Of a stretch of DNA of 64,000 nucleotides, positions 1 through 64,000 are shown in pieces; the first letter of the stretch is position 1; each line of letters opens with the position of its first letter. The position numbers and the translations under genes are program-made. The notes beneath the pieces were generated by a model. That model was not told the origin of the DNA, searched no databases, and was given only the letters and a program-made list of their open reading frames with translations. Source of the DNA: Enterococcus sp. DIV0212c (lineage in GTDB: Bacteria; Bacillota; Bacilli; Lactobacillales; Enterococcaceae); the NCBI RefSeq assembly GCF_017377505.1, contig NZ_JAFREN010000016.1, positions 241,192 through 305,191 on the forward strand, given 5' to 3'.

Positions 1-1061
1 TTCTTCTTTTTAGGCTCCATTCTTATTTTCCACTTCTTTTTCCTTACTCGTTGATAACCTAAAGCAGACAAAAGACTAACAAAAACACCCATCAATAAAA
101 CGAACCATAACCAAAGAGAGGTACTAGAACTATTTCCTTTTGCTTCTTCTTTTATTCGATTTGCTTGAGGCTTTGTTACCTTAAAATCCTCTATCCAAGA
201 CCACTTTTGCCCATGGTCAGCTGTGACAGTAATCTGCGCTGTATACTTTCCAGCTGACATTTTTTTGTCAGCTAGGTCAATAGGAGCATCAATCATGGTA
301 TTTGGTGCCATCCTCATCGACTTTTGTTGATGCTCAAACAAGATTTTTTGTTTGTTGCTTTTTCTTACTTGTACAGAAATCGTCATTCCTTCTACATATA
401 CAGGGTGAATATTGGATAGATTTACAAATAAATGACTCTTAGCATCTTTGAATCCTATGTATATTTTATTTAATTCTAGCTTTGGTTTTATCTCACTCGT
501 ATCGCCTACTCGTAGTAACATTCCGACTAAATAGGCAAATTCATTTACAACAAGATCTTTGCTTTTCTTATCAGAGGACTTACTATCATCAAGTGGCTGT
601 AGTTGGATGCCGCCAGCTATTAGTCCGTTCGTCGCTGTGTTGGGTACAGAAATTGTAAACTCGACTTCTGTACTACTTTTTGCCGGAATAATTAGTTTCT
701 TTGGTCCTTTTACAATATTGATGAAATCTAGCATCAAGGAATCATCATTATTCAGGTTATTAGGACCATATTCCACTTTTCCAATACTATTCGTTTTGGC
801 ACCGTTTAATCGGATTTGAGTAGTTATTTTTTGGGGCAATGAATTATATAGTTTGATTACTACTTTTTGTTCTTTCCCTGGCTGCATGCTCAGATCAAAA
901 TAACCTAAGTTTTTATTTTTTTGATTGTTAGGGTACATAATTTCATAAGACAATCCGCTTATCGGATTTGGGGAATTCTGCTCAGCAACACTTCTTATAG
1001 GATCAAAAAAAAGAGCAATACAACATAAAAGTAACAATAAACAGGCACGATTTTTGTTCAT
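1..1061 (-). CDS. DUF916/DUF3324 WxL-interacting protein, 3' end beyond window
   Basis: The reading frame opens at an ATG at 1059-1061 and runs without a stop off the left edge, giving about 353 residues. It has an N-terminal signal peptide ending near SVAEQ, a DUF916-like extracellular part (FDLSMQPGKEQ, LNGAKTN), a DUF3324-like part (SMRMAPNTMIDAPI) and a transmembrane helix (WLWFVLLMGVFVSLLSAL) followed by a basic cytoplasmic tail. Length and order match the 367-residue protein at 2582-3685 and the 366-residue protein at 33787-34887. Such CscA-like proteins are membrane-anchored partners that bind WxL proteins and peptidoglycan. It lies downstream of the WxL gene 1199-1939. Only a few tail codons are probably missing. 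Confidence 0.9.
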   Translation of the reverse strand, partial: MNKNRACLLLLLCCIALFFDPIRSVAEQNSPNPISGLSYEIMYPNNQKNKNLGYFDLSMQPGKEQKVVIKLYNSLPQKITTQIRLNGAKTNSIGKVEYGPNNLNNDDSLMLDFINIVKGPKKLIIPAKSSTEVEFTISVPNTATNGLIAGGIQLQPLDDSKSSDKKSKDLVVNEFAYLVGMLLRVGDTSEIKPKLELNKIYIGFKDAKSHLFVNLSNIHPVYVEGMTISVQVRKSNKQKILFEHQQKSMRMAPNTMIDAPIDLADKKMSAGKYTAQITVTADHGQKWSWIEDFKVTKPQANRIKEEAKGNSSSTSLWLWFVLLMGVFVSLLSALGYQRVRKKKWKIRMEPKKK

Positions 1062-1198
1062 TTTTTTAATTCGCCTTTCTAATAAAAATATACGATTCAA
1101 TCAAACAGGGTTTCACTTTATTTCTGTGAACAATTTATAACAATAACTGTCAAACAATCTACTTACTAATTTTTCTTAACATACGTTGATTTTATTTC

Positions 1199-1939
1199 TT
1201 AGTATGTGTTATCCAAACTCCAAGTTACAGAACCTTTAAATGCTTTACCAGCAGCGCCTTTTCCTGTTGTAACAACTAATTTAATGTCTTTTAATTTAGT
1301 TGAGAAACCGCCTTTAGCAGTATCCGCTTTTGTTTTAGCAAGGACATTCGTTGCTGTTGTATTCCCAGCCTCTAACGTTACGCTTTTACCAGTAATAATA
1401 TTGTCGGCATCAGTAAGAGCACTTAAATTTCCTTCAATTGGGTTTGGCGTATAATCATTTGTATCTGGATCTACTTCACCGATATCATAAGCTTGAGGGT
1501 CTTCTAAAGTAAATGTTAATTTTGACGGTAACTCAGTTTCGGCCTCATCTTTAGAAACTAACGGAGACATTGCAGCAGTGACTTTCCAAGCAGAAGTTGT
1601 CCCATCCGCTTTTGTTTTTCCATCGTCTTCTCCACCTGTACCAGGATCACTTACTTGTCTGTCATCATTAACAACCAAATATTGTTCATCCTTTATAGTA
1701 TTACTGAATGTCGCAATATTTGCTGTTGCTTTTTGACGACCAAAGTCAAATTTAGATGGTGTCCAAACTAATGCTAAGTTATCTTTAAATGGTCCTTCAC
1801 CTGGTTTGTTAGGACCATCAGTGTCAAAACGGATACCTAAATCTGTTTGTTCTTTGCCGACCTCTTCTGCATTTGCAGGTTTTGCAAAAATCAGCAATGC
1901 TGATGAAGCAAGTAATGTTGTAAATAGTATTTTTTTCAA
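1199..1939 (-). CDS. WxL-domain surface protein
   Basis: The 246-residue product has a signal peptide (MKKILFTTLLASSALLIFAKPANA) and a C-terminal WxL domain that fills most of the protein. Visible domain marks are WTPSKFDFG near residue 60, SAWKVTAAMSPL near 120 (first W-x-[LV] element) and the terminal VTWSLDNTY. WxL domains attach non-covalently to peptidoglycan and act in surface complexes with DUF916/DUF3324 proteins and small sortase-type proteins; all of these are neighbours here. An AAGGGTG-like ribosome binding site precedes the ATG. It is a CscB-like compact WxL protein. Its ligand is unknown. Confidence 0.92.
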   Translation of the reverse strand: MKKILFTTLLASSALLIFAKPANAEEVGKEQTDLGIRFDTDGPNKPGEGPFKDNLALVWTPSKFDFGRQKATANIATFSNTIKDEQYLVVNDDRQVSDPGTGGEDDGKTKADGTTSAWKVTAAMSPLVSKDEAETELPSKLTFTLEDPQAYDIGEVDPDTNDYTPNPIEGNLSALTDADNIITGKSVTLEAGNTTATNVLAKTKADTAKGGFSTKLKDIKLVVTTGKGAAGKAFKGSVTWSLDNTY

Positions 1940-2027
1940 AATTTAATCACCCTTCTTATTTAGTGTAAATAAAACTGATGACAGTTACTGTTATAAATCG
2001 TTCACAGAAATGTATATTTATCTAGAT

Positions 2028-2252
2028 CTATCCAATTAGTTTGATCTGGTCTTTCAATAAGGTGAATAAATAAATAATCAGAGAAATACTTGTGATAGAT
2101 ACTGCTAATAAAGTAAAATTAAAAAATAAATCGAGCTTTTTTTTCCTTAATTTTCTTGCTAAAAAAACATCTTTAGAAAGGGTTATTAAAAAAAATAGTA
2201 ATGACACTGAGGCTACGCCTCCCAATAGATAAATCCACAAATAATCGTTCAT
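2028..2252 (-). CDS. Small two-helix membrane protein of WxL locus 1
   Basis: This 74-residue protein has two hydrophobic helices (YLLGGVASVSLLFFLITL and FNFTLLAVSITSISLIIYLF) joined by a short basic loop (RKLRKKK), which should be cytoplasmic. I do not recognise a family. It starts nine bases after the stop of the YPTTN protein and is followed by the WxL gene, so it is almost certainly translated within the WxL operon. A structural or assembly role in the surface complex would be a guess. Confidence 0.7.
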   Translation of the reverse strand: MNDYLWIYLLGGVASVSLLFFLITLSKDVFLARKLRKKKLDLFFNFTLLAVSITSISLIIYLFTLLKDQIKLIG

Positions 2253-2261
2253 ATTACACTC

Positions 2262-2579
2262 CTATACATTTATGCTATATACCTTACGTAAGCTTATGAC
2301 TCCTAAAAATATGATCAAACAAGCAACACCAAGTAATAACAAGATGAAAGATGTCAGCATTTGACCTAACATAGGCAGCGCACCATTCGTTGTTGGATAA
2401 CCAGTCACATCCTTTTCATCTACGGGTGGTTTTGGGGATTCTGGTCCAATAAATTGCTCAAATGAAATCCCAGCTTCTGTGTTTTCTTGTTCAGCTAAAG
2501 CATAAGAAGTTCGGCTAAACAATGTTAAACCTATAGATATCATGACAACCAACGACCAAATAATGGTATGCTTTTTCAT
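2262..2579 (-). CDS. Small cell-wall-anchored protein with atypical sorting signal
   Basis: The 105-residue product has a signal peptide (cut near SYALA), a short acidic and proline-rich stalk (PESPKPPVDEKD), then YPTTNGALPMLGQM, a hydrophobic helix and a short tail with one Lys-Arg pair. Position and size match the small LPxTG (CscD-like) protein usual in WxL gene clusters, but no canonical LPxTG is present. YPTTN or LPMLG are the only candidates. The paralogue at 36595-36936 has YPSTG, which favours YPTTN. It ends ten bases before the 74-residue gene and begins two bases after the DUF916 gene. No sortase gene is in the window. Confidence 0.8.
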   Translation of the reverse strand: MKKHTIIWSLVVMISIGLTLFSRTSYALAEQENTEAGISFEQFIGPESPKPPVDEKDVTGYPTTNGALPMLGQMLTSFILLLLGVACLIIFLGVISLRKVYSINV

Positions 2580-2581
2580 CT

Positions 2582-3685
2582 TTATTCACCATCTTTTCTG
2601 CTGATTTTTTTCCGTTTTTGCTTTGGGTTTCCTTGTTTTTTTCGTTTAGCTATTTTGACCTTTCTCCATGATTTCTCCCATTTCTTTCTTCTAACCAAAA
2701 GTACTAACATGATCAAAATAGTCCCTAGACTCAAGAAAATTGTGGCTCCTTTAAGCCAAGTAGGCGTAATAATTTTAAACGCACTTTCTTCATTCATTTT
2801 TTTTGCTTGTTGATTTGTGATCGTGAATTCTTTACTTAGCTGCCACTCTTGGTACTCATTGGCAATATCTAAATTCAAGGTATAGGTTCCAGAAGGCAGT
2901 GCATCAATCCCCCAGTCAATCTCAAAATCAAAGACACTATTTGGCGCCATACTATAGTTGTCCACTGTTTTTCTTTTGACTACTTTATCTGATCCTTTTT
3001 TGGTCATCGTTGCCACAATGTTCAAATTTTCTAATACTTTTGCTTCTGGATTTTGCAAATTGGCTAAAACCATTTTTTTCCCGCGTTTGATTGATGCTTT
3101 GACTGCGTTCAAATTTAAGGTTTGAGCATTGTTGAATTCATCTCCTGATTCTGATGTAATTAACCCTACTCTATAAGAGAATTCTGTTGATACACCGTTT
3201 TTGTTATTTTTCCCTTGATCCAGCGCAAAAACTAAAGCACCCATTTTTACACCGTTGTATCGTTCTTTAGGAGGTGTTAATTGGATTTTCACAGTTTTTT
3301 CTTCATAATTGCCAATCGTAATCTCTGGCGTTTGAACTTTAATCATGGAAGTTATCGGTTCTTTTAAAGTTGAATCATAGTGTGTTTTATCATTACTATA
3401 TTCAATTGTGCCTCCATCACCTGTAATCGCATTTGTGCCGTATATCTTCAATTGGACATTCTCTTTTTTAGTACTTTTGATTCTTACTTCCAATGTCTGG
3501 GTTTCTCCTGGTGTTGTTTTCACATAAAAATAACTCTTACTAGGATCTATTTGTGTACTCGATTGCACAAGAGTTACTGTATAACCCAAATTATCGTCAT
3601 CACCTGCAGCACTCACTTGATCTGCAAAGAAAAAAATGGAAAGAGCACAAATGAGAATTGTATATATAGTACTAATCTTTTTCAT
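2582..3685 (-). CDS. DUF916 and DUF3324 domain WxL-interacting protein
   Basis: The 367-residue protein has a signal peptide (cut after DQVSA), an N-terminal DUF916 domain (FYVKTTPGETQTLEVRI, NAITGDGGTIEYS), a DUF3324 domain (KRGKKMVLANLQNPEAKVLENL, YSMAPNSVFDFEI, SKEFTITNQQA), a transmembrane helix near 310-330 (IFLSLGTILIMLVLLV) and a very basic tail. Proteins with this pair of domains (WxLIP, CscA) bind peptidoglycan and WxL proteins and anchor the complex to the membrane. It is a full-length paralogue of the truncated protein at the window start. The next gene downstream, the small YPTTN protein, starts two bases after its stop. Confidence 0.93.
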   Translation of the reverse strand: MKKISTIYTILICALSIFFFADQVSAAGDDDNLGYTVTLVQSSTQIDPSKSYFYVKTTPGETQTLEVRIKSTKKENVQLKIYGTNAITGDGGTIEYSNDKTHYDSTLKEPITSMIKVQTPEITIGNYEEKTVKIQLTPPKERYNGVKMGALVFALDQGKNNKNGVSTEFSYRVGLITSESGDEFNNAQTLNLNAVKASIKRGKKMVLANLQNPEAKVLENLNIVATMTKKGSDKVVKRKTVDNYSMAPNSVFDFEIDWGIDALPSGTYTLNLDIANEYQEWQLSKEFTITNQQAKKMNEESAFKIITPTWLKGATIFLSLGTILIMLVLLVRRKKWEKSWRKVKIAKRKKQGNPKQKRKKISRKDGE

Positions 3686-3719
3686 GAAAAAAGTTTCTCC
3701 TAACTACTAATATTTATTC

Positions 3720-4397
3720 TTATGTTATTGCTTGAACAATAACTTCCACATACCATTCGTTCTCTTCACCCTCAGTTATACTATCCATTAAGGTGTATCC
3801 TTTTTTCTCAAAATACTCTAACCAATGAGTTATAAAATCTTTGGCGTATTGTTCAGCTTCTTCTTTTGTTTGAAAAGAACCTTGTTTTTTGACTACTTCA
3901 TTCTCTTCGTAGAATTCATCTTTTTCCTCATACAAGTATTTTGTGATCACGTATATGATAAACACGATCGTTAACGAAGCTATGAATAGCAGTAAGAATA
4001 ACGGCCAAACGATCGTCTTTAACATTGCTACTCCATTTATTCCTAAAATAACTAGAAAAACAATCAACGAATAGGTCATTTTTTTTGAATCAGTCAATTC
4101 TTTTTTATTTTTGATGTAGAACATCAAAATAAGGAATAGATTTAATGTCATCAACAAGAAAGTAATAAATAAATATTTCAAAATATCTTCCAAGTAAAAA
4201 TTCACCATAAACAATAACTGGACAATAAAATTGGCTTTTTTATCTACGTAAAAAAATGCTTCTTCATAAAATTTTGAAAATAAAATAAAATTGACTACCC
4301 ATCCAATCAAAAGCATCAGTTCATAGAAATAATACATTCTATAATGTTGATAATAATTATTTTTGTCTTTCACACACTTAGCCATCCATTTCTTCAC
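3720..4397 (-). CDS. Four-helix membrane protein of WxL locus 1, unknown function
   Basis: I do not recognise this 225-residue protein. It begins with a basic stretch (KKWMAKCVKDKNNYYQHYRMYYFY), then four hydrophobic helices up to about residue 155, then a charged cytoplasmic tail with an EEAEQYAKDFITHWLEYFEKKGYTL segment that looks like a small folded domain. It is the first gene after the regulator 4531-5241, with a 133-bp gap that holds a promoter candidate, and it precedes the DUF916 gene by 34 bases. The position suggests it belongs to WxL locus 1. No counterpart is seen in locus 2. Confidence 0.75.
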   Translation of the reverse strand: MKKWMAKCVKDKNNYYQHYRMYYFYELMLLIGWVVNFILFSKFYEEAFFYVDKKANFIVQLLFMVNFYLEDILKYLFITFLLMTLNLFLILMFYIKNKKELTDSKKMTYSLIVFLVILGINGVAMLKTIVWPLFLLLFIASLTIVFIIYVITKYLYEEKDEFYEENEVVKKQGSFQTKEEAEQYAKDFITHWLEYFEKKGYTLMDSITEGEENEWYVEVIVQAIT

Positions 4398-4506
4398 CTA
4401 ATTACTTCGGATTCTTTTGTACTGTCTTCACACACTAGCGAGTATTGCTCGTACGATCCTAAAATTAAGCGTTTTTTGGTCTCTTTTATTCACTTTCCTC
4501 AAAATT

Positions 4507-4534
4507 ATTTTATGGAGAAATATTATTATTTCAA
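4507..4534 (-). promoter_or_regulatory. Candidate promoter of WxL operon 1
   Basis: Reading on the minus strand, TTGAAA (4529-4534) and TAAAAT (4507-4512) are 16 bp apart and lie about 110 bp upstream of the membrane-protein gene at 4397. The -35 box overlaps the stop codon of the regulator gene. It is the best promoter-like pair in this gap, but the region is AT-rich so chance matches are likely. Confidence 0.4.
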
Positions 4535-5241
4535 TTAACTTTGGAACTGGTCAGTACATAACCTTTAGTTCTAATAATTTCAATTTCAAAGTAGGTTTGT
4601 TTTTTTAATTTACTCCTAATATGAAAAACAAAATTAGCTACTTTGTACTTAGCTGTTGATTCACTTGCAGACTCACCATATATCACTTTATTAATTTCGT
4701 TATAGGTAACAACATTTTCCAGATTTTCGTACAATAGCTGAATAAGTTTGAATTCTTTTCTTGTTAGTGCTATGCTTTTGTCATGAACTACTAGGCTTAA
4801 TTTTGATGCATCTAAAAAGTGACTGTCAGAAACTTTTCTTATCTTGCTTTCACTTAATAACTGTTTTTTATAGTTCATGGCATTTTTTATAACGATTCCT
4901 AAATTTTCAATACCTTGATTACTCTCTATAATTTCAATCACTGAGTTTTTACTTAGGTGTGGGTACAGTTTTATCATTTCTGATTCCTTATCTGCGCTAA
5001 GAATCCAGATAAACAAGGAATAATTTTCTTTCAAATCAATTAACCACTGAAATGCACTGACATAATCAGAAGATTTCTCTAAGCTAATGACCAAACCATC
5101 TAATAATCCTATCTGCTCTTTTTCTATAATTTCAATTAGTGAATACTCTTGTTCCTTGAGTGCTTTTTCGATTACTGAACTTATGTTAGGGTTCTTTTCT
5201 GATTCATTTCCGATATGTAATATGCCAATTGTACCTGCCAT
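4531..5241 (-). CDS. OmpR-like winged-helix regulator with degenerate receiver, head of WxL locus 1
   Basis: The 236-residue protein has a receiver-like N-terminal half (about 1-120) and a C-terminal OmpR/PhoB-type winged helix (about 145-232: LTRKEFKLIQLLYENLENVVTYNEI, KVANFVFHIRSKLKK, IRTKGYVL). In the receiver, the beta-3 segment reads DGLVISLEK, so the usual phosphoacceptor aspartate is replaced by a non-acidic residue; regulation by a histidine kinase is therefore unlikely. No kinase gene is nearby. AGGAGG lies seven bases before the ATG. The gene sits between the WxL operon and the recombinase cassette, and a promoter inside the inverted-repeat segment (5311-5339) points at it. Its paralogue at 40975-41682 holds the same position in locus 2. 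Control of the WxL operon is inferred from position. Confidence 0.85.
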   Translation of the reverse strand: MAGTIGILHIGNESEKNPNISSVIEKALKEQEYSLIEIIEKEQIGLLDGLVISLEKSSDYVSAFQWLIDLKENYSLFIWILSADKESEMIKLYPHLSKNSVIEIIESNQGIENLGIVIKNAMNYKKQLLSESKIRKVSDSHFLDASKLSLVVHDKSIALTRKEFKLIQLLYENLENVVTYNEINKVIYGESASESTAKYKVANFVFHIRSKLKKQTYFEIEIIRTKGYVLTSSKVN

Positions 5242-5262
5242 ACAAACGCCTCCTACTTAAAA

Positions 5263-5299
5263 TTTGTTAGCTATTTATTTTTCTTGTTATGCTAACAAA
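5263..5299. repeat. 9-bp hairpin in the regulator leader
   Basis: TTTGTTAGC (5263-5271) is the exact reverse complement of GCTAACAAA (5291-5299). One arm lies inside the recombination core site and the other outside it, upstream of the ribosome binding site of the regulator. In RNA starting near 5304 this would form a hairpin before the start codon. A regulatory role is speculative. Confidence 0.4.
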
Positions 5300-5309
5300 C
5301 AAGAAAAAT
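5278..5309 (+). repeat. Left core inverted repeat of recombinase cassette 1
   Basis: This 32-bp stretch is the exact reverse complement of 6808-6839. It is itself a dyad: 11-bp arms TTTTTCTTGTT and AACAAGAAAAA surround an asymmetric centre of about ten bases containing GTTAGC (complement strand), the shape of a tyrosine-recombinase core site. The asymmetric centres of the two copies face opposite ways, which predicts inversion of the enclosed DNA. Confidence 0.9.
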
Positions 5310-5310
5310 C

Positions 5311-5339
5311 ATTATATAACTATCAATATCAACGCTCAA
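5311..5339 (-). promoter_or_regulatory. Outward promoter inside cassette 1, facing the regulator
   Basis: On the minus strand TTGAGC (5334-5339), a 17-bp spacer and a perfect TATAAT (5311-5316) form a strong sigma-A-type promoter. It lies one base inside the inverted repeat, so transcription should start inside the repeat near 5304 and run into the regulator at 5241. It would point away from the regulator after inversion. Confidence 0.7.
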
Positions 5340-5348
5340 AACATCTTG

Positions 5349-5368
5349 TGACGGAAAAGTTGACGGCG
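5349..5368 (+). repeat. Left paired TGACGG repeats (arm-type sites) of cassette 1
   Basis: TGACGG at 5349-5354 and TGACGGCG at 5361-5368 are 12 bp apart, start to start. The same pair occurs at the other end of this cassette and at both ends of cassette 2. Such paired direct repeats inside the core sites resemble the arm-type sites bound by the N-terminal domain of Tn916/lambda-like integrases. Confidence 0.7.
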
Positions 5369-5464
5369 TAAGTTTTCGCAAGAGTCAAATACCTAGTAAA
5401 ATATCTTGCTAACCTTAATCTAACTAAATACACATTTATAAAAAAAGTACGTTAAATGAAAAAT

Positions 5465-5515
5465 AAAAAAAGGCTTTCTACCTTCCAAACTTGATAATTT
5501 TTGAAAAGTAGAGAG
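5465..5515 (-). terminator. Terminator of recombinase gene 1
   Basis: Minus-strand RNA would pair CTCTCTACTTTTC (5515-5503) with GGAAGGTAGAAAG (5486-5474), allowing G-U pairs, followed by seven U (5471-5465). It directly follows the recombinase stop codon and would separate recombinase transcription from the outward promoter at 5311-5339. Confidence 0.65.
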
Positions 5516-5516
5516 A

Positions 5517-6599
5517 CTAACTGATTAAATTGATGGCTTTTCTTTTTTCTGACATAAAAGAATTTACATAAACATCTAGTGTCATTTTAGTTGAATGGTG
5601 ACCCAGCAAAGCACTAATCGTCGCGATATTCACCCCTTTTTCTAGACAACGCGTGGCAAAACTGTGCCTAAGTTGATGAAAACGAATGTTTGCAAAATGA
5701 AAACTTTGACAGATTTTCTTTAACCAATATGAAATAAGCCGAGGCTCTGCAGGCTTATTCCCACCTATAACGAAGGCTCCGATGCTCTTATGTTTTTTTT
5801 CAATTAAAAGCTTGCTCAAATTTTTTGAAAGCGGTATAGTTCTTTTAGATGTGGAGCTTTTAGGGGTACCTTCAATAATTTTTGTTTTTCCACTCCTGGT
5901 TTGAATTCGTTGAATTGTTCGTTGAACGATTAAAATGTTCGTTGAAAAATCAATATCTGCCCATTTCAACCCAGCAATTTCCCCAATTCTCATTCCAGTT
6001 TCTAGTGCTAATATAATAGCTAATCCTTTAGGATGGACAGCAGCTTGTTCCTTTAATTTTTTTTGGTCTTCTGAGGTAATTGCGTTTATGTTGTTAGGTG
6101 TTTTTTTAGGTAGAGTAATATGTTTGCAGGGATTTTCTGGAATCAGCCCTTTTCTTACTGCGGCAGTGCAACAAGACACCAGAACTTGATAGACAATTCG
6201 AACAGAATTTGGAGATAGTTCGCTTTCTATTTTTTTTATCCATTCGTTTAAATCGTTTGTCGTAATTGCATGTAAAGGAATGTCTCCCAAAAAAGGGAGA
6301 ATATGTTTCGTCATTTTATTTGTATAACTAGCATGTGTGCTTGGTTTTAGCTGGCCTTTGATGTCGGTGAACCAATAAGAAACCCACTCACTTAGCGTTC
6401 CGTGGTAGAGGATCGTTTTAAACGTGTAATTATGTGAGTATAATGCTTTCATCGTTAACAGTTTTTCTTTAAGGTCCAGATACTTTTTATTGTATATATA
6501 GCCGTACACGGCACTACCATCACTCTTTCTTCCTCTTATATATCTCCCCTCCCAGCGACCATCTTTACGTTTATAAATATTTTCTCCTTTTCTTACCAT
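5517..6599 (-). CDS. Tyrosine recombinase (Tn916/phage-integrase type), likely DNA invertase
   Basis: The 360-residue protein has a short N-terminal arm-binding region (residues 1-50, KGENIYKRKDGRWEGRY), a SAM-like core-binding domain (about 65-160, LSEWVSYWF) and a C-terminal catalytic domain. Catalytic residues are visible: Arg in TGMRIGE, the beta-hairpin Lys in TPKSSTSK, HQLRH, Leu-Gly-His in LLGHHSTK, and the Tyr in LDVYVNS. Length is full for the family. The gene lies inside perfect 32-bp inverted repeats and next to a surface-protein regulator, with no phage or conjugation genes, so site-specific inversion fits better than integration. The paralogue at 41941-43041 differs at one of the first 20 residues. 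A GGGAG-like ribosome binding site precedes the ATG. Confidence 0.92.
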   Translation of the reverse strand: MVRKGENIYKRKDGRWEGRYIRGRKSDGSAVYGYIYNKKYLDLKEKLLTMKALYSHNYTFKTILYHGTLSEWVSYWFTDIKGQLKPSTHASYTNKMTKHILPFLGDIPLHAITTNDLNEWIKKIESELSPNSVRIVYQVLVSCCTAAVRKGLIPENPCKHITLPKKTPNNINAITSEDQKKLKEQAAVHPKGLAIILALETGMRIGEIAGLKWADIDFSTNILIVQRTIQRIQTRSGKTKIIEGTPKSSTSKRTIPLSKNLSKLLIEKKHKSIGAFVIGGNKPAEPRLISYWLKKICQSFHFANIRFHQLRHSFATRCLEKGVNIATISALLGHHSTKMTLDVYVNSFMSEKRKAINLIS

Positions 6600-6625
6600 A
6601 AGTCATTACTCCCTTCTTTAAATTA

Positions 6626-6644
6626 TGACGGCGATTTGACGGCG
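6626..6644 (+). repeat. Right paired TGACGGCG repeats (arm-type sites) of cassette 1
   Basis: TGACGGCG occurs at 6626-6633 and 6637-6644, 11 bp apart, just upstream of the recombinase start codon. They are in the same orientation as the left pair (5349-5368), while the core sites are inverted. Binding here could also regulate the recombinase promoter. Confidence 0.7.
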
Positions 6645-6730
6645 AACACATTTCATAGCATAATAACAACGATTAATAACATAAATAAATAGATCTATAT
6701 GATTCATTTAATAAAACATTTAAAACAGTG

Positions 6731-6759
6731 TTGACAAAAACAATAAAACAGTATACTAT
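6731..6759 (+). promoter_or_regulatory. Second outward promoter candidate of cassette 1
   Basis: On the plus strand TTGACA (6731-6736) is 17 bp from TACTAT (6754-6759), about 50 bp inside the right inverted repeat and reading outward. In the present orientation it runs only into the terminator at 6958-6996. After inversion it would face the regulator. An alternative -10 TATACT at 6752 has a 15-bp spacer. Confidence 0.5.
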
Positions 6760-6807
6760 TTTTAGTGAAATGACTTAAAACAATTATTTTAATTATATTT
6801 ATTTTTC

Positions 6808-6839
6808 ATTTTTCTTGTTTGTTAGCATAACAAGAAAAA
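6808..6839 (+). repeat. Right core inverted repeat of cassette 1
   Basis: All 32 bases are the exact reverse complement of 5278-5309. Identity stops sharply on both sides, which marks the limits of the recombination site. Confidence 0.9.
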
Positions 6840-6957
6840 AATAAAAAAATAATGTATATTATCCAATTAATAACCAAATACATATGAATAAAGATAAATA
6901 AACCGTTTCCAATAACTTTTACTAATCTTATGAGTAAATTGAGAACAAACCTAAAAA

Positions 6958-6996
6958 AGATAGACCAAATACTCACCACGAGTGTTTGGTCTATCT
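6958..6996. terminator. Strong bidirectional terminator
   Basis: AGATAGACCAAATACTC (6958-6974) pairs with 6980-6996 with one G-U pair around a five-base loop, with A and T tracts on the two sides. It closes the DUF3224 gene from the right and insulates the cassette: any rightward transcript leaving the right inverted repeat should stop here. The DNA between 6840 and 6957 holds no gene. Confidence 0.85.
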
Positions 6997-7068
6997 TTTT
7001 TACTAATTACTTAATTGTATACATTTTTCAATTGCATTATCCCTGTATTTTGGACAATTTACTTTATA

Positions 7069-7416
7069 TCAGGCTCTTCCATTCCCAATCACATAATCAA
7101 TCTCAATAACTAACGTGGCATCACCTAAAAAATACTTACCCGTACCTTGAATCCCAGAAAGTTCTTCCGTTCCTGTTTTCTCTTTTATGACTAATTCATT
7201 TTGCGGAAGACCTTGTTCAAAGGTACCTCGTTCTTCTAAAACAAATGTGCCTTTACATCCTTGCAACGATCCTTCAAAAAACAGATACCCTAAATAGGTG
7301 GCTTTTGATAAATGAGGATTTTCATTATTATACTCTGAGTAATGCAGCAGATAATCAGCTTTGAAATTGCCTTCGATCTCATGTTCTGCTTTGTACCAGA
7401 CAGAAGCTTTCGCCAC
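7069..7416 (-). CDS. DUF3224-like protein, start doubtful, perhaps 5'-decayed
   Basis: The 115-residue frame resembles DUF3224 proteins (YLGYLFFEGSLQGCKGTFVLEERGTFEQG, TEELSGIQGTGKYF), which are small beta-barrel-like proteins of unknown function. The only start is a GTG at 7416 with no ribosome binding site before it. The frame continues upstream for 14 protein-like codons (EELLANFPTEHPV) to an in-frame TAG with no ATG or GTG between, so the natural N-terminus may have been lost. It lies 64 bp after the DJ-1/PfpI gene, possibly in one transcript. It may be a pseudogene or a sequencing error may hide the real start. Confidence 0.6.
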   Translation of the reverse strand: MAKASVWYKAEHEIEGNFKADYLLHYSEYNNENPHLSKATYLGYLFFEGSLQGCKGTFVLEERGTFEQGLPQNELVIKEKTGTEELSGIQGTGKYFLGDATLVIEIDYVIGNGRA

Positions 7417-7480
7417 TGGATGTTCCGTAGGGAAATTCGCTAGTAACTCTTCATCCTATGACACAAGCTCCAGGCTACTT

Positions 7481-8101
7481 TTAACCAACATTCCCATCAC
7501 CAGCACTCCTTAACTCTTGTTTTAGCGCTTCATAATAACCTAACTTGTAAAAGTTATACCACTGTTCTATTTCTTTCTCAGGCATTGCTTGAAGTGCCAG
7601 CAAAATTTCTTTTGCAAACTCTAAATGCCCAGTGCCATTGGCTGTAATCAAGTTATCTACTCTTATTGCTTGGACTTCTACATACTGGTTTGCACCCGTA
7701 TAGTTCGCGCCAGCATAATCTTGTAAGTCTTGTAATTGGTTGCTCGTATGTTTATGATCATTTAGTAAACCAATACTTCCCAGATAAACAGTCGCATCAC
7801 AAATCGCAGCGATCACAGCACCTTGTTGTTCCGCTTTTTCTACTAAAGCATCGACTTCTTTTGCTTTATCCGATCGCCAAGACTTTCCGCCAATTAAAAC
7901 CAAGGCACCAAACTCTTTTTGGCACGCTTCGGCAAGTGTATAATCCGGCAATGTAGAAAATCCGCCCATTGATTGAATGGCTTGTTTTTCATTTGAAACT
8001 GTTTTAACCGTGAACCCTTCTTCCTGATTCAGTACAGCCGCAATTGAGGCCGCTTCCCAATCTGCATATTCTTCTAACAACACAAAAAGCACTTCTGTCA
8101 T
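7481..8101 (-). CDS. DJ-1/PfpI family protein
   Basis: The 206-residue protein has the DJ-1/PfpI glutamine amidotransferase-like fold: LFVLLEEYADWEAASIAAVL at the start, the GALVLIGGKSW strand, and the nucleophile-elbow region AAICDATVYLG with a cysteine near residue 100. Family members include glyoxalases, chaperones, deglycase-like enzymes and proteases; the exact activity cannot be read from sequence. A WYL-type regulator lies immediately upstream on the same strand and may control it, since WYL regulators often sit next to such genes. A good AGGAGGAAT ribosome binding site precedes the ATG. Confidence 0.88.
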   Translation of the reverse strand: MTEVLFVLLEEYADWEAASIAAVLNQEEGFTVKTVSNEKQAIQSMGGFSTLPDYTLAEACQKEFGALVLIGGKSWRSDKAKEVDALVEKAEQQGAVIAAICDATVYLGSIGLLNDHKHTSNQLQDLQDYAGANYTGANQYVEVQAIRVDNLITANGTGHLEFAKEILLALQAMPEKEIEQWYNFYKLGYYEALKQELRSAGDGNVG

Positions 8102-8191
8102 ATTTCATTCCTCCTATTATGTTAAGTTCTTGTCTTAGAACTCAATTATCTCTTGGAATTCATCATACAACAGAAGTGTGACAACTGATTG

Positions 8192-9130
8192 TCAGCTTTT
8201 ATAAAAAAAATACATTTTTTCGATTTTCGCTTTGACTGCTTCAACGATTATCGGTGGTTCAATGACTCGTACCTTATCTTGGAAACGTAAAATGAAATCA
8301 ACTGTTTTCTCTTGATTGAACAGCGGAAATACGATGGTCCCAACAGCCGTGGCTTCATCTTGTTCTTCAAAAAATTCTGCGCCAAGCTTGTCGATCAAGT
8401 ATAATTTATCTTTTTGCTCATACGTCAAAATAACTTGCTGGGTTTCTGGTGTCACCATTGATTCCAAATCATCTATTCTGGATTCTACGGTCAACTTTAT
8501 GACTTCTAGCGGCCTAGGTTCAAATCCCTCATCTAGCAAATCATACGTTTGAATCCTTGTTAGTTTAAACAAGCGAAAAGCCTTTCTTTTTAAACAAAAA
8601 CCATAAAGGTACCAATGAGAAGCCTTAAAAACAAGTTTATATGGTTCTATTTTCCTCTCCGAATATCCCTTTTTGGAATGATATTGAATGACGATAAGTC
8701 GTTGCATTGCTATTGCTTGTCGTAAATCGTTTAGTTTATTTTTCCCTTCGTTTGGTGTAAACCAAGAAGAGAGATCAATCAATAAATCACTTTGGGGTTG
8801 CTGTATTTTCGTGTTTGGTGCAATTTTTGCTAGTAAGGGGCTGATATTCGCGGATGTTGAGATGCTTTGAATTGCTGAAAGTCCCGTCAATATAGTCGAA
8901 ATATCTTCCGTTGAAAAAATATGTTTATTCACTTTATAGCCTTCAACGATGCCATAGCCACCAGAAATTCCCGAATAAGAAACAATTGGAATCCCAGCTA
9001 AATTCAAGGTCTCGATATCACGGTAAATCGTTCGTTTAGATACTTCCAGCCGTTCAGCTAAACCTTTGGCCGTCATGCGATCATTTGCCGCTAACAAATT
9101 TACTAGACTTAGTAGACGATCAATTTTCAT
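8192..9130 (-). CDS. YafY-type HTH and WYL-domain transcriptional regulator
   Basis: The 312-residue protein begins with a DeoR/HTH_11 winged helix (RLLSLVNLLAANDRMTAKGLAERLEVSKRTIYRDIETL) and carries a WYL domain in the middle (RQAIAMQRLIVIQYHSKKGYSERKIEPYKLVFKASHWYLYGFCLKRKAFRLFKLTRI), followed by a WCX-type C-terminal part. WYL domains sense ligands, often nucleic acids or small molecules. The gene is 90 bp upstream of the DJ-1/PfpI gene and 20 bp downstream of the Crp/Fnr gene, all on the minus strand, so cotranscription is possible. The likely target is the DJ-1/DUF3224 pair. Confidence 0.92.
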   Translation of the reverse strand: MKIDRLLSLVNLLAANDRMTAKGLAERLEVSKRTIYRDIETLNLAGIPIVSYSGISGGYGIVEGYKVNKHIFSTEDISTILTGLSAIQSISTSANISPLLAKIAPNTKIQQPQSDLLIDLSSWFTPNEGKNKLNDLRQAIAMQRLIVIQYHSKKGYSERKIEPYKLVFKASHWYLYGFCLKRKAFRLFKLTRIQTYDLLDEGFEPRPLEVIKLTVESRIDDLESMVTPETQQVILTYEQKDKLYLIDKLGAEFFEEQDEATAVGTIVFPLFNQEKTVDFILRFQDKVRVIEPPIIVEAVKAKIEKMYFFYKS

Positions 9131-9150
9131 ATTTTCTCCTTTTCATACCT

Positions 9151-9807
9151 CTACAAAATAATATTATCCTTCAAAATCTCCATATCCGTGATCACTATCT
9201 TTCGATCCTGAATCTTAATTGCGCCCAAATCCTTCAACTGCTGCATCATTCGATTGACACTACTAGCCGAAGTGATTCCACAAAAATGAGCAATTTCTTC
9301 ATTCGTCACAACAAAATCAACCAATAAGCCATCTTCTACCTGCACACCAAACGTATCATACAACTCATAAATCTGCGTGCAAACTGCCCCAAATTTTCCA
9401 TTCATCAACATCTGCTGCATCTTCTTCATTGAATACATCAAGCGAACACGATAATAATCTTTCACATACATCTGCAGCTCTTTGCTTTGATTGATATCCT
9501 TCCAAAACTGAACGCGATCGATCTGATACAACTCTGCTTGCTCTGACTCGATTCGAATGTTAAACGGCGCATCGATAAACTGAGAATATTCATCTCTCAA
9601 AAGTGACACGATTTCCAAACTATTGATATATCTAAGATTGAATTCTCGTCCGTCTGGTGAAATAACGCTAGTTTTGATAATACCGCTCTTCAAAATATAC
9701 GCATAACGATCCTGTAACCCTTCATATGTAAGATAGGTCCTTTTTTTCTTGACTACTATAGGAAATGAATGTTTATCTAAGTATTCTTGTAATACATGGC
9801 TGTCCAT
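9151..9807 (-). CDS. Crp/Fnr family transcriptional regulator
   Basis: The 218-residue protein has an N-terminal cyclic-nucleotide-binding-like beta barrel (YAYILKSGIIKTSVISPDGREFNLRYI) and a C-terminal helix-turn-helix (VTNEEIAHFCGITSASSVNRMMQQLKDLGAIKIQDRKIVI). No cysteine cluster for an iron-sulphur centre is seen, so it is not a classical Fnr. The ATG at 9807 is chosen because AGGAG lies seven bases before it; an in-frame ATG at 9822 overlaps that site. It is divergent from the MFS gene at 10065 with a 257-bp intergenic region, and probably regulates that transporter. Confidence 0.9.
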   Translation of the reverse strand: MDSHVLQEYLDKHSFPIVVKKKRTYLTYEGLQDRYAYILKSGIIKTSVISPDGREFNLRYINSLEIVSLLRDEYSQFIDAPFNIRIESEQAELYQIDRVQFWKDINQSKELQMYVKDYYRVRLMYSMKKMQQMLMNGKFGAVCTQIYELYDTFGVQVEDGLLVDFVVTNEEIAHFCGITSASSVNRMMQQLKDLGAIKIQDRKIVITDMEILKDNIIL

Positions 9808-10064
9808 TAGTTGGCTCCTCATCGTTTTTTGAAAATTTTCTGTACAAATAATTGCTAGTCTTATTTAAAAGGATAACACATCGAAAAACAATAACAAATG
9901 TATATGACTTTTGTTGTGTTTTTTTGTTAATATCTTTTTTTGAAAACAAATCCGCATTTTTTTTAGTGACTTTTTTCGTATAGTATCTATACAACTGGCT
10001 TTCAGAAAAGAATTGTAATTTGCAATTTAAGCTTATCACAACAAGAAAGAAGGAACTCTCTACA

Positions 10065-11285
10065 ATGACGGAACATTCAGAAGAAAAATTATTTAACAAA
10101 GGCTTTATCAGTATTACTTTGATCAATTTTGTGGTCTATCTCGTGTATTACCTATTGATGGTAATCATTGCAGTAATTGCACAAGATACACTTCACGCCT
10201 CTTTAGGACAAGCAGGTCTTGCCTCTGGGATTTATATTATCGGCACTTTAATTGCTCGTCTATTTATGGGAAAAATGTTAGAGCTACTTGGTAGAAAAGC
10301 CGTTTTACGCTATGGTGCCTTGTTTTACCTTATCACAACGATCGCGTACCTTTATATTCCTAGTATTGGCATTTTGTACCTTGTTCGTTTGTTGAATGGT
10401 TTTGGCTATGGAACAGTTTCAACAGCAACGAATGCAATCGTAACTGCTTATATTCCAAAATCAAAACATGGTGAAGGCATTAATTATTATGGATTAAGTA
10501 CAAGTTTAGCGGCTGCGATCGGTCCATTTATCGGCATGGTTTTACTTAATACTATGAGTTTTTATTTTATTATTTTGTTTTCGATCGTACTAATTTTCTT
10601 GACTACGATTGCTTGTTTTATCTTCCCTGTAAAAAATATTCAATTAAGTCCTGAACATAAAGCGAGTTTGTCTCGTTGGACTTTTGACAGTTTTATTGAA
10701 AAGAAAGTTTTATTTATCTCATTTATCGCCTTTTTGATGGGTCTTTCTTATTCCAGTGTGTTATCATTCCTTTCTTCTTACGCTAAAGCAATCGATCTTG
10801 TCGGTGCAAGTTCATTTTTCTTTGTCGTTTATGCTTTAGTTATTACTGCTACTCGTCCATTGTCTGGTCGAATCTTTGATGCACATGGTGAAAATGCTGT
10901 TATGTATCCTAGTTTTATTTTTTTAACGTCTGGTTTGCTTTTATTGAGCATGACAACAACTAGTTGGATGCTTTTGGTTTCTGGCGGATTGATTGGTTTA
11001 GGGTATGGGACGTTTATGTCAAATGGACAGGCTATTTGTTTGAAAGTCAGCCCAAACAGTCATCGAATTGGAATTGCGTTATCTACTTACTTTATTGGTT
11101 TAGATCTTGGTTTAGGAGTAGGGCCTTATCTTTTGGGAGAACTTCGAAGAATTATGTCCTTTTCAGGTTTATATTTAGTCGCAAGTGTTGTCCCAGTCGT
11201 TTGTATCATTCTTTATGCTTTATTCTACCGTTCAAAAACTGTTACTTATGAAAATTTTTCAACAAAACCATTGGACGAACATTAA
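10065..11285 (+). CDS. MFS transporter
   Basis: The 406-residue membrane protein has 12 predicted helices and the major-facilitator loop-2/3 signature region (ARLFMGKMLELLGRKAVLRYGALF) between helices 2 and 3, with a second related loop in the C-terminal half (TRPLSGRIFDAHGENAV). This fits the drug or metabolite efflux branch; the substrate cannot be told. The ATG at 10065 is preceded by GAAGGAA, which is better than the TTG of the longer frame at 10020. It is divergent from the Crp/Fnr gene and followed by a small coiled-coil gene 50 bp downstream. Confidence 0.9.
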   Translation: MTEHSEEKLFNKGFISITLINFVVYLVYYLLMVIIAVIAQDTLHASLGQAGLASGIYIIGTLIARLFMGKMLELLGRKAVLRYGALFYLITTIAYLYIPSIGILYLVRLLNGFGYGTVSTATNAIVTAYIPKSKHGEGINYYGLSTSLAAAIGPFIGMVLLNTMSFYFIILFSIVLIFLTTIACFIFPVKNIQLSPEHKASLSRWTFDSFIEKKVLFISFIAFLMGLSYSSVLSFLSSYAKAIDLVGASSFFFVVYALVITATRPLSGRIFDAHGENAVMYPSFIFLTSGLLLLSMTTTSWMLLVSGGLIGLGYGTFMSNGQAICLKVSPNSHRIGIALSTYFIGLDLGLGVGPYLLGELRRIMSFSGLYLVASVVPVVCIILYALFYRSKTVTYENFSTKPLDEH

Positions 11286-11335
11286 TCACAATAAGTCTGT
11301 CTTTTAAAATCTTGCTAGGAAAGAAGGAAAATAAT

Positions 11336-11518
11336 ATGAATACAGATGAACGTATGTTAGAGGTTTTACAGCAAACTCTTTTAAAAATTGAAGAACTAAA
11401 TGCCCGCTTAGGTCATATTGAGAGTGATCTTACATCTATGGATAGTTATCAAAATAATATGAACCATTTAGTTCGACAAATTGAGTTGTCAGGTGAAAAT
11501 AATAATATTATGGGTTAA
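11336..11518 (+). CDS. Small coiled-coil protein
   Basis: This 60-residue hydrophilic protein (MNTDERMLEVLQQTLLKIEELNARLGHIESDLTSMD...) has heptad spacing over most of its length and no membrane helix or signal peptide. AAGGAAA precedes the ATG by six bases, which favours this start over an in-frame ATG at 11312. It follows the MFS gene closely and ends before a terminator, so it is likely in the same transcript. Function unknown. Confidence 0.65.
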   Translation: MNTDERMLEVLQQTLLKIEELNARLGHIESDLTSMDSYQNNMNHLVRQIELSGENNNIMG

Positions 11519-11549
11519 CCTCCATAAAACAATCGTTAAATAAACATAG

Positions 11550-11599
11550 AAAGCTATTATAAAACTCTAAATAAAAATTAGATTTTTATAACAGCTTTT
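11550..11599 (+). terminator. Terminator after the MFS / small-protein transcript
   Basis: AAAGCTATTATAAAA (11550-11564) pairs with TTTTATAACAGCTTT (11584 onward), followed by a T run to 11601. Confidence 0.65.
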
Positions 11600-11801
11600 T
11601 TCATATTTTAATATATAAAATAAAAAATAATTTTTCGCTAACCCTACTAATTCAGCCTTTTTACAGATAACTTTCAACTAATCAACCAAACCAATTCCAC
11701 TTTTTTTGTTTTTTCTATATAATATTTACTTTTTTTACCATTTACCCTTGGATTATATAGAAATAAGTATTATTATTCATACGAGGAGGTTTGTCCATTC
11801 T

Positions 11802-13298
11802 ATGAAAAAATTTTTTATGAAAAAAAATGATCAGCAAAAATTTGAAATTTTCAAACTGATTTTGTTTAGTAAAAACGGAGCTTCTGTTCACTCTATTTCA
11901 CAGAAAACAAATCTATCATTAAATCTTGTTTATAAAAAGATCAAATTGCTCAATGATGATTTAGAAGAATTATTTTGCCAAAATAATGTCCGTATTATCA
12001 AAAATGATGCTTTTTTTTCAATAGTAATAGAAAATCCATTAAACATAAGCTATGTGATCGATGCTTTAAGATTATACTATATTCAGCAGTCTCATGAATA
12101 CTTAATTTTGCACTCTATTCTTTTGAACCATTTCAACAGTGTTGAAGCACTTTCACAGGAAATAAATTTAAGCACCTCTCATACTTATAAAAGTTTAAGT
12201 ACAGTCAGTTGGGCTTTAAGTAATTTTAAATTAGAGCTTCGTTTTCCTGGTGAGAATCAACAATCGAATATTCAAGGCTTAGAGATACATATTCGACTCT
12301 TTATTTTTTATTATTATTGGTCTGTTTTCAAAGGTATTACTTGGCCATTTAGAAAATCGTTAGATCATCTTAAACAGATTGATCTACCAATAAAAGAAGT
12401 TTCTCCTTCCCAAGAAATACGCCTGAAATACTACCAAACATTAAGTCTTTGGAGAATTCTCTATAAAAATGAATTAGTCGTTCTTGATTCTGAGTTTTTA
12501 TCTATTGTCACGTTACTTAACACAGTTCATCCTATTGTCTTTTCAACAGAGCTGAAGCTTACTGATGAAGAACGTTTACAAGAAGAAGGATATTTCAGCC
12601 TTTTATGTCGACTCTTTATTTATGATACGGACACGATCTCCCAGAAACTAGAAACAGCTACTCTTTTTATTCAATCTGATTTACCGATTTCTAAGAGTTG
12701 TACATTTGTGTTAGATGGTTTATATGCTGCTTATGATGTTACACCTACGAACGAAGATTACCTATTCTCTTATTATTCGCTCCTGCTGGCATTAACATCT
12801 ATTAGTTATGTAAAAATTGATAATACCCCTTTGTTTGAAAATGACCAAAATATTTCAGAGTTAGGCAGTGACTTAGCTGATTTCCCTCAAATGGAGCATG
12901 AACTTTCAGAACTAGCAAAAAAACTGTTTTCTGATGCACCTTATCTTGATGAATTAAAAGCAAAAGGCTTTTTTACCTATATTGTTTTTTTGTTTTATTT
13001 CATTTTGGATTGTTCTAAAAAGTCACAACAATTAAAAATTTTTGTTCAATATTCAAAAAACCATTTTACTACTGAAGAAATAAAAAAAAGCCTGGCTAGC
13101 TTTTTTAGTGACAAAGCAATTGTTTTCGTCTCCGACCCGAAACAATCAAATATCATGATATCTGATTGTTTCGAAAAGGATTACCCGAATGAAAACTTTT
13201 TTTACTTTGACAATCCCGTCAATATAAATGAATGGCAAGCTTTGATCCGCTATGTCAGCACAAAACTATATAATAAAATTTTTTACAAACAATTGTAG
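11802..13298 (+). CDS. Mga-like transcriptional regulator
   Basis: The 498-residue protein has an N-terminal HTH (LILFSKNGASVHSISQKTNLSLNLVYKKIKLLNDDL), a second Mga-type HTH (HFNSVEALSQEINLSTSHTYKSLSTVSWAL) and a long C-terminal region with PRD-like helices and a C-terminal segment like the EIIB-type dimer domain of Mga/AtxA proteins. Such stand-alone regulators control surface or virulence genes in streptococci and enterococci, sometimes through PTS phosphorylation. The ATG at 11802 follows AGGAGG by 12 bases, which is long; an ATG at 11817 is an alternative. It has no obvious target neighbour and is convergent with the importer operon. Confidence 0.82.
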   Translation: MKKFFMKKNDQQKFEIFKLILFSKNGASVHSISQKTNLSLNLVYKKIKLLNDDLEELFCQNNVRIIKNDAFFSIVIENPLNISYVIDALRLYYIQQSHEYLILHSILLNHFNSVEALSQEINLSTSHTYKSLSTVSWALSNFKLELRFPGENQQSNIQGLEIHIRLFIFYYYWSVFKGITWPFRKSLDHLKQIDLPIKEVSPSQEIRLKYYQTLSLWRILYKNELVVLDSEFLSIVTLLNTVHPIVFSTELKLTDEERLQEEGYFSLLCRLFIYDTDTISQKLETATLFIQSDLPISKSCTFVLDGLYAAYDVTPTNEDYLFSYYSLLLALTSISYVKIDNTPLFENDQNISELGSDLADFPQMEHELSELAKKLFSDAPYLDELKAKGFFTYIVFLFYFILDCSKKSQQLKIFVQYSKNHFTTEEIKKSLASFFSDKAIVFVSDPKQSNIMISDCFEKDYPNENFFYFDNPVNINEWQALIRYVSTKLYNKIFYKQL

Positions 13299-13353
13299 CA
13301 CTCAGCGATCTGCCTTCTACAAGCAATCGTTTTTGATATCTTAGTCGCTAAAA

Positions 13354-13410
13354 AATCAGAAGGTAAGATGGTCTTTAGAGAGTGACTAAAGATCATCCTA
13401 CCTTCTGATT
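13354..13410. terminator. Bidirectional terminator between convergent genes
   Basis: A 25-bp arm at 13354-13378 (starting AATCAGAAGGTA) pairs nearly perfectly with 13386-13410, with A-rich DNA to the left and T-rich DNA to the right. It separates the Mga-like gene from the importer operon. Confidence 0.85.
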
Positions 13411-13419
13411 TATTCTTTT

Positions 13420-14241
13420 CTAAAATGCTGGTGTTAATGTCTCACTATATTTTGTTTCCAACAATTCTTTAACTTTATCACTTGTCATTGCTTTTTTCAG
13501 TGCTTTGATTTTATCCGAATCTTTATTATCTTCTCTTGCAACTAAGCTGATGGCAAAACGTTCATCTACTTTTTCCTCTAATAAAATAGCATCTTTTGGT
13601 GTTAAACCGATTTTAGCAATATACGTTGGATAGTTGTACACCATGGCAATATCTTTTTCATTATACGCCTCTGCTAAATTCAGTAAATCAACTGATACCC
13701 ATTCAAAATCTTTAGGGTTTTCAACAACGTCTTTGATTGTTCCGTTAAAACCAACGCCTTCTTTTAACTTGATCAACTCTGCATCCGCTAAAATCGCCAG
13801 CGCACGTCCCTCATTGGAAACATCACTTGGCAAAGCAATTTTTGCCCCCTCTGGAAGCTGCTTGATATCTTTGTAGTCTTTTGAATAAAAACCGACCTTA
13901 GCATTATAAATTTTTTGTACGACAACTAAATTACCGTCTTTTTCTTCATTAAATTTTTGCATAAATGGCTCATGTTGCGCAAAATTTGCATCTATTTCTT
14001 TGGCATTTAGCAGTTCGTTGTATTGAATATTGTCATTGACTTGAACTAATTCTACTTTATAGCCATCCTCGATATTTTTACCTGCTAATTCAACGACTTC
14101 AACGGTTGAAGGGATATGAGAAGCAACTTTGATCACTTTATCTTCTTTTTTCTCTACATCTGCACCTTTTTTCTGTCCACCGCATCCTACAATTGATAAC
14201 CCTGCCACCACGAACATACTGATCAATAATTTCTTTTTCAT
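13420..14241 (-). CDS. MetQ/NlpA-family substrate-binding lipoprotein
   Basis: The 273-residue protein has a lipoprotein signal with lipobox IVGC (Cys20) and the NlpA/MetQ fold (IKVASHIPSTVEVVELAGKNI, NAKEIDANFAQHEPFMQKFN, KIALPSDVSNEGRALAILADAELIKLKEG). Family members bind methionine or its isomers, and some bind other ligands. It is the last gene of the operon lplA-metN-metI-metQ, 18 bp after the permease. No SAM riboswitch or T-box is apparent upstream of the operon, and the operon starts with a lipoate ligase, so the substrate may not be methionine. Confidence 0.9.
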   Translation of the reverse strand: MKKKLLISMFVVAGLSIVGCGGQKKGADVEKKEDKVIKVASHIPSTVEVVELAGKNIEDGYKVELVQVNDNIQYNELLNAKEIDANFAQHEPFMQKFNEEKDGNLVVVQKIYNAKVGFYSKDYKDIKQLPEGAKIALPSDVSNEGRALAILADAELIKLKEGVGFNGTIKDVVENPKDFEWVSVDLLNLAEAYNEKDIAMVYNYPTYIAKIGLTPKDAILLEEKVDERFAISLVAREDNKDSDKIKALKKAMTSDKVKELLETKYSETLTPAF

Positions 14242-14258
14242 GTTTTTGCTCCTAACTA

Positions 14259-14933
14259 CTATTTTTTATTTATTCTTTTAGCCAGCCAACTACCACTGAT
14301 TTGGATAAAGCTGACAAAAATAATCATGAGAATAATTGCCGTATACATAACAGCATACTCATACCGCTGATACCCATAACGCAACGCAAAATCACCGATA
14401 CCACCACCACCGATCACACCCATTACTGTTGAATAAGAGACCATGCTGATTACGACTGAGGTTAACGCCAACACTAAACCTGCTCTTGCTTCAACATACA
14501 AAAAACGAAAAATCAGCTGCATTTTAGTACTCCCTAAAGATTGCGCTAACTCTAAAATATCATTAGGTGTTTCCAGTAATACTTGTTCCACTAGTCTGGC
14601 ATACAAAGCTACTGCTACAAAACTCAATGGAAAAGCTGCTGCGTATGTTCCAAAAGCTGTCCCAAGTACAAAACGAGTAAATGGAATCAACGCTACCACG
14701 AACAATAAAAATGGAAATGAGCGGACAATATTGATGTACCCATTTAACAAGATCCCTAACAAGTGATTGGATTTAGTGGGCATTTTCTTCGTTAAATATA
14801 CAAAGGTTCCTAAAGGTAAACCCAGTACGATTGCCGCAATAATTGAAATTAGGATCATTATGCCGCTTTCAGACAATGCTTTCGTCAATTCTGGGAGATA
14901 ATAACTGATTTTATCCATATATTCTGTCATCAT
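14259..14933 (-). CDS. MetI-type ABC transporter permease
   Basis: The 224-residue protein has five or more membrane helices and the permease EAA-like motif (LELAQSLGSTKMQLIFRFLYVEARAGLVLALT) that contacts the ATPase. Sequence features such as GTFVYLTKK, VRSFPFLLFVVALIPFTR and MVSYSTVMGVIGGGGIGDFALRYGYQRY are typical of MetI. The start overlaps the metN stop codon (ATGA), so translation is coupled. With MetN and MetQ it forms a methionine-uptake-type importer whose substrate here is uncertain. Confidence 0.92.
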   Translation of the reverse strand: MMTEYMDKISYYLPELTKALSESGIMILISIIAAIVLGLPLGTFVYLTKKMPTKSNHLLGILLNGYINIVRSFPFLLFVVALIPFTRFVLGTAFGTYAAAFPLSFVAVALYARLVEQVLLETPNDILELAQSLGSTKMQLIFRFLYVEARAGLVLALTSVVISMVSYSTVMGVIGGGGIGDFALRYGYQRYEYAVMYTAIILMIIFVSFIQISGSWLAKRINKK

Positions 14934-15661
14934 CCCAAACTCTCCCGTACTCGTTCGTAATAAGAACCAAATTTCTGCTGCTGCTGTGTTTTTTGAATCT
15001 CAATGGTTTCCAGTACCTTGCCTTTTTCCAAAATTGCAGTTCGATCACATAATTGTTTGATTAAATTCAGTTCATGACTAACTATGACCATCGTTGTCCC
15101 AAAGGTTTGGTTGATTTTTCGCAATAATTCCATAATGTCATACGCATTTTGACCATCTAAAGCGGAAGTTGGTTCATCGCAAAGTAAAATTTCTGGTTGT
15201 GTGATCAATGCTCGTGCAATCCCTACACGTTGCTTCTCACCGCCACTAAGTTGTTTGGGATAATGTTCTCCTTTATCCGAAAGTCGTACAAAGTCCAATA
15301 CTTCTTGAACTTTCTCTAAATCATATGATTTATTTAAACGTAAAGGTAGCCCAATATTTTCGCTAACTGTTTGATTATAAAGTAAGTTAAACTGCTGAAA
15401 AATCATCCCGATTTTTTTACGATTTTGGCGCTTTTGTATTTCATTTAACTGCATTACGTCTAATCCGGCTACACTAACACGTCCTTGACTCGGCTCTTCC
15501 AGCGTGTTGATCATACGTAATAACGTTGATTTTCCAGAGCCGCTTTCACCGATTACACCAAATAATTCATGCTCTTTAATTTGCAGATCAACATTATCCA
15601 ATGCAGTGATCTTCGTAGCATTATGACTGTATATTTTTGAAACTTGTTCAAATCTAATCAT
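14930..15661 (-). CDS. MetN-type ABC transporter ATP-binding protein, short form
   Basis: The 243-residue ATPase shows Walker A (GESGSGKST), Q-loop, signature (LSGGEKQRVGIARAL) and Walker B (ILLCDEPTSALD). Typical MetN proteins are about 340 residues and carry a C-terminal NIL/ACT-like domain that binds methionine and shuts transport down; that domain is absent here. It starts 15 bp after the lplA stop and overlaps metI. Loss of the sensor domain agrees with a substrate other than methionine or with a differently controlled importer. Confidence 0.92.
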   Translation of the reverse strand: MIRFEQVSKIYSHNATKITALDNVDLQIKEHELFGVIGESGSGKSTLLRMINTLEEPSQGRVSVAGLDVMQLNEIQKRQNRKKIGMIFQQFNLLYNQTVSENIGLPLRLNKSYDLEKVQEVLDFVRLSDKGEHYPKQLSGGEKQRVGIARALITQPEILLCDEPTSALDGQNAYDIMELLRKINQTFGTTMVIVSHELNLIKQLCDRTAILEKGKVLETIEIQKTQQQQKFGSYYERVRESLG

Positions 15662-15676
15662 TTCATTTCCTCCAAC

Positions 15677-16690
15677 TTAATCGACCAGCAACTGAACAAA
15701 TTCCCTTTTAGAAACATTGTTAAAATACTCCTCTACCACAACCTGATCTAGCGCTTGTTCAATCGACTCTTGCTCATATCGGCAGCCGATCAATAAGCGT
15801 TCTATTTCATTTGTATCCTTTTGGCTAAAGTAATCACCGTAAATTGTGATTGTCTCGATTAGACCTTTTTCGACAGTTATATTGGCTTCGATCAAGCCGC
15901 CTTTAAATTTTTCTTCTCGTTTGATTGTAAATTTAGGTTCTTCCCCAAATATCCACGTGTCATTTCCATAAATGTCTGTGACTAATTGATCGATAGCTTG
16001 TTCGTCTGCTTGCGTCAATCGATATTCCTGTGTTTTGATTGCTTCTAGCGATTCAGCTTTGAATAAGTGCAATAATAGTCGATCTCTAAAAGCTTCAGTT
16101 GAAATCCCTTGGTATTCTTTGGATAAGTAAGGTCTTAGATTTGTCACGCGGCTTCTAACTGATTTTGTACCTTTTGAGGCTAGTTTTTTTTCAGAAACAG
16201 TTAGCACTCGACTAACTTCATCTAAATCAACGTCCAGCATCAATGTGCCATGTGAGTACATTTTTTTATTTTTCGTATACATTGCATTCCCAGAAAATTT
16301 TTTCCCGTCGATCAATAAGTCATTACGACCGCTAATCTCGGCTCCGGTTGCACCCATTTCATGTAACGCATCAATGATTGGCTGGGTAAATAGTTTAAAG
16401 TTTCCAAAAGATTCATGGTCTGCATTAACAACAAAACTAAAGCTCAAGTTACCTAAATCATCATAAACTGCACCGCCGCCGGACAATCTACGTGTAATCG
16501 TTACTTGGTGTTCTTTAGCATAGTTCAAATCAACTTCCGCCCGAACATTTTGGTTGCGCCCAACGATGACACAGGGATTTTGAATATAAAATAAAACCAC
16601 CGGTTCATCAAATGTTCGCTGATTCAGCAAATATTGTTCTGTTGCTAAATTGCGGCGAATATCTCGAGAGGGCATAATGACATAATACAT
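15677..16690 (-). CDS. lplA: Lipoate-protein ligase A
   Basis: The 337-residue protein matches the LplA family: NLATEQYLL near the start, the [20 protein letters not shown] lipoate-binding loop, the catalytic-lysine region [16 protein letters not shown], and a C-terminal accessory domain (about 250-337, with [27 protein letters not shown]). It activates free lipoate with ATP and attaches it to lipoyl domains of 2-oxoacid dehydrogenases or GcvH. It is the first gene of an operon with the MetNIQ-type importer (15 bp to metN), which suggests that the importer may deliver lipoate or a lipoylated compound; that is an inference from context only. Confidence 0.92.
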
Positions 16691-16962
16691 GTTATTCCTC
16701 TTTTCTTAATTATTTCGTTTGGCAAACTAGCTCTTTTTCATAATAACAAAACTGATCTAATTTGTTCCATTTTTTATAAAAGTGCTTTCAATAGAAAGAT
16801 TGAAAATTTCTGATAATTCCAATAACAGATTTAGTCTATCATTCTTAGTTATAAGATTACATATATTTGCTCAAAAAAGCTCTATATTATGGGATAAATC
16901 TATATTTTATATAACAGAAATATGAACTTAAAACAGTTTTTAGTACACAAGAGAAAATAAAA
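16691..16962. other. Intergenic region upstream of lplA
   Basis: About 270 bp of AT-rich DNA between the GH1 terminator and lplA. I see no SAM-box, T-box or other recognisable riboswitch structure and no ORF. It must hold the promoter of the lplA-metNIQ operon, but no single box pair stands out. Confidence 0.5.
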
Positions 16963-17007
16963 AGAAGAGGATGCAAAACTAAAAAAAACAGTTTTGCATC
17001 CTCTTCT
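16963..17007 (-). terminator. Terminator after beta-glucoside operon 1
   Basis: An 18-bp perfect hairpin (16963-16980 with 16990-17007) follows the GH1 gene on the minus strand. Its inner stem GCAAAACT...AGTTTTGC is shared with the hairpin at 50725-50764, so the two seem to be members of one repeat family. Confidence 0.8.
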
Positions 17008-17031
17008 ACGGTGAGACCACTCTTTCAAAAC

Positions 17032-18465
<1,434 letters not shown>

Positions 18466-18547
18466 TTAACACTCTCCTTGGTCAGTTCATAAAAAAACAT
18501 TCGATTCAATATCATTGTACTTGAAAAAGAAGCGACAAGAAATGGAT

Positions 18548-20407
18548 CTATAAAATGACAGTTAAACACTCATCATCTGCAAATACATTCTCTTGTGCTG
18601 CTGGAATCACATCCAGATAATCCATCGTATTCGTGATAACTACAATTACGGTTGGATCATATCCCTCTTTTTGAATTCCTGCAAAATCAACTGTCGATAG
18701 TAATTGCCCTTGTTTTACTTTAGCACCTTGTTCAACGATCGTATCAAAATACCTGCCATCAAGTTCAACTGTATCAATGCCAATATGGATCAGCACTTCG
18801 ATTCCTTGTTCTGTTTTAATCCCAATCGCATGTTTTGTTGGGAAAACAGCAGAAACTTCACCAGAAACCGGCGCAACAATTTGATCACTCGTTGGAATGA
18901 TTCCCAAACCTTTGCCTAAAGCCCCTGTTGAAAATGCTTGATCATTGATTTCAGCTAAGGGAACAACTTGTCCTTCAACAACTGAAGCTAATGGAACTTT
19001 CCTTAATTCACTATTTTTTTCCAGCGTTGCTTCTTTCACTATTTCTTTATTTTGACCAGCTTTTTCTTCTTGAGGAATTCCTAAAATATAAGCTGAAACT
19101 GCAGCCGCAACAAAACCAATCACGACGCTGATGATCATGAAAACTAAGTTAGAAAAATCTTGATTATCAGCATAAGACGGTAATCCCATCAAGCCCCAAA
19201 CGATAGAATAAGTTTTAACATTCATCAAACCAGCAAATAAGCCACCCAGTCCGCCACCGATCATCACAGCGATAAATGGTCTTCTAAATTTAATAAACGC
19301 ACCATAAATCGCAGGTTCCGTCACGCCCATCAATGCACTGAAGCTGACAGTCCCAAATAGTTGTTTTTGTTTGGAATCTTTCGCTCTTAAAAAATAGCCC
19401 AACATTGCGCCGGATACTGCTAAATCAGAAATCGTCGCTGCCGCCAAGAAAATCGGGTCATAACCCATTTTATTTACAAAATTCAATGCTAACGGCATCA
19501 TAAAATTGCCCGCTCCTAACATGATCAAAAACGGTTGGAATGCGGCATACAACATTACAACGATCCAGCTGCCGAAGCTATTATGAAGAACTTCAAAGAA
19601 CCAACCGATTCCATCACCGATCCAAATCCCGATTGGTCCAAAAATCAACAGTGTCACAGGTAAACAAATCACCATGATTAACAATGGATTTAAAAAGTAT
19701 TGTAAAAATTTAGGAACATATTTCTTTAATACTACTGTTAATTGTCCCATAAACCAAACGGCTAAAATAATTGGAATAAACGAGTTCGCATAAACCATTT
19801 GGGGTAGCTGAATACCGAAAATACTTAATCCAGCCACATCATTGATCGAACTTGAAACCAATGTAGCAGCAAGTGCCACCGCTAAATATGGACTTGCTTT
19901 TAAACGTTTTGCACAAGACATGGCAATAAAAATTGGTAAGAAGAAGAAAACTGCGGAACGAATCGAATCTAATAATTGATAGGTTGGACTATCCGCTGAA
20001 ATCAGTCCTATGATTGAAAATAACGATAGAAAACCAGCAAGTAAACCAGAAGCAATGATCGGTTCGATCACTGGTGTCATCGTTTCAGAAAGCAGATCCA
20101 TTGCAGCTTTCAACGGATTTTTCTTCTCTTTCACTTCTGTCTCTTCATTTGAATTTGGTGCTAATCCAAGCATATTGATCAATTCAGCATGGACTTCATT
20201 GACATGCGTACCTATAATCACTTGATACGCCACATTATTAGATACTACGTCAATCACACCATCTAGCGCTTTTAATTCTTCTGTATTCGCTTTTGAACGA
20301 TCGTTTAAAGTAAAACGCAAGCGAGTCATACAATGAACGACTGCTTGTATATTATCTTTCCCGCCTACTAAACGGATGATTTCCTCATTAAATGATTGAT
20401 ATTTCAT
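18548..20407 (-). CDS. PTS beta-glucoside transporter EIIBCA
   Basis: The 619-residue protein has the order B-C-A: an EIIB domain with the phosphorylated cysteine in AVVHCMTRLRF (Cys26), an EIIC domain of about ten helices (about 100-450), a linker, and an EIIA(Glc)-type domain with the active histidine in EVLIHIGIDT. It imports and phosphorylates beta-glucosides for the GH1 enzyme downstream. It starts four bases after bglG. The EIIB of such permeases also phosphorylates and inactivates the cognate antiterminator when sugar is absent. Confidence 0.93.
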   Translation of the reverse strand: MKYQSFNEEIIRLVGGKDNIQAVVHCMTRLRFTLNDRSKANTEELKALDGVIDVVSNNVAYQVIIGTHVNEVHAELINMLGLAPNSNEETEVKEKKNPLKAAMDLLSETMTPVIEPIIASGLLAGFLSLFSIIGLISADSPTYQLLDSIRSAVFFFLPIFIAMSCAKRLKASPYLAVALAATLVSSSINDVAGLSIFGIQLPQMVYANSFIPIILAVWFMGQLTVVLKKYVPKFLQYFLNPLLIMVICLPVTLLIFGPIGIWIGDGIGWFFEVLHNSFGSWIVVMLYAAFQPFLIMLGAGNFMMPLALNFVNKMGYDPIFLAAATISDLAVSGAMLGYFLRAKDSKQKQLFGTVSFSALMGVTEPAIYGAFIKFRRPFIAVMIGGGLGGLFAGLMNVKTYSIVWGLMGLPSYADNQDFSNLVFMIISVVIGFVAAAVSAYILGIPQEEKAGQNKEIVKEATLEKNSELRKVPLASVVEGQVVPLAEINDQAFSTGALGKGLGIIPTSDQIVAPVSGEVSAVFPTKHAIGIKTEQGIEVLIHIGIDTVELDGRYFDTIVEQGAKVKQGQLLSTVDFAGIQKEGYDPTVIVVITNTMDYLDVIPAAQENVFADDECLTVIL

Positions 20408-20411
20408 TATC

Positions 20412-21260
20412 TTATGTCCTCTCTTTTTGACTCCGATGCGTCACTCGATGGATATGGAGCATAAGATACGTTTCTTCATCGATCGTTAGATCACAGGCAT
20501 ATTTTTGCTGAATATAGACTCTGATTTTCTCCACACATTCAAACGAACTAGTATACATCATTTTGATTTGTTCATTCAAAACTGTATCACTTTCCTCATA
20601 ACTATTTTTAGTCATGATTCGTTGAATAAAATATTGCAGATGAGTCATCAGTCTCATATAATTCATGGAGCCTTCATCTAATTTGAGCTGAAAATGATAC
20701 TGAATGATCGATAAGATATCTCTTAAACTCTCCATTGAGCGGATCGTTTCGTCTAGATTATTCTTATCCTCCTGCAGATTGACAAAGTGTAGTGCGATCG
20801 AAACGGCTTCGTCTTCTGGAAATGTCAGCTGAAATTGTTCATTGATCAAATTCAATGCATACATGCCAATGTCAAAATGCTGCGGATAAAATTTCTTTAC
20901 TTCCCATGTTAATGGGCTGCGGATAAATTGTCCTTTGGCTGCACGTTTCAATGCAAATTCAATATGATCCAGTAAGGTCAAACTGAGATAATCATTTGAT
21001 TTTTCACCCAACTTTTCTTCTCCGTAAGCAATGATTTGATTGACTAACGTAATGTGATTAGCATCAGAATGGGACAACAAATAACTAAAATGTTCCAACA
21101 TATCATTAGAATCCAAAACATAGGTCTTTTCGATCTCATGTTCATGGATTACTTGACCAACTTTTTTTCTAAATGCCAAGCCTTTCGCATAAACAATCAC
21201 CTCATTGTCTCCCCTGCTTACGATCGCTACGTTGTTGTTTAAAATTTGACTTACTTTCAC
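20412..21260 (-). CDS. BglG/LicT-family transcriptional antiterminator
   Basis: The 282-residue protein has an N-terminal co-antiterminator RNA-binding domain (MKVSQILNNNVAIVS..., about 1-55) and two PRDs with the conserved histidines (LLDHIEFALKRA, ALHFVNLQ in PRD1; LMTHLQYFIQR, LMLHIHRV in PRD2). It binds the RAT hairpin in its own leader (21326-21355) and prevents the overlapping terminator from forming when the PTS substrate is present. It heads the bglG-PTS-GH1 operon and is four bases from the PTS gene. Confidence 0.93.
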   Translation of the reverse strand: MKVSQILNNNVAIVSRGDNEVIVYAKGLAFRKKVGQVIHEHEIEKTYVLDSNDMLEHFSYLLSHSDANHITLVNQIIAYGEEKLGEKSNDYLSLTLLDHIEFALKRAAKGQFIRSPLTWEVKKFYPQHFDIGMYALNLINEQFQLTFPEDEAVSIALHFVNLQEDKNNLDETIRSMESLRDILSIIQYHFQLKLDEGSMNYMRLMTHLQYFIQRIMTKNSYEESDTVLNEQIKMMYTSSFECVEKIRVYIQQKYACDLTIDEETYLMLHIHRVTHRSQKERT

Positions 21261-21280
21261 TTGATTTACTCCTTTCCAGA

Positions 21281-21329
21281 AAAAAAACTCAAACTACCCA
21301 GGAAAGGACATTCCTAGGTAATTTGAGTT
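21281..21329 (-). terminator. Antitermination-controlled terminator of operon 1
   Basis: Minus-strand RNA forms a long hairpin (AACTCAAATTACCTAGGA with TCCTGGGTAGTTTGAGTT) followed by eight U. Its first arm overlaps the RAT sequence, so the two structures exclude each other. Confidence 0.9.
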
Positions 21330-21355
21330 CTGCCTGCATTATTCAGTAACATACT
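21326..21355 (-). promoter_or_regulatory. RAT (ribonucleic antiterminator) of operon 1
   Basis: Minus-strand sequence AGTATGTTACTG...GCAGGCAGAACT matches the LicT/SacY-type RAT consensus (GGATTGTTACTG...GCAGGCAAAACC). It overlaps the leader terminator and is the expected binding site of the BglG protein encoded just downstream. Confidence 0.9.
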
Positions 21356-21401
21356 CTATAAAATGGCTACATCGCCATTGTTCGTTTTTTTTCTTGATTT
21401 T

Positions 21402-21439
21402 AGTATAATGTATTCTAGCTAATTATGCAACGCTTTCAT
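21402..21439 (-). promoter_or_regulatory. Promoter and cre-like site of operon 1
   Basis: On the minus strand TTGCAT (21425-21430) and TATACT (21402-21407) are 17 bp apart, about 50 bp upstream of the RAT. TGAAAGCGTTGCAT overlaps the -35 box and resembles a CcpA cre site, which suggests catabolite repression. Confidence 0.7.
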
Positions 21440-21464
21440 GAATGTTCTCTTACACTAAACTAGT

Positions 21465-22931
<1,467 letters not shown>

Positions 22932-23076
22932 TCATTGATTTAGTGTATAATTACCTTAATAAATACATCTTAGCATGAGTTATAGGAAAGTTATTTTTTT
23001 GTTTCTCTTGGTATTTTCATTATTTCTATTCATTTTCATAGTTGTGAAAATGAAATACTGTAAAGGAGTTTTTTTA

Positions 23077-23871
23077 ATGGTTGATCTAATTGATTTTCTC
23101 CATTATTTAAATACAAATAAGCGAGATGCAACCTATTCGCGAATCATCATTTATCTATTTACTCATCTACTTGAGATTCGTTCGTTGACGATCACCGAAA
23201 TTGCTGAACGTTGTTTTGTTTCCCCAGCAACTTTAACTCGTTTTTGTAATCACTTCGGAATTTCCAGCTTTAGCACATTACGAGAATCATTGGTTTCTTT
23301 CGGAACAATGAAAAAGCATAGCGGTTTGCGTATGAAAGAACAGGAATTAACTGAACTGAAAAACGATCCTAAAAGCTACCTTATTTCTTACGGAGCTGAA
23401 ATCACCACAGCGGTAAATGATGTTTTGCAAACAATCGATATCGATCAGGTCGATCAAATCTTAGCTGACATTCACCAAGCAGAAGAAGTCGTTCTTATTG
23501 GTTACAGCTCAACTTTAGAACTAGCCAAAGACCTGCAAACCTCTCTTTTATTAAGTCAAAAGCTGATTTTCGTAGGAGAAACGGAAGAGACTCAGCATTC
23601 ATTTATAGAAAATCTTAGCGAAAAATCGATAGTCATCGTGATTTCATCTTACGGCTCCTTACTTAATAGAAGTAGCGAACTAATGAGAAAAATCAGCGAT
23701 AGTCCTGCAAAATCGATTCTTTTGACCCAACATACACAAAATACACTGACGAATCAGTTCGATCTGTCAGTAAATGTGACCACTACAAATTATGTACGTA
23801 TCGGCAATTATCCTTTGACCTTTTTTCTGGATTATTTTGCACGGCGGTATGCAAGTTTGTACGCTATCTAA
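23077..23871 (+). CDS. RpiR/MurR-family transcriptional regulator
   Basis: The 264-residue protein has an N-terminal RpiR HTH (LTITEIAERCFVSPATLTRFCNHFGISSFSTLRESL) and a C-terminal SIS sugar-phosphate-binding domain (VVLIGYSSTLELAKDLQTSLL, IVIVISSYGSLLNRSSELM). The ATG at 23077 is chosen because AAGGAG lies nine bases before it; the longer frame would add a spurious hydrophobic leader. It is divergent from the GH1 gene 21465-22913 and probably senses its phosphorylated sugar. Confidence 0.9.
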   Translation: MVDLIDFLHYLNTNKRDATYSRIIIYLFTHLLEIRSLTITEIAERCFVSPATLTRFCNHFGISSFSTLRESLVSFGTMKKHSGLRMKEQELTELKNDPKSYLISYGAEITTAVNDVLQTIDIDQVDQILADIHQAEEVVLIGYSSTLELAKDLQTSLLLSQKLIFVGETEETQHSFIENLSEKSIVIVISSYGSLLNRSSELMRKISDSPAKSILLTQHTQNTLTNQFDLSVNVTTTNYVRIGNYPLTFFLDYFARRYASLYAI

Positions 23872-23927
23872 TTACATAGGCTAACCTTTTTCATGAGCCT
23901 ATTCAGCTTTTAAAATTAGGAGGATTT

Positions 23928-24530
23928 ATGGGATTATTTGATTTTTTTAAACAGGAAGAACCAAAAGACGTGATCGATTTAGATCATGAATTGGCAAAAA
24001 TCATTGCAATTTATGAAACATATCCAGAATTTCCAGTGATGTCTGAAGAGCGAAATGTGGATGAATGGTTAAAAACGATCGCCAATGGTACGGGAAAAAT
24101 TGTTCCTAAAGAAAGTATGATCCGAAATGACGATGGTTTATTGCCAGGAGAAGTGATCTTACTTGATTGGGTCAATAAAAAAGATGCTACAACAGCAACT
24201 TTTCCGGACTTTTTTGAAATGGAGTTAGGAATTGATCCGGTGGAAAGGACCAATCAATTATTGTTTGCTGATTATTTAGATATTTTGAATGATACTTCTG
24301 TTCTTGACTATTGGTCTTTAAACCAATTAAATGAAGTTTTAGAAGATAATGGACTAAATAAATGTGACACCAAAGACCAAGCCCTCGACTGGCTAAACAA
24401 AGAATTTACGACAGATTATATCGCCAATATGATTGATCCAGGTGTTTATATTTTAATGGATAAAGGACAAGCAATTGTAGAAAAATACGCTGATTTTATT
24501 CATGCGTATTTGGACACTCCACCTGAATAA
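23928..24530 (+). CDS. Hypothetical acidic cytoplasmic protein
   Basis: The 200-residue, acidic protein begins MGLFDFFK, a start often seen in small cytoplasmic Firmicutes proteins. I recognise no family for the first 130 residues. The region YWSLNQLNEVLEDNGLNKCDTKDQALDWLNKEF resembles a SAP-like helix-extended loop-helix, which in other proteins binds nucleic acids; the resemblance is weak. An AGGAGG site precedes the ATG. It follows the RpiR gene by 56 bp on the same strand and ends before a bidirectional terminator. Confidence 0.75.
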   Translation: MGLFDFFKQEEPKDVIDLDHELAKIIAIYETYPEFPVMSEERNVDEWLKTIANGTGKIVPKESMIRNDDGLLPGEVILLDWVNKKDATTATFPDFFEMELGIDPVERTNQLLFADYLDILNDTSVLDYWSLNQLNEVLEDNGLNKCDTKDQALDWLNKEFTTDYIANMIDPGVYILMDKGQAIVEKYADFIHAYLDTPPE

Positions 24531-24535
24531 TAAAA

Positions 24536-24572
24536 AAAGCTAGGCTAACAAATTAATGTTATGCCTAGCTTT
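24536..24572. terminator. Bidirectional terminator
   Basis: AAAGCTAGGC (24536-24545) pairs with GCCTAGCTTT (24563-24572), with A and T tracts outside. It serves the hypothetical gene at 24530 and the chitinase gene ending at 24582. Confidence 0.85.
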
Positions 24573-24581
24573 TTTTACCTT

Positions 24582-26876
24582 CTATCCAACTAATTCCCAA
24601 GGTCCCCATTGTTCAGCCCCTGGTACGTTTCCTTGAGTCCACCATTTTGCTTTGTACGTTTTGCCTTGGTAAGTAACAACATCTCCGCCGTTATAAGCTT
24701 TGGCTGCATCCCACGCATTTGTCACGGGTGGTGTTGTACTTTCTTTGGTTTTTACAGATACGGCCGTACTATCAGCTGAAAGATTTCCAGCTGCATCATA
24801 TGCTTTCACTGTATAATTGTAAGTTGTATTGGCTTTTAAGTTTGTATCTGTATAGGTTGTGCCAGCAACTGTTCCGACTAACACACCATCACGGTAAACT
24901 TTATAGCCAGCTAATTTTACATTATCAGTTGATGCTGACCAGCTTAAGACAGCACTTGATTCAGTAATTGTTCCAGCAGTTAGATTTGCGGGCGTTGTTG
25001 GTGGTGTTGTATCTGACGGATCCGGATTAACAGCACCTCCGCCATAAATCGTTTGTTTGCTAAGTTCTGCACCATTTTTTGCAATACGTTGAGTCAAAGC
25101 GATACTGCTGATACGATTCACATCAACTGCAGCAGCACTAGATTTTAGTCTAAACGTATAACTAGCACCTTGAGGAATTTGTTGTGCATCATAAACTGAT
25201 GATAAATCAACAACAACATTTCCATTTTCTACTGTTACTGTTCCAGCTTTATAATCTCCAGCGCTCAATGTTTCTGCAGCATTTACTGGAATATATAATT
25301 TAGGTAGTTTTACTGTTTCAAAGGCTGCTTCAACCGCTTTTAGAACATCTCCTGTTTCACCAGAAGTTTCATTATTTTTGACTGTTATTTCATATCCAGC
25401 ACCATTTTCATTGTAAGGAGCGATCGTTGCTTTGACATTTAAATCTGCATAAACTGTTTTATTGCCTGGAAGTGCAGCTGTACCGAACAGACCTGTTTTG
25501 ATTGCTTTAGTCAATTCGTCACGTTTTGTTGTATCGGTTGCTTTGTCTTGTGACTGCATCCACGAAATAACGCCGCCTAATTGATTGTTTTTCACATATT
25601 CTGCTTTGTAACCAATCGAACGGGTATTGTCATAGGTATAAAACTCGCCTGTTTTTTGATTGTACATATATGGCGCTTTAGCTACATCATCCCAATATTC
25701 TTTTAAGTCAGGAGATTTTACTTTAAGATCGGCAATATTACGATAAGGCCAAACGCCACCTGCACGACCGCCGTCACCTGATTTCAATGGATTTTTATTA
25801 TTTGCACCATAAGTCGGTGATAAATCAGCATCTTTATTATTTTTTTCTGCTGCTTGGAATAAGCCAGGATGAGCAGTATCTGTTCCAGCTGCTACTTTAT
25901 TCCAACCACGAGTATAAAAAGCGGCACCAATTACAATTTTACTAGATGGCGCGCCATTTGTTTGTAGATACTTCACTGTTTGATCTACAGAAAAACCACT
26001 TGCATAATTTGGGTCAGCCGGATTGCCGTAAAGGGCGCTGTGGTGGGCACTATTTGGTGTCCAAGCTCCATTCATGTCGTAAGTCATTACATTGGCAAAA
26101 TCGATTACTTTAAACAATTGTGCAACATCTACACCATTTTTCAAGGTATTTTGTGAAGCTGGTAATGCAACAGAAAGTTCGTAGGTTTTTCCTAAATCTT
26201 TCCCTTGCTTATCAATCGCTGTCCGAATATCTTGTAATAGCGTGATAAAATTTTGTTTGTCTGCAGGTTTTGCGTGAGGTGTTCCTTCATCATTAGTATT
26301 ATCTACTTTATCAGGCTCACGAACAGAAGCAGGATATTCCCAATCTAAATCCACAAAATCCATGTTAGTGTACTTGATAAACTTAGCGATATTGCTGACA
26401 AAGTTTGCTCGAATGGTTGGATTTGCGGCAACATCAGAAAAATCACCTGATTTAGACCAGCCACCGATTGAAATCCCGATTTTTAAGTTAGGATTTTTTG
26501 CTCGAATGTCTTGAATCGCATTTAAAACACCCGCACTAGCACTGTTCCACTGAACGCCTTCTTGTCCAACAGGTGCTCCAACCGCGGCATCTTTATCCGT
26601 AAACTTCAAATTACCACTGCTGTCAAAATCTAAAAAAGCATAGTTTAAATGTGTCAACTGATCAGCAGGAATATCTTTAGGATAAAAATTATCTTCTCCC
26701 CCCCAGATCGACCAGTCACCGTAATACATGACATTGCGGTATTGGGCAGGTTCTGCTGCTTCGGTAACTTTGCTAGGTACCAATACAGATAAAGATAAAA
26801 CCAAACTAGAAACAATAAGTACTAAAGCAGATAAAACGTTTACATTTTTTCTGAACACTTTTTTCAAATTTTCCAC
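24582..26876 (-). CDS. Secreted GH18 chitinase with FnIII and CBM5/12 domains
   Basis: The 764-residue protein has a signal peptide (cut near TEAAEP), a GH18 catalytic domain (about 45-460) with the SxGG motif (SIGGWS) and the catalytic DxxDxDxE at residues 173-180 (catalytic Glu180), an immunoglobulin-like chitinase domain (about 475-620), a fibronectin type III domain (about 635-715, LSWSASTDNVKLAGYKVYRDG) and a C-terminal CBM5/12 chitin-binding module (AWDAAKAYNGGDVVTYQGKTYKAK). It should cleave chitin or other GlcNAc polymers outside the cell. A cre site lies upstream. Confidence 0.95.
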   Translation of the reverse strand: MENLKKVFRKNVNVLSALVLIVSSLVLSLSVLVPSKVTEAAEPAQYRNVMYYGDWSIWGGEDNFYPKDIPADQLTHLNYAFLDFDSSGNLKFTDKDAAVGAPVGQEGVQWNSASAGVLNAIQDIRAKNPNLKIGISIGGWSKSGDFSDVAANPTIRANFVSNIAKFIKYTNMDFVDLDWEYPASVREPDKVDNTNDEGTPHAKPADKQNFITLLQDIRTAIDKQGKDLGKTYELSVALPASQNTLKNGVDVAQLFKVIDFANVMTYDMNGAWTPNSAHHSALYGNPADPNYASGFSVDQTVKYLQTNGAPSSKIVIGAAFYTRGWNKVAAGTDTAHPGLFQAAEKNNKDADLSPTYGANNKNPLKSGDGGRAGGVWPYRNIADLKVKSPDLKEYWDDVAKAPYMYNQKTGEFYTYDNTRSIGYKAEYVKNNQLGGVISWMQSQDKATDTTKRDELTKAIKTGLFGTAALPGNKTVYADLNVKATIAPYNENGAGYEITVKNNETSGETGDVLKAVEAAFETVKLPKLYIPVNAAETLSAGDYKAGTVTVENGNVVVDLSSVYDAQQIPQGASYTFRLKSSAAAVDVNRISSIALTQRIAKNGAELSKQTIYGGGAVNPDPSDTTPPTTPANLTAGTITESSAVLSWSASTDNVKLAGYKVYRDGVLVGTVAGTTYTDTNLKANTTYNYTVKAYDAAGNLSADSTAVSVKTKESTTPPVTNAWDAAKAYNGGDVVTYQGKTYKAKWWTQGNVPGAEQWGPWELVG

Positions 26877-27009
26877 CTCGTTTTAAGATTTTTTGTGCTG
26901 TTTAACTATCCCTACTGACTCTCAGCTTTCTTCCTATAGCTATAGGAAACTGACACGCACCTCCAATTAATTTGTTAAATTATCCCTCATAATAATATAA
27001 CATTTAAAT

Positions 27010-27023
27010 AGAAAACGCTAACA
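27010..27023 (+). promoter_or_regulatory. Candidate cre site upstream of the chitinase gene
   Basis: AGAAAACGCTAACA matches the CcpA operator consensus TGWAARCGYTWNCA at all but the first base. It lies about 135 bp upstream of the chitinase start codon, next to TATATT/TATTAT -10-like boxes, so catabolite repression of chitinase is likely. Confidence 0.65.
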
Positions 27024-27090
27024 ATATACTTCCTGAAAAATATTATTGTATTATCTTAAAAATACAACTGGCTCAAGCCATCAAAAAAAA

Positions 27091-27131
27091 GTGTATAAAA
27101 AAAAAGTAAAAATCACTTTTGTTTTATACAC
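27091..27131 (-). terminator. Terminator at the end of WxL locus 2
   Basis: On the minus strand GTGTATAAAACAAAAGT pairs with ACTTTTTTTTTATACAC and is followed by eight U (27090-27083). It lies 74 bp after the stop of the last lipoprotein gene. Confidence 0.8.
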
Positions 27132-27204
27132 TACATACGAATAAACGATGTAATTGAAACCCACCATAACTTCATTGACTAAAATAAAGAACAGCGGCCT
27201 ACTT

Positions 27205-27936
27205 TTACTCGCTATAGTCTTTCACAAAAAATCTAACTAAACTAAGCGTTCCATTCTCACCAAATTCTATCCCTATATTCCTGCCAACTTCATGATCTTT
27301 TTCTGCTTGTTTAAATGAACTGATTAACTTGATTTGCTTATTCTGCAATTTATCTGCTGGTTCGCTGAGTTCTTTTTCAAAGTCTGTCATCCTCTTTTTT
27401 AAGTCTGTTACATGAACTAACTTTCCAAATTGCTCCACCGCTTTTGCTGGATCATTGATATAGACTTTTTGATTATTTGGATAATTCACGAGGGTAATTC
27501 CTTGGAAGTTCAACTTTACTTGCTTTTTATCTTGGTCAAATTCATAAACCAATTCAATTGTTCCGTATGAGTAACACTTACCATCTTCTTTATTTTTATA
27601 AGAATAGGTTCCTTGGAGCAACAGCGTATCTCCTATCGCTTCAACCGAAAAAACAGGTTCTTCTTTGATGTTTTCGTCTGTTTGTAACGTGCTCTCCATA
27701 ATAGAAATGCCTGATGTATATAACTTAGGCAGCTTAACATTGAATTTTTCTTCCATAAGCTTGCTCGCTTCTTTTTGGGTCACATCAATATAATCAAATT
27801 TTCCAAATCCTTTATCCTGTTTTTTCTGCCAAACTAAGTCTTGATCTTCTGCAGATAATTTGACTGTGTCTTCTTTTTTACAGCCTACAACGAAGAGTAG
27901 TAAGAACAAGAATACTATCCCTAACTTTTTTTTCAC
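27205..27936 (-). CDS. Lipoprotein of unknown function
   Basis: The 243-residue protein has a lipoprotein signal peptide with lipobox FVVGC (Cys19) followed by a lysine-rich region. The mature part is a mixed alpha/beta protein without recognised motifs; GTIELVYEFDQDKKQVKLNFQGI suggests beta structure. It is the last gene of WxL locus 2, 30 bp after the DUF5067 lipoprotein gene and before a strong terminator. Its role in the surface complex is unknown. Confidence 0.85.
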   Translation of the reverse strand: MKKKLGIVFLFLLLFVVGCKKEDTVKLSAEDQDLVWQKKQDKGFGKFDYIDVTQKEASKLMEEKFNVKLPKLYTSGISIMESTLQTDENIKEEPVFSVEAIGDTLLLQGTYSYKNKEDGKCYSYGTIELVYEFDQDKKQVKLNFQGITLVNYPNNQKVYINDPAKAVEQFGKLVHVTDLKKRMTDFEKELSEPADKLQNKQIKLISSFKQAEKDHEVGRNIGIEFGENGTLSLVRFFVKDYSE

Positions 27937-27966
27937 GATTTCATTACTCCTTCCCTCTTTTACCTG

Positions 27967-28938
27967 TTATTTTAGTAAACCCAAATCTAAAATCACTGGT
28001 TCTTGATTTGGAAATGCTTCTGAGAATGTCATGATCACTTCACCAGTTGTTTTTGACAAGGTGTAAATTAGATTCGTTTCAACTGTTTGTCCTTTAGCAA
28101 CCTCGTCACCTTGATGCTGATTCAACAAATCTAAAGCCGAATCTTTTTCTTTCACTGGCACGTCTGCTTCTATTAGAACTTGATCATTTTGTGTTACCTT
28201 AGCTACTTCTTTTAAAAAGTTCACTTGGCGGTTTACATCCATCAAGTTGGTCATGTCATACCGAACCACTAAGAGAGGTTCTCCATTATTTCCTTCAATT
28301 TTGCTAAACCCTTTGATTGCAAATGTTACCTCTTCATTTTTCACATGAACACTATTACTGTTCGTATTTACGTCCTTCGTTTCAGTAACCTCATCATACG
28401 TTGCCTCTGCCTTTGTTTCTACCAATGTCAGAACGGACTCTTCAATGATTTTTGAGCGATTTTTGTAACCACTATCATTTGCTGAATAAAAGACAAGTTG
28501 AACAAAGCCCGTATTTGTTTCAATATAATACAGATGAGCCCAAACATCCTTCTCTTTAAATTTAGTAAATACAGTATACTTGTAAGCTGAATGATCATTT
28601 ACTTTAAATTCTTTCATATACACGTCATCTATTTTTTTATAGTTATAGGTCTCGCTTAATTGTTTCTGTGTCTTATTTCCAAAGTCTTTTAAATCCATTG
28701 TCTCTTTTCGGTAGATACGAATAAACATCATAGAGTTGCTTTTTTTATCTTTTGCCCCAAAAGTTGCCCCTTCACCATATGTGGCTTTGTAATCTTTTTC
28801 CTTTTCCCAAGTGCTTGGCAATTGAAAGGTGTAAGAAATTCCTTTATCGGAAAATAATTCTTGTTCACTTGCTAACTGATTAGAACAAGCAGTTACCGTG
28901 ACCAGTATAAAAAGAAGAGCTGCTATCTTTTTTTTCAT
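27967..28938 (-). CDS. DUF5067-containing lipoprotein
   Basis: The 323-residue protein has lipobox TVTAC (Cys18), an N-terminal domain (about 30-170) resembling PsbP/LpqN-type lipoproteins (ISYTFQLPSTWEKEKDY) and a C-terminal DUF5067-like immunoglobulin fold (about 200-323, VTFAIKGFSKIEGNNGEPLLVVRYDMTN). The start codon overlaps the stop of the YfhO-like gene by four bases, so translation is coupled. It probably acts on the outer face of the membrane with the WxL system or YfhO-like protein; the function is not known. Confidence 0.88.
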   Translation of the reverse strand: MKKKIAALLFILVTVTACSNQLASEQELFSDKGISYTFQLPSTWEKEKDYKATYGEGATFGAKDKKSNSMMFIRIYRKETMDLKDFGNKTQKQLSETYNYKKIDDVYMKEFKVNDHSAYKYTVFTKFKEKDVWAHLYYIETNTGFVQLVFYSANDSGYKNRSKIIEESVLTLVETKAEATYDEVTETKDVNTNSNSVHVKNEEVTFAIKGFSKIEGNNGEPLLVVRYDMTNLMDVNRQVNFLKEVAKVTQNDQVLIEADVPVKEKDSALDLLNQHQGDEVAKGQTVETNLIYTLSKTTGEVIMTFSEAFPNQEPVILDLGLLK

Positions 28939-31541
28939 CGAATGACTCCTTCACTAAAATTCCTACTTCGTCTTTTCAACCAAATAAAATAAATCAAAAA
29001 CAACACAATACAGCTTACAAATAGAATTGCTCCAACCATAAATCCTTGAGGTAAAAATACAAATTCAATTGAATGAGCTCCCTTTGACACAGGTAATGTC
29101 AAAAACGCATCTTTAAATGTTGGGATTTTCGTTTTCTTTCCATCAATAAATGCTGTCCAGCCTTTATCATAAGGAATCGTTGTCAAAATCACTTGATCTT
29201 CGTTCAGTACCACTTCAGCTTTCACTTTACGACCACTTGTTTTTAACTCTACGCCTTTTTTTTGCACTTGCTGAATTGCCTTTTCAAAGCGAGTTGTATT
29301 TAGATATGTTACATCCGGCCGATAAAGGTTGATTTTAGCATGCTGTGAATTAAATGTTGTTTCTACCTGAATACTCTTTGCCTCTTTAAAATAACCTAAA
29401 TCATAGTATTCTCCAGAATCCAATATTCTACTTTTCCTTGAAATACCCTCCACAGTCAAAGTAACCTCTGTTTTTGTCATATTAAAATCGTCAGAAGCAA
29501 CTAAGTTTAGATAGGCTTGTGTATTCGCAGGTATATCTATCGTCCAAGTAATCAAACCATCTTCGGTCACATCTTGTTTAGAATACACTTGATTCTCACC
29601 ACTTGATTCTAAAACTAAATTCTTGGTTTCTTTTACTTTAGCTTCCCCAAAACTAACGAAACTTTCCTCCATCCCAGATAAGTGATTGATCAACTCTGAT
29701 TGATTGTTTATTGCATTTTTCTGATAGATTTCTTTGTTTGTCAAAATTCCTAATGGCAAAGCATTTTTATTTTCATATAGATGATACTCGCCCTTTTTGC
29801 CTATTTTTTCATAACCATATTTTTTTAATTCGTATTTGGATAAGTTATACTTAATCCCGATAAGTGAGTCCATAATAATTGTATTATTTGAATAACGAAT
29901 GTTTAAATTACTTTTGTTTGAACGAAAGCCTAAACTATTCAAATAGGTAGACGAATTGCGATTTCTGATGGATGAAAACATACTCACTCCACCATATCCA
30001 AAGTTAAAACTATCATTTGGTGTTACCTCATCTAAATTTCCTACGCGATAAAAACCAGTACTTTCTTCCTTAGTTTGTTCTACTAATTCATTTATCTCTT
30101 CATAATGCTGTTCGTAAGTTATACGCTTGAGATATCCCCAATCATTTTTGATTCCATCAATCATCACTTTACTATTAAATGCAGCCTCTCCAATCATAAA
30201 AACGGCGAATACAACTGGAAGAACAGCTTTACACTTATCCTTTCGATAAACGAGCAATAAAATAATATAGATCACAAGAAAAACAACATTGATAATAAAT
30301 GAATTGGCTGATAAATAACTATACCTTTGTCTGTTCGCAAAAAAATAGGCAGCCATAAATAGACCCAACAGCACCAGAATAATATTAATGGCTTTTTCCA
30401 CAGTTTCTTTCTCTAGTAGCTCTAAGCCATAACCAGCTAATAAAATAACTAAGAAGGAAAATAGGAAACTAAAACGATACAAAAACATATTTGGTGCATG
30501 CAAGCCATGCCAAAATAAATTCAGCACATTAATATACACACTTGCAATCAACAAAACAAACAAGCTCCCGTATAAAAGCTTATTTCGCAACGGTATTTTC
30601 TTACTGATAAAATAAAACAAACAAAAAATCAGCGGCAATAATCCAACATAAAGAAATGGCGCACTACCATATTTACTTGTATCATAAATACCTATCATGG
30701 ATTTTGTAACAATATCCCACACACCTGTATTTGGCTGTAAAAATTGATGGATTGTATCCAAACTCTCACCATTATTTTTTAAATCTAAAAGCGTCGGTAA
30801 AATAACAATCATTGATGCGCCACCTGCTAGAAATGACGTAATCAAGTACATCACAATACTTCCTTGATATCTTTTTCGATTCGTAAATAGACGAGAAAAA
30901 AAATAGAGAAAGCTGAAAATACCGATCATAAATGCCATATAAAAATTAGATAAGAACAACAATAAATAACTGAAAAATAAGACAGTTGGTTTTCTTTGAT
31001 CCATAATTCGATGAATGCCTAAAACAATCAGAGGTAAATAAACAAACGCATCTAGCCACATAATTACTTCAGAATATGCTGTAGTATAAGCCATCAAAGT
31101 ATAGGCTACACTAAAAGCTACATGATACCATTTTGAAAGCTTAAATGTTTGAGAAGAGAAAATCCAAAAAGAACCGCCAATTGTTCCAAACTTAATTAAT
31201 GTAATAAAATAAAGAGCGTCCGGCATCGCTTGATTATCAAAAAAATAAACGATTGGTGTGAAGATACCATTTAAATAGTAAGCCGCTAACGCCCAATAAT
31301 TAAGACCTAAAGAAGCGTACCATGAATAAAAGATATTCTGTTTTCCATGAAGGACATTATTAAAACTAGCATGAAAATTAGAATATTGACTAAAACCATC
31401 GCTTGCTAAAATGGTTAGCTCACTTCCAGGATAAATGCCAATCAAATAATAAACACTAGCCATAATCATTATTGGTAAAAAAATACTTAAAAGGAAATAA
31501 CCACCATGATGTACTACCCATTTTTTTATTGTTTTTTCCAT
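28935..31541 (-). CDS. YfhO family membrane protein
   Basis: The 868-residue protein has about 12-14 membrane helices in its first 470 residues, a large extracellular domain (about 480-835, including FYRVGNLDEVTPNDSFNFGYGGVSMFSS and a beta-rich C-terminal part) and one last helix. The order fits YfhO-like GT-C-fold proteins; members in Bacillus and Listeria are linked to glycosylation of lipoteichoic acid. In this operon it follows signal peptidase and precedes two lipoproteins, so glycosylation of a locus product or cell-wall polymer is plausible but inferred. Confidence 0.9.
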   Translation of the reverse strand: MEKTIKKWVVHHGGYFLLSIFLPIMIMASVYYLIGIYPGSELTILASDGFSQYSNFHASFNNVLHGKQNIFYSWYASLGLNYWALAAYYLNGIFTPIVYFFDNQAMPDALYFITLIKFGTIGGSFWIFSSQTFKLSKWYHVAFSVAYTLMAYTTAYSEVIMWLDAFVYLPLIVLGIHRIMDQRKPTVLFFSYLLLFLSNFYMAFMIGIFSFLYFFSRLFTNRKRYQGSIVMYLITSFLAGGASMIVILPTLLDLKNNGESLDTIHQFLQPNTGVWDIVTKSMIGIYDTSKYGSAPFLYVGLLPLIFCLFYFISKKIPLRNKLLYGSLFVLLIASVYINVLNLFWHGLHAPNMFLYRFSFLFSFLVILLAGYGLELLEKETVEKAINIILVLLGLFMAAYFFANRQRYSYLSANSFIINVVFLVIYIILLLVYRKDKCKAVLPVVFAVFMIGEAAFNSKVMIDGIKNDWGYLKRITYEQHYEEINELVEQTKEESTGFYRVGNLDEVTPNDSFNFGYGGVSMFSSIRNRNSSTYLNSLGFRSNKSNLNIRYSNNTIIMDSLIGIKYNLSKYELKKYGYEKIGKKGEYHLYENKNALPLGILTNKEIYQKNAINNQSELINHLSGMEESFVSFGEAKVKETKNLVLESSGENQVYSKQDVTEDGLITWTIDIPANTQAYLNLVASDDFNMTKTEVTLTVEGISRKSRILDSGEYYDLGYFKEAKSIQVETTFNSQHAKINLYRPDVTYLNTTRFEKAIQQVQKKGVELKTSGRKVKAEVVLNEDQVILTTIPYDKGWTAFIDGKKTKIPTFKDAFLTLPVSKGAHSIEFVFLPQGFMVGAILFVSCIVLFLIYFIWLKRRSRNFSEGVIR

Positions 31542-31561
31542 ATTATCCTCACTTTTATTTT

Positions 31562-32206
31562 TTATCGTACAAACCCAATCTTATTGAAAGGATAATAGCG
31601 AACGGACACGACTCCTTCGATTTGATCTGCTTTAATCAATCCCAACATACGACTGTCTGTCGAATTATTGCGATTATCTCCTAACAAAAAATATTCATTT
31701 TTAGGAATACGTTCCAGCCCCTTCAATTGATTCATCACACTAACAGAAACGTTTACTTTAATCGTTCCATCGGGTAAATCAATCGCTCGCTTATCTGCAT
31801 CACTCACAGGACTAGTTGTTTTTTCTTTCATTTGATGATTAATAAACAACTTGTTTTCTTCAAACCAAATAGTATCTCCTGGAATTCCTACTACTCGTTT
31901 TACAAAAGAAGCTTGCTCTTGATCCTTCGGTGAGAAGGTAACGATATCGTAACGGACTGGTTGTTGATTTTTAGTGACAAAGATACGATCCTGATCCTTA
32001 AATGTTGGCTCCATAGATTGACCACTGATTCGATGCGTTTTTATCCGTATTAAAAATAAGATACACAAAAAAAACAAAAGAATCAGTCCCACATTTACAA
32101 GAACTGTATATCGAAATTTTAGTTTTCTGTACTCTTCTAACTGTTTCTTTTCGAGTTTTTCGTCCTTGCTTTCCTGACTGTTCGTTTTGATTTTTTCTTT
32201 GATCAT
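31562..32206 (-). CDS. lepB: Signal peptidase I, catalytically intact
   Basis: The 214-residue protein has a charged cytoplasmic N-terminus, one membrane helix (about 35-54) and the S26 catalytic domain. The nucleophile serine is in SGQSMEPT (Ser64), the general-base lysine in SFVKRVVGIPGD (Lys103), and the GDNRNNSTDSR box is intact. It should cut secretory signal peptides at the outer membrane face. It lies directly after a paralogue that has lost both catalytic residues, inside WxL locus 2, so a role dedicated to locus products is likely. Confidence 0.95.
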   Translation of the reverse strand: MIKEKIKTNSQESKDEKLEKKQLEEYRKLKFRYTVLVNVGLILLFFLCILFLIRIKTHRISGQSMEPTFKDQDRIFVTKNQQPVRYDIVTFSPKDQEQASFVKRVVGIPGDTIWFEENKLFINHQMKEKTTSPVSDADKRAIDLPDGTIKVNVSVSVMNQLKGLERIPKNEYFLLGDNRNNSTDSRMLGLIKADQIEGVVSVRYYPFNKIGFVR

Positions 32207-32251
32207 TTTAAAAGCTCTTTTCCTATCATTGTATTGTTATGTAGCGATCTT

Positions 32252-33073
32252 TTATAAGCGAATTGCCCTATGTAATGGGAAAAAACGTAATTCAACAACG
32301 CCAATGATGTCTTTTTTAGCGATAAATCCATAGTTGCGACTATCATTGGAGAATTGACGATTGTCTCCTAAAACAAAATATTTTCCTTCCGGCACTTGTG
32401 TCACTTTCGTTTGCTGTTGCAGAGTAAAATCTTGTGTTAACAAAAATCCAGCTTGTCTTGCATCTGCAACTGCCTTTTCTATAAAACGTTCTGGTGTTAA
32501 TTTATTGTTGATATACAGTTCATCATTTTTATAGAAAAGTTCATCGCCCGGCAAACCTATAATTCTGCGAAGGGACGTTTCTTTTGTTAATGGATTTTTA
32601 AAATAAACGATTTTAAATCGTTTGATTTCTCCAAATTTTGTAACAACTACACGGTCATTGTTTGTTAAAGACGTTGTCATTGCGTATCCTTCCATTTTGG
32701 GTATACGCAGAGTAAAATAAGTAATTGTTGAAAATAACACTATGCTTATTCCAATTGTAATCATGAGTTGGACAACGGTTTTCTTTACTTTATTTTTATA
32801 ACGCTTCTTTTGAGAAAGCTTTTTCCTTGGTTGTTTTGACTTCTTTTTTAATGGTTTAATGGGTCGTTTTTTGGTACTTTGTTTTTTGGATGCAGTATTC
32901 GTTCTTTGGTCTCTCGCCAGCTTTTTTTGTTTCGTAGAATTTTTTTTTTGACTTTTCACCTTTTTTTTACTTGGTACGCTTGTTTTTTCCTGCGTTGCTC
33001 TGCTTCTATCCTTGTGCTGAGAGGAAGATGATTTCTTTTTAGGCGTTTTTTTCGATTTTTTGTTACTTATCAT
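32252..33073 (-). CDS. Catalytically dead signal peptidase I homologue
   Basis: The 273-residue protein has a very basic, Lys/Ser-rich cytoplasmic N-terminus of about 95 residues, a membrane helix and a signal peptidase I domain. Aligned with its neighbour at 31562-32206, the nucleophile serine is alanine (MEGYAMTTS, Ala131) and the catalytic lysine is arginine (SLRRIIGLPGD, Arg169), while the GDNRQFSNDSR box is kept. The fold thus looks preserved but peptidase activity should be absent. Streptococcal SipA of pilus loci, also lacking both residues, is a known parallel and is needed for pilus assembly. The ATG at 33073 has GAGAGGTGAG before it; an ATG at 33091 abuts the upstream stop. Confidence 0.9.
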   Translation of the reverse strand: MISNKKSKKTPKKKSSSSQHKDRSRATQEKTSVPSKKKVKSQKKNSTKQKKLARDQRTNTASKKQSTKKRPIKPLKKKSKQPRKKLSQKKRYKNKVKKTVVQLMITIGISIVLFSTITYFTLRIPKMEGYAMTTSLTNNDRVVVTKFGEIKRFKIVYFKNPLTKETSLRRIIGLPGDELFYKNDELYINNKLTPERFIEKAVADARQAGFLLTQDFTLQQQTKVTQVPEGKYFVLGDNRQFSNDSRNYGFIAKKDIIGVVELRFFPLHRAIRL

Positions 33074-33091
33074 ACTCTCACCTCTCAACAT

Positions 33092-33757
33092 TTATTTCTT
33101 CTGCTGTAAAGCTGATTCGTTTACTTCAAAATGTTTGAATATTTTCTTTTCACTAACACTTATTTTTTCTATATCTTTTAAATAAATTTCCCGAACACTT
33201 GGATCTGCTAAGGTCTTTTGATTTTGACTACTGATATTCACAGCTAGATTTCTAGTCATAGTTAAGTGCCGATTCAATAACTTTTGCCCCGCGACTGACA
33301 TTCCTCGGGATGCCTGATCCAAGCTAGCACTCGCTAATTGACTACTTAAATCCCGCAAATTTTTCTCAGTTTTCTCTGGACTTGCTCCATTATCAATTGC
33401 TTTGATTTGCTTCTCCATTTCACTAACCAAATAATACGCCTTCGCAACAGCTTCAGCATCTTCAGCAGTTAAATTCGTTAATTGGTAGTATCTAGAATAA
33501 GATGCTCCTCCTACAGTTATTAAAAACAATGTGAAGAAAAGTATCCCCACACGTAACTGACGGCTTCGTTTCTTTTCTAGTTTTTTACGCATACGGATAA
33601 TTTTTTTTCGCTTACTCTTATTTTTTACTCGACACCCTTTTAACTTTTTCCACTGTTTATTCGTAGAAAAACGAAAAAACACAGCCATTAGACTGAAAAG
33701 AAAAAAGAGGATAGCACTTGATAACATGGCAATAAAGGACATATCTAATATGCTCAT
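33092..33757 (-). CDS. Membrane protein of WxL locus 2, unknown function
   Basis: I do not recognise this 221-residue protein. It has two membrane helices (about 8-28 and 70-88) separated by a highly basic cytoplasmic stretch (KKLKGCRVKNKSKRKKIIRMRKKLEKKRSRQ), followed by a 130-residue extracellular, mainly helical domain (DAEAVAKAYYLVSEMEKQIKAID, RHLTMTRNLAVNIS). It is 29 bp after the DUF916/DUF3324 gene and abuts the dead signal peptidase gene. It may be an assembly or scaffold component. Confidence 0.8.
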   Translation of the reverse strand: MSILDMSFIAMLSSAILFFLFSLMAVFFRFSTNKQWKKLKGCRVKNKSKRKKIIRMRKKLEKKRSRQLRVGILFFTLFLITVGGASYSRYYQLTNLTAEDAEAVAKAYYLVSEMEKQIKAIDNGASPEKTEKNLRDLSSQLASASLDQASRGMSVAGQKLLNRHLTMTRNLAVNISSQNQKTLADPSVREIYLKDIEKISVSEKKIFKHFEVNESALQQKK

Positions 33758-33786
33758 AACTTTCTATCCTCCTTTACAAAATGAAC

Positions 33787-34887
33787 TTAGTCTCTACTTG
33801 TATTTTTCTTTTTTATACTTCTTTTCTTTTTCTTATTCGCTTCTTTTTTCTTTTGTACAGAATGCACAACTATAAAGATAACGATCACTACAAGAAAAAC
33901 CCCACCTACGATCATTGCAATCAATTTCCAATCAATGCCACGTTCTTGTGTTAATGAAACATCTTGACTGTTAAATTTATCTGCTTCATCATTTGAAATG
34001 TTAAACTCTTTCTCCCATTCCCATTTTTCATCTCCAGCAGTTACCAAGATATGGGCTTTATAGTCTCCTGCTTCCATATGATCTCCATTCATTTCAACTG
34101 GAAAATCAATCAAACTATTAGGTGCCATCCGCATACCAGCTTTTTTGGTATCATATAAAACTTCATCTGAGCCTTTTTTCATTACTTGAACATCTAGAGT
34201 CATCTCTTCTAAATAAGCAGGCTGAATATTAGAAAAATTTACAAAAACCGCATTTCGATAGTTTGCTAAGCCAGCATAAACCTTGTTTAACTCTAGATTA
34301 GGTTTTATTTCTACATCTGATTCACTCAACAACATTCCAACTAAAAAAGCATACTCATTGGTTATTCCCGTTTTCTTTTTCTTTTCTTTTTCTTCTTTTT
34401 CTGCTTTGATCATTTGTTTCAGTTGGATACCACCAGAAATATATCCGTCAATACTGGCATTAGGCATTTTAATCTCTAATTTTAGCGGAACCATTGATTT
34501 TGGCGGAAGAACAACTTCCTTAGGTCCTTTGACAACATCAACGAAATCATATTTTAACGATTTATCTTTTTCAATCGCACTTGGTCCATATTCGATCACG
34601 CCATTACCATTCGTTTTAGCACCATTTAATGAAACACCGATTGTAATTTCTTCATCAGATCCATTGGCCAATTCGATTACAGCTGTTTGTTCTTGGCTAG
34701 GTGTCATTCTTAAATCAAAGTACCCAACATTCCCTTGTTGGTTTTCAGGTTTTACCACTTTGTATGTGAATCCCAACCCAAGATCCGCTGCTTGGTTGTT
34801 TTCATCAGCAAACACATTTTGACTAAATGGAATGCTAAAAACTATGTATGATACTACTATTAAATAAGTAATTACTCTTTTTTTCAT
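33787..34887 (-). CDS. DUF916 and DUF3324 domain WxL-interacting protein
   Basis: The 366-residue protein has a signal peptide (cut near NVFADE), DUF916 (YFDLRMTPSQEQTAVIEL, LNGAKTNGNGVIEYGPS), DUF3324 (VYAGLANYRNAVFVNFSNIQPAYLEEM, AGMRMAPNSLIDFPVEM), a membrane helix near 320-342 and a strongly basic tail. It is the CscA-like anchor and peptidoglycan-binding partner of the WxL proteins encoded upstream. A small hairpin terminator (34925-34947) separates it from the WxL gene, so it should be made in lower amounts than that protein. Confidence 0.93.
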   Translation of the reverse strand: MKKRVITYLIVVSYIVFSIPFSQNVFADENNQAADLGLGFTYKVVKPENQQGNVGYFDLRMTPSQEQTAVIELANGSDEEITIGVSLNGAKTNGNGVIEYGPSAIEKDKSLKYDFVDVVKGPKEVVLPPKSMVPLKLEIKMPNASIDGYISGGIQLKQMIKAEKEEKEKKKKTGITNEYAFLVGMLLSESDVEIKPNLELNKVYAGLANYRNAVFVNFSNIQPAYLEEMTLDVQVMKKGSDEVLYDTKKAGMRMAPNSLIDFPVEMNGDHMEAGDYKAHILVTAGDEKWEWEKEFNISNDEADKFNSQDVSLTQERGIDWKLIAMIVGGVFLVVIVIFIVVHSVQKKKEANKKKKRSIKKKNTSRD

Positions 34888-34924
34888 TATGATTTCCGTC
34901 CCTTTCTCTTAACGCCAAAACAAG

Positions 34925-34947
34925 TCACCGACTCCATGAGTCGGTGA
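34925..34947 (-). terminator. Short hairpin, probable partial terminator within WxL operon 2
   Basis: A perfect 10-bp GC-containing stem (TCACCGACTC with GAGTCGGTGA) and three-base loop are followed on the minus strand by CTTGTTTTGG. The short, broken U tract suggests partial termination between the WxL gene and the DUF916 gene. Confidence 0.6.
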
Positions 34948-34991
34948 GCCTGTTTTTACCTGTTTTTATTTATACATGATAAAAGACGTTC

Positions 34992-35759
34992 TTATAATGT
35001 GTCTGATAATGTCCAAGTAACTGTTGCATTATATGCTGCATTACGAACATCTACAGATGCTGGGATAAATAAAGATACTGAATCGCCTGCTGTTCCTTTT
35101 GCATCGTCACCGAAAGTTACTTCATAACGGCCTTTACCACCATTTGGATCATTATTTGTGTATACTGGAACCGATGATCCATCTTCCTTGAGTTCAGATA
35201 TATTAGTTGCGTCTGCACCAAATACCTTTTTATCCTCAGCGGGTTGTAAATCTGGATTCAACGTAGCAGCTACATTAATATTTTTATATGTTAATGTTGC
35301 TGCTTTCAATGTTACTTCTGTTTCCTCAACTGTTGCTGTAAATTGTTTTGTTAATGCAGCTGATAATTTGTATGTGTGATTTGTTGTAGAACGTACGTCT
35401 TTAATTGCTACATAGTTTTCTACTTCATATTCATCTTCATTTCCTCTGTTTGCTACGTGTGGTAATGCTTCGTATTTTTGTTCGCCAATTTTAGCAGCTT
35501 TTTTATCGAAGTTTAAAGGTGTTACAGCGATCACACCAAATTCGGCAACGTGTTCTGGTACAATATCTGTACCTGTATCATGTGTTCTGGTTCCTGTTGG
35601 ATCTGTCATTGATGTATCTGGTTCAGTATTTTGCGTGAACTCAATGTCCGCTTTTCCGTCTCTTGTTTTGTTTAAAGCTTGTGTTGCGCTTGGAGCAGCT
35701 ACTGCTACGCCAATTACTGCCAATAAAGCAGCTCCGCATAATTTGTGTGTTAATTTCAT
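34992..35759 (-). CDS. WxL-domain surface protein with degenerate first motif
   Basis: The 255-residue protein has a signal peptide (MKLTHKLCGAALLAVIGVAVAAPSATQA) and a WxL domain over most of the rest. The terminal motif VTWTLSDTL is intact, but at the first motif the tryptophan is replaced by tyrosine (HTYKLSAALTKQF). It may bind peptidoglycan through the C-terminal element. It is followed by the hairpin at 34925-34947 and lies downstream of another WxL gene, with an AGGAGG ribosome binding site. Confidence 0.9.
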   Translation of the reverse strand: MKLTHKLCGAALLAVIGVAVAAPSATQALNKTRDGKADIEFTQNTEPDTSMTDPTGTRTHDTGTDIVPEHVAEFGVIAVTPLNFDKKAAKIGEQKYEALPHVANRGNEDEYEVENYVAIKDVRSTTNHTYKLSAALTKQFTATVEETEVTLKAATLTYKNINVAATLNPDLQPAEDKKVFGADATNISELKEDGSSVPVYTNNDPNGGKGRYEVTFGDDAKGTAGDSVSLFIPASVDVRNAAYNATVTWTLSDTL

Positions 35760-35794
35760 TTGTGTTTCCTCCTAATAGTTTGTTTTTGTTGCAT

Positions 35795-36598
35795 CTATGG
35801 TAACTCGGCAATAATCCAAGTTAGCACCGTTGAGTATTGTACCGGATCACGTTTTGTGGCTCCTGGTACACTTAAAGTGATTGCATTGTTCTCATACACT
35901 TGTTGATTATCAAATGACGGATCCAATACTGGCTTGTCCTTTAACAAACGTGGAGTTAATGTTGCTGCTTGTCCATTTTTGTTGTCAGCTGACGCGCCGA
36001 ATGAAATGCTCCAAATCCCGAATCCTGTATCTTTTTTAGCTTCTGCTAAGTTATACGTCTCGCCTATATTACTTAGGCGGATGATTTCCTTTGACACGAT
36101 CGGGGCTTCACTTTGCTCTCGAGTAGAATTTACCCAAGATTTATCAAAGGAAATGACTGCACCGTTCAATTCAGTATTTTTTGCATGTTCGTTTTTAAAT
36201 TGCGATTCTTGACGTATTTGTAATGACCACCCTTGTCTGCCTTCGCGAAAATCGGAAACTTGGATGAAATTACCTCTAGGCCCTGTTTTATCTTTGAATA
36301 GTTGAGCATTGACTGGATAACTCATATCATTATCCGTGATCGCATACTGTCCAAAATTCAACTGGGGAGCAAAGTCGATTCTTAAGCGTCCCTCTGTACT
36401 TGGACTAGGTCCTGGATCTGTAATCGTCTCAGGATTTTCCGGATCTCGAATCCCTTGTTCTTCTGGAAAAGCTTCTAATTCAATTGACGCATTGCCCTCT
36501 TTACTATCATCTGCTGAAACGGCAATAGGCTTTCCAGATAGTAGGATTATTCCTAATGACAGAAGAAGTAAGGTTGAAATCAGTTGTTTCTTTTTCAT
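35795..36598 (-). CDS. WxL-domain surface protein
   Basis: The 267-residue protein has a signal peptide (cut near AVSADDS), a proline-rich linker (DPENPETITDPGPSPS) and a WxL domain with LNFGQYAI, the first motif GWSLQIRQ and the terminal LTWIIAELP, where the last leucine is isoleucine. It overlaps the small YPSTG gene by four bases and so is translationally coupled to it. It is a CscB-like protein of WxL locus 2. Confidence 0.92.
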   Translation of the reverse strand: MKKKQLISTLLLLSLGIILLSGKPIAVSADDSKEGNASIELEAFPEEQGIRDPENPETITDPGPSPSTEGRLRIDFAPQLNFGQYAITDNDMSYPVNAQLFKDKTGPRGNFIQVSDFREGRQGWSLQIRQESQFKNEHAKNTELNGAVISFDKSWVNSTREQSEAPIVSKEIIRLSNIGETYNLAEAKKDTGFGIWSISFGASADNKNGQAATLTPRLLKDKPVLDPSFDNQQVYENNAITLSVPGATKRDPVQYSTVLTWIIAELP

Positions 36599-36936
36599 TC
36601 CTTAACTCCCCCTTTTCGTTTATCGCTGGCTTTTTTTCGTTTCCAGAAAAAAGCAATGGACGCTATAAAAATAATCATTGCTCCACTGATCGATAAACTA
36701 ACTTTTATCAGCTCACCTGTAGAAGGGTATCTGCCAATTGGCTTTTTACTAGATGATGTAGTGGACGTTGTAGTTGGTTCTGCAGTTGACTTAGTCTCTT
36801 CATAAAAACCTACATCCCCAGATGTCTGAATACCACCGCCATTGTTTTCTCCTTCAGCATTTACACTAGTTGGAAGGAGAATAAAAAGGGATATACATAC
36901 AATGGAAGACAAAACTAGATACTTTATTTTTTTCAT
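36595..36936 (-). CDS. Small wall-anchored protein with YPSTG sorting signal
   Basis: The 113-residue protein has a signal peptide (cut near SVNAEG), a short Gly- and Ser/Thr-rich stalk (TAEPTTTSTTSSSKKPIG), then RYPSTGEL, a hydrophobic helix and a basic tail (WKRKKASDKRKGG). This is the layout of a sortase substrate, but the first leucine of LPxTG is tyrosine. The ATG at 36936 is chosen for its AAGGA site; an ATG at 36954 has none. It is the CscD-like member of WxL locus 2 and overlaps the next WxL gene. Confidence 0.85.
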   Translation of the reverse strand: MKKIKYLVLSSIVCISLFILLPTSVNAEGENNGGGIQTSGDVGFYEETKSTAEPTTTSTTSSSKKPIGRYPSTGELIKVSLSISGAMIIFIASIAFFWKRKKASDKRKGGVKE

Positions 36937-36956
36937 CTTTAGTCCTTCCTCCATTT

Positions 36957-39900
36957 TTAATAAGCATCCGACAACGTAAATTGAATCGTTGCTTGATATT
37001 TACCCAGCTTATTAACTGCCCCAGGAGGCAATTCGACTTTAAAGCCGTTACCTTTTTTTTCCCATTCTTCTTCGCTAATATTGTACTCACCAGCATTTTT
37101 ATTGGTGTGAGAAAAAATTTCTTTTGATAACCCTGTGATAACTTCATCTGAGTTTCCATTCACATAATGAATCGCACTTGGTAATATTGTGTCTCCGTTA
37201 GCCAAAGGTGTTAGCACCGCGGCAAACATTGTCCATTTTTTTAAATCTTTGCGATTATCTGAAACAACTAATTGCTCCCCTACGATTGTAGGTTCAACAG
37301 CAATTGTTTTCCCATTCAGTTTCTCTGTCTGCACGCCAAAATCTAGAGCTGTTGGTGCTGAAATAAAGGATAAGCTCCCCATAATCTCTCCACCAGGTAC
37401 TCCAGCTCCTCCTGATTTCACAGATATGCTTTCATGCTCAGAATTTGGATTGATTGTTCCTGGAACAAATGGTTTTTCTTGTGGTGAGTCTCCATTAGCT
37501 TCAGCTATATTGATGATGTCTTGACCCACCACGGCGTTTTGACTAACCGTTGCATTAAAGGTTATTGTTTTCAATTTCTTTGCAGAAATATTTCCGACAG
37601 CAATCGTCAATGTACGTGTTTGATCATCATATTTAAATCGATTTCCGCCAACTGGTGAGCCGCTAATTGTGATTCCATGATTTAATGGATCAAAGATTAA
37701 ACCTTCTGGAATCTTGTCAACTAATTGGATATTTTTCCAATCTTGTGAATCGGCTTTGTTATTACTGACTTTTAATGTATACGTTATAACATCACCAATC
37801 GATGTTGTTTCCCCTCCGCTGGATTTCGCTGTTTTGGCTAATCCCGGTTTATCAGGAAGAACATCGTTTACAGTCAGACGTTTTGCTTGATTAAAGCGTT
37901 CATCTTTGGTTCCAGATTTTACTGCATCATGGTACCCTTGATAATTTTCATATTCGTTCACCTCAACATTGATATTGCCAAATACACCGTCTGGTTCTTG
38001 TGTGTAAGTATCTGGTAATGGATAGGCAGGTAACGGATTGATTGTTGTTGTATCTTTTACATAAATATCGACTTTATCAGTTTTAGTTAAGTATTTAGGT
38101 AAATCAAGGAGCCATTTACCAGAACTAACGGTAGTGGAAACCGCCTGTCCGCCAGCATCTTTTAACCATTGATCATTGACTTTTACAAAAATTTTAGCTC
38201 CATTTTCATCACTGGTCCCTGATAATTGTTTTGTCGCATTATTCAGATCAGTTGCAACAACTGCTTGAGTTGGAGGAGTTACATCAATGGCTTCAACCAT
38301 AGATACCTTAATATCCTCTGCACCCGACGTATGCTTTTGCTGCTCTGTCGCATCTGCCGGTCCACGCCAAGCTTCTTCGATACTTACTTTTGTGCCTGCT
38401 GGAATAAAATCGTCTAATGATATTTTAAAATAACCTGTTTGATTAGTTGATTCATAGATAGCAGCAGGACCCTCATAGGTAGTTCCTTGGACAATTTTCG
38501 ATGTTCCATCTGGCAATTCCAGTTTCACTCTGACTTGTGCTTCATTATCCCAGGCATCCCTAATCATACGGTTACCATTATCATCAAACCCTTCAAGTAC
38601 AGAGACATGACCATAAATGAACTTATCACTATTGGTAGGTATTCTTAATCCATCTATGACAGGTGAAGAATTGTTGGCTGCTATTCGAGAATATTGATTT
38701 ATGGAAGAATTCATCCCACCAAATTTCGTGGTGAAGTCATTATCTGGTGAAACATTTAATCCCAAGTCAGCTCCTGTTAATTTATAGGTGACTAACGAAC
38801 GATCATAGTACGGTGACCCATCTAAATTCCCCCCCTTCTTCCAAAGTGAAATATCCGAATTTGTTGCTTCGAAATATGAGGCAGTACTTCTTGGCGATCG
38901 TAATAGCTCTCCTCCTGATGCCGCATTATTTCTAAAATCATAGAAAGTCGGTTTAGTCATATCAAAATTTATTGCTCCTCGAGCAGAACGAAACATTGGT
39001 CCGCCAGCAGTATTTCCATTTGTCTCGAAAAAAGCACCTTCTCCGACCTTTACATTTACAGCTCCTGCCGCATCAATGGCTGCTCCATATTTAGAATCCA
39101 TTTTAGCTACTGATCCTGTACCAGTTATTGTAAAAGAATCAGCAGGATTACTGTCACTATCATTCAGAAAGCCGATAGCTTGATTATTATTCATTACCTC
39201 TAAAGTACTATTACCAACTGCAGCAGGATTTCTTGGACGACCATCTCCATAAGAAGTTGCGAAAAATTTAGATCCAGAAGCTATATTAACTGAATTACCA
39301 CCACCATTCATTCTTATAGCAGCTTGGCTTCCTGATTTTTTCACAATCTTTATCATTGAATTTTCAGTAGCATTAAATGAAGAATTTCCCGAATATCTAA
39401 ACCGGACGGTAGCCCCTCGAGTGGTGGACTCTCCTTCTGCTTTCATCTCCATATAACTATGATTAGAAACATTAAATTGGGAATCTACTGCTTCAATCAT
39501 TACAACTGGGGTCGAAGCTGTTGCATTAGAATTCGCAATGATTGTTGCATAATCTCCAACATTTAAATTAACTGGAGGACCAGGATTCCCTGTGTTAAAA
39601 TTGAATAATCCGCCATTGTCTCCTTTATTAGTATCCGTTGAGGCTAACTTTAGTTGTGTATTATTTTCGCGTGTTTTTAATGTAGGATCACCTTGAATCG
39701 TAAAATTGCTGTTGCCTCCGCCTATGGAGACAATTCTACCTGTTGATGAAAAATCTACTTGCGATGCTTTATCTATCAACACTTCTGAATAAGCCAACGA
39801 GGATTTATAAAAATCTGATGTTAATTTACCACTCAACTTCGCCTGATCCGTAATATGCAGTTTCATCGCAGTAATAAATGCTTCAGTAGTACCAGCCGAA

Positions 39901-40856
39901 TTGTCAAAAAGTGAAGTTCCTGTAATTTTAACAAAAGCATTCGGAGCATATACTAACGCTGTTCGGTTCCCTACTAAAGTATTTACATTATCAAATAAAA
40001 TATTCCAGTTACTCCCACCATTCGTCGCTGTTTTAACAAAGGCTTGTCGAAGAGTAATATTTGTACCTGTGAGATTAACATTTTTCAAACTAATTGTTTG
40101 TTCGGTTGTGACAGTCCCTAGCTCAATGGGATAATAATTCGCGGTGCCTATATTAATCGTTTTTCCATTTCCATTAACAACAACAGATCGAGTCATTGCC
40201 GCTCCAAAACTTGAATTAGCAGTCAAATCTGCAGTTAAATTGATTTCATCATAGCTAGTATTTTTCATTGCTGATATAAAAGTTGCCCAACTATTCACAC
40301 TAATTGGATTAGACGCTCTTGGCTGAATCAATGATCTATTAACAATTGATGGAACCTCAGCTAACTTCGCTTCGTTGTCTTTCACTTTTTTCTTCAATTC
40401 TGAGTAATCTCTATTGATAGTTTTTACAATTTTTCCACCTGACAATAGCTTCATGTTTAAAGAAGAAGACTCATCCAGCAACGATACATTAAACTCCAGA
40501 ACCAAATCAGTAGGATCTTTCTTATAATTAAATGTTATCGATTGATCTTTTTCATTGGCTGATACACTGACTTTTTCTTCAGGATACTTAGACTTAATAT
40601 CTTCTAATATCTCACTCGCCGACAAATGAATCCCTTCTGCCTGTATGACAGCTTCACCATCTTCAAAAGCTGGTAAAATAAGCTTGACTGGGATTTTATA
40701 AAATGTTTCTTCTGTTACCGTACCAACTTCTAAACTGAAATCTTTTTCTCTATCTGAGGCTTTGATCAAAGAATCACTATTTATAATTCTCCAAGAAGCA
40801 ATCATAATAAACAACAAAGACAGCGTTATACCAATAACTCTTTTTTTATTTTTCAC
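36957..40856 (-). CDS. Giant WxL surface protein (1299 residues)
   Basis: The start is a GTG with AAAGGAGG nine bases upstream. The product has an N-terminal membrane/signal helix, a beta-rich region (about 40-170), a long beta-helix or pectate-lyase-like stretch (about 190-730, NLTADLTANSSFGAAMTRSVVVNGNGKTINIG), immunoglobulin-like modules (about 760-1010), a DUF11-type repeat (about 1040-1150, GDVITYTLKVSNNKADSQDWKNIQLVDKIPEGL) and a C-terminal WxL domain (ALDFGVQTE, KWTMFAAVL, terminal IQFTLSDAY with Phe for Trp). It is the first structural gene of locus 2 and the likely adhesin or matrix-binding component. Confidence 0.93.
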   Translation of the reverse strand: MKNKKRVIGITLSLLFIMIASWRIINSDSLIKASDREKDFSLEVGTVTEETFYKIPVKLILPAFEDGEAVIQAEGIHLSASEILEDIKSKYPEEKVSVSANEKDQSITFNYKKDPTDLVLEFNVSLLDESSSLNMKLLSGGKIVKTINRDYSELKKKVKDNEAKLAEVPSIVNRSLIQPRASNPISVNSWATFISAMKNTSYDEINLTADLTANSSFGAAMTRSVVVNGNGKTINIGTANYYPIELGTVTTEQTISLKNVNLTGTNITLRQAFVKTATNGGSNWNILFDNVNTLVGNRTALVYAPNAFVKITGTSLFDNSAGTTEAFITAMKLHITDQAKLSGKLTSDFYKSSLAYSEVLIDKASQVDFSSTGRIVSIGGGNSNFTIQGDPTLKTRENNTQLKLASTDTNKGDNGGLFNFNTGNPGPPVNLNVGDYATIIANSNATASTPVVMIEAVDSQFNVSNHSYMEMKAEGESTTRGATVRFRYSGNSSFNATENSMIKIVKKSGSQAAIRMNGGGNSVNIASGSKFFATSYGDGRPRNPAAVGNSTLEVMNNNQAIGFLNDSDSNPADSFTITGTGSVAKMDSKYGAAIDAAGAVNVKVGEGAFFETNGNTAGGPMFRSARGAINFDMTKPTFYDFRNNAASGGELLRSPRSTASYFEATNSDISLWKKGGNLDGSPYYDRSLVTYKLTGADLGLNVSPDNDFTTKFGGMNSSINQYSRIAANNSSPVIDGLRIPTNSDKFIYGHVSVLEGFDDNGNRMIRDAWDNEAQVRVKLELPDGTSKIVQGTTYEGPAAIYESTNQTGYFKISLDDFIPAGTKVSIEEAWRGPADATEQQKHTSGAEDIKVSMVEAIDVTPPTQAVVATDLNNATKQLSGTSDENGAKIFVKVNDQWLKDAGGQAVSTTVSSGKWLLDLPKYLTKTDKVDIYVKDTTTINPLPAYPLPDTYTQEPDGVFGNINVEVNEYENYQGYHDAVKSGTKDERFNQAKRLTVNDVLPDKPGLAKTAKSSGGETTSIGDVITYTLKVSNNKADSQDWKNIQLVDKIPEGLIFDPLNHGITISGSPVGGNRFKYDDQTRTLTIAVGNISAKKLKTITFNATVSQNAVVGQDIINIAEANGDSPQEKPFVPGTINPNSEHESISVKSGGAGVPGGEIMGSLSFISAPTALDFGVQTEKLNGKTIAVEPTIVGEQLVVSDNRKDLKKWTMFAAVLTPLANGDTILPSAIHYVNGNSDEVITGLSKEIFSHTNKNAGEYNISEEEWEKKGNGFKVELPPGAVNKLGKYQATIQFTLSDAY

Positions 40857-40883
40857 TTATTTTCCTCCTTTCCTCAAAAATAG

Positions 40884-40901
40884 TATGTCTTTTATGACAT
40901 A
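40884..40901. promoter_or_regulatory. Short palindrome in the leader of WxL operon 2
   Basis: TATGTC and GACATA (6-bp arms, 6-bp centre) lie about 30 bp before the start codon of the giant WxL gene. It could be an operator or RNA hairpin; a chance match in AT-rich DNA is also possible. Confidence 0.3.
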
Positions 40902-40974
40902 TTTATTTTAATTTTCTAAAACAATGGCATCATCATTGCGTTAGAAAAAGAAAATACCCTATTTGTAGTCTTTA

Positions 40975-41682
40975 TCAACTAGACAACATATACCCTCTTG
41001 AACGTACAGTTCGGATATATTTTGGTTTAAAGGAATCATCTTCAAGTTTCTTTCTTAGATGAAAAATCAGATTTGCTACACGATATTTCTTATCCCCTTT
41101 TTCTTTCCCCCATACATTTTTGTACAGTTCTTCATAAGTGATTGCTTCACCTTTGTGACGAATCAGCGCTTCTAAAGCTTTAAATTCTAACTTAGTTAAA
41201 CCAACTTCACCTTTTCCTTCAATACTTACTGAAAAATTATTAGGAACCAATTGAATTGTTGGAACTTTGCCGCCTACCGAAGGGCCTGCTAATTGTGTAT
41301 GCGTAACTTTTTGATTTTTTTTGTTTACTCTTCTTTCTAACGTATTCATAATATACAAACAAAATTCATCTGATTCTGTTCGATTATCAAAGGTACCATC
41401 TGCACCTAACTGAAGATGAACGATCCGATTTACTTTCGTTGATTCATCCGATAAAATCCAAATAAAACTGCTAGTTAAATTTCTGACTTTAATAATCAAT
41501 TCACATGTTAGAGCAATTTCTTCTAATGCCGACTCAGTAATTATCACCGCATCCATTTTTTTGATTCCTTCATCAACTTCCTGTAAGTTGACTGGTTGAA
41601 CCGTACACTTTTTTTCTTTTAAAGCTGTTATGTATTGCGATTTACTACTTTCTAGATTACTTATTAGAGCTATGTTATACAA
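40975..41682 (-). CDS. OmpR-like winged-helix regulator with degenerate receiver, head of WxL locus 2
   Basis: The 235-residue protein starts with TTG, supported by AAGGAGG seven to eight bases upstream. It has a receiver-like N-terminal half whose beta-3 segment reads DAVIITES, so the phosphoacceptor aspartate is missing, and a C-terminal winged helix (LTKLEFKALEALIRHKGEAITYEEL, RVANLIFHLRKKLED, IRTVRSRGYML). It is paralogous to 4531-5241 and occupies the same place between recombinase cassette and WxL operon. It should control locus 2; no sensor kinase is present. Confidence 0.87.
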   Translation of the reverse strand: MYNIALISNLESSKSQYITALKEKKCTVQPVNLQEVDEGIKKMDAVIITESALEEIALTCELIIKVRNLTSSFIWILSDESTKVNRIVHLQLGADGTFDNRTESDEFCLYIMNTLERRVNKKNQKVTHTQLAGPSVGGKVPTIQLVPNNFSVSIEGKGEVGLTKLEFKALEALIRHKGEAITYEELYKNVWGKEKGDKKYRVANLIFHLRKKLEDDSFKPKYIRTVRSRGYMLSS

Positions 41683-41840
41683 TTTGTTTCCTCCTTCATC
41701 TTATTAATCATTAATTCCCATATAATTTCTACTTATATATTTTTTAAAAAATTATCAAGCTTAAAAATTATTATTTTATTCTAATTCATAGTAGAATTTA
41801 TTATTATCACTCTCTTTTATAGTTATAAAAGAAATTTCTC

Positions 41841-41861
41841 GTTCTAAATAAGAACAGGAAA
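41841..41861 (+). repeat. Left core inverted repeat of recombinase cassette 2
   Basis: These 21 bases are the exact reverse complement of 43322-43342. The site contains GTTCT and AGAAC half-sites around a five-base asymmetric centre. Identity to the right copy ends on the outer (left) side, where the flank differs. Confidence 0.82.
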
Positions 41862-41903
41862 TCATTGCATAAACCCAATAATATCAACGGTTTTAATTTC
41901 CTT

Positions 41904-41923
41904 TGACGGCTCACGTGACGGCG
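41904..41923 (+). repeat. Left paired TGACGGC repeats of cassette 2
   Basis: TGACGGC (41904-41910) and TGACGGCG (41916-41923) are 12 bp apart, lying between the core site and the recombinase stop codon. They match the repeats of cassette 1 although the core sites differ. Confidence 0.7.
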
Positions 41924-41940
41924 AAACCGTAATTTTTTCA

Positions 41941-43041
41941 TTAAATAGCAGCTACTGCTTCCACTGCAATTCTTTCTTCAGCTAAATTTGAGTTGGTATA
42001 AATATCTAGCGTCATTTTGGTAGAGGCATGACCTAGTAATGAACTGATCACAGCAATATTTACCCCTTTTTCCAAACAACGGGTAGCAAAGGAATGTCTC
42101 AAAGCGTGAAAAGAGCAATTCACCAATTTTAATTTTTGCAATAACCGTTTAAATTGATAACGTATTGTCCGTGGTTCTGTATAGGTTTGGTTTTTAGCAA
42201 CGACATACGCACTATTGCTGTGCTTACTTTTATTTAATAGTTGTTCTAATAAGCCAGAAGACAACGGAATTGTTCGTTCTGAGGTTTCTGATTTTGGCTT
42301 TTCTTCAATAATATGCGTTTTTATGCCGCCTTCCGTGTGTTTTTTTACCCTCTGAAGTGTTCGTTTTACTGATAATACTTTACTTTCAAAATCAATATCT
42401 TCCCATTTCAATCCTGCAATTTCTCCAATTCTCATACCAGTTTCTAATGCTATCAACATAGCTAACCCATCAGAAGATTGTTTTGCTTCTTTTACTAAAA
42501 GTTTGTGTTCAAATTGCGAAATATTAACTATTCTAGTTTTTCTTACTTTCGGAAGCTCAATATTTTCATAAATTGAACTACGAACAAAATGAAGTTTTTC
42601 GGCATATTTTAATGAAGTTTTTAATACTCTGAATACAGAATGTAGCGAATTTATGGAAACTTTTTTCTGTGTAATACGTATGAATTGATTGATATGCGCT
42701 GCATTTAAATCACTTAAGCGAATACTTCCAATAGTCGGGCGAATATGACAATCGATTTTACTTTTATAACTATCAAATGTTCCTGGCTTTACTTTAGTCG
42801 TGATAACTGTTTCCAACCAGTAATCGAGCCAATTATTAAGGCTCCCATAAAATTGTTCTGAGTTTTCTTGCTCAGAAAACATTGTGGCTTTTTTTATAGT
42901 CAATTTTTCTTTAACAATTCTATATGATTGACCATAAACGTAGCCGTAATGAATATGTCCATTGGCTTTTCTACCCTTTACATAACGCCCTTCCCAACGT
43001 CCATCTTTTCGTTTATAAATATTTTCCCCTTTTCTAGCCAA
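41941..43041 (-). CDS. Tyrosine recombinase, paralogue of the cassette-1 enzyme
   Basis: The 366-residue protein shares the N-terminal arm-binding region with the cassette-1 enzyme (19 of the first 20 residues identical), a core-binding domain (LNNWLDYWLETVITTKVKPGTFDSYKS) and the catalytic set: Arg in TGMRIGE, the Lys in KPKSETSE, HALRH, LLGHASTK and the Tyr in LDIYTNS. It is full length. It sits inside inverted repeats beside a winged-helix regulator, as does its paralogue, and no phage or transfer genes flank it. Its likely task is inversion of its own cassette. Confidence 0.92.
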   Translation of the reverse strand: MARKGENIYKRKDGRWEGRYVKGRKANGHIHYGYVYGQSYRIVKEKLTIKKATMFSEQENSEQFYGSLNNWLDYWLETVITTKVKPGTFDSYKSKIDCHIRPTIGSIRLSDLNAAHINQFIRITQKKVSINSLHSVFRVLKTSLKYAEKLHFVRSSIYENIELPKVRKTRIVNISQFEHKLLVKEAKQSSDGLAMLIALETGMRIGEIAGLKWEDIDFESKVLSVKRTLQRVKKHTEGGIKTHIIEEKPKSETSERTIPLSSGLLEQLLNKSKHSNSAYVVAKNQTYTEPRTIRYQFKRLLQKLKLVNCSFHALRHSFATRCLEKGVNIAVISSLLGHASTKMTLDIYTNSNLAEERIAVEAVAAI

Positions 43042-43068
43042 AGTAATCTTCCTTTCACAAAAAATAAT

Positions 43069-43088
43069 TGACGGCGAATATGACGGCG
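43069..43088 (+). repeat. Right paired TGACGGCG repeats of cassette 2
   Basis: TGACGGCG occurs at 43069-43076 and 43081-43088, 12 bp apart, just upstream of the recombinase start. Same orientation as the left pair. Confidence 0.7.
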
Positions 43089-43321
43089 AAAAAGAAATGT
43101 TTTTTTCTCATTTTATTCAGAAATTAATGAAGAAATTGATATTTTCTTGAGGTGAAAATGAGTTATACTTACAAAAGATAAAAAAAAGAGATAACAAACA
43201 CATATTTTCTAAGTTTAATATCTTTTATATGCCAGATTGACAATATTATATAAATCATATACCCTTTAAAAAGAAATGAAATTAAAAAAATATCTATTTT
43301 TCCTTTTTCCCGCTGAATCCT

Positions 43322-43342
43322 TTTCCTGTTCTTATTTAGAAC
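43322..43342 (+). repeat. Right core inverted repeat of cassette 2
   Basis: TTTCCTGTTCTTATTTAGAAC is the reverse complement of 41841-41861. Here the dyad is longer: TCCTGTTCT and AGAACAGGA arms pair perfectly around TATTT. Confidence 0.82.
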
Positions 43343-43906
43343 AGGATTTTTTACTCCTTTTTTCTCTGTTCCTAGTATAGAAAAAAAAAGACCTTTTTTA
43401 TTATCAAAAAAAAGAGCAAATACTATATAATTTTAATAACTATTTGAAACTATAAGGAGTTACTATTGATAACGTTTGTAATTTTTTTGAAAAAATAGAG
43501 CATGAAGCTAAAGTGAAAAACACTTTTACCTCACACTCTATAATCGAATAAACGCTAACATAACAACAGACTGAAAATAGATCGTATCAGCAAGTGTGCG
43601 CTAAATTTGATACTTTTATTCACAGTCTCGTTGGTACTATAACTATACTCTTTTATCTATCCTAAAATATGTACGTCACGCTCTACCTATCTTTCATTTT
43701 TTTCTAATAAGGTCACCGCATAAAACCGATATCGCTAAAACAATTCAAGCGATAATAGCAATCAGGTATCTCGATACAATACTTACCCGTTAATCCAAAT
43801 AGGATACACCCAATCCTCAGACTGCATGATTTATAAAAATACAAGAAGACAATTCTCTTGTCAAAGCCAGTAACTAATCCTATCTAATCAAAAAAAGGAC
43901 ATAAAA
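43343..43906. other. Gene-free region with an orphan hairpin
   Basis: About 560 bp between cassette 2 and the LssY_C-like gene. At 43498-43538 an imperfect hairpin with a U tract on the minus-strand side (TATTTTTTC) looks like a terminator, yet no gene ends there. A minus-strand frame around 43880-43720 without a plausible start codon could be a gene relic or chance. Nothing firmer is seen. Confidence 0.4.
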
Positions 43907-43947
43907 AAAGCGATGAAGTAATATTTCAACTTTCCTTCATTCGCTTT
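43907..43947 (-). terminator. Terminator of the LssY_C-like gene
   Basis: On the minus strand AAAGCGAATGAAG pairs with CTTCATCGCTTT, apart from one bulged base, followed by a U tract (43907-43902). Confidence 0.75.
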
Positions 43948-43951
43948 TCTC

Positions 43952-44743
43952 TTATCGATCTATTTTGATAAAGGGCAAAGCACCATCAGTAAAAATTTCA
44001 TCTCCACCACCGTTACGCCCATGATAGCTTGTTGTAAAATGTTCCACTATTTCAATTGAAAGGACATAATCCGTTTGTTTGAAAGTATCTAAAACAAAAT
44101 CTCGTTCTTTATCAACATCCGAATTGATTTTATGTGTGACTTGTCCTGTAAAAAAAGAAAAACCAACTTTTTTATCATATGTGGCAGCACCCAGCCAATC
44201 AGCTGCTCTTCCACCAGGCAAGTACCAATTCTCAGGTGTTTTCCAAAAACGAACGTGATGCCTTCTTCTGGGATTATTTTCGATTTCTTTTTCAAATGCT
44301 AGATCTTGTTTCTTGTTAAATAAAAATAATGAACTAACGGGAGCTTTAGGATACGATCGACCAAAAACACTTGCAATGATCATGTGAAGACTGGAGTGTA
44401 GCGATAAGGGCTCAGCTTTCATCCAGCCAGCTTTTAGAAAAAGTTGTTCTAACTCCTCTTTGGTTCCTATAAAAGCTAGATTGATGGGATCACCAAGCAG
44501 CCCGTCGCTTGTCCTGGATCGTCCGATAAAATAATCTGGCAAGTAGCGTCCTGTCATCAACTTATTAATGAAAGGAAGAATCAAATAGGAACTAAACAGC
44601 CATAACAAAACATACGCAAAAATGTGGATTTTCTTTGTTAAAATTTCTGCAAATAATGATTTATAGACTAAATAACCGCTAATGATGATCAACGCAAATC
44701 TAAATAACCTAAAAATACTGTTCATTACTGTTTGCTTTTTCAT
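43952..44743 (-). CDS. Membrane protein with LssY_C-like domain
   Basis: The 263-residue protein has two N-terminal membrane helices (about 10-28 and 38-60) and a soluble domain like the C-terminal domain of LssY (SRTSDGLLGDPINLAFIGTKEELEQLFLKAGW, PVSSLFLFNKKQDLAFEKE, RRRHHVRFWKTPE). The domain occurs alone or fused to PAP2 phosphatases; its biochemical role is unknown. The gene is monocistronic, with its own terminator. Confidence 0.85.
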   Translation of the reverse strand: MKKQTVMNSIFRLFRFALIIISGYLVYKSLFAEILTKKIHIFAYVLLWLFSSYLILPFINKLMTGRYLPDYFIGRSRTSDGLLGDPINLAFIGTKEELEQLFLKAGWMKAEPLSLHSSLHMIIASVFGRSYPKAPVSSLFLFNKKQDLAFEKEIENNPRRRHHVRFWKTPENWYLPGGRAADWLGAATYDKKVGFSFFTGQVTHKINSDVDKERDFVLDTFKQTDYVLSIEIVEHFTTSYHGRNGGGDEIFTDGALPFIKIDR

Positions 44744-44836
44744 TTTCAGCTTCCTTTCATTCGATGCACTCTATTAAATTATACTCACTTATAAAAATAA
44801 AGTCTCCTGATATCCCTTTGATTGCTAAACAAAAAA

Positions 44837-44859
44837 AGCAACCAATTAAATGGTTGCTT
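44837..44859 (-). terminator. Terminator of the LysM protein gene
   Basis: AGCAACCA pairs with TGGTTGCT around a short loop, with an A tract on the left that becomes a U tract on the minus-strand transcript. Confidence 0.75.
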
Positions 44860-44895
44860 CTAAAATAATTCTATTTTACTACTTGTCTATTTTGA

Positions 44896-45471
44896 TTAAT
44901 ACCAACCGTTAGCTACCCAGAAAGATTGTGCAGCTTCCCATGAACCATAACGTCCAGCAACATAGCTATCCGCTACACGCTCTTGATTTGCTTCAGAATA
45001 ATCTCCATTTAAATATGAAGCATCTAATTGGTATCTACCGATATATTTACCATTTGTGGCACTATATGAACCGCTAGATTCTTTTTGTGCAATCCATTCT
45101 TTGGCAGATGATGTAGTTGCAGCAGTTGTTGCTTGTGCTGGAGCTGGTGTTGCTTCAACAACCGGTGCTTCTTCTTGTACTGGAGCTGCTACTGGCGCTT
45201 GTACTTGTGCTGGCGCTGAGGCTGCTTCTTCTGCTGTACGGATAATAAGTTCTTCGCCTTCAAAGATCATATTTATATTCGAAATCTTATTGTCTTTAGC
45301 AATAAGATCGATCAAGCTGTTGTCTCCGTTAAATTGCTGAGAGATAGTAGATAATGTATCTCCAGATTTTACTGTATATAAGCTATCAGCGTGCGCGTCA
45401 GTCGTTCCCATAAAAATGCCAAATCCTGCAGTCAAAGTTGTTGCTAATAAAATCGTTTTAAGTGATTTCAT
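44896..45471 (-). CDS. Secreted LysM protein with Apf-like C-terminal domain
   Basis: The 191-residue protein has a signal peptide (cut after DAHA), one LysM domain (about 30-75, YTVKSGDTLSTISQQFNGDNSLIDLIAKDNKI), an Ala/Pro/Val-rich linker and a C-terminal domain (AKEWIAQKESSGSYSATNGKYIGRYQLD...GSWEAAQSFWVANGWY) like that of aggregation-promoting factors and small transglycosylase-like wall proteins; Glu in AQKESSG fits the catalytic position. The ATG at 45471 has AAAGGAG before it; the longer frame from 45627 lacks one. It binds peptidoglycan and probably cleaves it. Confidence 0.9.
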   Translation of the reverse strand: MKSLKTILLATTLTAGFGIFMGTTDAHADSLYTVKSGDTLSTISQQFNGDNSLIDLIAKDNKISNINMIFEGEELIIRTAEEAASAPAQVQAPVAAPVQEEAPVVEATPAPAQATTAATTSSAKEWIAQKESSGSYSATNGKYIGRYQLDASYLNGDYSEANQERVADSYVAGRYGSWEAAQSFWVANGWY

Positions 45472-45860
45472 GTTGTTTCTCCTTTGTAAAAAAATATTTT
45501 TTGTCGTTTGTTTATCGACTTTGCATACTTTAACATCTAAAAATATTTCATAGGTGAAGATACAGTGACAATTCGTTACGAGTATTTTTGTTACATGACA
45601 GCTTGTAAAAAACAGCCTAAGAAACACTTGTTCGTACTGAGTTTTTATCGAATTATCCCAGTGAAAGAAATCATGTTTTTTTCTGAAATTTCTTCTTGTT
45701 AGATTTGATAACGAATGTTATGTTACAGAAACTCAGAATTATTACAGAGTTTTCAGCTGATTTTTGATGATTCAGAGTAACTTTTTCGATAAATTTCTGT
45801 ATTTCAAAGGTAAAAAATAGACGCACAAAAGCCTTTATTCTTTTTTAAAACAACAAAAAA
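45472..45860. other. Long leader / intergenic region of the LysM gene
   Basis: Almost 390 bp without an ORF. TGTAAT and TGTAAC elements near 45724-45752 and 45590-45600 (minus strand) loosely resemble halves of WalR boxes (TGTWAH-N5-TGTWAH), which control autolysins in Firmicutes, but no complete box was found. Confidence 0.35.
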
Positions 45861-45892
45861 ACAGAAACACTTGTAGTTGCCTAGCGTTTCTG
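45861..45892 (-). terminator. Terminator of the cell-wall operon
   Basis: CAGAAAC pairs with GTTTCTG (minus-strand hairpin), followed by a U tract (45860-45855). It closes the three-gene operon 49990-45909. Confidence 0.65.
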
Positions 45893-45908
45893 CTTTCTTA
45901 AATATTGG

Positions 45909-47126
45909 TTATGCATTTAAATCTTTTTGCTCGATCACGGATTCTAATAACCTATTTTCTGTTTGAATAATATCGAAAAAGGCACTAATCTTTTCTAATT
46001 GTTCATAATCGATTTGATATAATTTCACTCTTGGTTTAAAAAATAGAAAACCAGGGCGAATTTTTACCCGCTCATTGATCAAATGACATTGTTCCATCAT
46101 AGATTGTAGATCCATTTCCGATACACTATTTTTGATTTTTTCAATACGCGCTCGTTCATAGACCCATTGATCTTTAGTTACTGTCATTTTTTCCGTAGTT
46201 GTTACTAATTGGTGATTCAAGCGCCAAGATTGTTCGATAAACTTAGCTTTTTTGTACAAATCATCATACTGAATCAAATCAATTCGGACAGGCTTATACC
46301 AGTCTTCTTCCTCAATCGATGTTTTTTGATGCTTTTTGAATCGTTTTAATCCACTAACGAGTAAGCTGTTTTCGATGGCGAGCAGCTCGTACTCCAATTT
46401 TTCTTTTGCTACCCGCACGCGTTCCTTTGACGCTTTCTCTCGTTTCAAACTTTCTTTTAAAAACAAGAGTTCATTTTCATCTGATCGAACAGGGGCTAAT
46501 TTAGCTGCTTCCACTGGTTCGCTAACTAATTCAGCTTCTTCATCCTTTTCAGAGAAAACTGGTTCTTCAATATCTTCTCGTTCAACATTCTCTTCTATAG
46601 ATACTTCTACTGGAAAACTTATGGTTTCAGCAGCTATCGTTACTTCCTCTTCTTCTTGAAAGACAGCGATAAGTTTTGCCTCTAAAATACTACTAACTGA
46701 TTCACTTTTCGAATAACCCATTTGCTCTAGACTAGCTGAAACGGTAAAGTGAACAGGCTCTTCCCCAGTGTTAAAAGAAACAGGAATCAATTCACATAAA
46801 TATGTACTAAAAACGCCATCGACCTCTTCAAGTATCTTGGTCCAAATAAACTGTGGAAAAAGTTCTTCTAGTTCTTCCAATAATACATCCCAATTCAATT
46901 GGGCATGGAAAAATTGAATCTCAACATATTTTTTTAATGGTGAAGAAATAACTTTTCTAGAGATCTCATCGTTCTCCAGAAAAGTAAGAAAATCTCCTGT
47001 TGACCGTTCATAGAGTGTTTCACACGTCTCAACTATTTCTTCTGTGCTATCTTTTTGATAGAGAACGGTCCCTGTAGTGAATGGGATTGCTTGTTGATGA
47101 AAAAACACATCGAAATAATCATTCAT
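45909..47126 (-). CDS. Coiled-coil protein, last gene of the cell-wall operon
   Basis: The 405-residue protein has no signal peptide or membrane helix. Its N-terminal 150 residues look globular; residues about 165-200 are Glu-rich and disordered; a coiled coil covers about 205-260 (LLFLKESLKREKASKERVRVAKEKLEYELLAIE) and a helical domain ends the protein. I recognise no family. It starts 24 bp after the autolysin stop, in an operon with an autolysin and an acidic coiled-coil protein, so a cytoplasmic role in localised wall turnover is possible. Confidence 0.8.
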   Translation of the reverse strand: MNDYFDVFFHQQAIPFTTGTVLYQKDSTEEIVETCETLYERSTGDFLTFLENDEISRKVISSPLKKYVEIQFFHAQLNWDVLLEELEELFPQFIWTKILEEVDGVFSTYLCELIPVSFNTGEEPVHFTVSASLEQMGYSKSESVSSILEAKLIAVFQEEEEVTIAAETISFPVEVSIEENVEREDIEEPVFSEKDEEAELVSEPVEAAKLAPVRSDENELLFLKESLKREKASKERVRVAKEKLEYELLAIENSLLVSGLKRFKKHQKTSIEEEDWYKPVRIDLIQYDDLYKKAKFIEQSWRLNHQLVTTTEKMTVTKDQWVYERARIEKIKNSVSEMDLQSMMEQCHLINERVKIRPGFLFFKPRVKLYQIDYEQLEKISAFFDIIQTENRLLESVIEQKDLNA

Positions 47127-47149
47127 TAAACCGTTCTCCTTTCTTCTTT

Positions 47150-48853
47150 TTATGATTGAAGATCATACACTGGCGCTAAAACAAGCTGCTGTCCTTCCGT
47201 TAAGAAATATTGATCCAAGTCGTTCCACTCTTTTAACGACCAAACTGAGATACCAGTTTTTTTAGAAATACTTGCTAACGTATCGCCTTTTTTCACTTCG
47301 TATGTTTCTTTTGTCTTCTTGCGAGTTGCACTCACTTGATAATCTTTTGCTTTTGTTTCTTTTTTGGTTGATGCTTTTTTAGTTGTTTTTGACTTAGTTT
47401 CTTTGTTCGTAAATGCATTAGATAGCTTTTGAACCATCTCTAACGAACGATCTACTGCTTCTTCTTTCGGTACTGCAGTAATTTTATCTTCTTGTTTTGG
47501 AACACTCAGTTTTTGACCGATAAATAGCATTCGACGATCTAATTGATTTTTCTCTAAAATAGCTAGTGTAGAAATATTGTAAAAATCACTGATTGATTTA
47601 AGTGATTCACCTTTTTTCACAATATGTGTAAGGTATTCAATATTTTGATCTTTTTTGTCATCTTTCTTCTCTAGCTTATCAAAAGAAGTGTTCAACGTAA
47701 TTTTTTTAGCTTTTTTATTTTTAGCTTTATCTTTTAACGTATCGTACTGCGTTAAATTATAAGCATCGATTAAACCATTCAATTTTGCATTGTAGCTAGT
47801 ATCCGTTGCATAACGACCTGTTAGATACTTCGTTGCATCTTTATATGACTTCGTATTAGTTTTCCAGGTACCATTGTAAAAAGCACTACTAGAATCCGTG
47901 CCGCCTCTTAGAAGCTTCACATAATCACCTAGAGATTCTTTATATGAAGGATACTTTCTAAAATTAGATCGAATCGTAAACATGCTTCCAGAACCGTTGT
48001 CTTCACTAGTCAGAAAATTAGCACTTGCTCCTTCATAACTACCTTTGATACCAAACAAATTATAATTTGGCGCAGAAGCTAAGGCACTATTTCCAGAAGC
48101 ACTTTCTAAAATTGCCTGTGCAATCATTACTGATGCATATAAATTGTTTTCACCAGCGATCGATCGAGCATCTTCGCCAATTACTTTAACAAAACTTTTG
48201 GTTGTCAGATTAGGACTGATGTGAAATACCTGATCTGAACCAGCTGAACTGTTATTTGTATTATTTCCAGTCACCGTTCCCGTACTTGGTCTACTTGGCC
48301 GCGAAGTTGCACTCGGCTGTTGGATAGGTCCTTGAACTGGCGGTGTCGGATTATTTGGCTTAGGTTTTGACGGTTTACTTGGTTTTGGCTTAGGTTTTGG
48401 TTTTGGCTTTGACGGAGTCGTTGTTGAACTCGTAGTGCTTGTTGTACTACTGCTTGATGTACTTGTTGAGCTACTAGTCGTTGAATCATTTGTTGACGTA
48501 GTAGATGTACTTGTTGACTCTGTCGTCTCCTGTGTAGAACTGTTCTCCTCAGTTGAGCTTACCGATTCACTACTACTTTCTTCTGTTGAAGCTTCTGTCG
48601 AAGACGTTGTAGTGCTATCGGTAGAAGAAGAACTAGTTGCTGTTCCTTCCACTGTACTTTCTGTTGTTTCATGTTCCTTTGTTGAAGATAGTATTTCTAC
48701 ATGCTCTTGTTCTTGAGAACCTATTGTTGCTGAATCATCGATTTCTTTAGCAAGAATTGGTTGAACATCGGTAACAGAAAGGACAGCACTTGAAGTAAGC
48801 AACCCTACACTTAATAATCGTAACTTTTTACTGTTTAGATTTCTTTTTTTCAC
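47150..48853 (-). CDS. Autolysin: GH73 glucosaminidase with two LysM domains
   Basis: The 567-residue protein has a signal peptide (about 1-36), a long Ser/Thr/Glu-rich and then Lys-Pro-rich low-complexity region (about 50-200), a GH73 glucosaminidase domain (about 210-370, with the catalytic Glu in AQAILESASGNSAL and NLFGIKGSYEG), and two LysM domains (about 405-455 and 515-560, HIVKKGESLKSISDFY and YEVKKGDTLASISKKT). It resembles enterococcal AtlA-type autolysins and should hydrolyse GlcNAc-MurNAc bonds. It is in one operon with two coiled-coil proteins. Confidence 0.93.
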   Translation of the reverse strand: MKKRNLNSKKLRLLSVGLLTSSAVLSVTDVQPILAKEIDDSATIGSQEQEHVEILSSTKEHETTESTVEGTATSSSSTDSTTTSSTEASTEESSSESVSSTEENSSTQETTESTSTSTTSTNDSTTSSSTSTSSSSTTSTTSSTTTPSKPKPKPKPKPSKPSKPKPNNPTPPVQGPIQQPSATSRPSRPSTGTVTGNNTNNSSAGSDQVFHISPNLTTKSFVKVIGEDARSIAGENNLYASVMIAQAILESASGNSALASAPNYNLFGIKGSYEGASANFLTSEDNGSGSMFTIRSNFRKYPSYKESLGDYVKLLRGGTDSSSAFYNGTWKTNTKSYKDATKYLTGRYATDTSYNAKLNGLIDAYNLTQYDTLKDKAKNKKAKKITLNTSFDKLEKKDDKKDQNIEYLTHIVKKGESLKSISDFYNISTLAILEKNQLDRRMLFIGQKLSVPKQEDKITAVPKEEAVDRSLEMVQKLSNAFTNKETKSKTTKKASTKKETKAKDYQVSATRKKTKETYEVKKGDTLASISKKTGISVWSLKEWNDLDQYFLTEGQQLVLAPVYDLQS

Positions 48854-48871
48854 GTTGTGTCCTCTCTTTTC

Positions 48872-49990
48872 TTATTGATCTGAATCTTCTTTCACCAAGT
48901 TGATGATTTGGTTGAATGCTTGTTCTGATTCTTCCTTAACATCTTTGATGCGTTTGTAATAGTTTTGGTATTCTTGTTCAGCACGTTCTAAACGTTTTAA
49001 AACGTTAGCTTTTCTCTTCGTTTCTTCGTTGATCATATTTGCGTGTTGATTTGCTTGATTGATAATTTCTTTTGCTTGTTTTTTAGCATCCAACAAGACT
49101 TCGCCAATGTCTTCTTTTGTCAATTGTTGATCAACATCAACTGTTTTAACTGCTAACTGTTGTTTTGCTGTTTCTAACTCTTGACGAACTTTTGCTAGTT
49201 CTTCATAGACACCTTGGTCAGTAGGCGTATCTGATGACATGATCACGATACGATCTTCTGATAGTTTATCGATTTCTTCTTGTTTGGCTACTAACTCTTG
49301 TTCATACTGTCTGATTTTATTCGCAAAGCGCTCAGCTTTTTTACGATTCAAGTCAGTCTCATCCATTTGGCGATTACTTTCACGTAAAAGGTTGTTATAT
49401 TTGCTTTTTACTTGTTCAAGTTCTGCCATACGAGCATCGTAATCTTTTGGCACAGCTTGCACCATTGATAATTCATTTTCTAATGACTCATTTGTTTGAC
49501 GCGCAGCTTCTACTTCATTTTGTAAACGTGTGGTGTCTCTTTTACTTTTACGCAATTCTGTTTTTAACTCGCGAATGTCCGCTTGAAGTTGTTCATTTTC
49601 TTCTTGAAGTTCTTCTAATTCACCGTCATCGATAATTTCATTAACTGGTGGTCTTTTTTTCTTTGGACTAGGTTTTCTTGGTGCAGGTGCGTGTGTTTTC
49701 TTTTTCCTTGAGAATATTGGACGATCATCTTCCTCTTCGTCATCGTCATAATCTTCATCATCGTCGTCATATTCATCATCATCGTCGTCATAATCTTCAT
49801 CGTCATCGTAGTCATCATCGTAGTCATCATCATCGTCATCGTCGTCATATTCATCATCATCGTAGTCGTCATCATCATAATCTTCATCGTCATATTCATC
49901 GTAATCTTCGTCGTCATAATCTTCGTCATCATATTCATCGTAATCTTCGTATTTTTTTCTTTTTTTACCTTTGCCAAAAATTTTTAGCAT
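48872..49990 (-). CDS. Coiled-coil protein with a long Asp/Glu/Tyr tract
   Basis: The 372-residue protein begins with a short basic segment (MLKIFGKGKKRKK), followed by residues 14-89 made only of Asp, Glu and Tyr, a Lys/Pro-rich linker, and coiled coils over about 120-230 and 260-370 (ELEELQEENEQLQADIRELKTELRKS; AKKQAKEIINQANQHANMINEETKRK). The C-terminal part resembles DivIVA/GpsB-type cell-division scaffolds in style, but the DivIVA N-terminal domain is missing. It heads an operon with an autolysin, so it may organise wall synthesis or lysis at a given site. Confidence 0.85.
   Translation of the reverse strand: MLKIFGKGKKRKKYEDYDEYDDEDYDDEDYDEYDDEDYDDDDYDDDEYDDDDDDDDYDDDYDDDEDYDDDDDEYDDDDEDYDDDEEEDDRPIFSRKKKTHAPAPRKPSPKKKRPPVNEIIDDGELEELQEENEQLQADIRELKTELRKSKRDTTRLQNEVEAARQTNESLENELSMVQAVPKDYDARMAELEQVKSKYNNLLRESNRQMDETDLNRKKAERFANKIRQYEQELVAKQEEIDKLSEDRIVIMSSDTPTDQGVYEELAKVRQELETAKQQLAVKTVDVDQQLTKEDIGEVLLDAKKQAKEIINQANQHANMINEETKRKANVLKRLERAEQEYQNYYKRIKDVKEESEQAFNQIINLVKEDSDQ
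49724..49951 (-). repeat. Trinucleotide-rich tract coding for Asp/Glu/Tyr
   Basis: The 228-bp stretch is built almost only of GAT, GAC, GAA, GAG and TAT/TAC codons. Such DNA can change length by slippage or recombination in whole-codon steps, changing the acidic tract without shifting the frame. Reverse-strand His/Arg-rich frames over it are artefacts. Confidence 0.85.
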
Positions 49991-50724
49991 ATGCTCACTT
50001 CCTTCTACAAAAATGGGGCTATTCTTTTATTGATCATTTTTAATGTACTGAACTAACTATTAAGTAAATTATATGAGTTGTTTGTATATGTAACTAATAA
50101 TGACACGTGCGGTAATTTCTTTATTGACAAAAATGCCCAAACTATACCTACCTTCTCTTATTTTATCAGATAACGCCTAAACAAACAAACTGAATTAACG
50201 GCTTATTTCTATTCTTTACAAAACCAAACACATATTTTTTATTATTTCAAAAAAAATAAATTATACCAGAACAAAATTAATGTTTTTTTATAAATATATC
50301 ATTATATAAATATTTTTTATTTAACATTAACGATACCTATTAAGTAGCAACCTATTTTGTTAGTCTATTTAATTAGTTAGCAATTATGAACAATGATATC
50401 TATTACCCAACGTAAGGTATTCCTTGTTTTTTTCAACAGCTCACTTCAATTCTAGCTTTATCAATTGCTAATTCAAATACAAGCACTGTCTTATTATTAA
50501 ATGAAAAAAACAAACTAATCAGCTCATAAGTCAACATTTCCACAGATAATCATGGATTATATCTATATTTATATTTGTTATTAATATTTTTACTATATCT
50601 TATTTCCCCTAAATTAATTAATTAATAATATTTTTTCGTTTTAAGGTTATTATCGTAAAAAAAACACATATTTCCTAGTTCTTAATTTACCAATACTATT
50701 TATTGTAATAACTACTAAAAAAAT
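49991..50724. other. Long AT-rich intergenic region
   Basis: About 730 bp with very high AT content and no credible ORF or RNA gene. A TATAAT at about 50067 on the minus strand with a poor -35 box (TAGTTA-like) could serve the cell-wall operon. No tandem repeat or origin-like box cluster was seen. Confidence 0.45.
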
Positions 50725-50764
50725 GAGGGCGAAGCAAAACTAAAATCAGTTTTGCTTCGCCCTC
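50725..50764 (-). terminator. Terminator of the P-type ATPase gene
   Basis: A perfect hairpin (GAGGGCGAAGCAAAACT with its complement) with a U tract on the minus strand (50723-50717). It shares the stem core and right flank with the hairpin at 16963-17007. Confidence 0.85.
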
Positions 50765-50848
50765 TAGTGGGTAGATACTCTCTTGCCAAAGATAAGCCTT
50801 GTTATACAGTATCCACTTGATTCTCTGAGCTAATCATTTTCGTTTTCA

Positions 50849-52807
50849 TTAGTCCTTTGATGGGATCAGTAAACGTAATCCATTTAGTATAACTAATAAC
50901 GTACTTCCTTCATGGGCAATAACACCGATCGTAATATCCATTTTTCCAAAGATATTCATGGTAATCAAAAGAACTACGATGAACATTGAAAAGAGGATAT
51001 TTTGCCAAACTACTCGATCCAAACGTTTAGAAATTTTATGTGCATAGCTAAATTTAGTCAAATCATTTTGCATCAATACAGCATCAGCTACATCAATAGC
51101 GATATCTGTCCCATCACCCATTGCTACACCAATATCAGCTGTTACCAATGCAGGAGCATCATTGACGCCATCTCCTAACATCGCCACATTGCCAAAGCGA
51201 GCTTGTTGATCTTTGATGATTGCCGCTTTATTTTCCGGCAATACATTTCCAATCACTTCATCGATCCCGATTTGACGACCAACTGCTTGTCCTGTTAATG
51301 CAGCATCTCCAGTGATCATTGTTGTGTGGATTCCTTGTGATTTTAGGTAATTAATGACTGTTTTTGCATTTTCATTAGGTACATCCATCATAGCGATCAA
51401 ACCGATCACTTCATTATTTTTAGCAAAATAAACAACGGTTTTCCCTTCTTTTGCGTATTGTTCATTATGAGCGTTGATTTGGGTATTAACTAAACTGAAA
51501 ATTTCTGGTTTGCCGATTTGATACGTATCGCCAAGATATTCTGTCACTAGCCCTTGACCAATTTCATTTTCAACCGTCAACGTTAGTTCTGTTTCTGCTT
51601 TAAATTTGTCTAGGATTGCGTTCGCTAATGGATGATTGGCTGTTTTTTCCATTGCCACAATCAAGTCGATACAGTTTTGCTCCGTTAATTCCGTTGCATC
51701 TGTTAAGAAATAAAAATCAGTAACTGATGGTTTGCCTTTGGTCAACGTTCCAGTTTTATCAAAGGCGACTGATTTGATAGTTGCCAAGTTTGCTAAATAA
51801 GAACCACCTTTAAATAAAACACCTCTTTTAGCTAAGTTGGAAATTCCTGATAACGTTGCTGGTACTGCACTTGCGGCAAGCGCACAAGGTGAAGCAGAGA
51901 TCAAAAATACCATGCCACGGTAAAAGCTTTCGTTCCATGACCAGTTAAATAAAAACGGTCCAGCTGCTATAAAAATCGGCACTAAAATCAAAACTATTGT
52001 CACGTAATATGGTTCTAATTTTTGGATCTTCGTAGCTGTTTTTGACAGATTTGATTGAGACTGATTGACTAATTGAAGAATCTTAGCAAAAACTGTATCA
52101 CTGCTATCTTTCGTAACTTCCATCGTGAATGTTCCACTGCCATTGATCGTACTACCGAACACTTCGTCACCAACTGTTTTTTCTCTAGGGATACTTTCAC
52201 CATTGATCGAAGATTCATCGATCGAAGTACGGCCTGAGAGAATAATTCCATCCGTAGCAATTTGGTCACCGTTGAGAACTTGCAATTTATCACCGATTTT
52301 CAAGACAGCAACGTCTACCGTCTTCACACTACCATCCGCTTGAATCAAACGAGCTTCTGTTGGATTCATTTTAAGCAAATTCGTAATTTCTCTTTTACTA
52401 CGGCCTTCTGCATATTCTTCAAGAAAATGAGCTGCTGCAAAGATAATGATGAGTAATGCCCCTTCTTCATAACTTCCAATAATCGTCGCTCCAAACGCAG
52501 CTAGTGTCATCAAAATGTGAACATTCGGGACAAACTTCCGTTGTGCTTTCGATTCATTGATCGTATCAACAATTCCTTCTAAGATAATGTGATACCCAGA
52601 TAATAGCATTGCGCTGACAAAAAGAATATTTTGTAAAAGTGAGCTTTCCTTGATAAAAAACGCAATGATGAAAATAGCTAATCCTGTGAAAAATAAAATA
52701 ACTGGCGATTTGCCATGGTTGTGGCTATGTCCGTGACTGCTGTCGTGATCGTGATCATGCCCTTTTTTGTTTGTACAGTTATGAGTATGTGCTTTAGTTG
52801 TTTGCAT
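50849..52807 (-). CDS. P1B-type metal-exporting ATPase with SPC motif
   Basis: The 652-residue protein has a His/Asp-rich N-terminus (HDHDHDSSHGHSHNHG), no CxxC metal domain, and the P-type core: TGES-like actuator loop (NGESIP), phosphorylation motif DKTGTLT, GDGVNDAP. The membrane metal-binding motif is SPC (ISASPCALAAS), and helix 8 carries HEGST. SPC marks the P1B-4 group, which exports Co, Zn or Fe(II), as in ZosA/PfeT. The ATG at 52807 has AAGGAGG nine bases before it; the longer frame from 52849 does not. Its promoter carries an ArsR/SmtB-type operator. Confidence 0.93.
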   Translation of the reverse strand: MQTTKAHTHNCTNKKGHDHDHDSSHGHSHNHGKSPVILFFTGLAIFIIAFFIKESSLLQNILFVSAMLLSGYHIILEGIVDTINESKAQRKFVPNVHILMTLAAFGATIIGSYEEGALLIIIFAAAHFLEEYAEGRSKREITNLLKMNPTEARLIQADGSVKTVDVAVLKIGDKLQVLNGDQIATDGIILSGRTSIDESSINGESIPREKTVGDEVFGSTINGSGTFTMEVTKDSSDTVFAKILQLVNQSQSNLSKTATKIQKLEPYYVTIVLILVPIFIAAGPFLFNWSWNESFYRGMVFLISASPCALAASAVPATLSGISNLAKRGVLFKGGSYLANLATIKSVAFDKTGTLTKGKPSVTDFYFLTDATELTEQNCIDLIVAMEKTANHPLANAILDKFKAETELTLTVENEIGQGLVTEYLGDTYQIGKPEIFSLVNTQINAHNEQYAKEGKTVVYFAKNNEVIGLIAMMDVPNENAKTVINYLKSQGIHTTMITGDAALTGQAVGRQIGIDEVIGNVLPENKAAIIKDQQARFGNVAMLGDGVNDAPALVTADIGVAMGDGTDIAIDVADAVLMQNDLTKFSYAHKISKRLDRVVWQNILFSMFIVVLLITMNIFGKMDITIGVIAHEGSTLLVILNGLRLLIPSKD

Positions 52808-52891
52808 TTTATTCTTCCTCCTTTTTGGTTGTTTTCTGAAAATATACACTATGTTTTTTCAAATGATTATCCGTTCATATGTTATACACCT

Positions 52892-52921
52892 ATAATACAT
52901 GAACATATATTCATGTGTCAA
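52892..52921 (-). promoter_or_regulatory. ATPase promoter with ArsR/SmtB-type operator
   Basis: On the minus strand TTGACA (52916-52921) and TATTAT (52892-52897) flank an 18-bp spacer that is an almost perfect palindrome containing TGAA-N6-TTCA, typical of CzrA/SmtB/CadC operators. A metal-released repressor would block this promoter. No arsR-type gene is adjacent, so the regulator is encoded elsewhere. Confidence 0.8.
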
Positions 52922-52950
52922 GTGAAAGTTATTCTTTTTTTACGAAAAAA

Positions 52951-52990
52951 AAGCTAGAGCCAATGTCCAAAAAGACTTTGCTCTAGCTTT
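52951..52990. terminator. Terminator of the oligopeptide-binding protein gene
   Basis: AAGCTAGAGC pairs with GCTCTAGCTT around a 20-base loop, with A and T tracts on both sides; it can act in both directions. Confidence 0.8.
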
Positions 52991-52993
52991 TAT

Positions 52994-54634
52994 TTATTCT
53001 TTTTCTTCTACTTGAATATATTTAAAACTATAGGGTGAACCAAAACCATGTTTTACCACACCGCTAATATTTTTCTTTTGCAATAAAGCTGTCTGCTGCT
53101 GATAAATCGGTGCAATCGTATAGTCTTCTGCTAATAAAAGATGTTCTGCTTGTAATAAATCTGACCATCTTTTTTCCTCATCTAATGCATCCGTATCTGA
53201 CGCAGCTTTAATCAATTGATCATATGCCGGATTTTTATAATTGACATGATTTAACCCTGAAGTTGAAGCAAACATGTCTAAAAATGTGATCGCATCTTTA
53301 AAATCAGGCATCCACTGACCAAAAGCAATATCATAATCACCAGATAAGTAGCGTTCTTGTAAGTTATTGCTTGGCAATGTGGTGATCTCAAATTTGATAC
53401 CTGGCAATACTTCTGAGATTTGACTCGCTAAATATTCAGCTGTTTTTTTCTCAGTATCGGTATCTTTGGTTAGGTAAACCAACGTTATTTCGTCTTTGTT
53501 CAATTCCTTTTTAGCTTGATCAAAAGCTTTTTTAGCTCCTTCTTTATCAAAGGTTTGCTGAATTCCACTTTCTTGGCGGAAGTCTTCACCAGTTTTAGGA
53601 TTTTGTACGAAGTTTTGCGGAATAAAACCTGTTGCCGCAATAGATCCGTCTCCTAAAATGTTTTTAACAAACGTATCACGATCAATTGCCAAAGAGATAG
53701 CTTTTCTTAAATCGAGATTTTCTAAAAGCTTGCCTTGTCCTTGATTAAAGCGAAGATAGCCCATTTTAGTGTCATTTTGATTTTGAAAATCTGGATCATT
53801 TTTATATTGTTTTGAGAATTCTCCATCTAATACTACACGATCAAGTTCATCTGTTTGGTATAAATTGACTGCTGTGCTTGTTGATTTTACAACAGTTGTT
53901 TGAATTTCATCGACTTTTACATTCGATTTATCCCAATACTTTGGATTTTTTACATATTTCCAAGTATCAGAATTTTGTTCCCAACCTTCTAAAACAAACG
54001 GGCCATTATAAAGAGTTGTTTTAGCTGAGGTTCCGTAGTCACTGCCTTGTTTTTTAGCAAACGCTTGGTTGATTGGGAAAAAGGTTTCAAACGTTAGTAA
54101 CGATGTAAAATAAGGAATCGGTTTGATCAGATGAACGACTAATGTATGCTCATCTGGCGCTTCTACGCCGAGTTGGTCTGGCTTCATTTTCCCTTGATAA
54201 ATAGCCTCTGCATTTTTTATAGAAGAAACAAATAAACTAGCATATGATGGTGCCGTTTCTGGTGTAACTGCTCGTCTCCACGCGTATAAAAAGTCCTCAG
54301 CGGTAACGGGATCACCATTCGACCACTTTGCATCTTCTCTTAAAGAAATCGTATATGTTTGTTTGTCTTCACTGATTTCTGGTAGTTCTTTGGCTACAGC
54401 TGGGATTGCTTCATCTTTTTCATTTAATTGATAAAGCCCTTCAAGGACTTGATTTTGAGCATTGAAACTAGTGAAATCCTCTTCTTGCGTTGTATCGAGT
54501 GTTAGTAGTTCTGCTGGTTCAGTAAAATGAACGACTGCTTTTTTCGATTCATTCGTTTCTGTTTTTCCAGCCGAATTACAACCTGTCACAAAAACTAAAA
54601 GCGCAAGCGTACTAATTACAAAAAACTTTTTCAT
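52994..54634 (-). CDS. Oligopeptide ABC transporter substrate-binding lipoprotein (OppA-like)
   Basis: The 546-residue protein has a lipobox (FVTGC, Cys19) and the SBP_bac_5 fold (LNEKDEAIPAVAKELPEISEDKQTYTISLREDAKWSNGDPVTAEDFLYAWRRAVTPETAPSYA). Length and motifs match OppA/TraC-type peptide binders of enterococci, which also bind sex pheromones in some cases. No permease or ATPase gene is adjacent, so it must use a transporter encoded elsewhere. It starts 30 bp after the OsmC gene and may be cotranscribed with it. Confidence 0.93.
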   Translation of the reverse strand: MKKFFVISTLALLVFVTGCNSAGKTETNESKKAVVHFTEPAELLTLDTTQEEDFTSFNAQNQVLEGLYQLNEKDEAIPAVAKELPEISEDKQTYTISLREDAKWSNGDPVTAEDFLYAWRRAVTPETAPSYASLFVSSIKNAEAIYQGKMKPDQLGVEAPDEHTLVVHLIKPIPYFTSLLTFETFFPINQAFAKKQGSDYGTSAKTTLYNGPFVLEGWEQNSDTWKYVKNPKYWDKSNVKVDEIQTTVVKSTSTAVNLYQTDELDRVVLDGEFSKQYKNDPDFQNQNDTKMGYLRFNQGQGKLLENLDLRKAISLAIDRDTFVKNILGDGSIAATGFIPQNFVQNPKTGEDFRQESGIQQTFDKEGAKKAFDQAKKELNKDEITLVYLTKDTDTEKKTAEYLASQISEVLPGIKFEITTLPSNNLQERYLSGDYDIAFGQWMPDFKDAITFLDMFASTSGLNHVNYKNPAYDQLIKAASDTDALDEEKRWSDLLQAEHLLLAEDYTIAPIYQQQTALLQKKNISGVVKHGFGSPYSFKYIQVEEKE

Positions 54635-54664
54635 TCTATTCCTCCTATAATACTTGATGCTAAA

Positions 54665-55042
54665 CTAAACAAAAATCACATTTTCAACGACCGTTATTTC
54701 CGGATCCAACGATTGCATGACTGGACAATTCTTTCCAATCAATTTCAATGCTCGCTCAGCTTTTCCTTGTTCTTCTTCTGCAACACGGATCGAAAAAGTA
54801 ATTGCCACGCTACTTAAAGGTTTCGCTTGTTTAGCTTCTGCTCGTTCATAAGAGATATCTACCTTTTTAATCGTAAAATCAACATGAGAATTAGTTAATA
54901 TTTTTTCATAGACATAGGCTCCGCATGCGCCGATTGATGCTACTAGCATTTCAACTGGAGAAAAACCGATTTCTTTTTTTAATACCCAGTTGCCACTTTG
55001 GTGTACCAATTCAAATCCCTTTTCACCTGAGATTAATTCCAT
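54665..55042 (-). CDS. OsmC family protein
   Basis: The 125-residue protein fits the short OsmC/YhfA-type family: FSPVEMLVASIGACGAYVYEKIL carries the first cysteine, and KLIGKNCPVMQSLDPEI the second. In OsmC/Ohr proteins this pair reduces organic hydroperoxides; both cysteines are present here. It is a cytoplasmic enzyme, upstream of the peptide-binding lipoprotein gene. Confidence 0.9.
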   Translation of the reverse strand: MELISGEKGFELVHQSGNWVLKKEIGFSPVEMLVASIGACGAYVYEKILTNSHVDFTIKKVDISYERAEAKQAKPLSSVAITFSIRVAEEEQGKAERALKLIGKNCPVMQSLDPEITVVENVIFV

Positions 55043-55176
55043 TTTTTTCGCTCCTCTACTTCATTTTCCGTTTATTTTTATAGCGTTTTCTTTATCTTAT
55101 TATGATAGTACAAAACACCTGAAACTGATAATAGTTTATTCGCAGGTATGATAACCAAAAGCTATCAATAGAAAAA

Positions 55177-55205
55177 CTTCCCTCATTCATCTGAAATTTG
55201 GGAAG
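55177..55205 (-). terminator. Weak terminator after the metallophosphoesterase gene
   Basis: CTTCCC pairs with GGGAAG around a 17-base loop, with a U-rich stretch (complement of AAAAA, 55172-55176) on the minus strand. Confidence 0.5.
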
Positions 55206-55220
55206 TCTGCAAAAATTGTA

Positions 55221-56537
55221 TTAGTTAAAATTCTGTTTCAATCGATTGTCTTCTTGGTTTTTATCTTGGATGATTGAATCGATGTATTCTTTTAAAAATT
55301 TACTATTTTCAGTAATGATTTGATACCCTGCTTCTGCTTTGATTTTCTCCACTTCTTTATCCGTAATGAAATCATTGCCAGAGAAAAAGCGATAATTTAC
55401 TTGTCCCACAAATTCAGCTGCCGTATCTAATTTTTGGCTATCTGATAATCCAGCATCGATCAACTGAGAATAACCCAGTCTTTTTCCATCTTCAATGAAA
55501 AGTTCTTTGATGTATTGGGGATAATTTTCTATTTCAGAAACGGAATGCGTATTTTCTTGTTTTTGATAGTCAAATGAATTGCCGTTTAGTTTCACTACAC
55601 CATACCCTTGAGGTGCAATCGAAAAAGAGCTGGACACAATTTCAGTTAGTGGTTGATTATTGATTGTTTCTGTCATGATATCTTGAGCATGAATATGGCC
55701 TGAAAAAACAATCGGAACTTGATAGTCAGCTAAGACTTCCTTGAATTCGTCCGCATTGTTGAGGACAAAGCCGCTTGATAATAATTTGTTATGGGCATAA
55801 ATATTGTGATGCATAAAAACCAGCGTTTTTTTCTTGTTTTGTTTCGCTTTTTCTAGTTGCTTTTTGACCCATTTCATTGTTTTTCCGCGAATCGTTCCAC
55901 CTGTTGTTGGGCTCGTTTGGGGTTGATTGTCTTCAGGATAGATATTGGAATCAAGGAAAAGAAAATTATATTTTTGATTGACTGCCACTGAATAGCTTAA
56001 TGAATGTTTATCGTAACTTGTGGCATTTTGATAGCCAAAGTCAGCAAATATTTCTTTAAAATCAGCGATTGAGATCGCCTCTGTTTTTTCTTGTTTCTCT
56101 TCAACAAATTTTCTAGCCCAGCCATCATTAACATCGTGATTACCTGGAATGACAAAGACGTTGATTCCTTTGTTTGTTAATTGCTTGAGTAGTTCAGCTA
56201 GTTTTTCTGCGCTGACTTTTTCACCGTTTAATGTTAAATCACCTGTGATGATCAGCATATCCGGCTTTTGCTCGATCGCTTTATTGATAAAAGCCTGCCA
56301 GCTTTCTTTTTGATAATCAAGTTCTTTTCCCGCTGCTGTCTGTTTGATTTTTTTGAAGGCTAAACCTGAATCCGTTAAGCTTTTATCGATATAATGAGGA
56401 TCACTGACCACCCAAAATTCAATTGCTTCTTTTTTAAATAGCGTTTTTTCGTTCTGTTCTTTCTCTCCACCAAAATAAATAATTGCAACTAAAATTACTA
56501 TTATACTGAGTAAAATAAACCCAATTTTCTTTTTCAT
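55221..56537 (-). CDS. Membrane-anchored metallophosphoesterase
   Basis: The 438-residue protein has an N-terminal membrane anchor (IGFILLSIIVILVAIIYFGG) and a calcineurin-like phosphoesterase domain with the metal motifs in order: SDPHYID (Asp-x-His), ITGDLTLNG (GD), IPGNHDVND (GNH[DE]), FMHHNIYAHN and FSGHIHAQ (GHxH). The C-terminal 120 residues are helical. The ATG at 56537 fits the GGGG site nine bases upstream; an ATG at 56552 is alternative. It acts outside the membrane on an unknown phosphoester. Confidence 0.9.
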   Translation of the reverse strand: MKKKIGFILLSIIVILVAIIYFGGEKEQNEKTLFKKEAIEFWVVSDPHYIDKSLTDSGLAFKKIKQTAAGKELDYQKESWQAFINKAIEQKPDMLIITGDLTLNGEKVSAEKLAELLKQLTNKGINVFVIPGNHDVNDGWARKFVEEKQEKTEAISIADFKEIFADFGYQNATSYDKHSLSYSVAVNQKYNFLFLDSNIYPEDNQPQTSPTTGGTIRGKTMKWVKKQLEKAKQNKKKTLVFMHHNIYAHNKLLSSGFVLNNADEFKEVLADYQVPIVFSGHIHAQDIMTETINNQPLTEIVSSSFSIAPQGYGVVKLNGNSFDYQKQENTHSVSEIENYPQYIKELFIEDGKRLGYSQLIDAGLSDSQKLDTAAEFVGQVNYRFFSGNDFITDKEVEKIKAEAGYQIITENSKFLKEYIDSIIQDKNQEDNRLKQNFN

Positions 56538-56596
56538 TCGTTCATTCCCCATTCTACATTGTCCACTCTATTTTATGCTTTTTTGCACAAAAAAGC

Positions 56597-56632
56597 TCTC
56601 ACTGTATTTATTTTACTAAAATACAGTGAGAG
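56597..56632 (-). terminator. Terminator after beta-glucoside operon 2
   Basis: CTCTCACTGTATTT pairs perfectly with AAATACAGTGAGAG; a U-rich tract follows on the minus strand. Confidence 0.8.
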
Positions 56633-56641
56633 AACTATGAA

Positions 56642-59943
<3,302 letters not shown>

Positions 59944-59977
59944 AATGATATTTCCTCTCTTTGTTTCATTTTTTTAT

Positions 59978-60029
59978 AAAAAAAGTGACCTAAGAAACAC
60001 TTATAAACTAAGTGTTTTTCTTAGGTCAC
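59978..60029 (-). terminator. Antitermination-controlled terminator before the PTS gene
   Basis: A long hairpin (GTGACCTAAGAAAAACACTT with AAGTGTTTCTTAGGTCAC) ends in a run of seven U. It overlaps the RAT at 60024-60052. Confidence 0.9.
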
Positions 60030-60052
60030 GCCTGCTTCACCAGTAACGATCC
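60024..60052 (-). promoter_or_regulatory. RAT between bglG and PTS genes of operon 2
   Basis: GGATCGTTACTG...GCAGGCGTGACC matches the LicT-type RAT consensus and overlaps the downstream terminator. It differs from the RAT at 60970-60998 at one base, so both are bound by the same antiterminator. Confidence 0.9.
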
Positions 60053-60888
60053 TATTGATTGCTTGATAAGCGATTTAAGTGAAGTGTTAAGTACATCAAT
60101 TCATCATTGGAAATCGTCCAATCATATTGTTGTTCCAAAAATGTTTTGATTTTGACTGCACACTGATAATCTTGTTCATATTTGACAGCGATCAGATTAA
60201 TCAAAGATGAATCCTCATTTGATGAAACTTCTTTATCTAACTGTCTTTTGACAAAATAACGAATATGGGTAATGAAACGAGTAAAATCATAAGACGTTTC
60301 ATCATACTCTTTACCGTAATGATATTTAATAATATCGATAATGCTTTGAATGATTTTAGTTGTCAGCATTGTTTCGTTCATATTGCTCGTAGAATTATAG
60401 GCATTTACAAAATGAAGGGTAATAAAAGCTGCTTCTTGATCTGGAATAGCAATACCTGTTTTCTCTCGCATCATCTGAACGGCTTTTAATGCAAACGCAT
60501 ATTCTTTCGTATAAATCTGTTTGATGTCCCATTCCAGTGGTGAGCGCATTTGTAATCCTTCTGCAGCTCGATTTAAAACAAAACCGATATGATCGGACAA
60601 TGTCAGCAAAATGGAATCATCGATTGATTGCTCTAATTCTGCTTCACCTAATTGAATAATATCACTGGCCAGTTCAATATCTTCAATGTCGATTCGTGCA
60701 AGCAGATTATCTAAGTTACCAACGGAATTATTACCTTCAAGAACAAACCTTTTTTCAATCAAGGCTGAATCGATCACATCGCCCTCACGCTTGTTAAAGC
60801 CGACACCTTTGCCCATAATGATTTCTTCGATATCGTCATCATTTAAAACCAAAGAAACATTATTATTAAAAACTTTCAGTATTTTCAT
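60052..60888 (-). CDS. BglG/LicT-family transcriptional antiterminator
   Basis: The 278-residue protein has the N-terminal RNA-binding domain (MKILKVFNNNVSLVLNDD) and two PRDs with conserved histidines (LSDHIGFVLNRA, ITLHFVNAY; FITHIRYFVKR, LTLHLNRL). It should bind the RATs at 60970-60998 and 60024-60052. It heads operon 2; its stop codon overlaps the second RAT. Confidence 0.94.
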   Translation of the reverse strand: MKILKVFNNNVSLVLNDDDIEEIIMGKGVGFNKREGDVIDSALIEKRFVLEGNNSVGNLDNLLARIDIEDIELASDIIQLGEAELEQSIDDSILLTLSDHIGFVLNRAAEGLQMRSPLEWDIKQIYTKEYAFALKAVQMMREKTGIAIPDQEAAFITLHFVNAYNSTSNMNETMLTTKIIQSIIDIIKYHYGKEYDETSYDFTRFITHIRYFVKRQLDKEVSSNEDSSLINLIAVKYEQDYQCAVKIKTFLEQQYDWTISNDELMYLTLHLNRLSSNQ

Positions 60889-60921
60889 TGAAATTATCTC
60901 CTGTTCTTGACTTGAAAAACG

Positions 60922-60975
60922 AAAAAAGACCTGACCCTATCAAACATCACCAAAAAAAGTAATGCGAGAGGTCAC
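60922..60975 (-). terminator. Leader terminator of operon 2
   Basis: TGACC pairs with GGTCA and an inner CATTAC/GTGATG stem forms below a U-rich loop; six U follow (60927-60922). The left arm overlaps the RAT. The hairpin is less regular than the others. Confidence 0.65.
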
Positions 60976-60998
60976 GCCTGCTTAACCAGTAACGATCC
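60970..60998 (-). promoter_or_regulatory. RAT in the leader of operon 2
   Basis: GGATCGTTACTGGTTAAGCA and GGCGTGACC match the LicT-type RAT. It lies just downstream of the operon promoter and before bglG. Confidence 0.9.
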
Positions 60999-61007
60999 GT
61001 TGACCAA

Positions 61008-61036
61008 AGTATACAACGTCTTGTTTTCTTTGTCAA
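61008..61036 (-). promoter_or_regulatory. Promoter of beta-glucoside operon 2
   Basis: On the minus strand TTGACA (61031-61036), a 17-bp spacer and TATACT (61008-61013) form a near-consensus promoter. A weak cre-like TGTAAGCGTACTA lies just upstream. Confidence 0.85.
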
Positions 61037-61182
61037 TAGTACGCTTACATTCCAATAATAAATGTATTCATATTAAAATTAACCGTTTTCTTTCTCCAAA
61101 TCTGAATCAAATAAAAATCAGAATTAGATTATAGTTTATAGCAATAAATTGTTATTATTAAAATAAAAAAGGTGGCTCATTT

Positions 61183-63981
61183 ATGAATTTAAAAAAACAT
61201 CGTACTCCCGTATTTTTAGTAGTGTTTTCTATTGCTTTTTTTAGTCTCTTAAATTCTGATGTTAGTGAAGCAGCTGAAACGGTTAATTTCAACTATTACA
61301 TCAGTATCCCTTATGCTGATAAAACAAATGAAGATGTCGCATTTGATATCAGTAGTGACACAAATAAAATAATTACTTACGCTAAACATGGTCGTGGTAA
61401 CCAAACATTGGGATTTGAATATTATCCGAAAGATGATGCTTATATTATATTTTCGGGTGAAAATAAACAAAAATTAGTAACTGCTGAAGGAACAACATCA
61501 GGGAGTTATGCATTTTTGTTTGACTATAAAAATATCCTTATCAATAGCCTTACTACTATCCCAAGTGAAAGTCTCTGGAAAATTGAAAAATCTACTACAG
61601 ACGGTTTTTTCCGATTAGTTAATAAAAAAAGCAATTTAGCTTTTTCCAAGGTTAATGATACAGGCGAGCCTCTGCAGCTAAAGGGAATCGATCAGAATGA
61701 TACTAAACAATTGTTTAAACTGACCTCTCTAAATGGAATTATGTATATAAAACCTTCAACATACCTAACTAAAGCCTTAGATATTTCGGGCGGTGTTGCC
61801 GTAGACAAACCGTTGATCACATATGATAAAGGAACACAAATGAACCAACAATGGTACTCTGTTTTCTTAGCGTCTACAGGTACTTTCCTAATTGGAAATT
61901 ATGAAGATCGTTCATTATTGTTGAACTATCCAGGTAATGATATTAACTTAACATCAAAACGATTTAGCATTGATGTAACTAAACCTGAGCCAAATATACA
62001 ATTTATTTTTAACAGTGTATCAGGGAAAAAAAATACATATACGATTACTACCTCTGATATTAGTAATAAATTAACAGCTGTCAATCCGAAAGATTCTATT
62101 GGAGATGTCCAGTTTTCTAGTAAAAAAGTTGGAGATCAGGAATGGACTATAGAACTTCTGGGTACGATTCAAGCACCAATAATCAATAACTTAAAATTGT
62201 CTGGCGGGCATACAACTGATGTTAACACTAAACTGCCTGTTATCTATCCAGGAGAAAAACTCACACTAACTGGGGAGCTAAATTCAAGCTTCTTTAAACA
62301 ATATGATCTTTATGCAAAAACCAATTTAGATCCATCGACTAAAATTCAATCAAACTTGTCAATCCAAAATAGTAAAGGCTCGTTCGCCTATAATTTAACG
62401 GAAGCTCAAACAAGTACTTTCCCCAAAGGAATCAACTATATAGAACTTAATGCGCGAGCGGATCATATTTTTCCCTCAAATAGCTCAGCAACAAGTTTTA
62501 TGGTTGATCTTGCAATCCCAACCATTACTGCTGATAAAACCATGGATCGTTATATAGAAGATAACTCAAATTCCATCATTAAAGGAACCTTTATAGATAA
62601 AAAAGCAAACAATCTTACCATTACAGCTAAAATCAATCAATCTTCCATTGAAATCCCTGTTTTAAAGCAAACTGGGACAAAAAATGAAACTGCTGTTCCA
62701 TGGACATTCGATTTAAACAGTTTAACATCTGAACAGAAGAGTTTATTTGTTTTCGGAAAAAATGAAATAACCTTTACCTTGAAAAATGATTGGAAAACTT
62801 ATAATACGGCTACTGCTGTAACAACGCTGAATTTACTTGGACGTGGAACAATTTCTTATAAAGAGAAAGATGGAAAAGAACTTCAAAATAAAACAATACT
62901 TCACCAATCGTCTGTAAATACTCTTAATTATCTAGCGGATATTCCAGCTACTATTACTGATTATAAATTAACGACTGTCTCTGGAGATGGTACCCTCGTT
63001 CCAAATAAAAATCAGATAACAGGGCTCTATTCAAATAAAGTACTTGATGTGACTGCCAACTATGAGCAATATCGTTTTTATCTGTCTTATGATGGAAATG
63101 GTGCCTCTAACGGGACTGTCCCCAAGGTGCAACAATTTGAAGTTGGTCAAGAGCTTCAAGTTTCCACGCCAGACGCGTTAAAAAAAGAGGGCTACCATTT
63201 TAAAGAGTGGAATACCAAAGCCGATGGAACAGGAAAAAGCTATCAACCGAAAGAACTCTACCAAACAACGAATCAAAATAAAACACTTTATGCTATTTGG
63301 AAACCCGATAAAGTAACAATGACTGTTTATTTCAATCAAACCTTAACAGATAAGCCTATCTATCAAGATATTCGTGTAAATACAAACAAATTAGCGCCTA
63401 TAAAATATCTTGTACCTGCTGATGCCGATTTGTCTAGTACAATTGATTCTATGAAAATCCCATTGACTTATTTCGGCTATACGTTAACTAGTTCACCTTA
63501 TGTGGTGAAAGTAGACGGAAAAATAGTGACTACTACGTTTGTTCCAGAAGGAGATTTTTCTGTAATTTATTCTTACAATGGTACATTCAATATAAAAGAA
63601 CCCGCAACTGTTGATTTCGGCAATATCACCCTCAAGAATAAAGGAACTACTACTCACGCACCGATCAACAATCCTGTTCTTGATATACTAAATACAGATG
63701 AAGTTTCGCAATGGACACTTTATATAAAACAAGAGCAACCTTTAAAAGACTCAGAAACATTCTTCAAAGGAGCCTTCTTTTATTTAAAAGAAAATAATGA
63801 AATTGAATTAACAGCAGCTGATCAACCCTTTGTTTCTGCTGAAACTGCCGCGCCTTTTACTTCCATGCAGCTTGGAGGCGATGAGAAAAAAACTTCTGGA
63901 TTATACTTAAAAGAGTATGTGGGTAATAAAGTTGGAGAATATCATTCAACTATTTGGTGGTCGTTAGTTAAAGGGCCTTAA
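61183..63981 (+). CDS. Large lectin-like WxL surface protein
   Basis: The 932-residue protein has a signal peptide (cut near VSEAAE), an N-terminal part with ricin-B/RICIN-like repeats (about 40-220, LWKIEKSTTDGFFRLVNKKSNLAFS; ALDISGGVAVDKPLITYDKGTQMNQQW), immunoglobulin-like modules (about 330-560), an InlB B-type/Listeria-Bacteroides repeat (about 625-705, LSYDGNGASNGTVPKVQQFEVGQ...GYHFKEWNTKADGTGKSY) and a C-terminal WxL domain (about 800-932: VDFGNITL, SQWTLYIKQ, terminal STIWWSLVKGP). AGGTGG precedes the ATG. It is on the plus strand and ends at the right edge, so it probably opens a third WxL locus. Confidence 0.92.
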   Translation: MNLKKHRTPVFLVVFSIAFFSLLNSDVSEAAETVNFNYYISIPYADKTNEDVAFDISSDTNKIITYAKHGRGNQTLGFEYYPKDDAYIIFSGENKQKLVTAEGTTSGSYAFLFDYKNILINSLTTIPSESLWKIEKSTTDGFFRLVNKKSNLAFSKVNDTGEPLQLKGIDQNDTKQLFKLTSLNGIMYIKPSTYLTKALDISGGVAVDKPLITYDKGTQMNQQWYSVFLASTGTFLIGNYEDRSLLLNYPGNDINLTSKRFSIDVTKPEPNIQFIFNSVSGKKNTYTITTSDISNKLTAVNPKDSIGDVQFSSKKVGDQEWTIELLGTIQAPIINNLKLSGGHTTDVNTKLPVIYPGEKLTLTGELNSSFFKQYDLYAKTNLDPSTKIQSNLSIQNSKGSFAYNLTEAQTSTFPKGINYIELNARADHIFPSNSSATSFMVDLAIPTITADKTMDRYIEDNSNSIIKGTFIDKKANNLTITAKINQSSIEIPVLKQTGTKNETAVPWTFDLNSLTSEQKSLFVFGKNEITFTLKNDWKTYNTATAVTTLNLLGRGTISYKEKDGKELQNKTILHQSSVNTLNYLADIPATITDYKLTTVSGDGTLVPNKNQITGLYSNKVLDVTANYEQYRFYLSYDGNGASNGTVPKVQQFEVGQELQVSTPDALKKEGYHFKEWNTKADGTGKSYQPKELYQTTNQNKTLYAIWKPDKVTMTVYFNQTLTDKPIYQDIRVNTNKLAPIKYLVPADADLSSTIDSMKIPLTYFGYTLTSSPYVVKVDGKIVTTTFVPEGDFSVIYSYNGTFNIKEPATVDFGNITLKNKGTTTHAPINNPVLDILNTDEVSQWTLYIKQEQPLKDSETFFKGAFFYLKENNEIELTAADQPFVSAETAAPFTSMQLGGDEKKTSGLYLKEYVGNKVGEYHSTIWWSLVKGP

Positions 63982-64000
63982 AAGTAGCAATTCCCCTTTT

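Follow-up and report, generated by a model that had tools for sequence, protein, structure and literature searches.

Background

Among the described systems closest to the locus reported here, Hin is a serine recombinase, and FimB and FimE are encoded outside the 314-bp fimS element and are not known to have an arm-binding domain. A report on C. difficile (PMC8844915) states that RecV mediates inversion of several switches in this species, and the RecV-dependent cmr switch that it describes, which lies before CmrRST, resembles our locus in having a tyrosine recombinase, inverted repeats and a promoter within the block, as well as a response-regulator-type target and a reference orientation that is OFF. 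The Hin segments of Salmonella also carry the recombinase gene inside the segment that the enzyme inverts, as outlined in PMC5903667, and in the fim system of E. coli a tyrosine integrase inverts a segment whose orientation decides whether a surface-structure operon is connected (PMC9993118). The first-pass annotation of our locus had counted Mpi of Bacteroides among the tyrosine recombinases; this has to be corrected, as PMC5903667 gives Mpi as serine-type. Integrases of the Tn1549, Tn916 and lambda type share with our enzyme homology in the catalytic and core-binding domains, and with our locus arm-type repeats and, judged from the core sites, a 7-bp overlap. The class of mechanism is already known; its self-encoded architecture with WxL targets was not found described in searches of the open-access literature, which gave no WxL-linked or Enterococcus inversion system of this kind.

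Many surface proteins of the enterococcal cell wall belong to one major class, the WxL proteins, and to our knowledge little is known about their regulation. Here we describe a block of DNA which can probably invert and thereby switch a surface-protein operon on or off; related species carry several such blocks.

Results

The window, a stretch of 64,000 nucleotides from Enterococcus sp. DIV0212c, was found by repeat search to contain a perfect inverted repeat of 32 nt (5278-5309 and 6808-6839, 100% complementary), with 1498 nt between its arms. This pair scored 32, whereas the best of 300 mismatched flank pairs reached 24 (mean 11.6, 95% at 15, 99% at 22), and the observation of an inverted repeat therefore stands; chance was ruled out as its origin by this null and by the alignment of core-site centres described below. 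Each arm has the shape of a core-type site, as had been proposed in the first-pass annotation, with half-sites of 11-12 bp flanking a non-palindromic centre. The proximal site (5278-5309, plus strand) carries the heptamer TGCTAAC at 5290-5296, and the distal site (6808-6839, minus strand) carries the inverted copy at 6821-6827. The sole listed open reading frame of at least 90 aa between the arms (5517-6599, minus strand) encodes a protein of 360 aa that matches Phage_integrase (E 2.3e-24) and Phage_int_SAM_3, in agreement with the earlier view that the repeat encloses a tyrosine recombinase gene only. Residues R204, K247, H308, R311, H334 and Y344, aligned with 6emy, are unchanged across the nine paralogs of this genome, and by this catalytic R-K-H-R-H-Y set and its family match the window enzyme is a tyrosine recombinase. 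The closest solved structures (E 1.9e-25) are those of Int proteins in the 6emy/6emz group, which we take to be Tn1549 Int. Judged from its sequence, the locus is thus a small block bounded by inverted recombinase sites, and its list of open reading frames includes neither an excision gene nor cargo. Inside the block, one pair of arm-type repeats was found in each inner flank, the units being GCCGTCA or nearly so and spaced about 11-12 bp apart: a pair of CCGTCA words between the recombinase gene and the proximal core (5349-5368, minus strand), and a pair reading CGCCGTCA between the recombinase start and the distal core (6626-6645, minus strand).

The proximal arm lies 36 bp from the start of a winged-helix regulator gene (4531-5241, minus strand; Trans_reg_C), with AGGAGG in the gap. 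This regulator weakly resembles full response regulators, all NCBIfam matches being far below cut-off. It heads an operon on the minus strand that continues with a gene assigned to no Pfam family, whose product appears membrane protein-like by eye (3720-4397), a WxL-interacting protein (2582-3685; WxLIP_PGBD and WxLIP_HBD), a small EF2685/EF0750-like sortase-type protein (2262-2579; 39.8 bits, under the model cut-off of 47) and a WxL-domain surface protein (1199-1939). WxL and WxLIP proteins are thus encoded together (PF13731, PF06030, PF11797), and the claim that the cassette abuts a regulator heading a WxL operon was borne out.

The promoter, arm repeats and terminators are additions of the present analysis to the first-pass annotation. 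An outward sigma70-like promoter, TTGACA-N17-TACTAT, is predicted at 6731-6759 on the plus strand, where none of 20 shuffles reached its score; it is the single exact match in the window, with 0.03 expected for a pattern that was picked after it had been seen. TTGACA and a spacing of 17 nt recur in the orthologs of the window cassette, the spacer sequence being variable. In the sequenced orientation the predicted promoter heads away from the regulator. Inversion maps position p to 12117-p, after which transcription from the promoter would enter the regulator through a leader of about 110 nt. An intrinsic-terminator-like hairpin lies 3' of the recombinase gene and ahead of the regulator (5471-5518, minus strand; -13.9 kcal/mol, z -2.97), and a strong bidirectional one is present past the distal core (6952-7002; -31.7 kcal/mol and z -12.2 on the plus strand, -27.5 kcal/mol and z -6.9 on the minus strand), a possible sink for an outward transcript in the OFF state.

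We consider it likely that this locus is a self-encoded invertible-promoter phase-variation switch which is OFF as sequenced. The N-terminal part of the recombinase would bind the arm-type GCCGTCA repeats and its catalytic part the two inverted core sites, and strand exchange inside the 7-bp overlap would flip the 1.56-kb block together with the enzyme's own gene. In the OFF state, the promoter at 6731-6759 would fire outward into the terminator, away from the regulator, and the recombinase transcript would halt at the hairpin ahead of the regulator. In the ON state, the predicted promoter would be connected to its target, the regulator, whose start codon would follow after about 110 nt, and the regulator would drive the WxL surface-protein operon. 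We infer activity at the window locus, promoter activity and action of the regulator on the operon, as well as arm binding, the last from the position of the repeats and the repeats themselves.

The first-pass annotation treated the locus as a single one, whereas it belongs to a large set. The window genome encodes nine recombinases of this type (42-100% identical), and all 22 genomes of the genus carry between 6 and 13 matches at E <= 1e-60, 193 in total; at E <= 1e-110, a match is present in 37 of the 105 genomes of the family and in 4 of its 17 genera. Eight of the nine paralogs of the window genome are bounded by an inverted repeat, and all eight immediately precede a regulator of the type described above that heads a WxL-type operon. 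The ninth (L004) has different neighbours and neither an inverted repeat nor a GACGGCG-type repeat in its 4-kb locus. A second cassette is present in the window itself (41832-43351; arms at 41832-41861 and 43322-43351, recombinase at 41941-43041), and precedes a regulator (40975-41682) and a WxL-type operon.

The survey covered 172 of the 193 genus matches, equal to 171 distinct loci as L206 and L207 are one locus. A first set of 100 loci comprised all 91 of ten near-complete genomes and the nine of the window genome, and a second set comprised 72 of the 93 matches from the other eleven genomes. Inverted repeats scoring at least 17 were found at 84 of the 100 and 56 of the 72 loci, 140 of 172 altogether, and were not found at the other 32 examined. 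A regulator of the same family was present within 1.5 kb at 76 loci of the first set and 51 of the second. For the 24 loci of the first set that had no regulator match, neighbours were read at all 11 with an inverted repeat and at 8 of the 13 without one; eight of the 11 (L141, L142, L143, L146, L149, L190, L201 and L205) directly precede one large open reading frame whose product appears secreted or surface-like by eye. With regard to Clostridia genomes, 28 of 31 classified loci (recombinase 33-42% identical) have an inverted repeat scoring at least 17, a count made without a null matched to Clostridia base composition. These loci often have TTTCGCAAA-type cores and some CCGTCA words, and the genes downstream, read at 14 of the 31, are varied. 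The recombinase gene is followed by a WxL operon on an E. gilvus plasmid, and by a helix-turn-helix gene and SecA2/SecY2/Asp1 genes on an E. raffinosus plasmid.

Core sites were aligned for 137 of the 140 cassettes, after L178, L283 and L278 had been removed by hand for chance arms or odd arm spacing. The central 7 bp were equal between the arms in 136 of the 137, and yet 78 different heptamers occurred. Arm-to-arm mismatch amounted to 5.3% at half-site positions 5-11 and up to 57% at position 15, against 0.1% in the central seven. Lambda Int has an overlap of 7 bp, and identical centres combined with diverse heptamers are what would be required by a tyrosine recombinase whose overlap is 7 bp. 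That the matching centres were an artefact of ascertainment was ruled against by picking sites on their half-sites alone, with the centre unused: all seven central positions still matched in 133 of 164 loci. Among the remaining 31, five had 5-6 matches and 26 had 1-4, and 24 of these 26 also had no inverted repeat scoring 17. Among 20 pairs of close paralogs from the same genome, which are not independent of each other, 19 had two different heptamers; the heptamer differed even where the recombinases are 99-100% identical (L161/L162, L162/L163 and L211/L212), and was shared by L161 and L163, whose recombinases are 99% identical. Heptamers were shared in 1 of 422 within-genome pairs compared to 106 of 8758 between-genome pairs, the former count being in itself a weak test because orthologs inflate the between-genome rate. 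L207, as the same locus as L206, was left out of the heptamer-pair, half-site-only and co-variation counts.

Promoters, terminators and arm repeats were counted at 83 of the 84 loci of the first set with an inverted repeat, L178 being dropped for its chance-like repeat of score 17. A promoter was counted if no more than 1 of 20 shuffles attained its score (about 8 of 83 expected), and a terminator if no more than 1 of 10 attained its hairpin score (about 15 of 83 expected). Outward sigma70-like promoters passed the cut in 41 of 83 distal flanks with the arm region included, compared to 6 of 83 inward. TTGACG in the arm repeats could mimic a promoter, and the outward scan was repeated with the arm region removed; 36 of 83 still passed, and 4 of 83 on the opposite strand. 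No outward promoter rose above the shuffle cut in the other 47 of 83 cassettes, which include L003 and L009 of the window genome. The proximal flank gave some promoter-like signal pointing back at the recombinase (16/83), and no promoter for the recombinase itself stood out in the cassette scans. CCGTCA was present in the upstream inner flank of 74 of the 83 cassettes and in the downstream inner flank of 79, compared to 1 of 83 outside on either side, and its reverse complement occurred inside in 2 and 1 of 83. Terminators passed the cut in 47 of 83 cassettes beyond the distal core and in 12 of 83 control leaders; strong ones were present in 34 of 83 after the recombinase, 27 of 83 beyond the distal core and none of 83 leaders. 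The scan for a recombinase terminator gave zero at L002, L006, L007 and L009 of the window genome and nothing above shuffles at L008, while a hairpin and T-run were seen by eye at L002, L007 and L008; the scan evidently misses some obvious hairpins.

These profiles bear on the main rival to a switch that is OFF as sequenced, namely that inversion is real but of opposite polarity, or no promoter switch at all, such that the present orientation expresses the regulator and a flip disconnects it. The regulator would then be transcribed from a fixed promoter or by read-through from the recombinase gene. At 124 of the 127 examined loci with a regulator the recombinase points toward it, and at three (L152, L180 and L207) away from it, and this common co-directional arrangement might represent the expressed state; the core and the regulator are set apart by well over 100 bp of fixed DNA at some loci, and some cassettes of the window genome have no scanned terminator. 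However, this rival is without promoter support, as promoters toward the regulator were not enriched in the proximal flank (10/83, about 8 expected) or in the fixed leader (5/68). Moreover, terminators were enriched between the recombinase and the proximal core (47/83, about 15 expected), and only 36 bp lie between core and start codon at the window locus. We therefore regard opposite polarity as unlikely and retain the OFF reading of the sequenced orientation.

Inversion of relatives was seen once within an assembly and twice between species. In genome G021, L206 and L207 lie at opposite ends of a single contig. These ends overlap directly over about 40 kb (offset 3,802,240), where they are 99.9% identical and show 14-15 gap positions per 19 kb; from this the contig appears to be an untrimmed, unpolished circular long-read assembly. 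The overlap is collinear except for exact reversal of a 1560-bp block bounded by the inverted repeat. The arms of this cassette differ at three positions, and in the flipped copy the outer halves stayed fixed and the inner halves moved with the block, which places the exchange within the shared TATAACTTCTACTT. Two real orientations seem likelier here than an assembly artefact reversing exactly this block, as far as can be judged from the assembled sequence, and it is at this one relative cassette, at another locus than that of the window, that both orientations occur within one assembly. The other two cases, L152 and L180, are inverted compared to their orthologs in other genomes with collinear flanks; L180, in genome G007, is the ortholog of the second window cassette. 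At all three flipped loci, of which L207 is the second G021 copy, the end of the predicted promoter lies 55-91 bp in from the regulator-side edge of the cassette, the promoter score being reached by 0 of 20 shuffles at L152 and L207 and by 3 of 20 at L180. These inversions and the core-site pattern support the first-pass claim that recombination inverts rather than excises; the core sites being inverted, excision is not the expected product.

The near-uniform orientation of the cassettes implies that flipping is rare, biased or selected against in sequenced cultures: either OFF is common there, or ON is costly or short-lived. The search for the flipped state in related genomes, which the first-pass annotation had proposed, was successful for other cassettes and not for that of the window, as its 10 relatives elsewhere (recombinase at least 75% identical) all share its orientation. 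Nor did three groups of matching E. raffinosus plasmid loci show any sign of inversion when compared up to 1.5 kb from the recombinase. The uniformity of the 10 relatives would fit a window cassette that is locked or decayed while its relatives invert, and broken cassettes do exist, such as L153 of genome G006 with two stops in its recombinase. Against this, the window reading frame is intact, its catalytic residues are present and its arms match perfectly, centre included, and a locked cassette is in our view very unlikely compared to a working switch.

Recombinase similarity co-varied with regulator similarity (Mantel r 0.67, p 0.001) and with core half-site similarity (Mantel r 0.48, p 0.001) over 117 loci. 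That the block is a small mobile element, an integrase with terminal inverted repeats that landed upstream of the operon by chance, could be suggested by the nearest Int structures and by arm-type repeats as in integrative elements, but is judged very unlikely given the fixed place of the cassettes before regulators in many species, the co-variation with the regulator, and the absence of cargo or an excision gene from the window block.

Discussion

Beyond the single invertible promoter proposed for the window locus, the cassettes may form an array of autonomous self-encoded switches, each with a private 7-bp 'address', such that WxL and other surface operons flip independently; we hold the chances for and against this to be even. 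The private address would keep near-identical recombinases from joining different loci, and independent flipping would allow up to 2^8 or so surface combinations per clone. If each WxL operon has its own flipping promoter, much of the surface repertoire would escape expression studies carried out with the common orientation, and cultures taken to be isogenic could be mixtures. The set also offers well over a hundred matched combinations of recombinase, core and arm with variable 7-bp overlaps, which is useful for the choice of integrase sites.

In contrast to the RecV switches, each Enterococcus block has a recombinase and arm repeats of its own and, in most cases, its own heptamer, and its target is a WxL operon. 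Unlike Hin, the cassette enzyme is a tyrosine recombinase of integrase type with arm-type repeats, and the system may be Hin-like in its working but is not a member of that family. With regard to the Tn1549, Tn916 and lambda-type integrases, the cassette differs in having inverted, local core sites and a block free of excision or transfer genes, and in that the outcome is inversion; this suggests an integrase with arm sites that has turned into an autonomous switch.

Related cassettes in the window and in other genomes

A second self-encoded cassette, with a tyrosine recombinase gene between inverted repeats (IR), lies at 41832-43351 of the window, with a regulator gene (40975-41682) and a large operon of the WxL type downstream of it. 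This second cassette encodes a recombinase 48% identical to that of the main cassette (5278-6839), and its ortholog in genome G007 (locus L180) was found in the flipped state, inverted relative to orthologs between collinear flanks. Elsewhere in the window, the ORF at 48872-49990, which adjoins LysM-type proteins, has a long N-terminus rich in Asp, Tyr and Glu; similar D/E/Y-rich ORFs were also seen downstream of some cassettes (L085, L079 and L214).

The ninth paralog of this genome (L004, equivalent to L016:8649-9770) belongs to the same recombinase family and carries neither IR nor arm repeats. An HTH-type gene and a WxLIP-like gene (the latter judged by eye) recur as neighbours of this type in at least four other genomes (L130, L137, L155 and L176). 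The L004-type recombinase is an orphan, lacking its own sites.

Stop codons interrupt the recombinases of L153 (G006) and of L243/L244 (E. raffinosus HG-5). Since L153 retains its IR while its recombinase is broken, this switch may be locked. In G019, two contigs (L296 and L297) start within or just beyond a cassette, as if the assembly had broken close to the IR.

Relatives with IR flanks also occur in Clostridia (L104, L108, L109, L112, L124, L126, L127 and L128), several with TTTCGCAAA-type cores, and the IR is identical in L126 and L127 (Butyricicoccus and Blautia). At L113:5380-7635, a very long IR (score 105) surrounds a recombinase that has similar-looking genes on both sides, possibly reflecting a gene-swapping inversion.

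With regard to other targets, the IR-bounded cassettes of L141, L142, L143, L146, L149, L190, L201 and L205 adjoin one large surface-type ORF downstream, with no intervening regulator. At L226 (E. raffinosus pCX012922), the genes that follow the recombinase are an HTH gene and those of an accessory Sec locus (SecA2, SecY2 and Asp1), a gene content that suggests a candidate switch controlling adhesin export.
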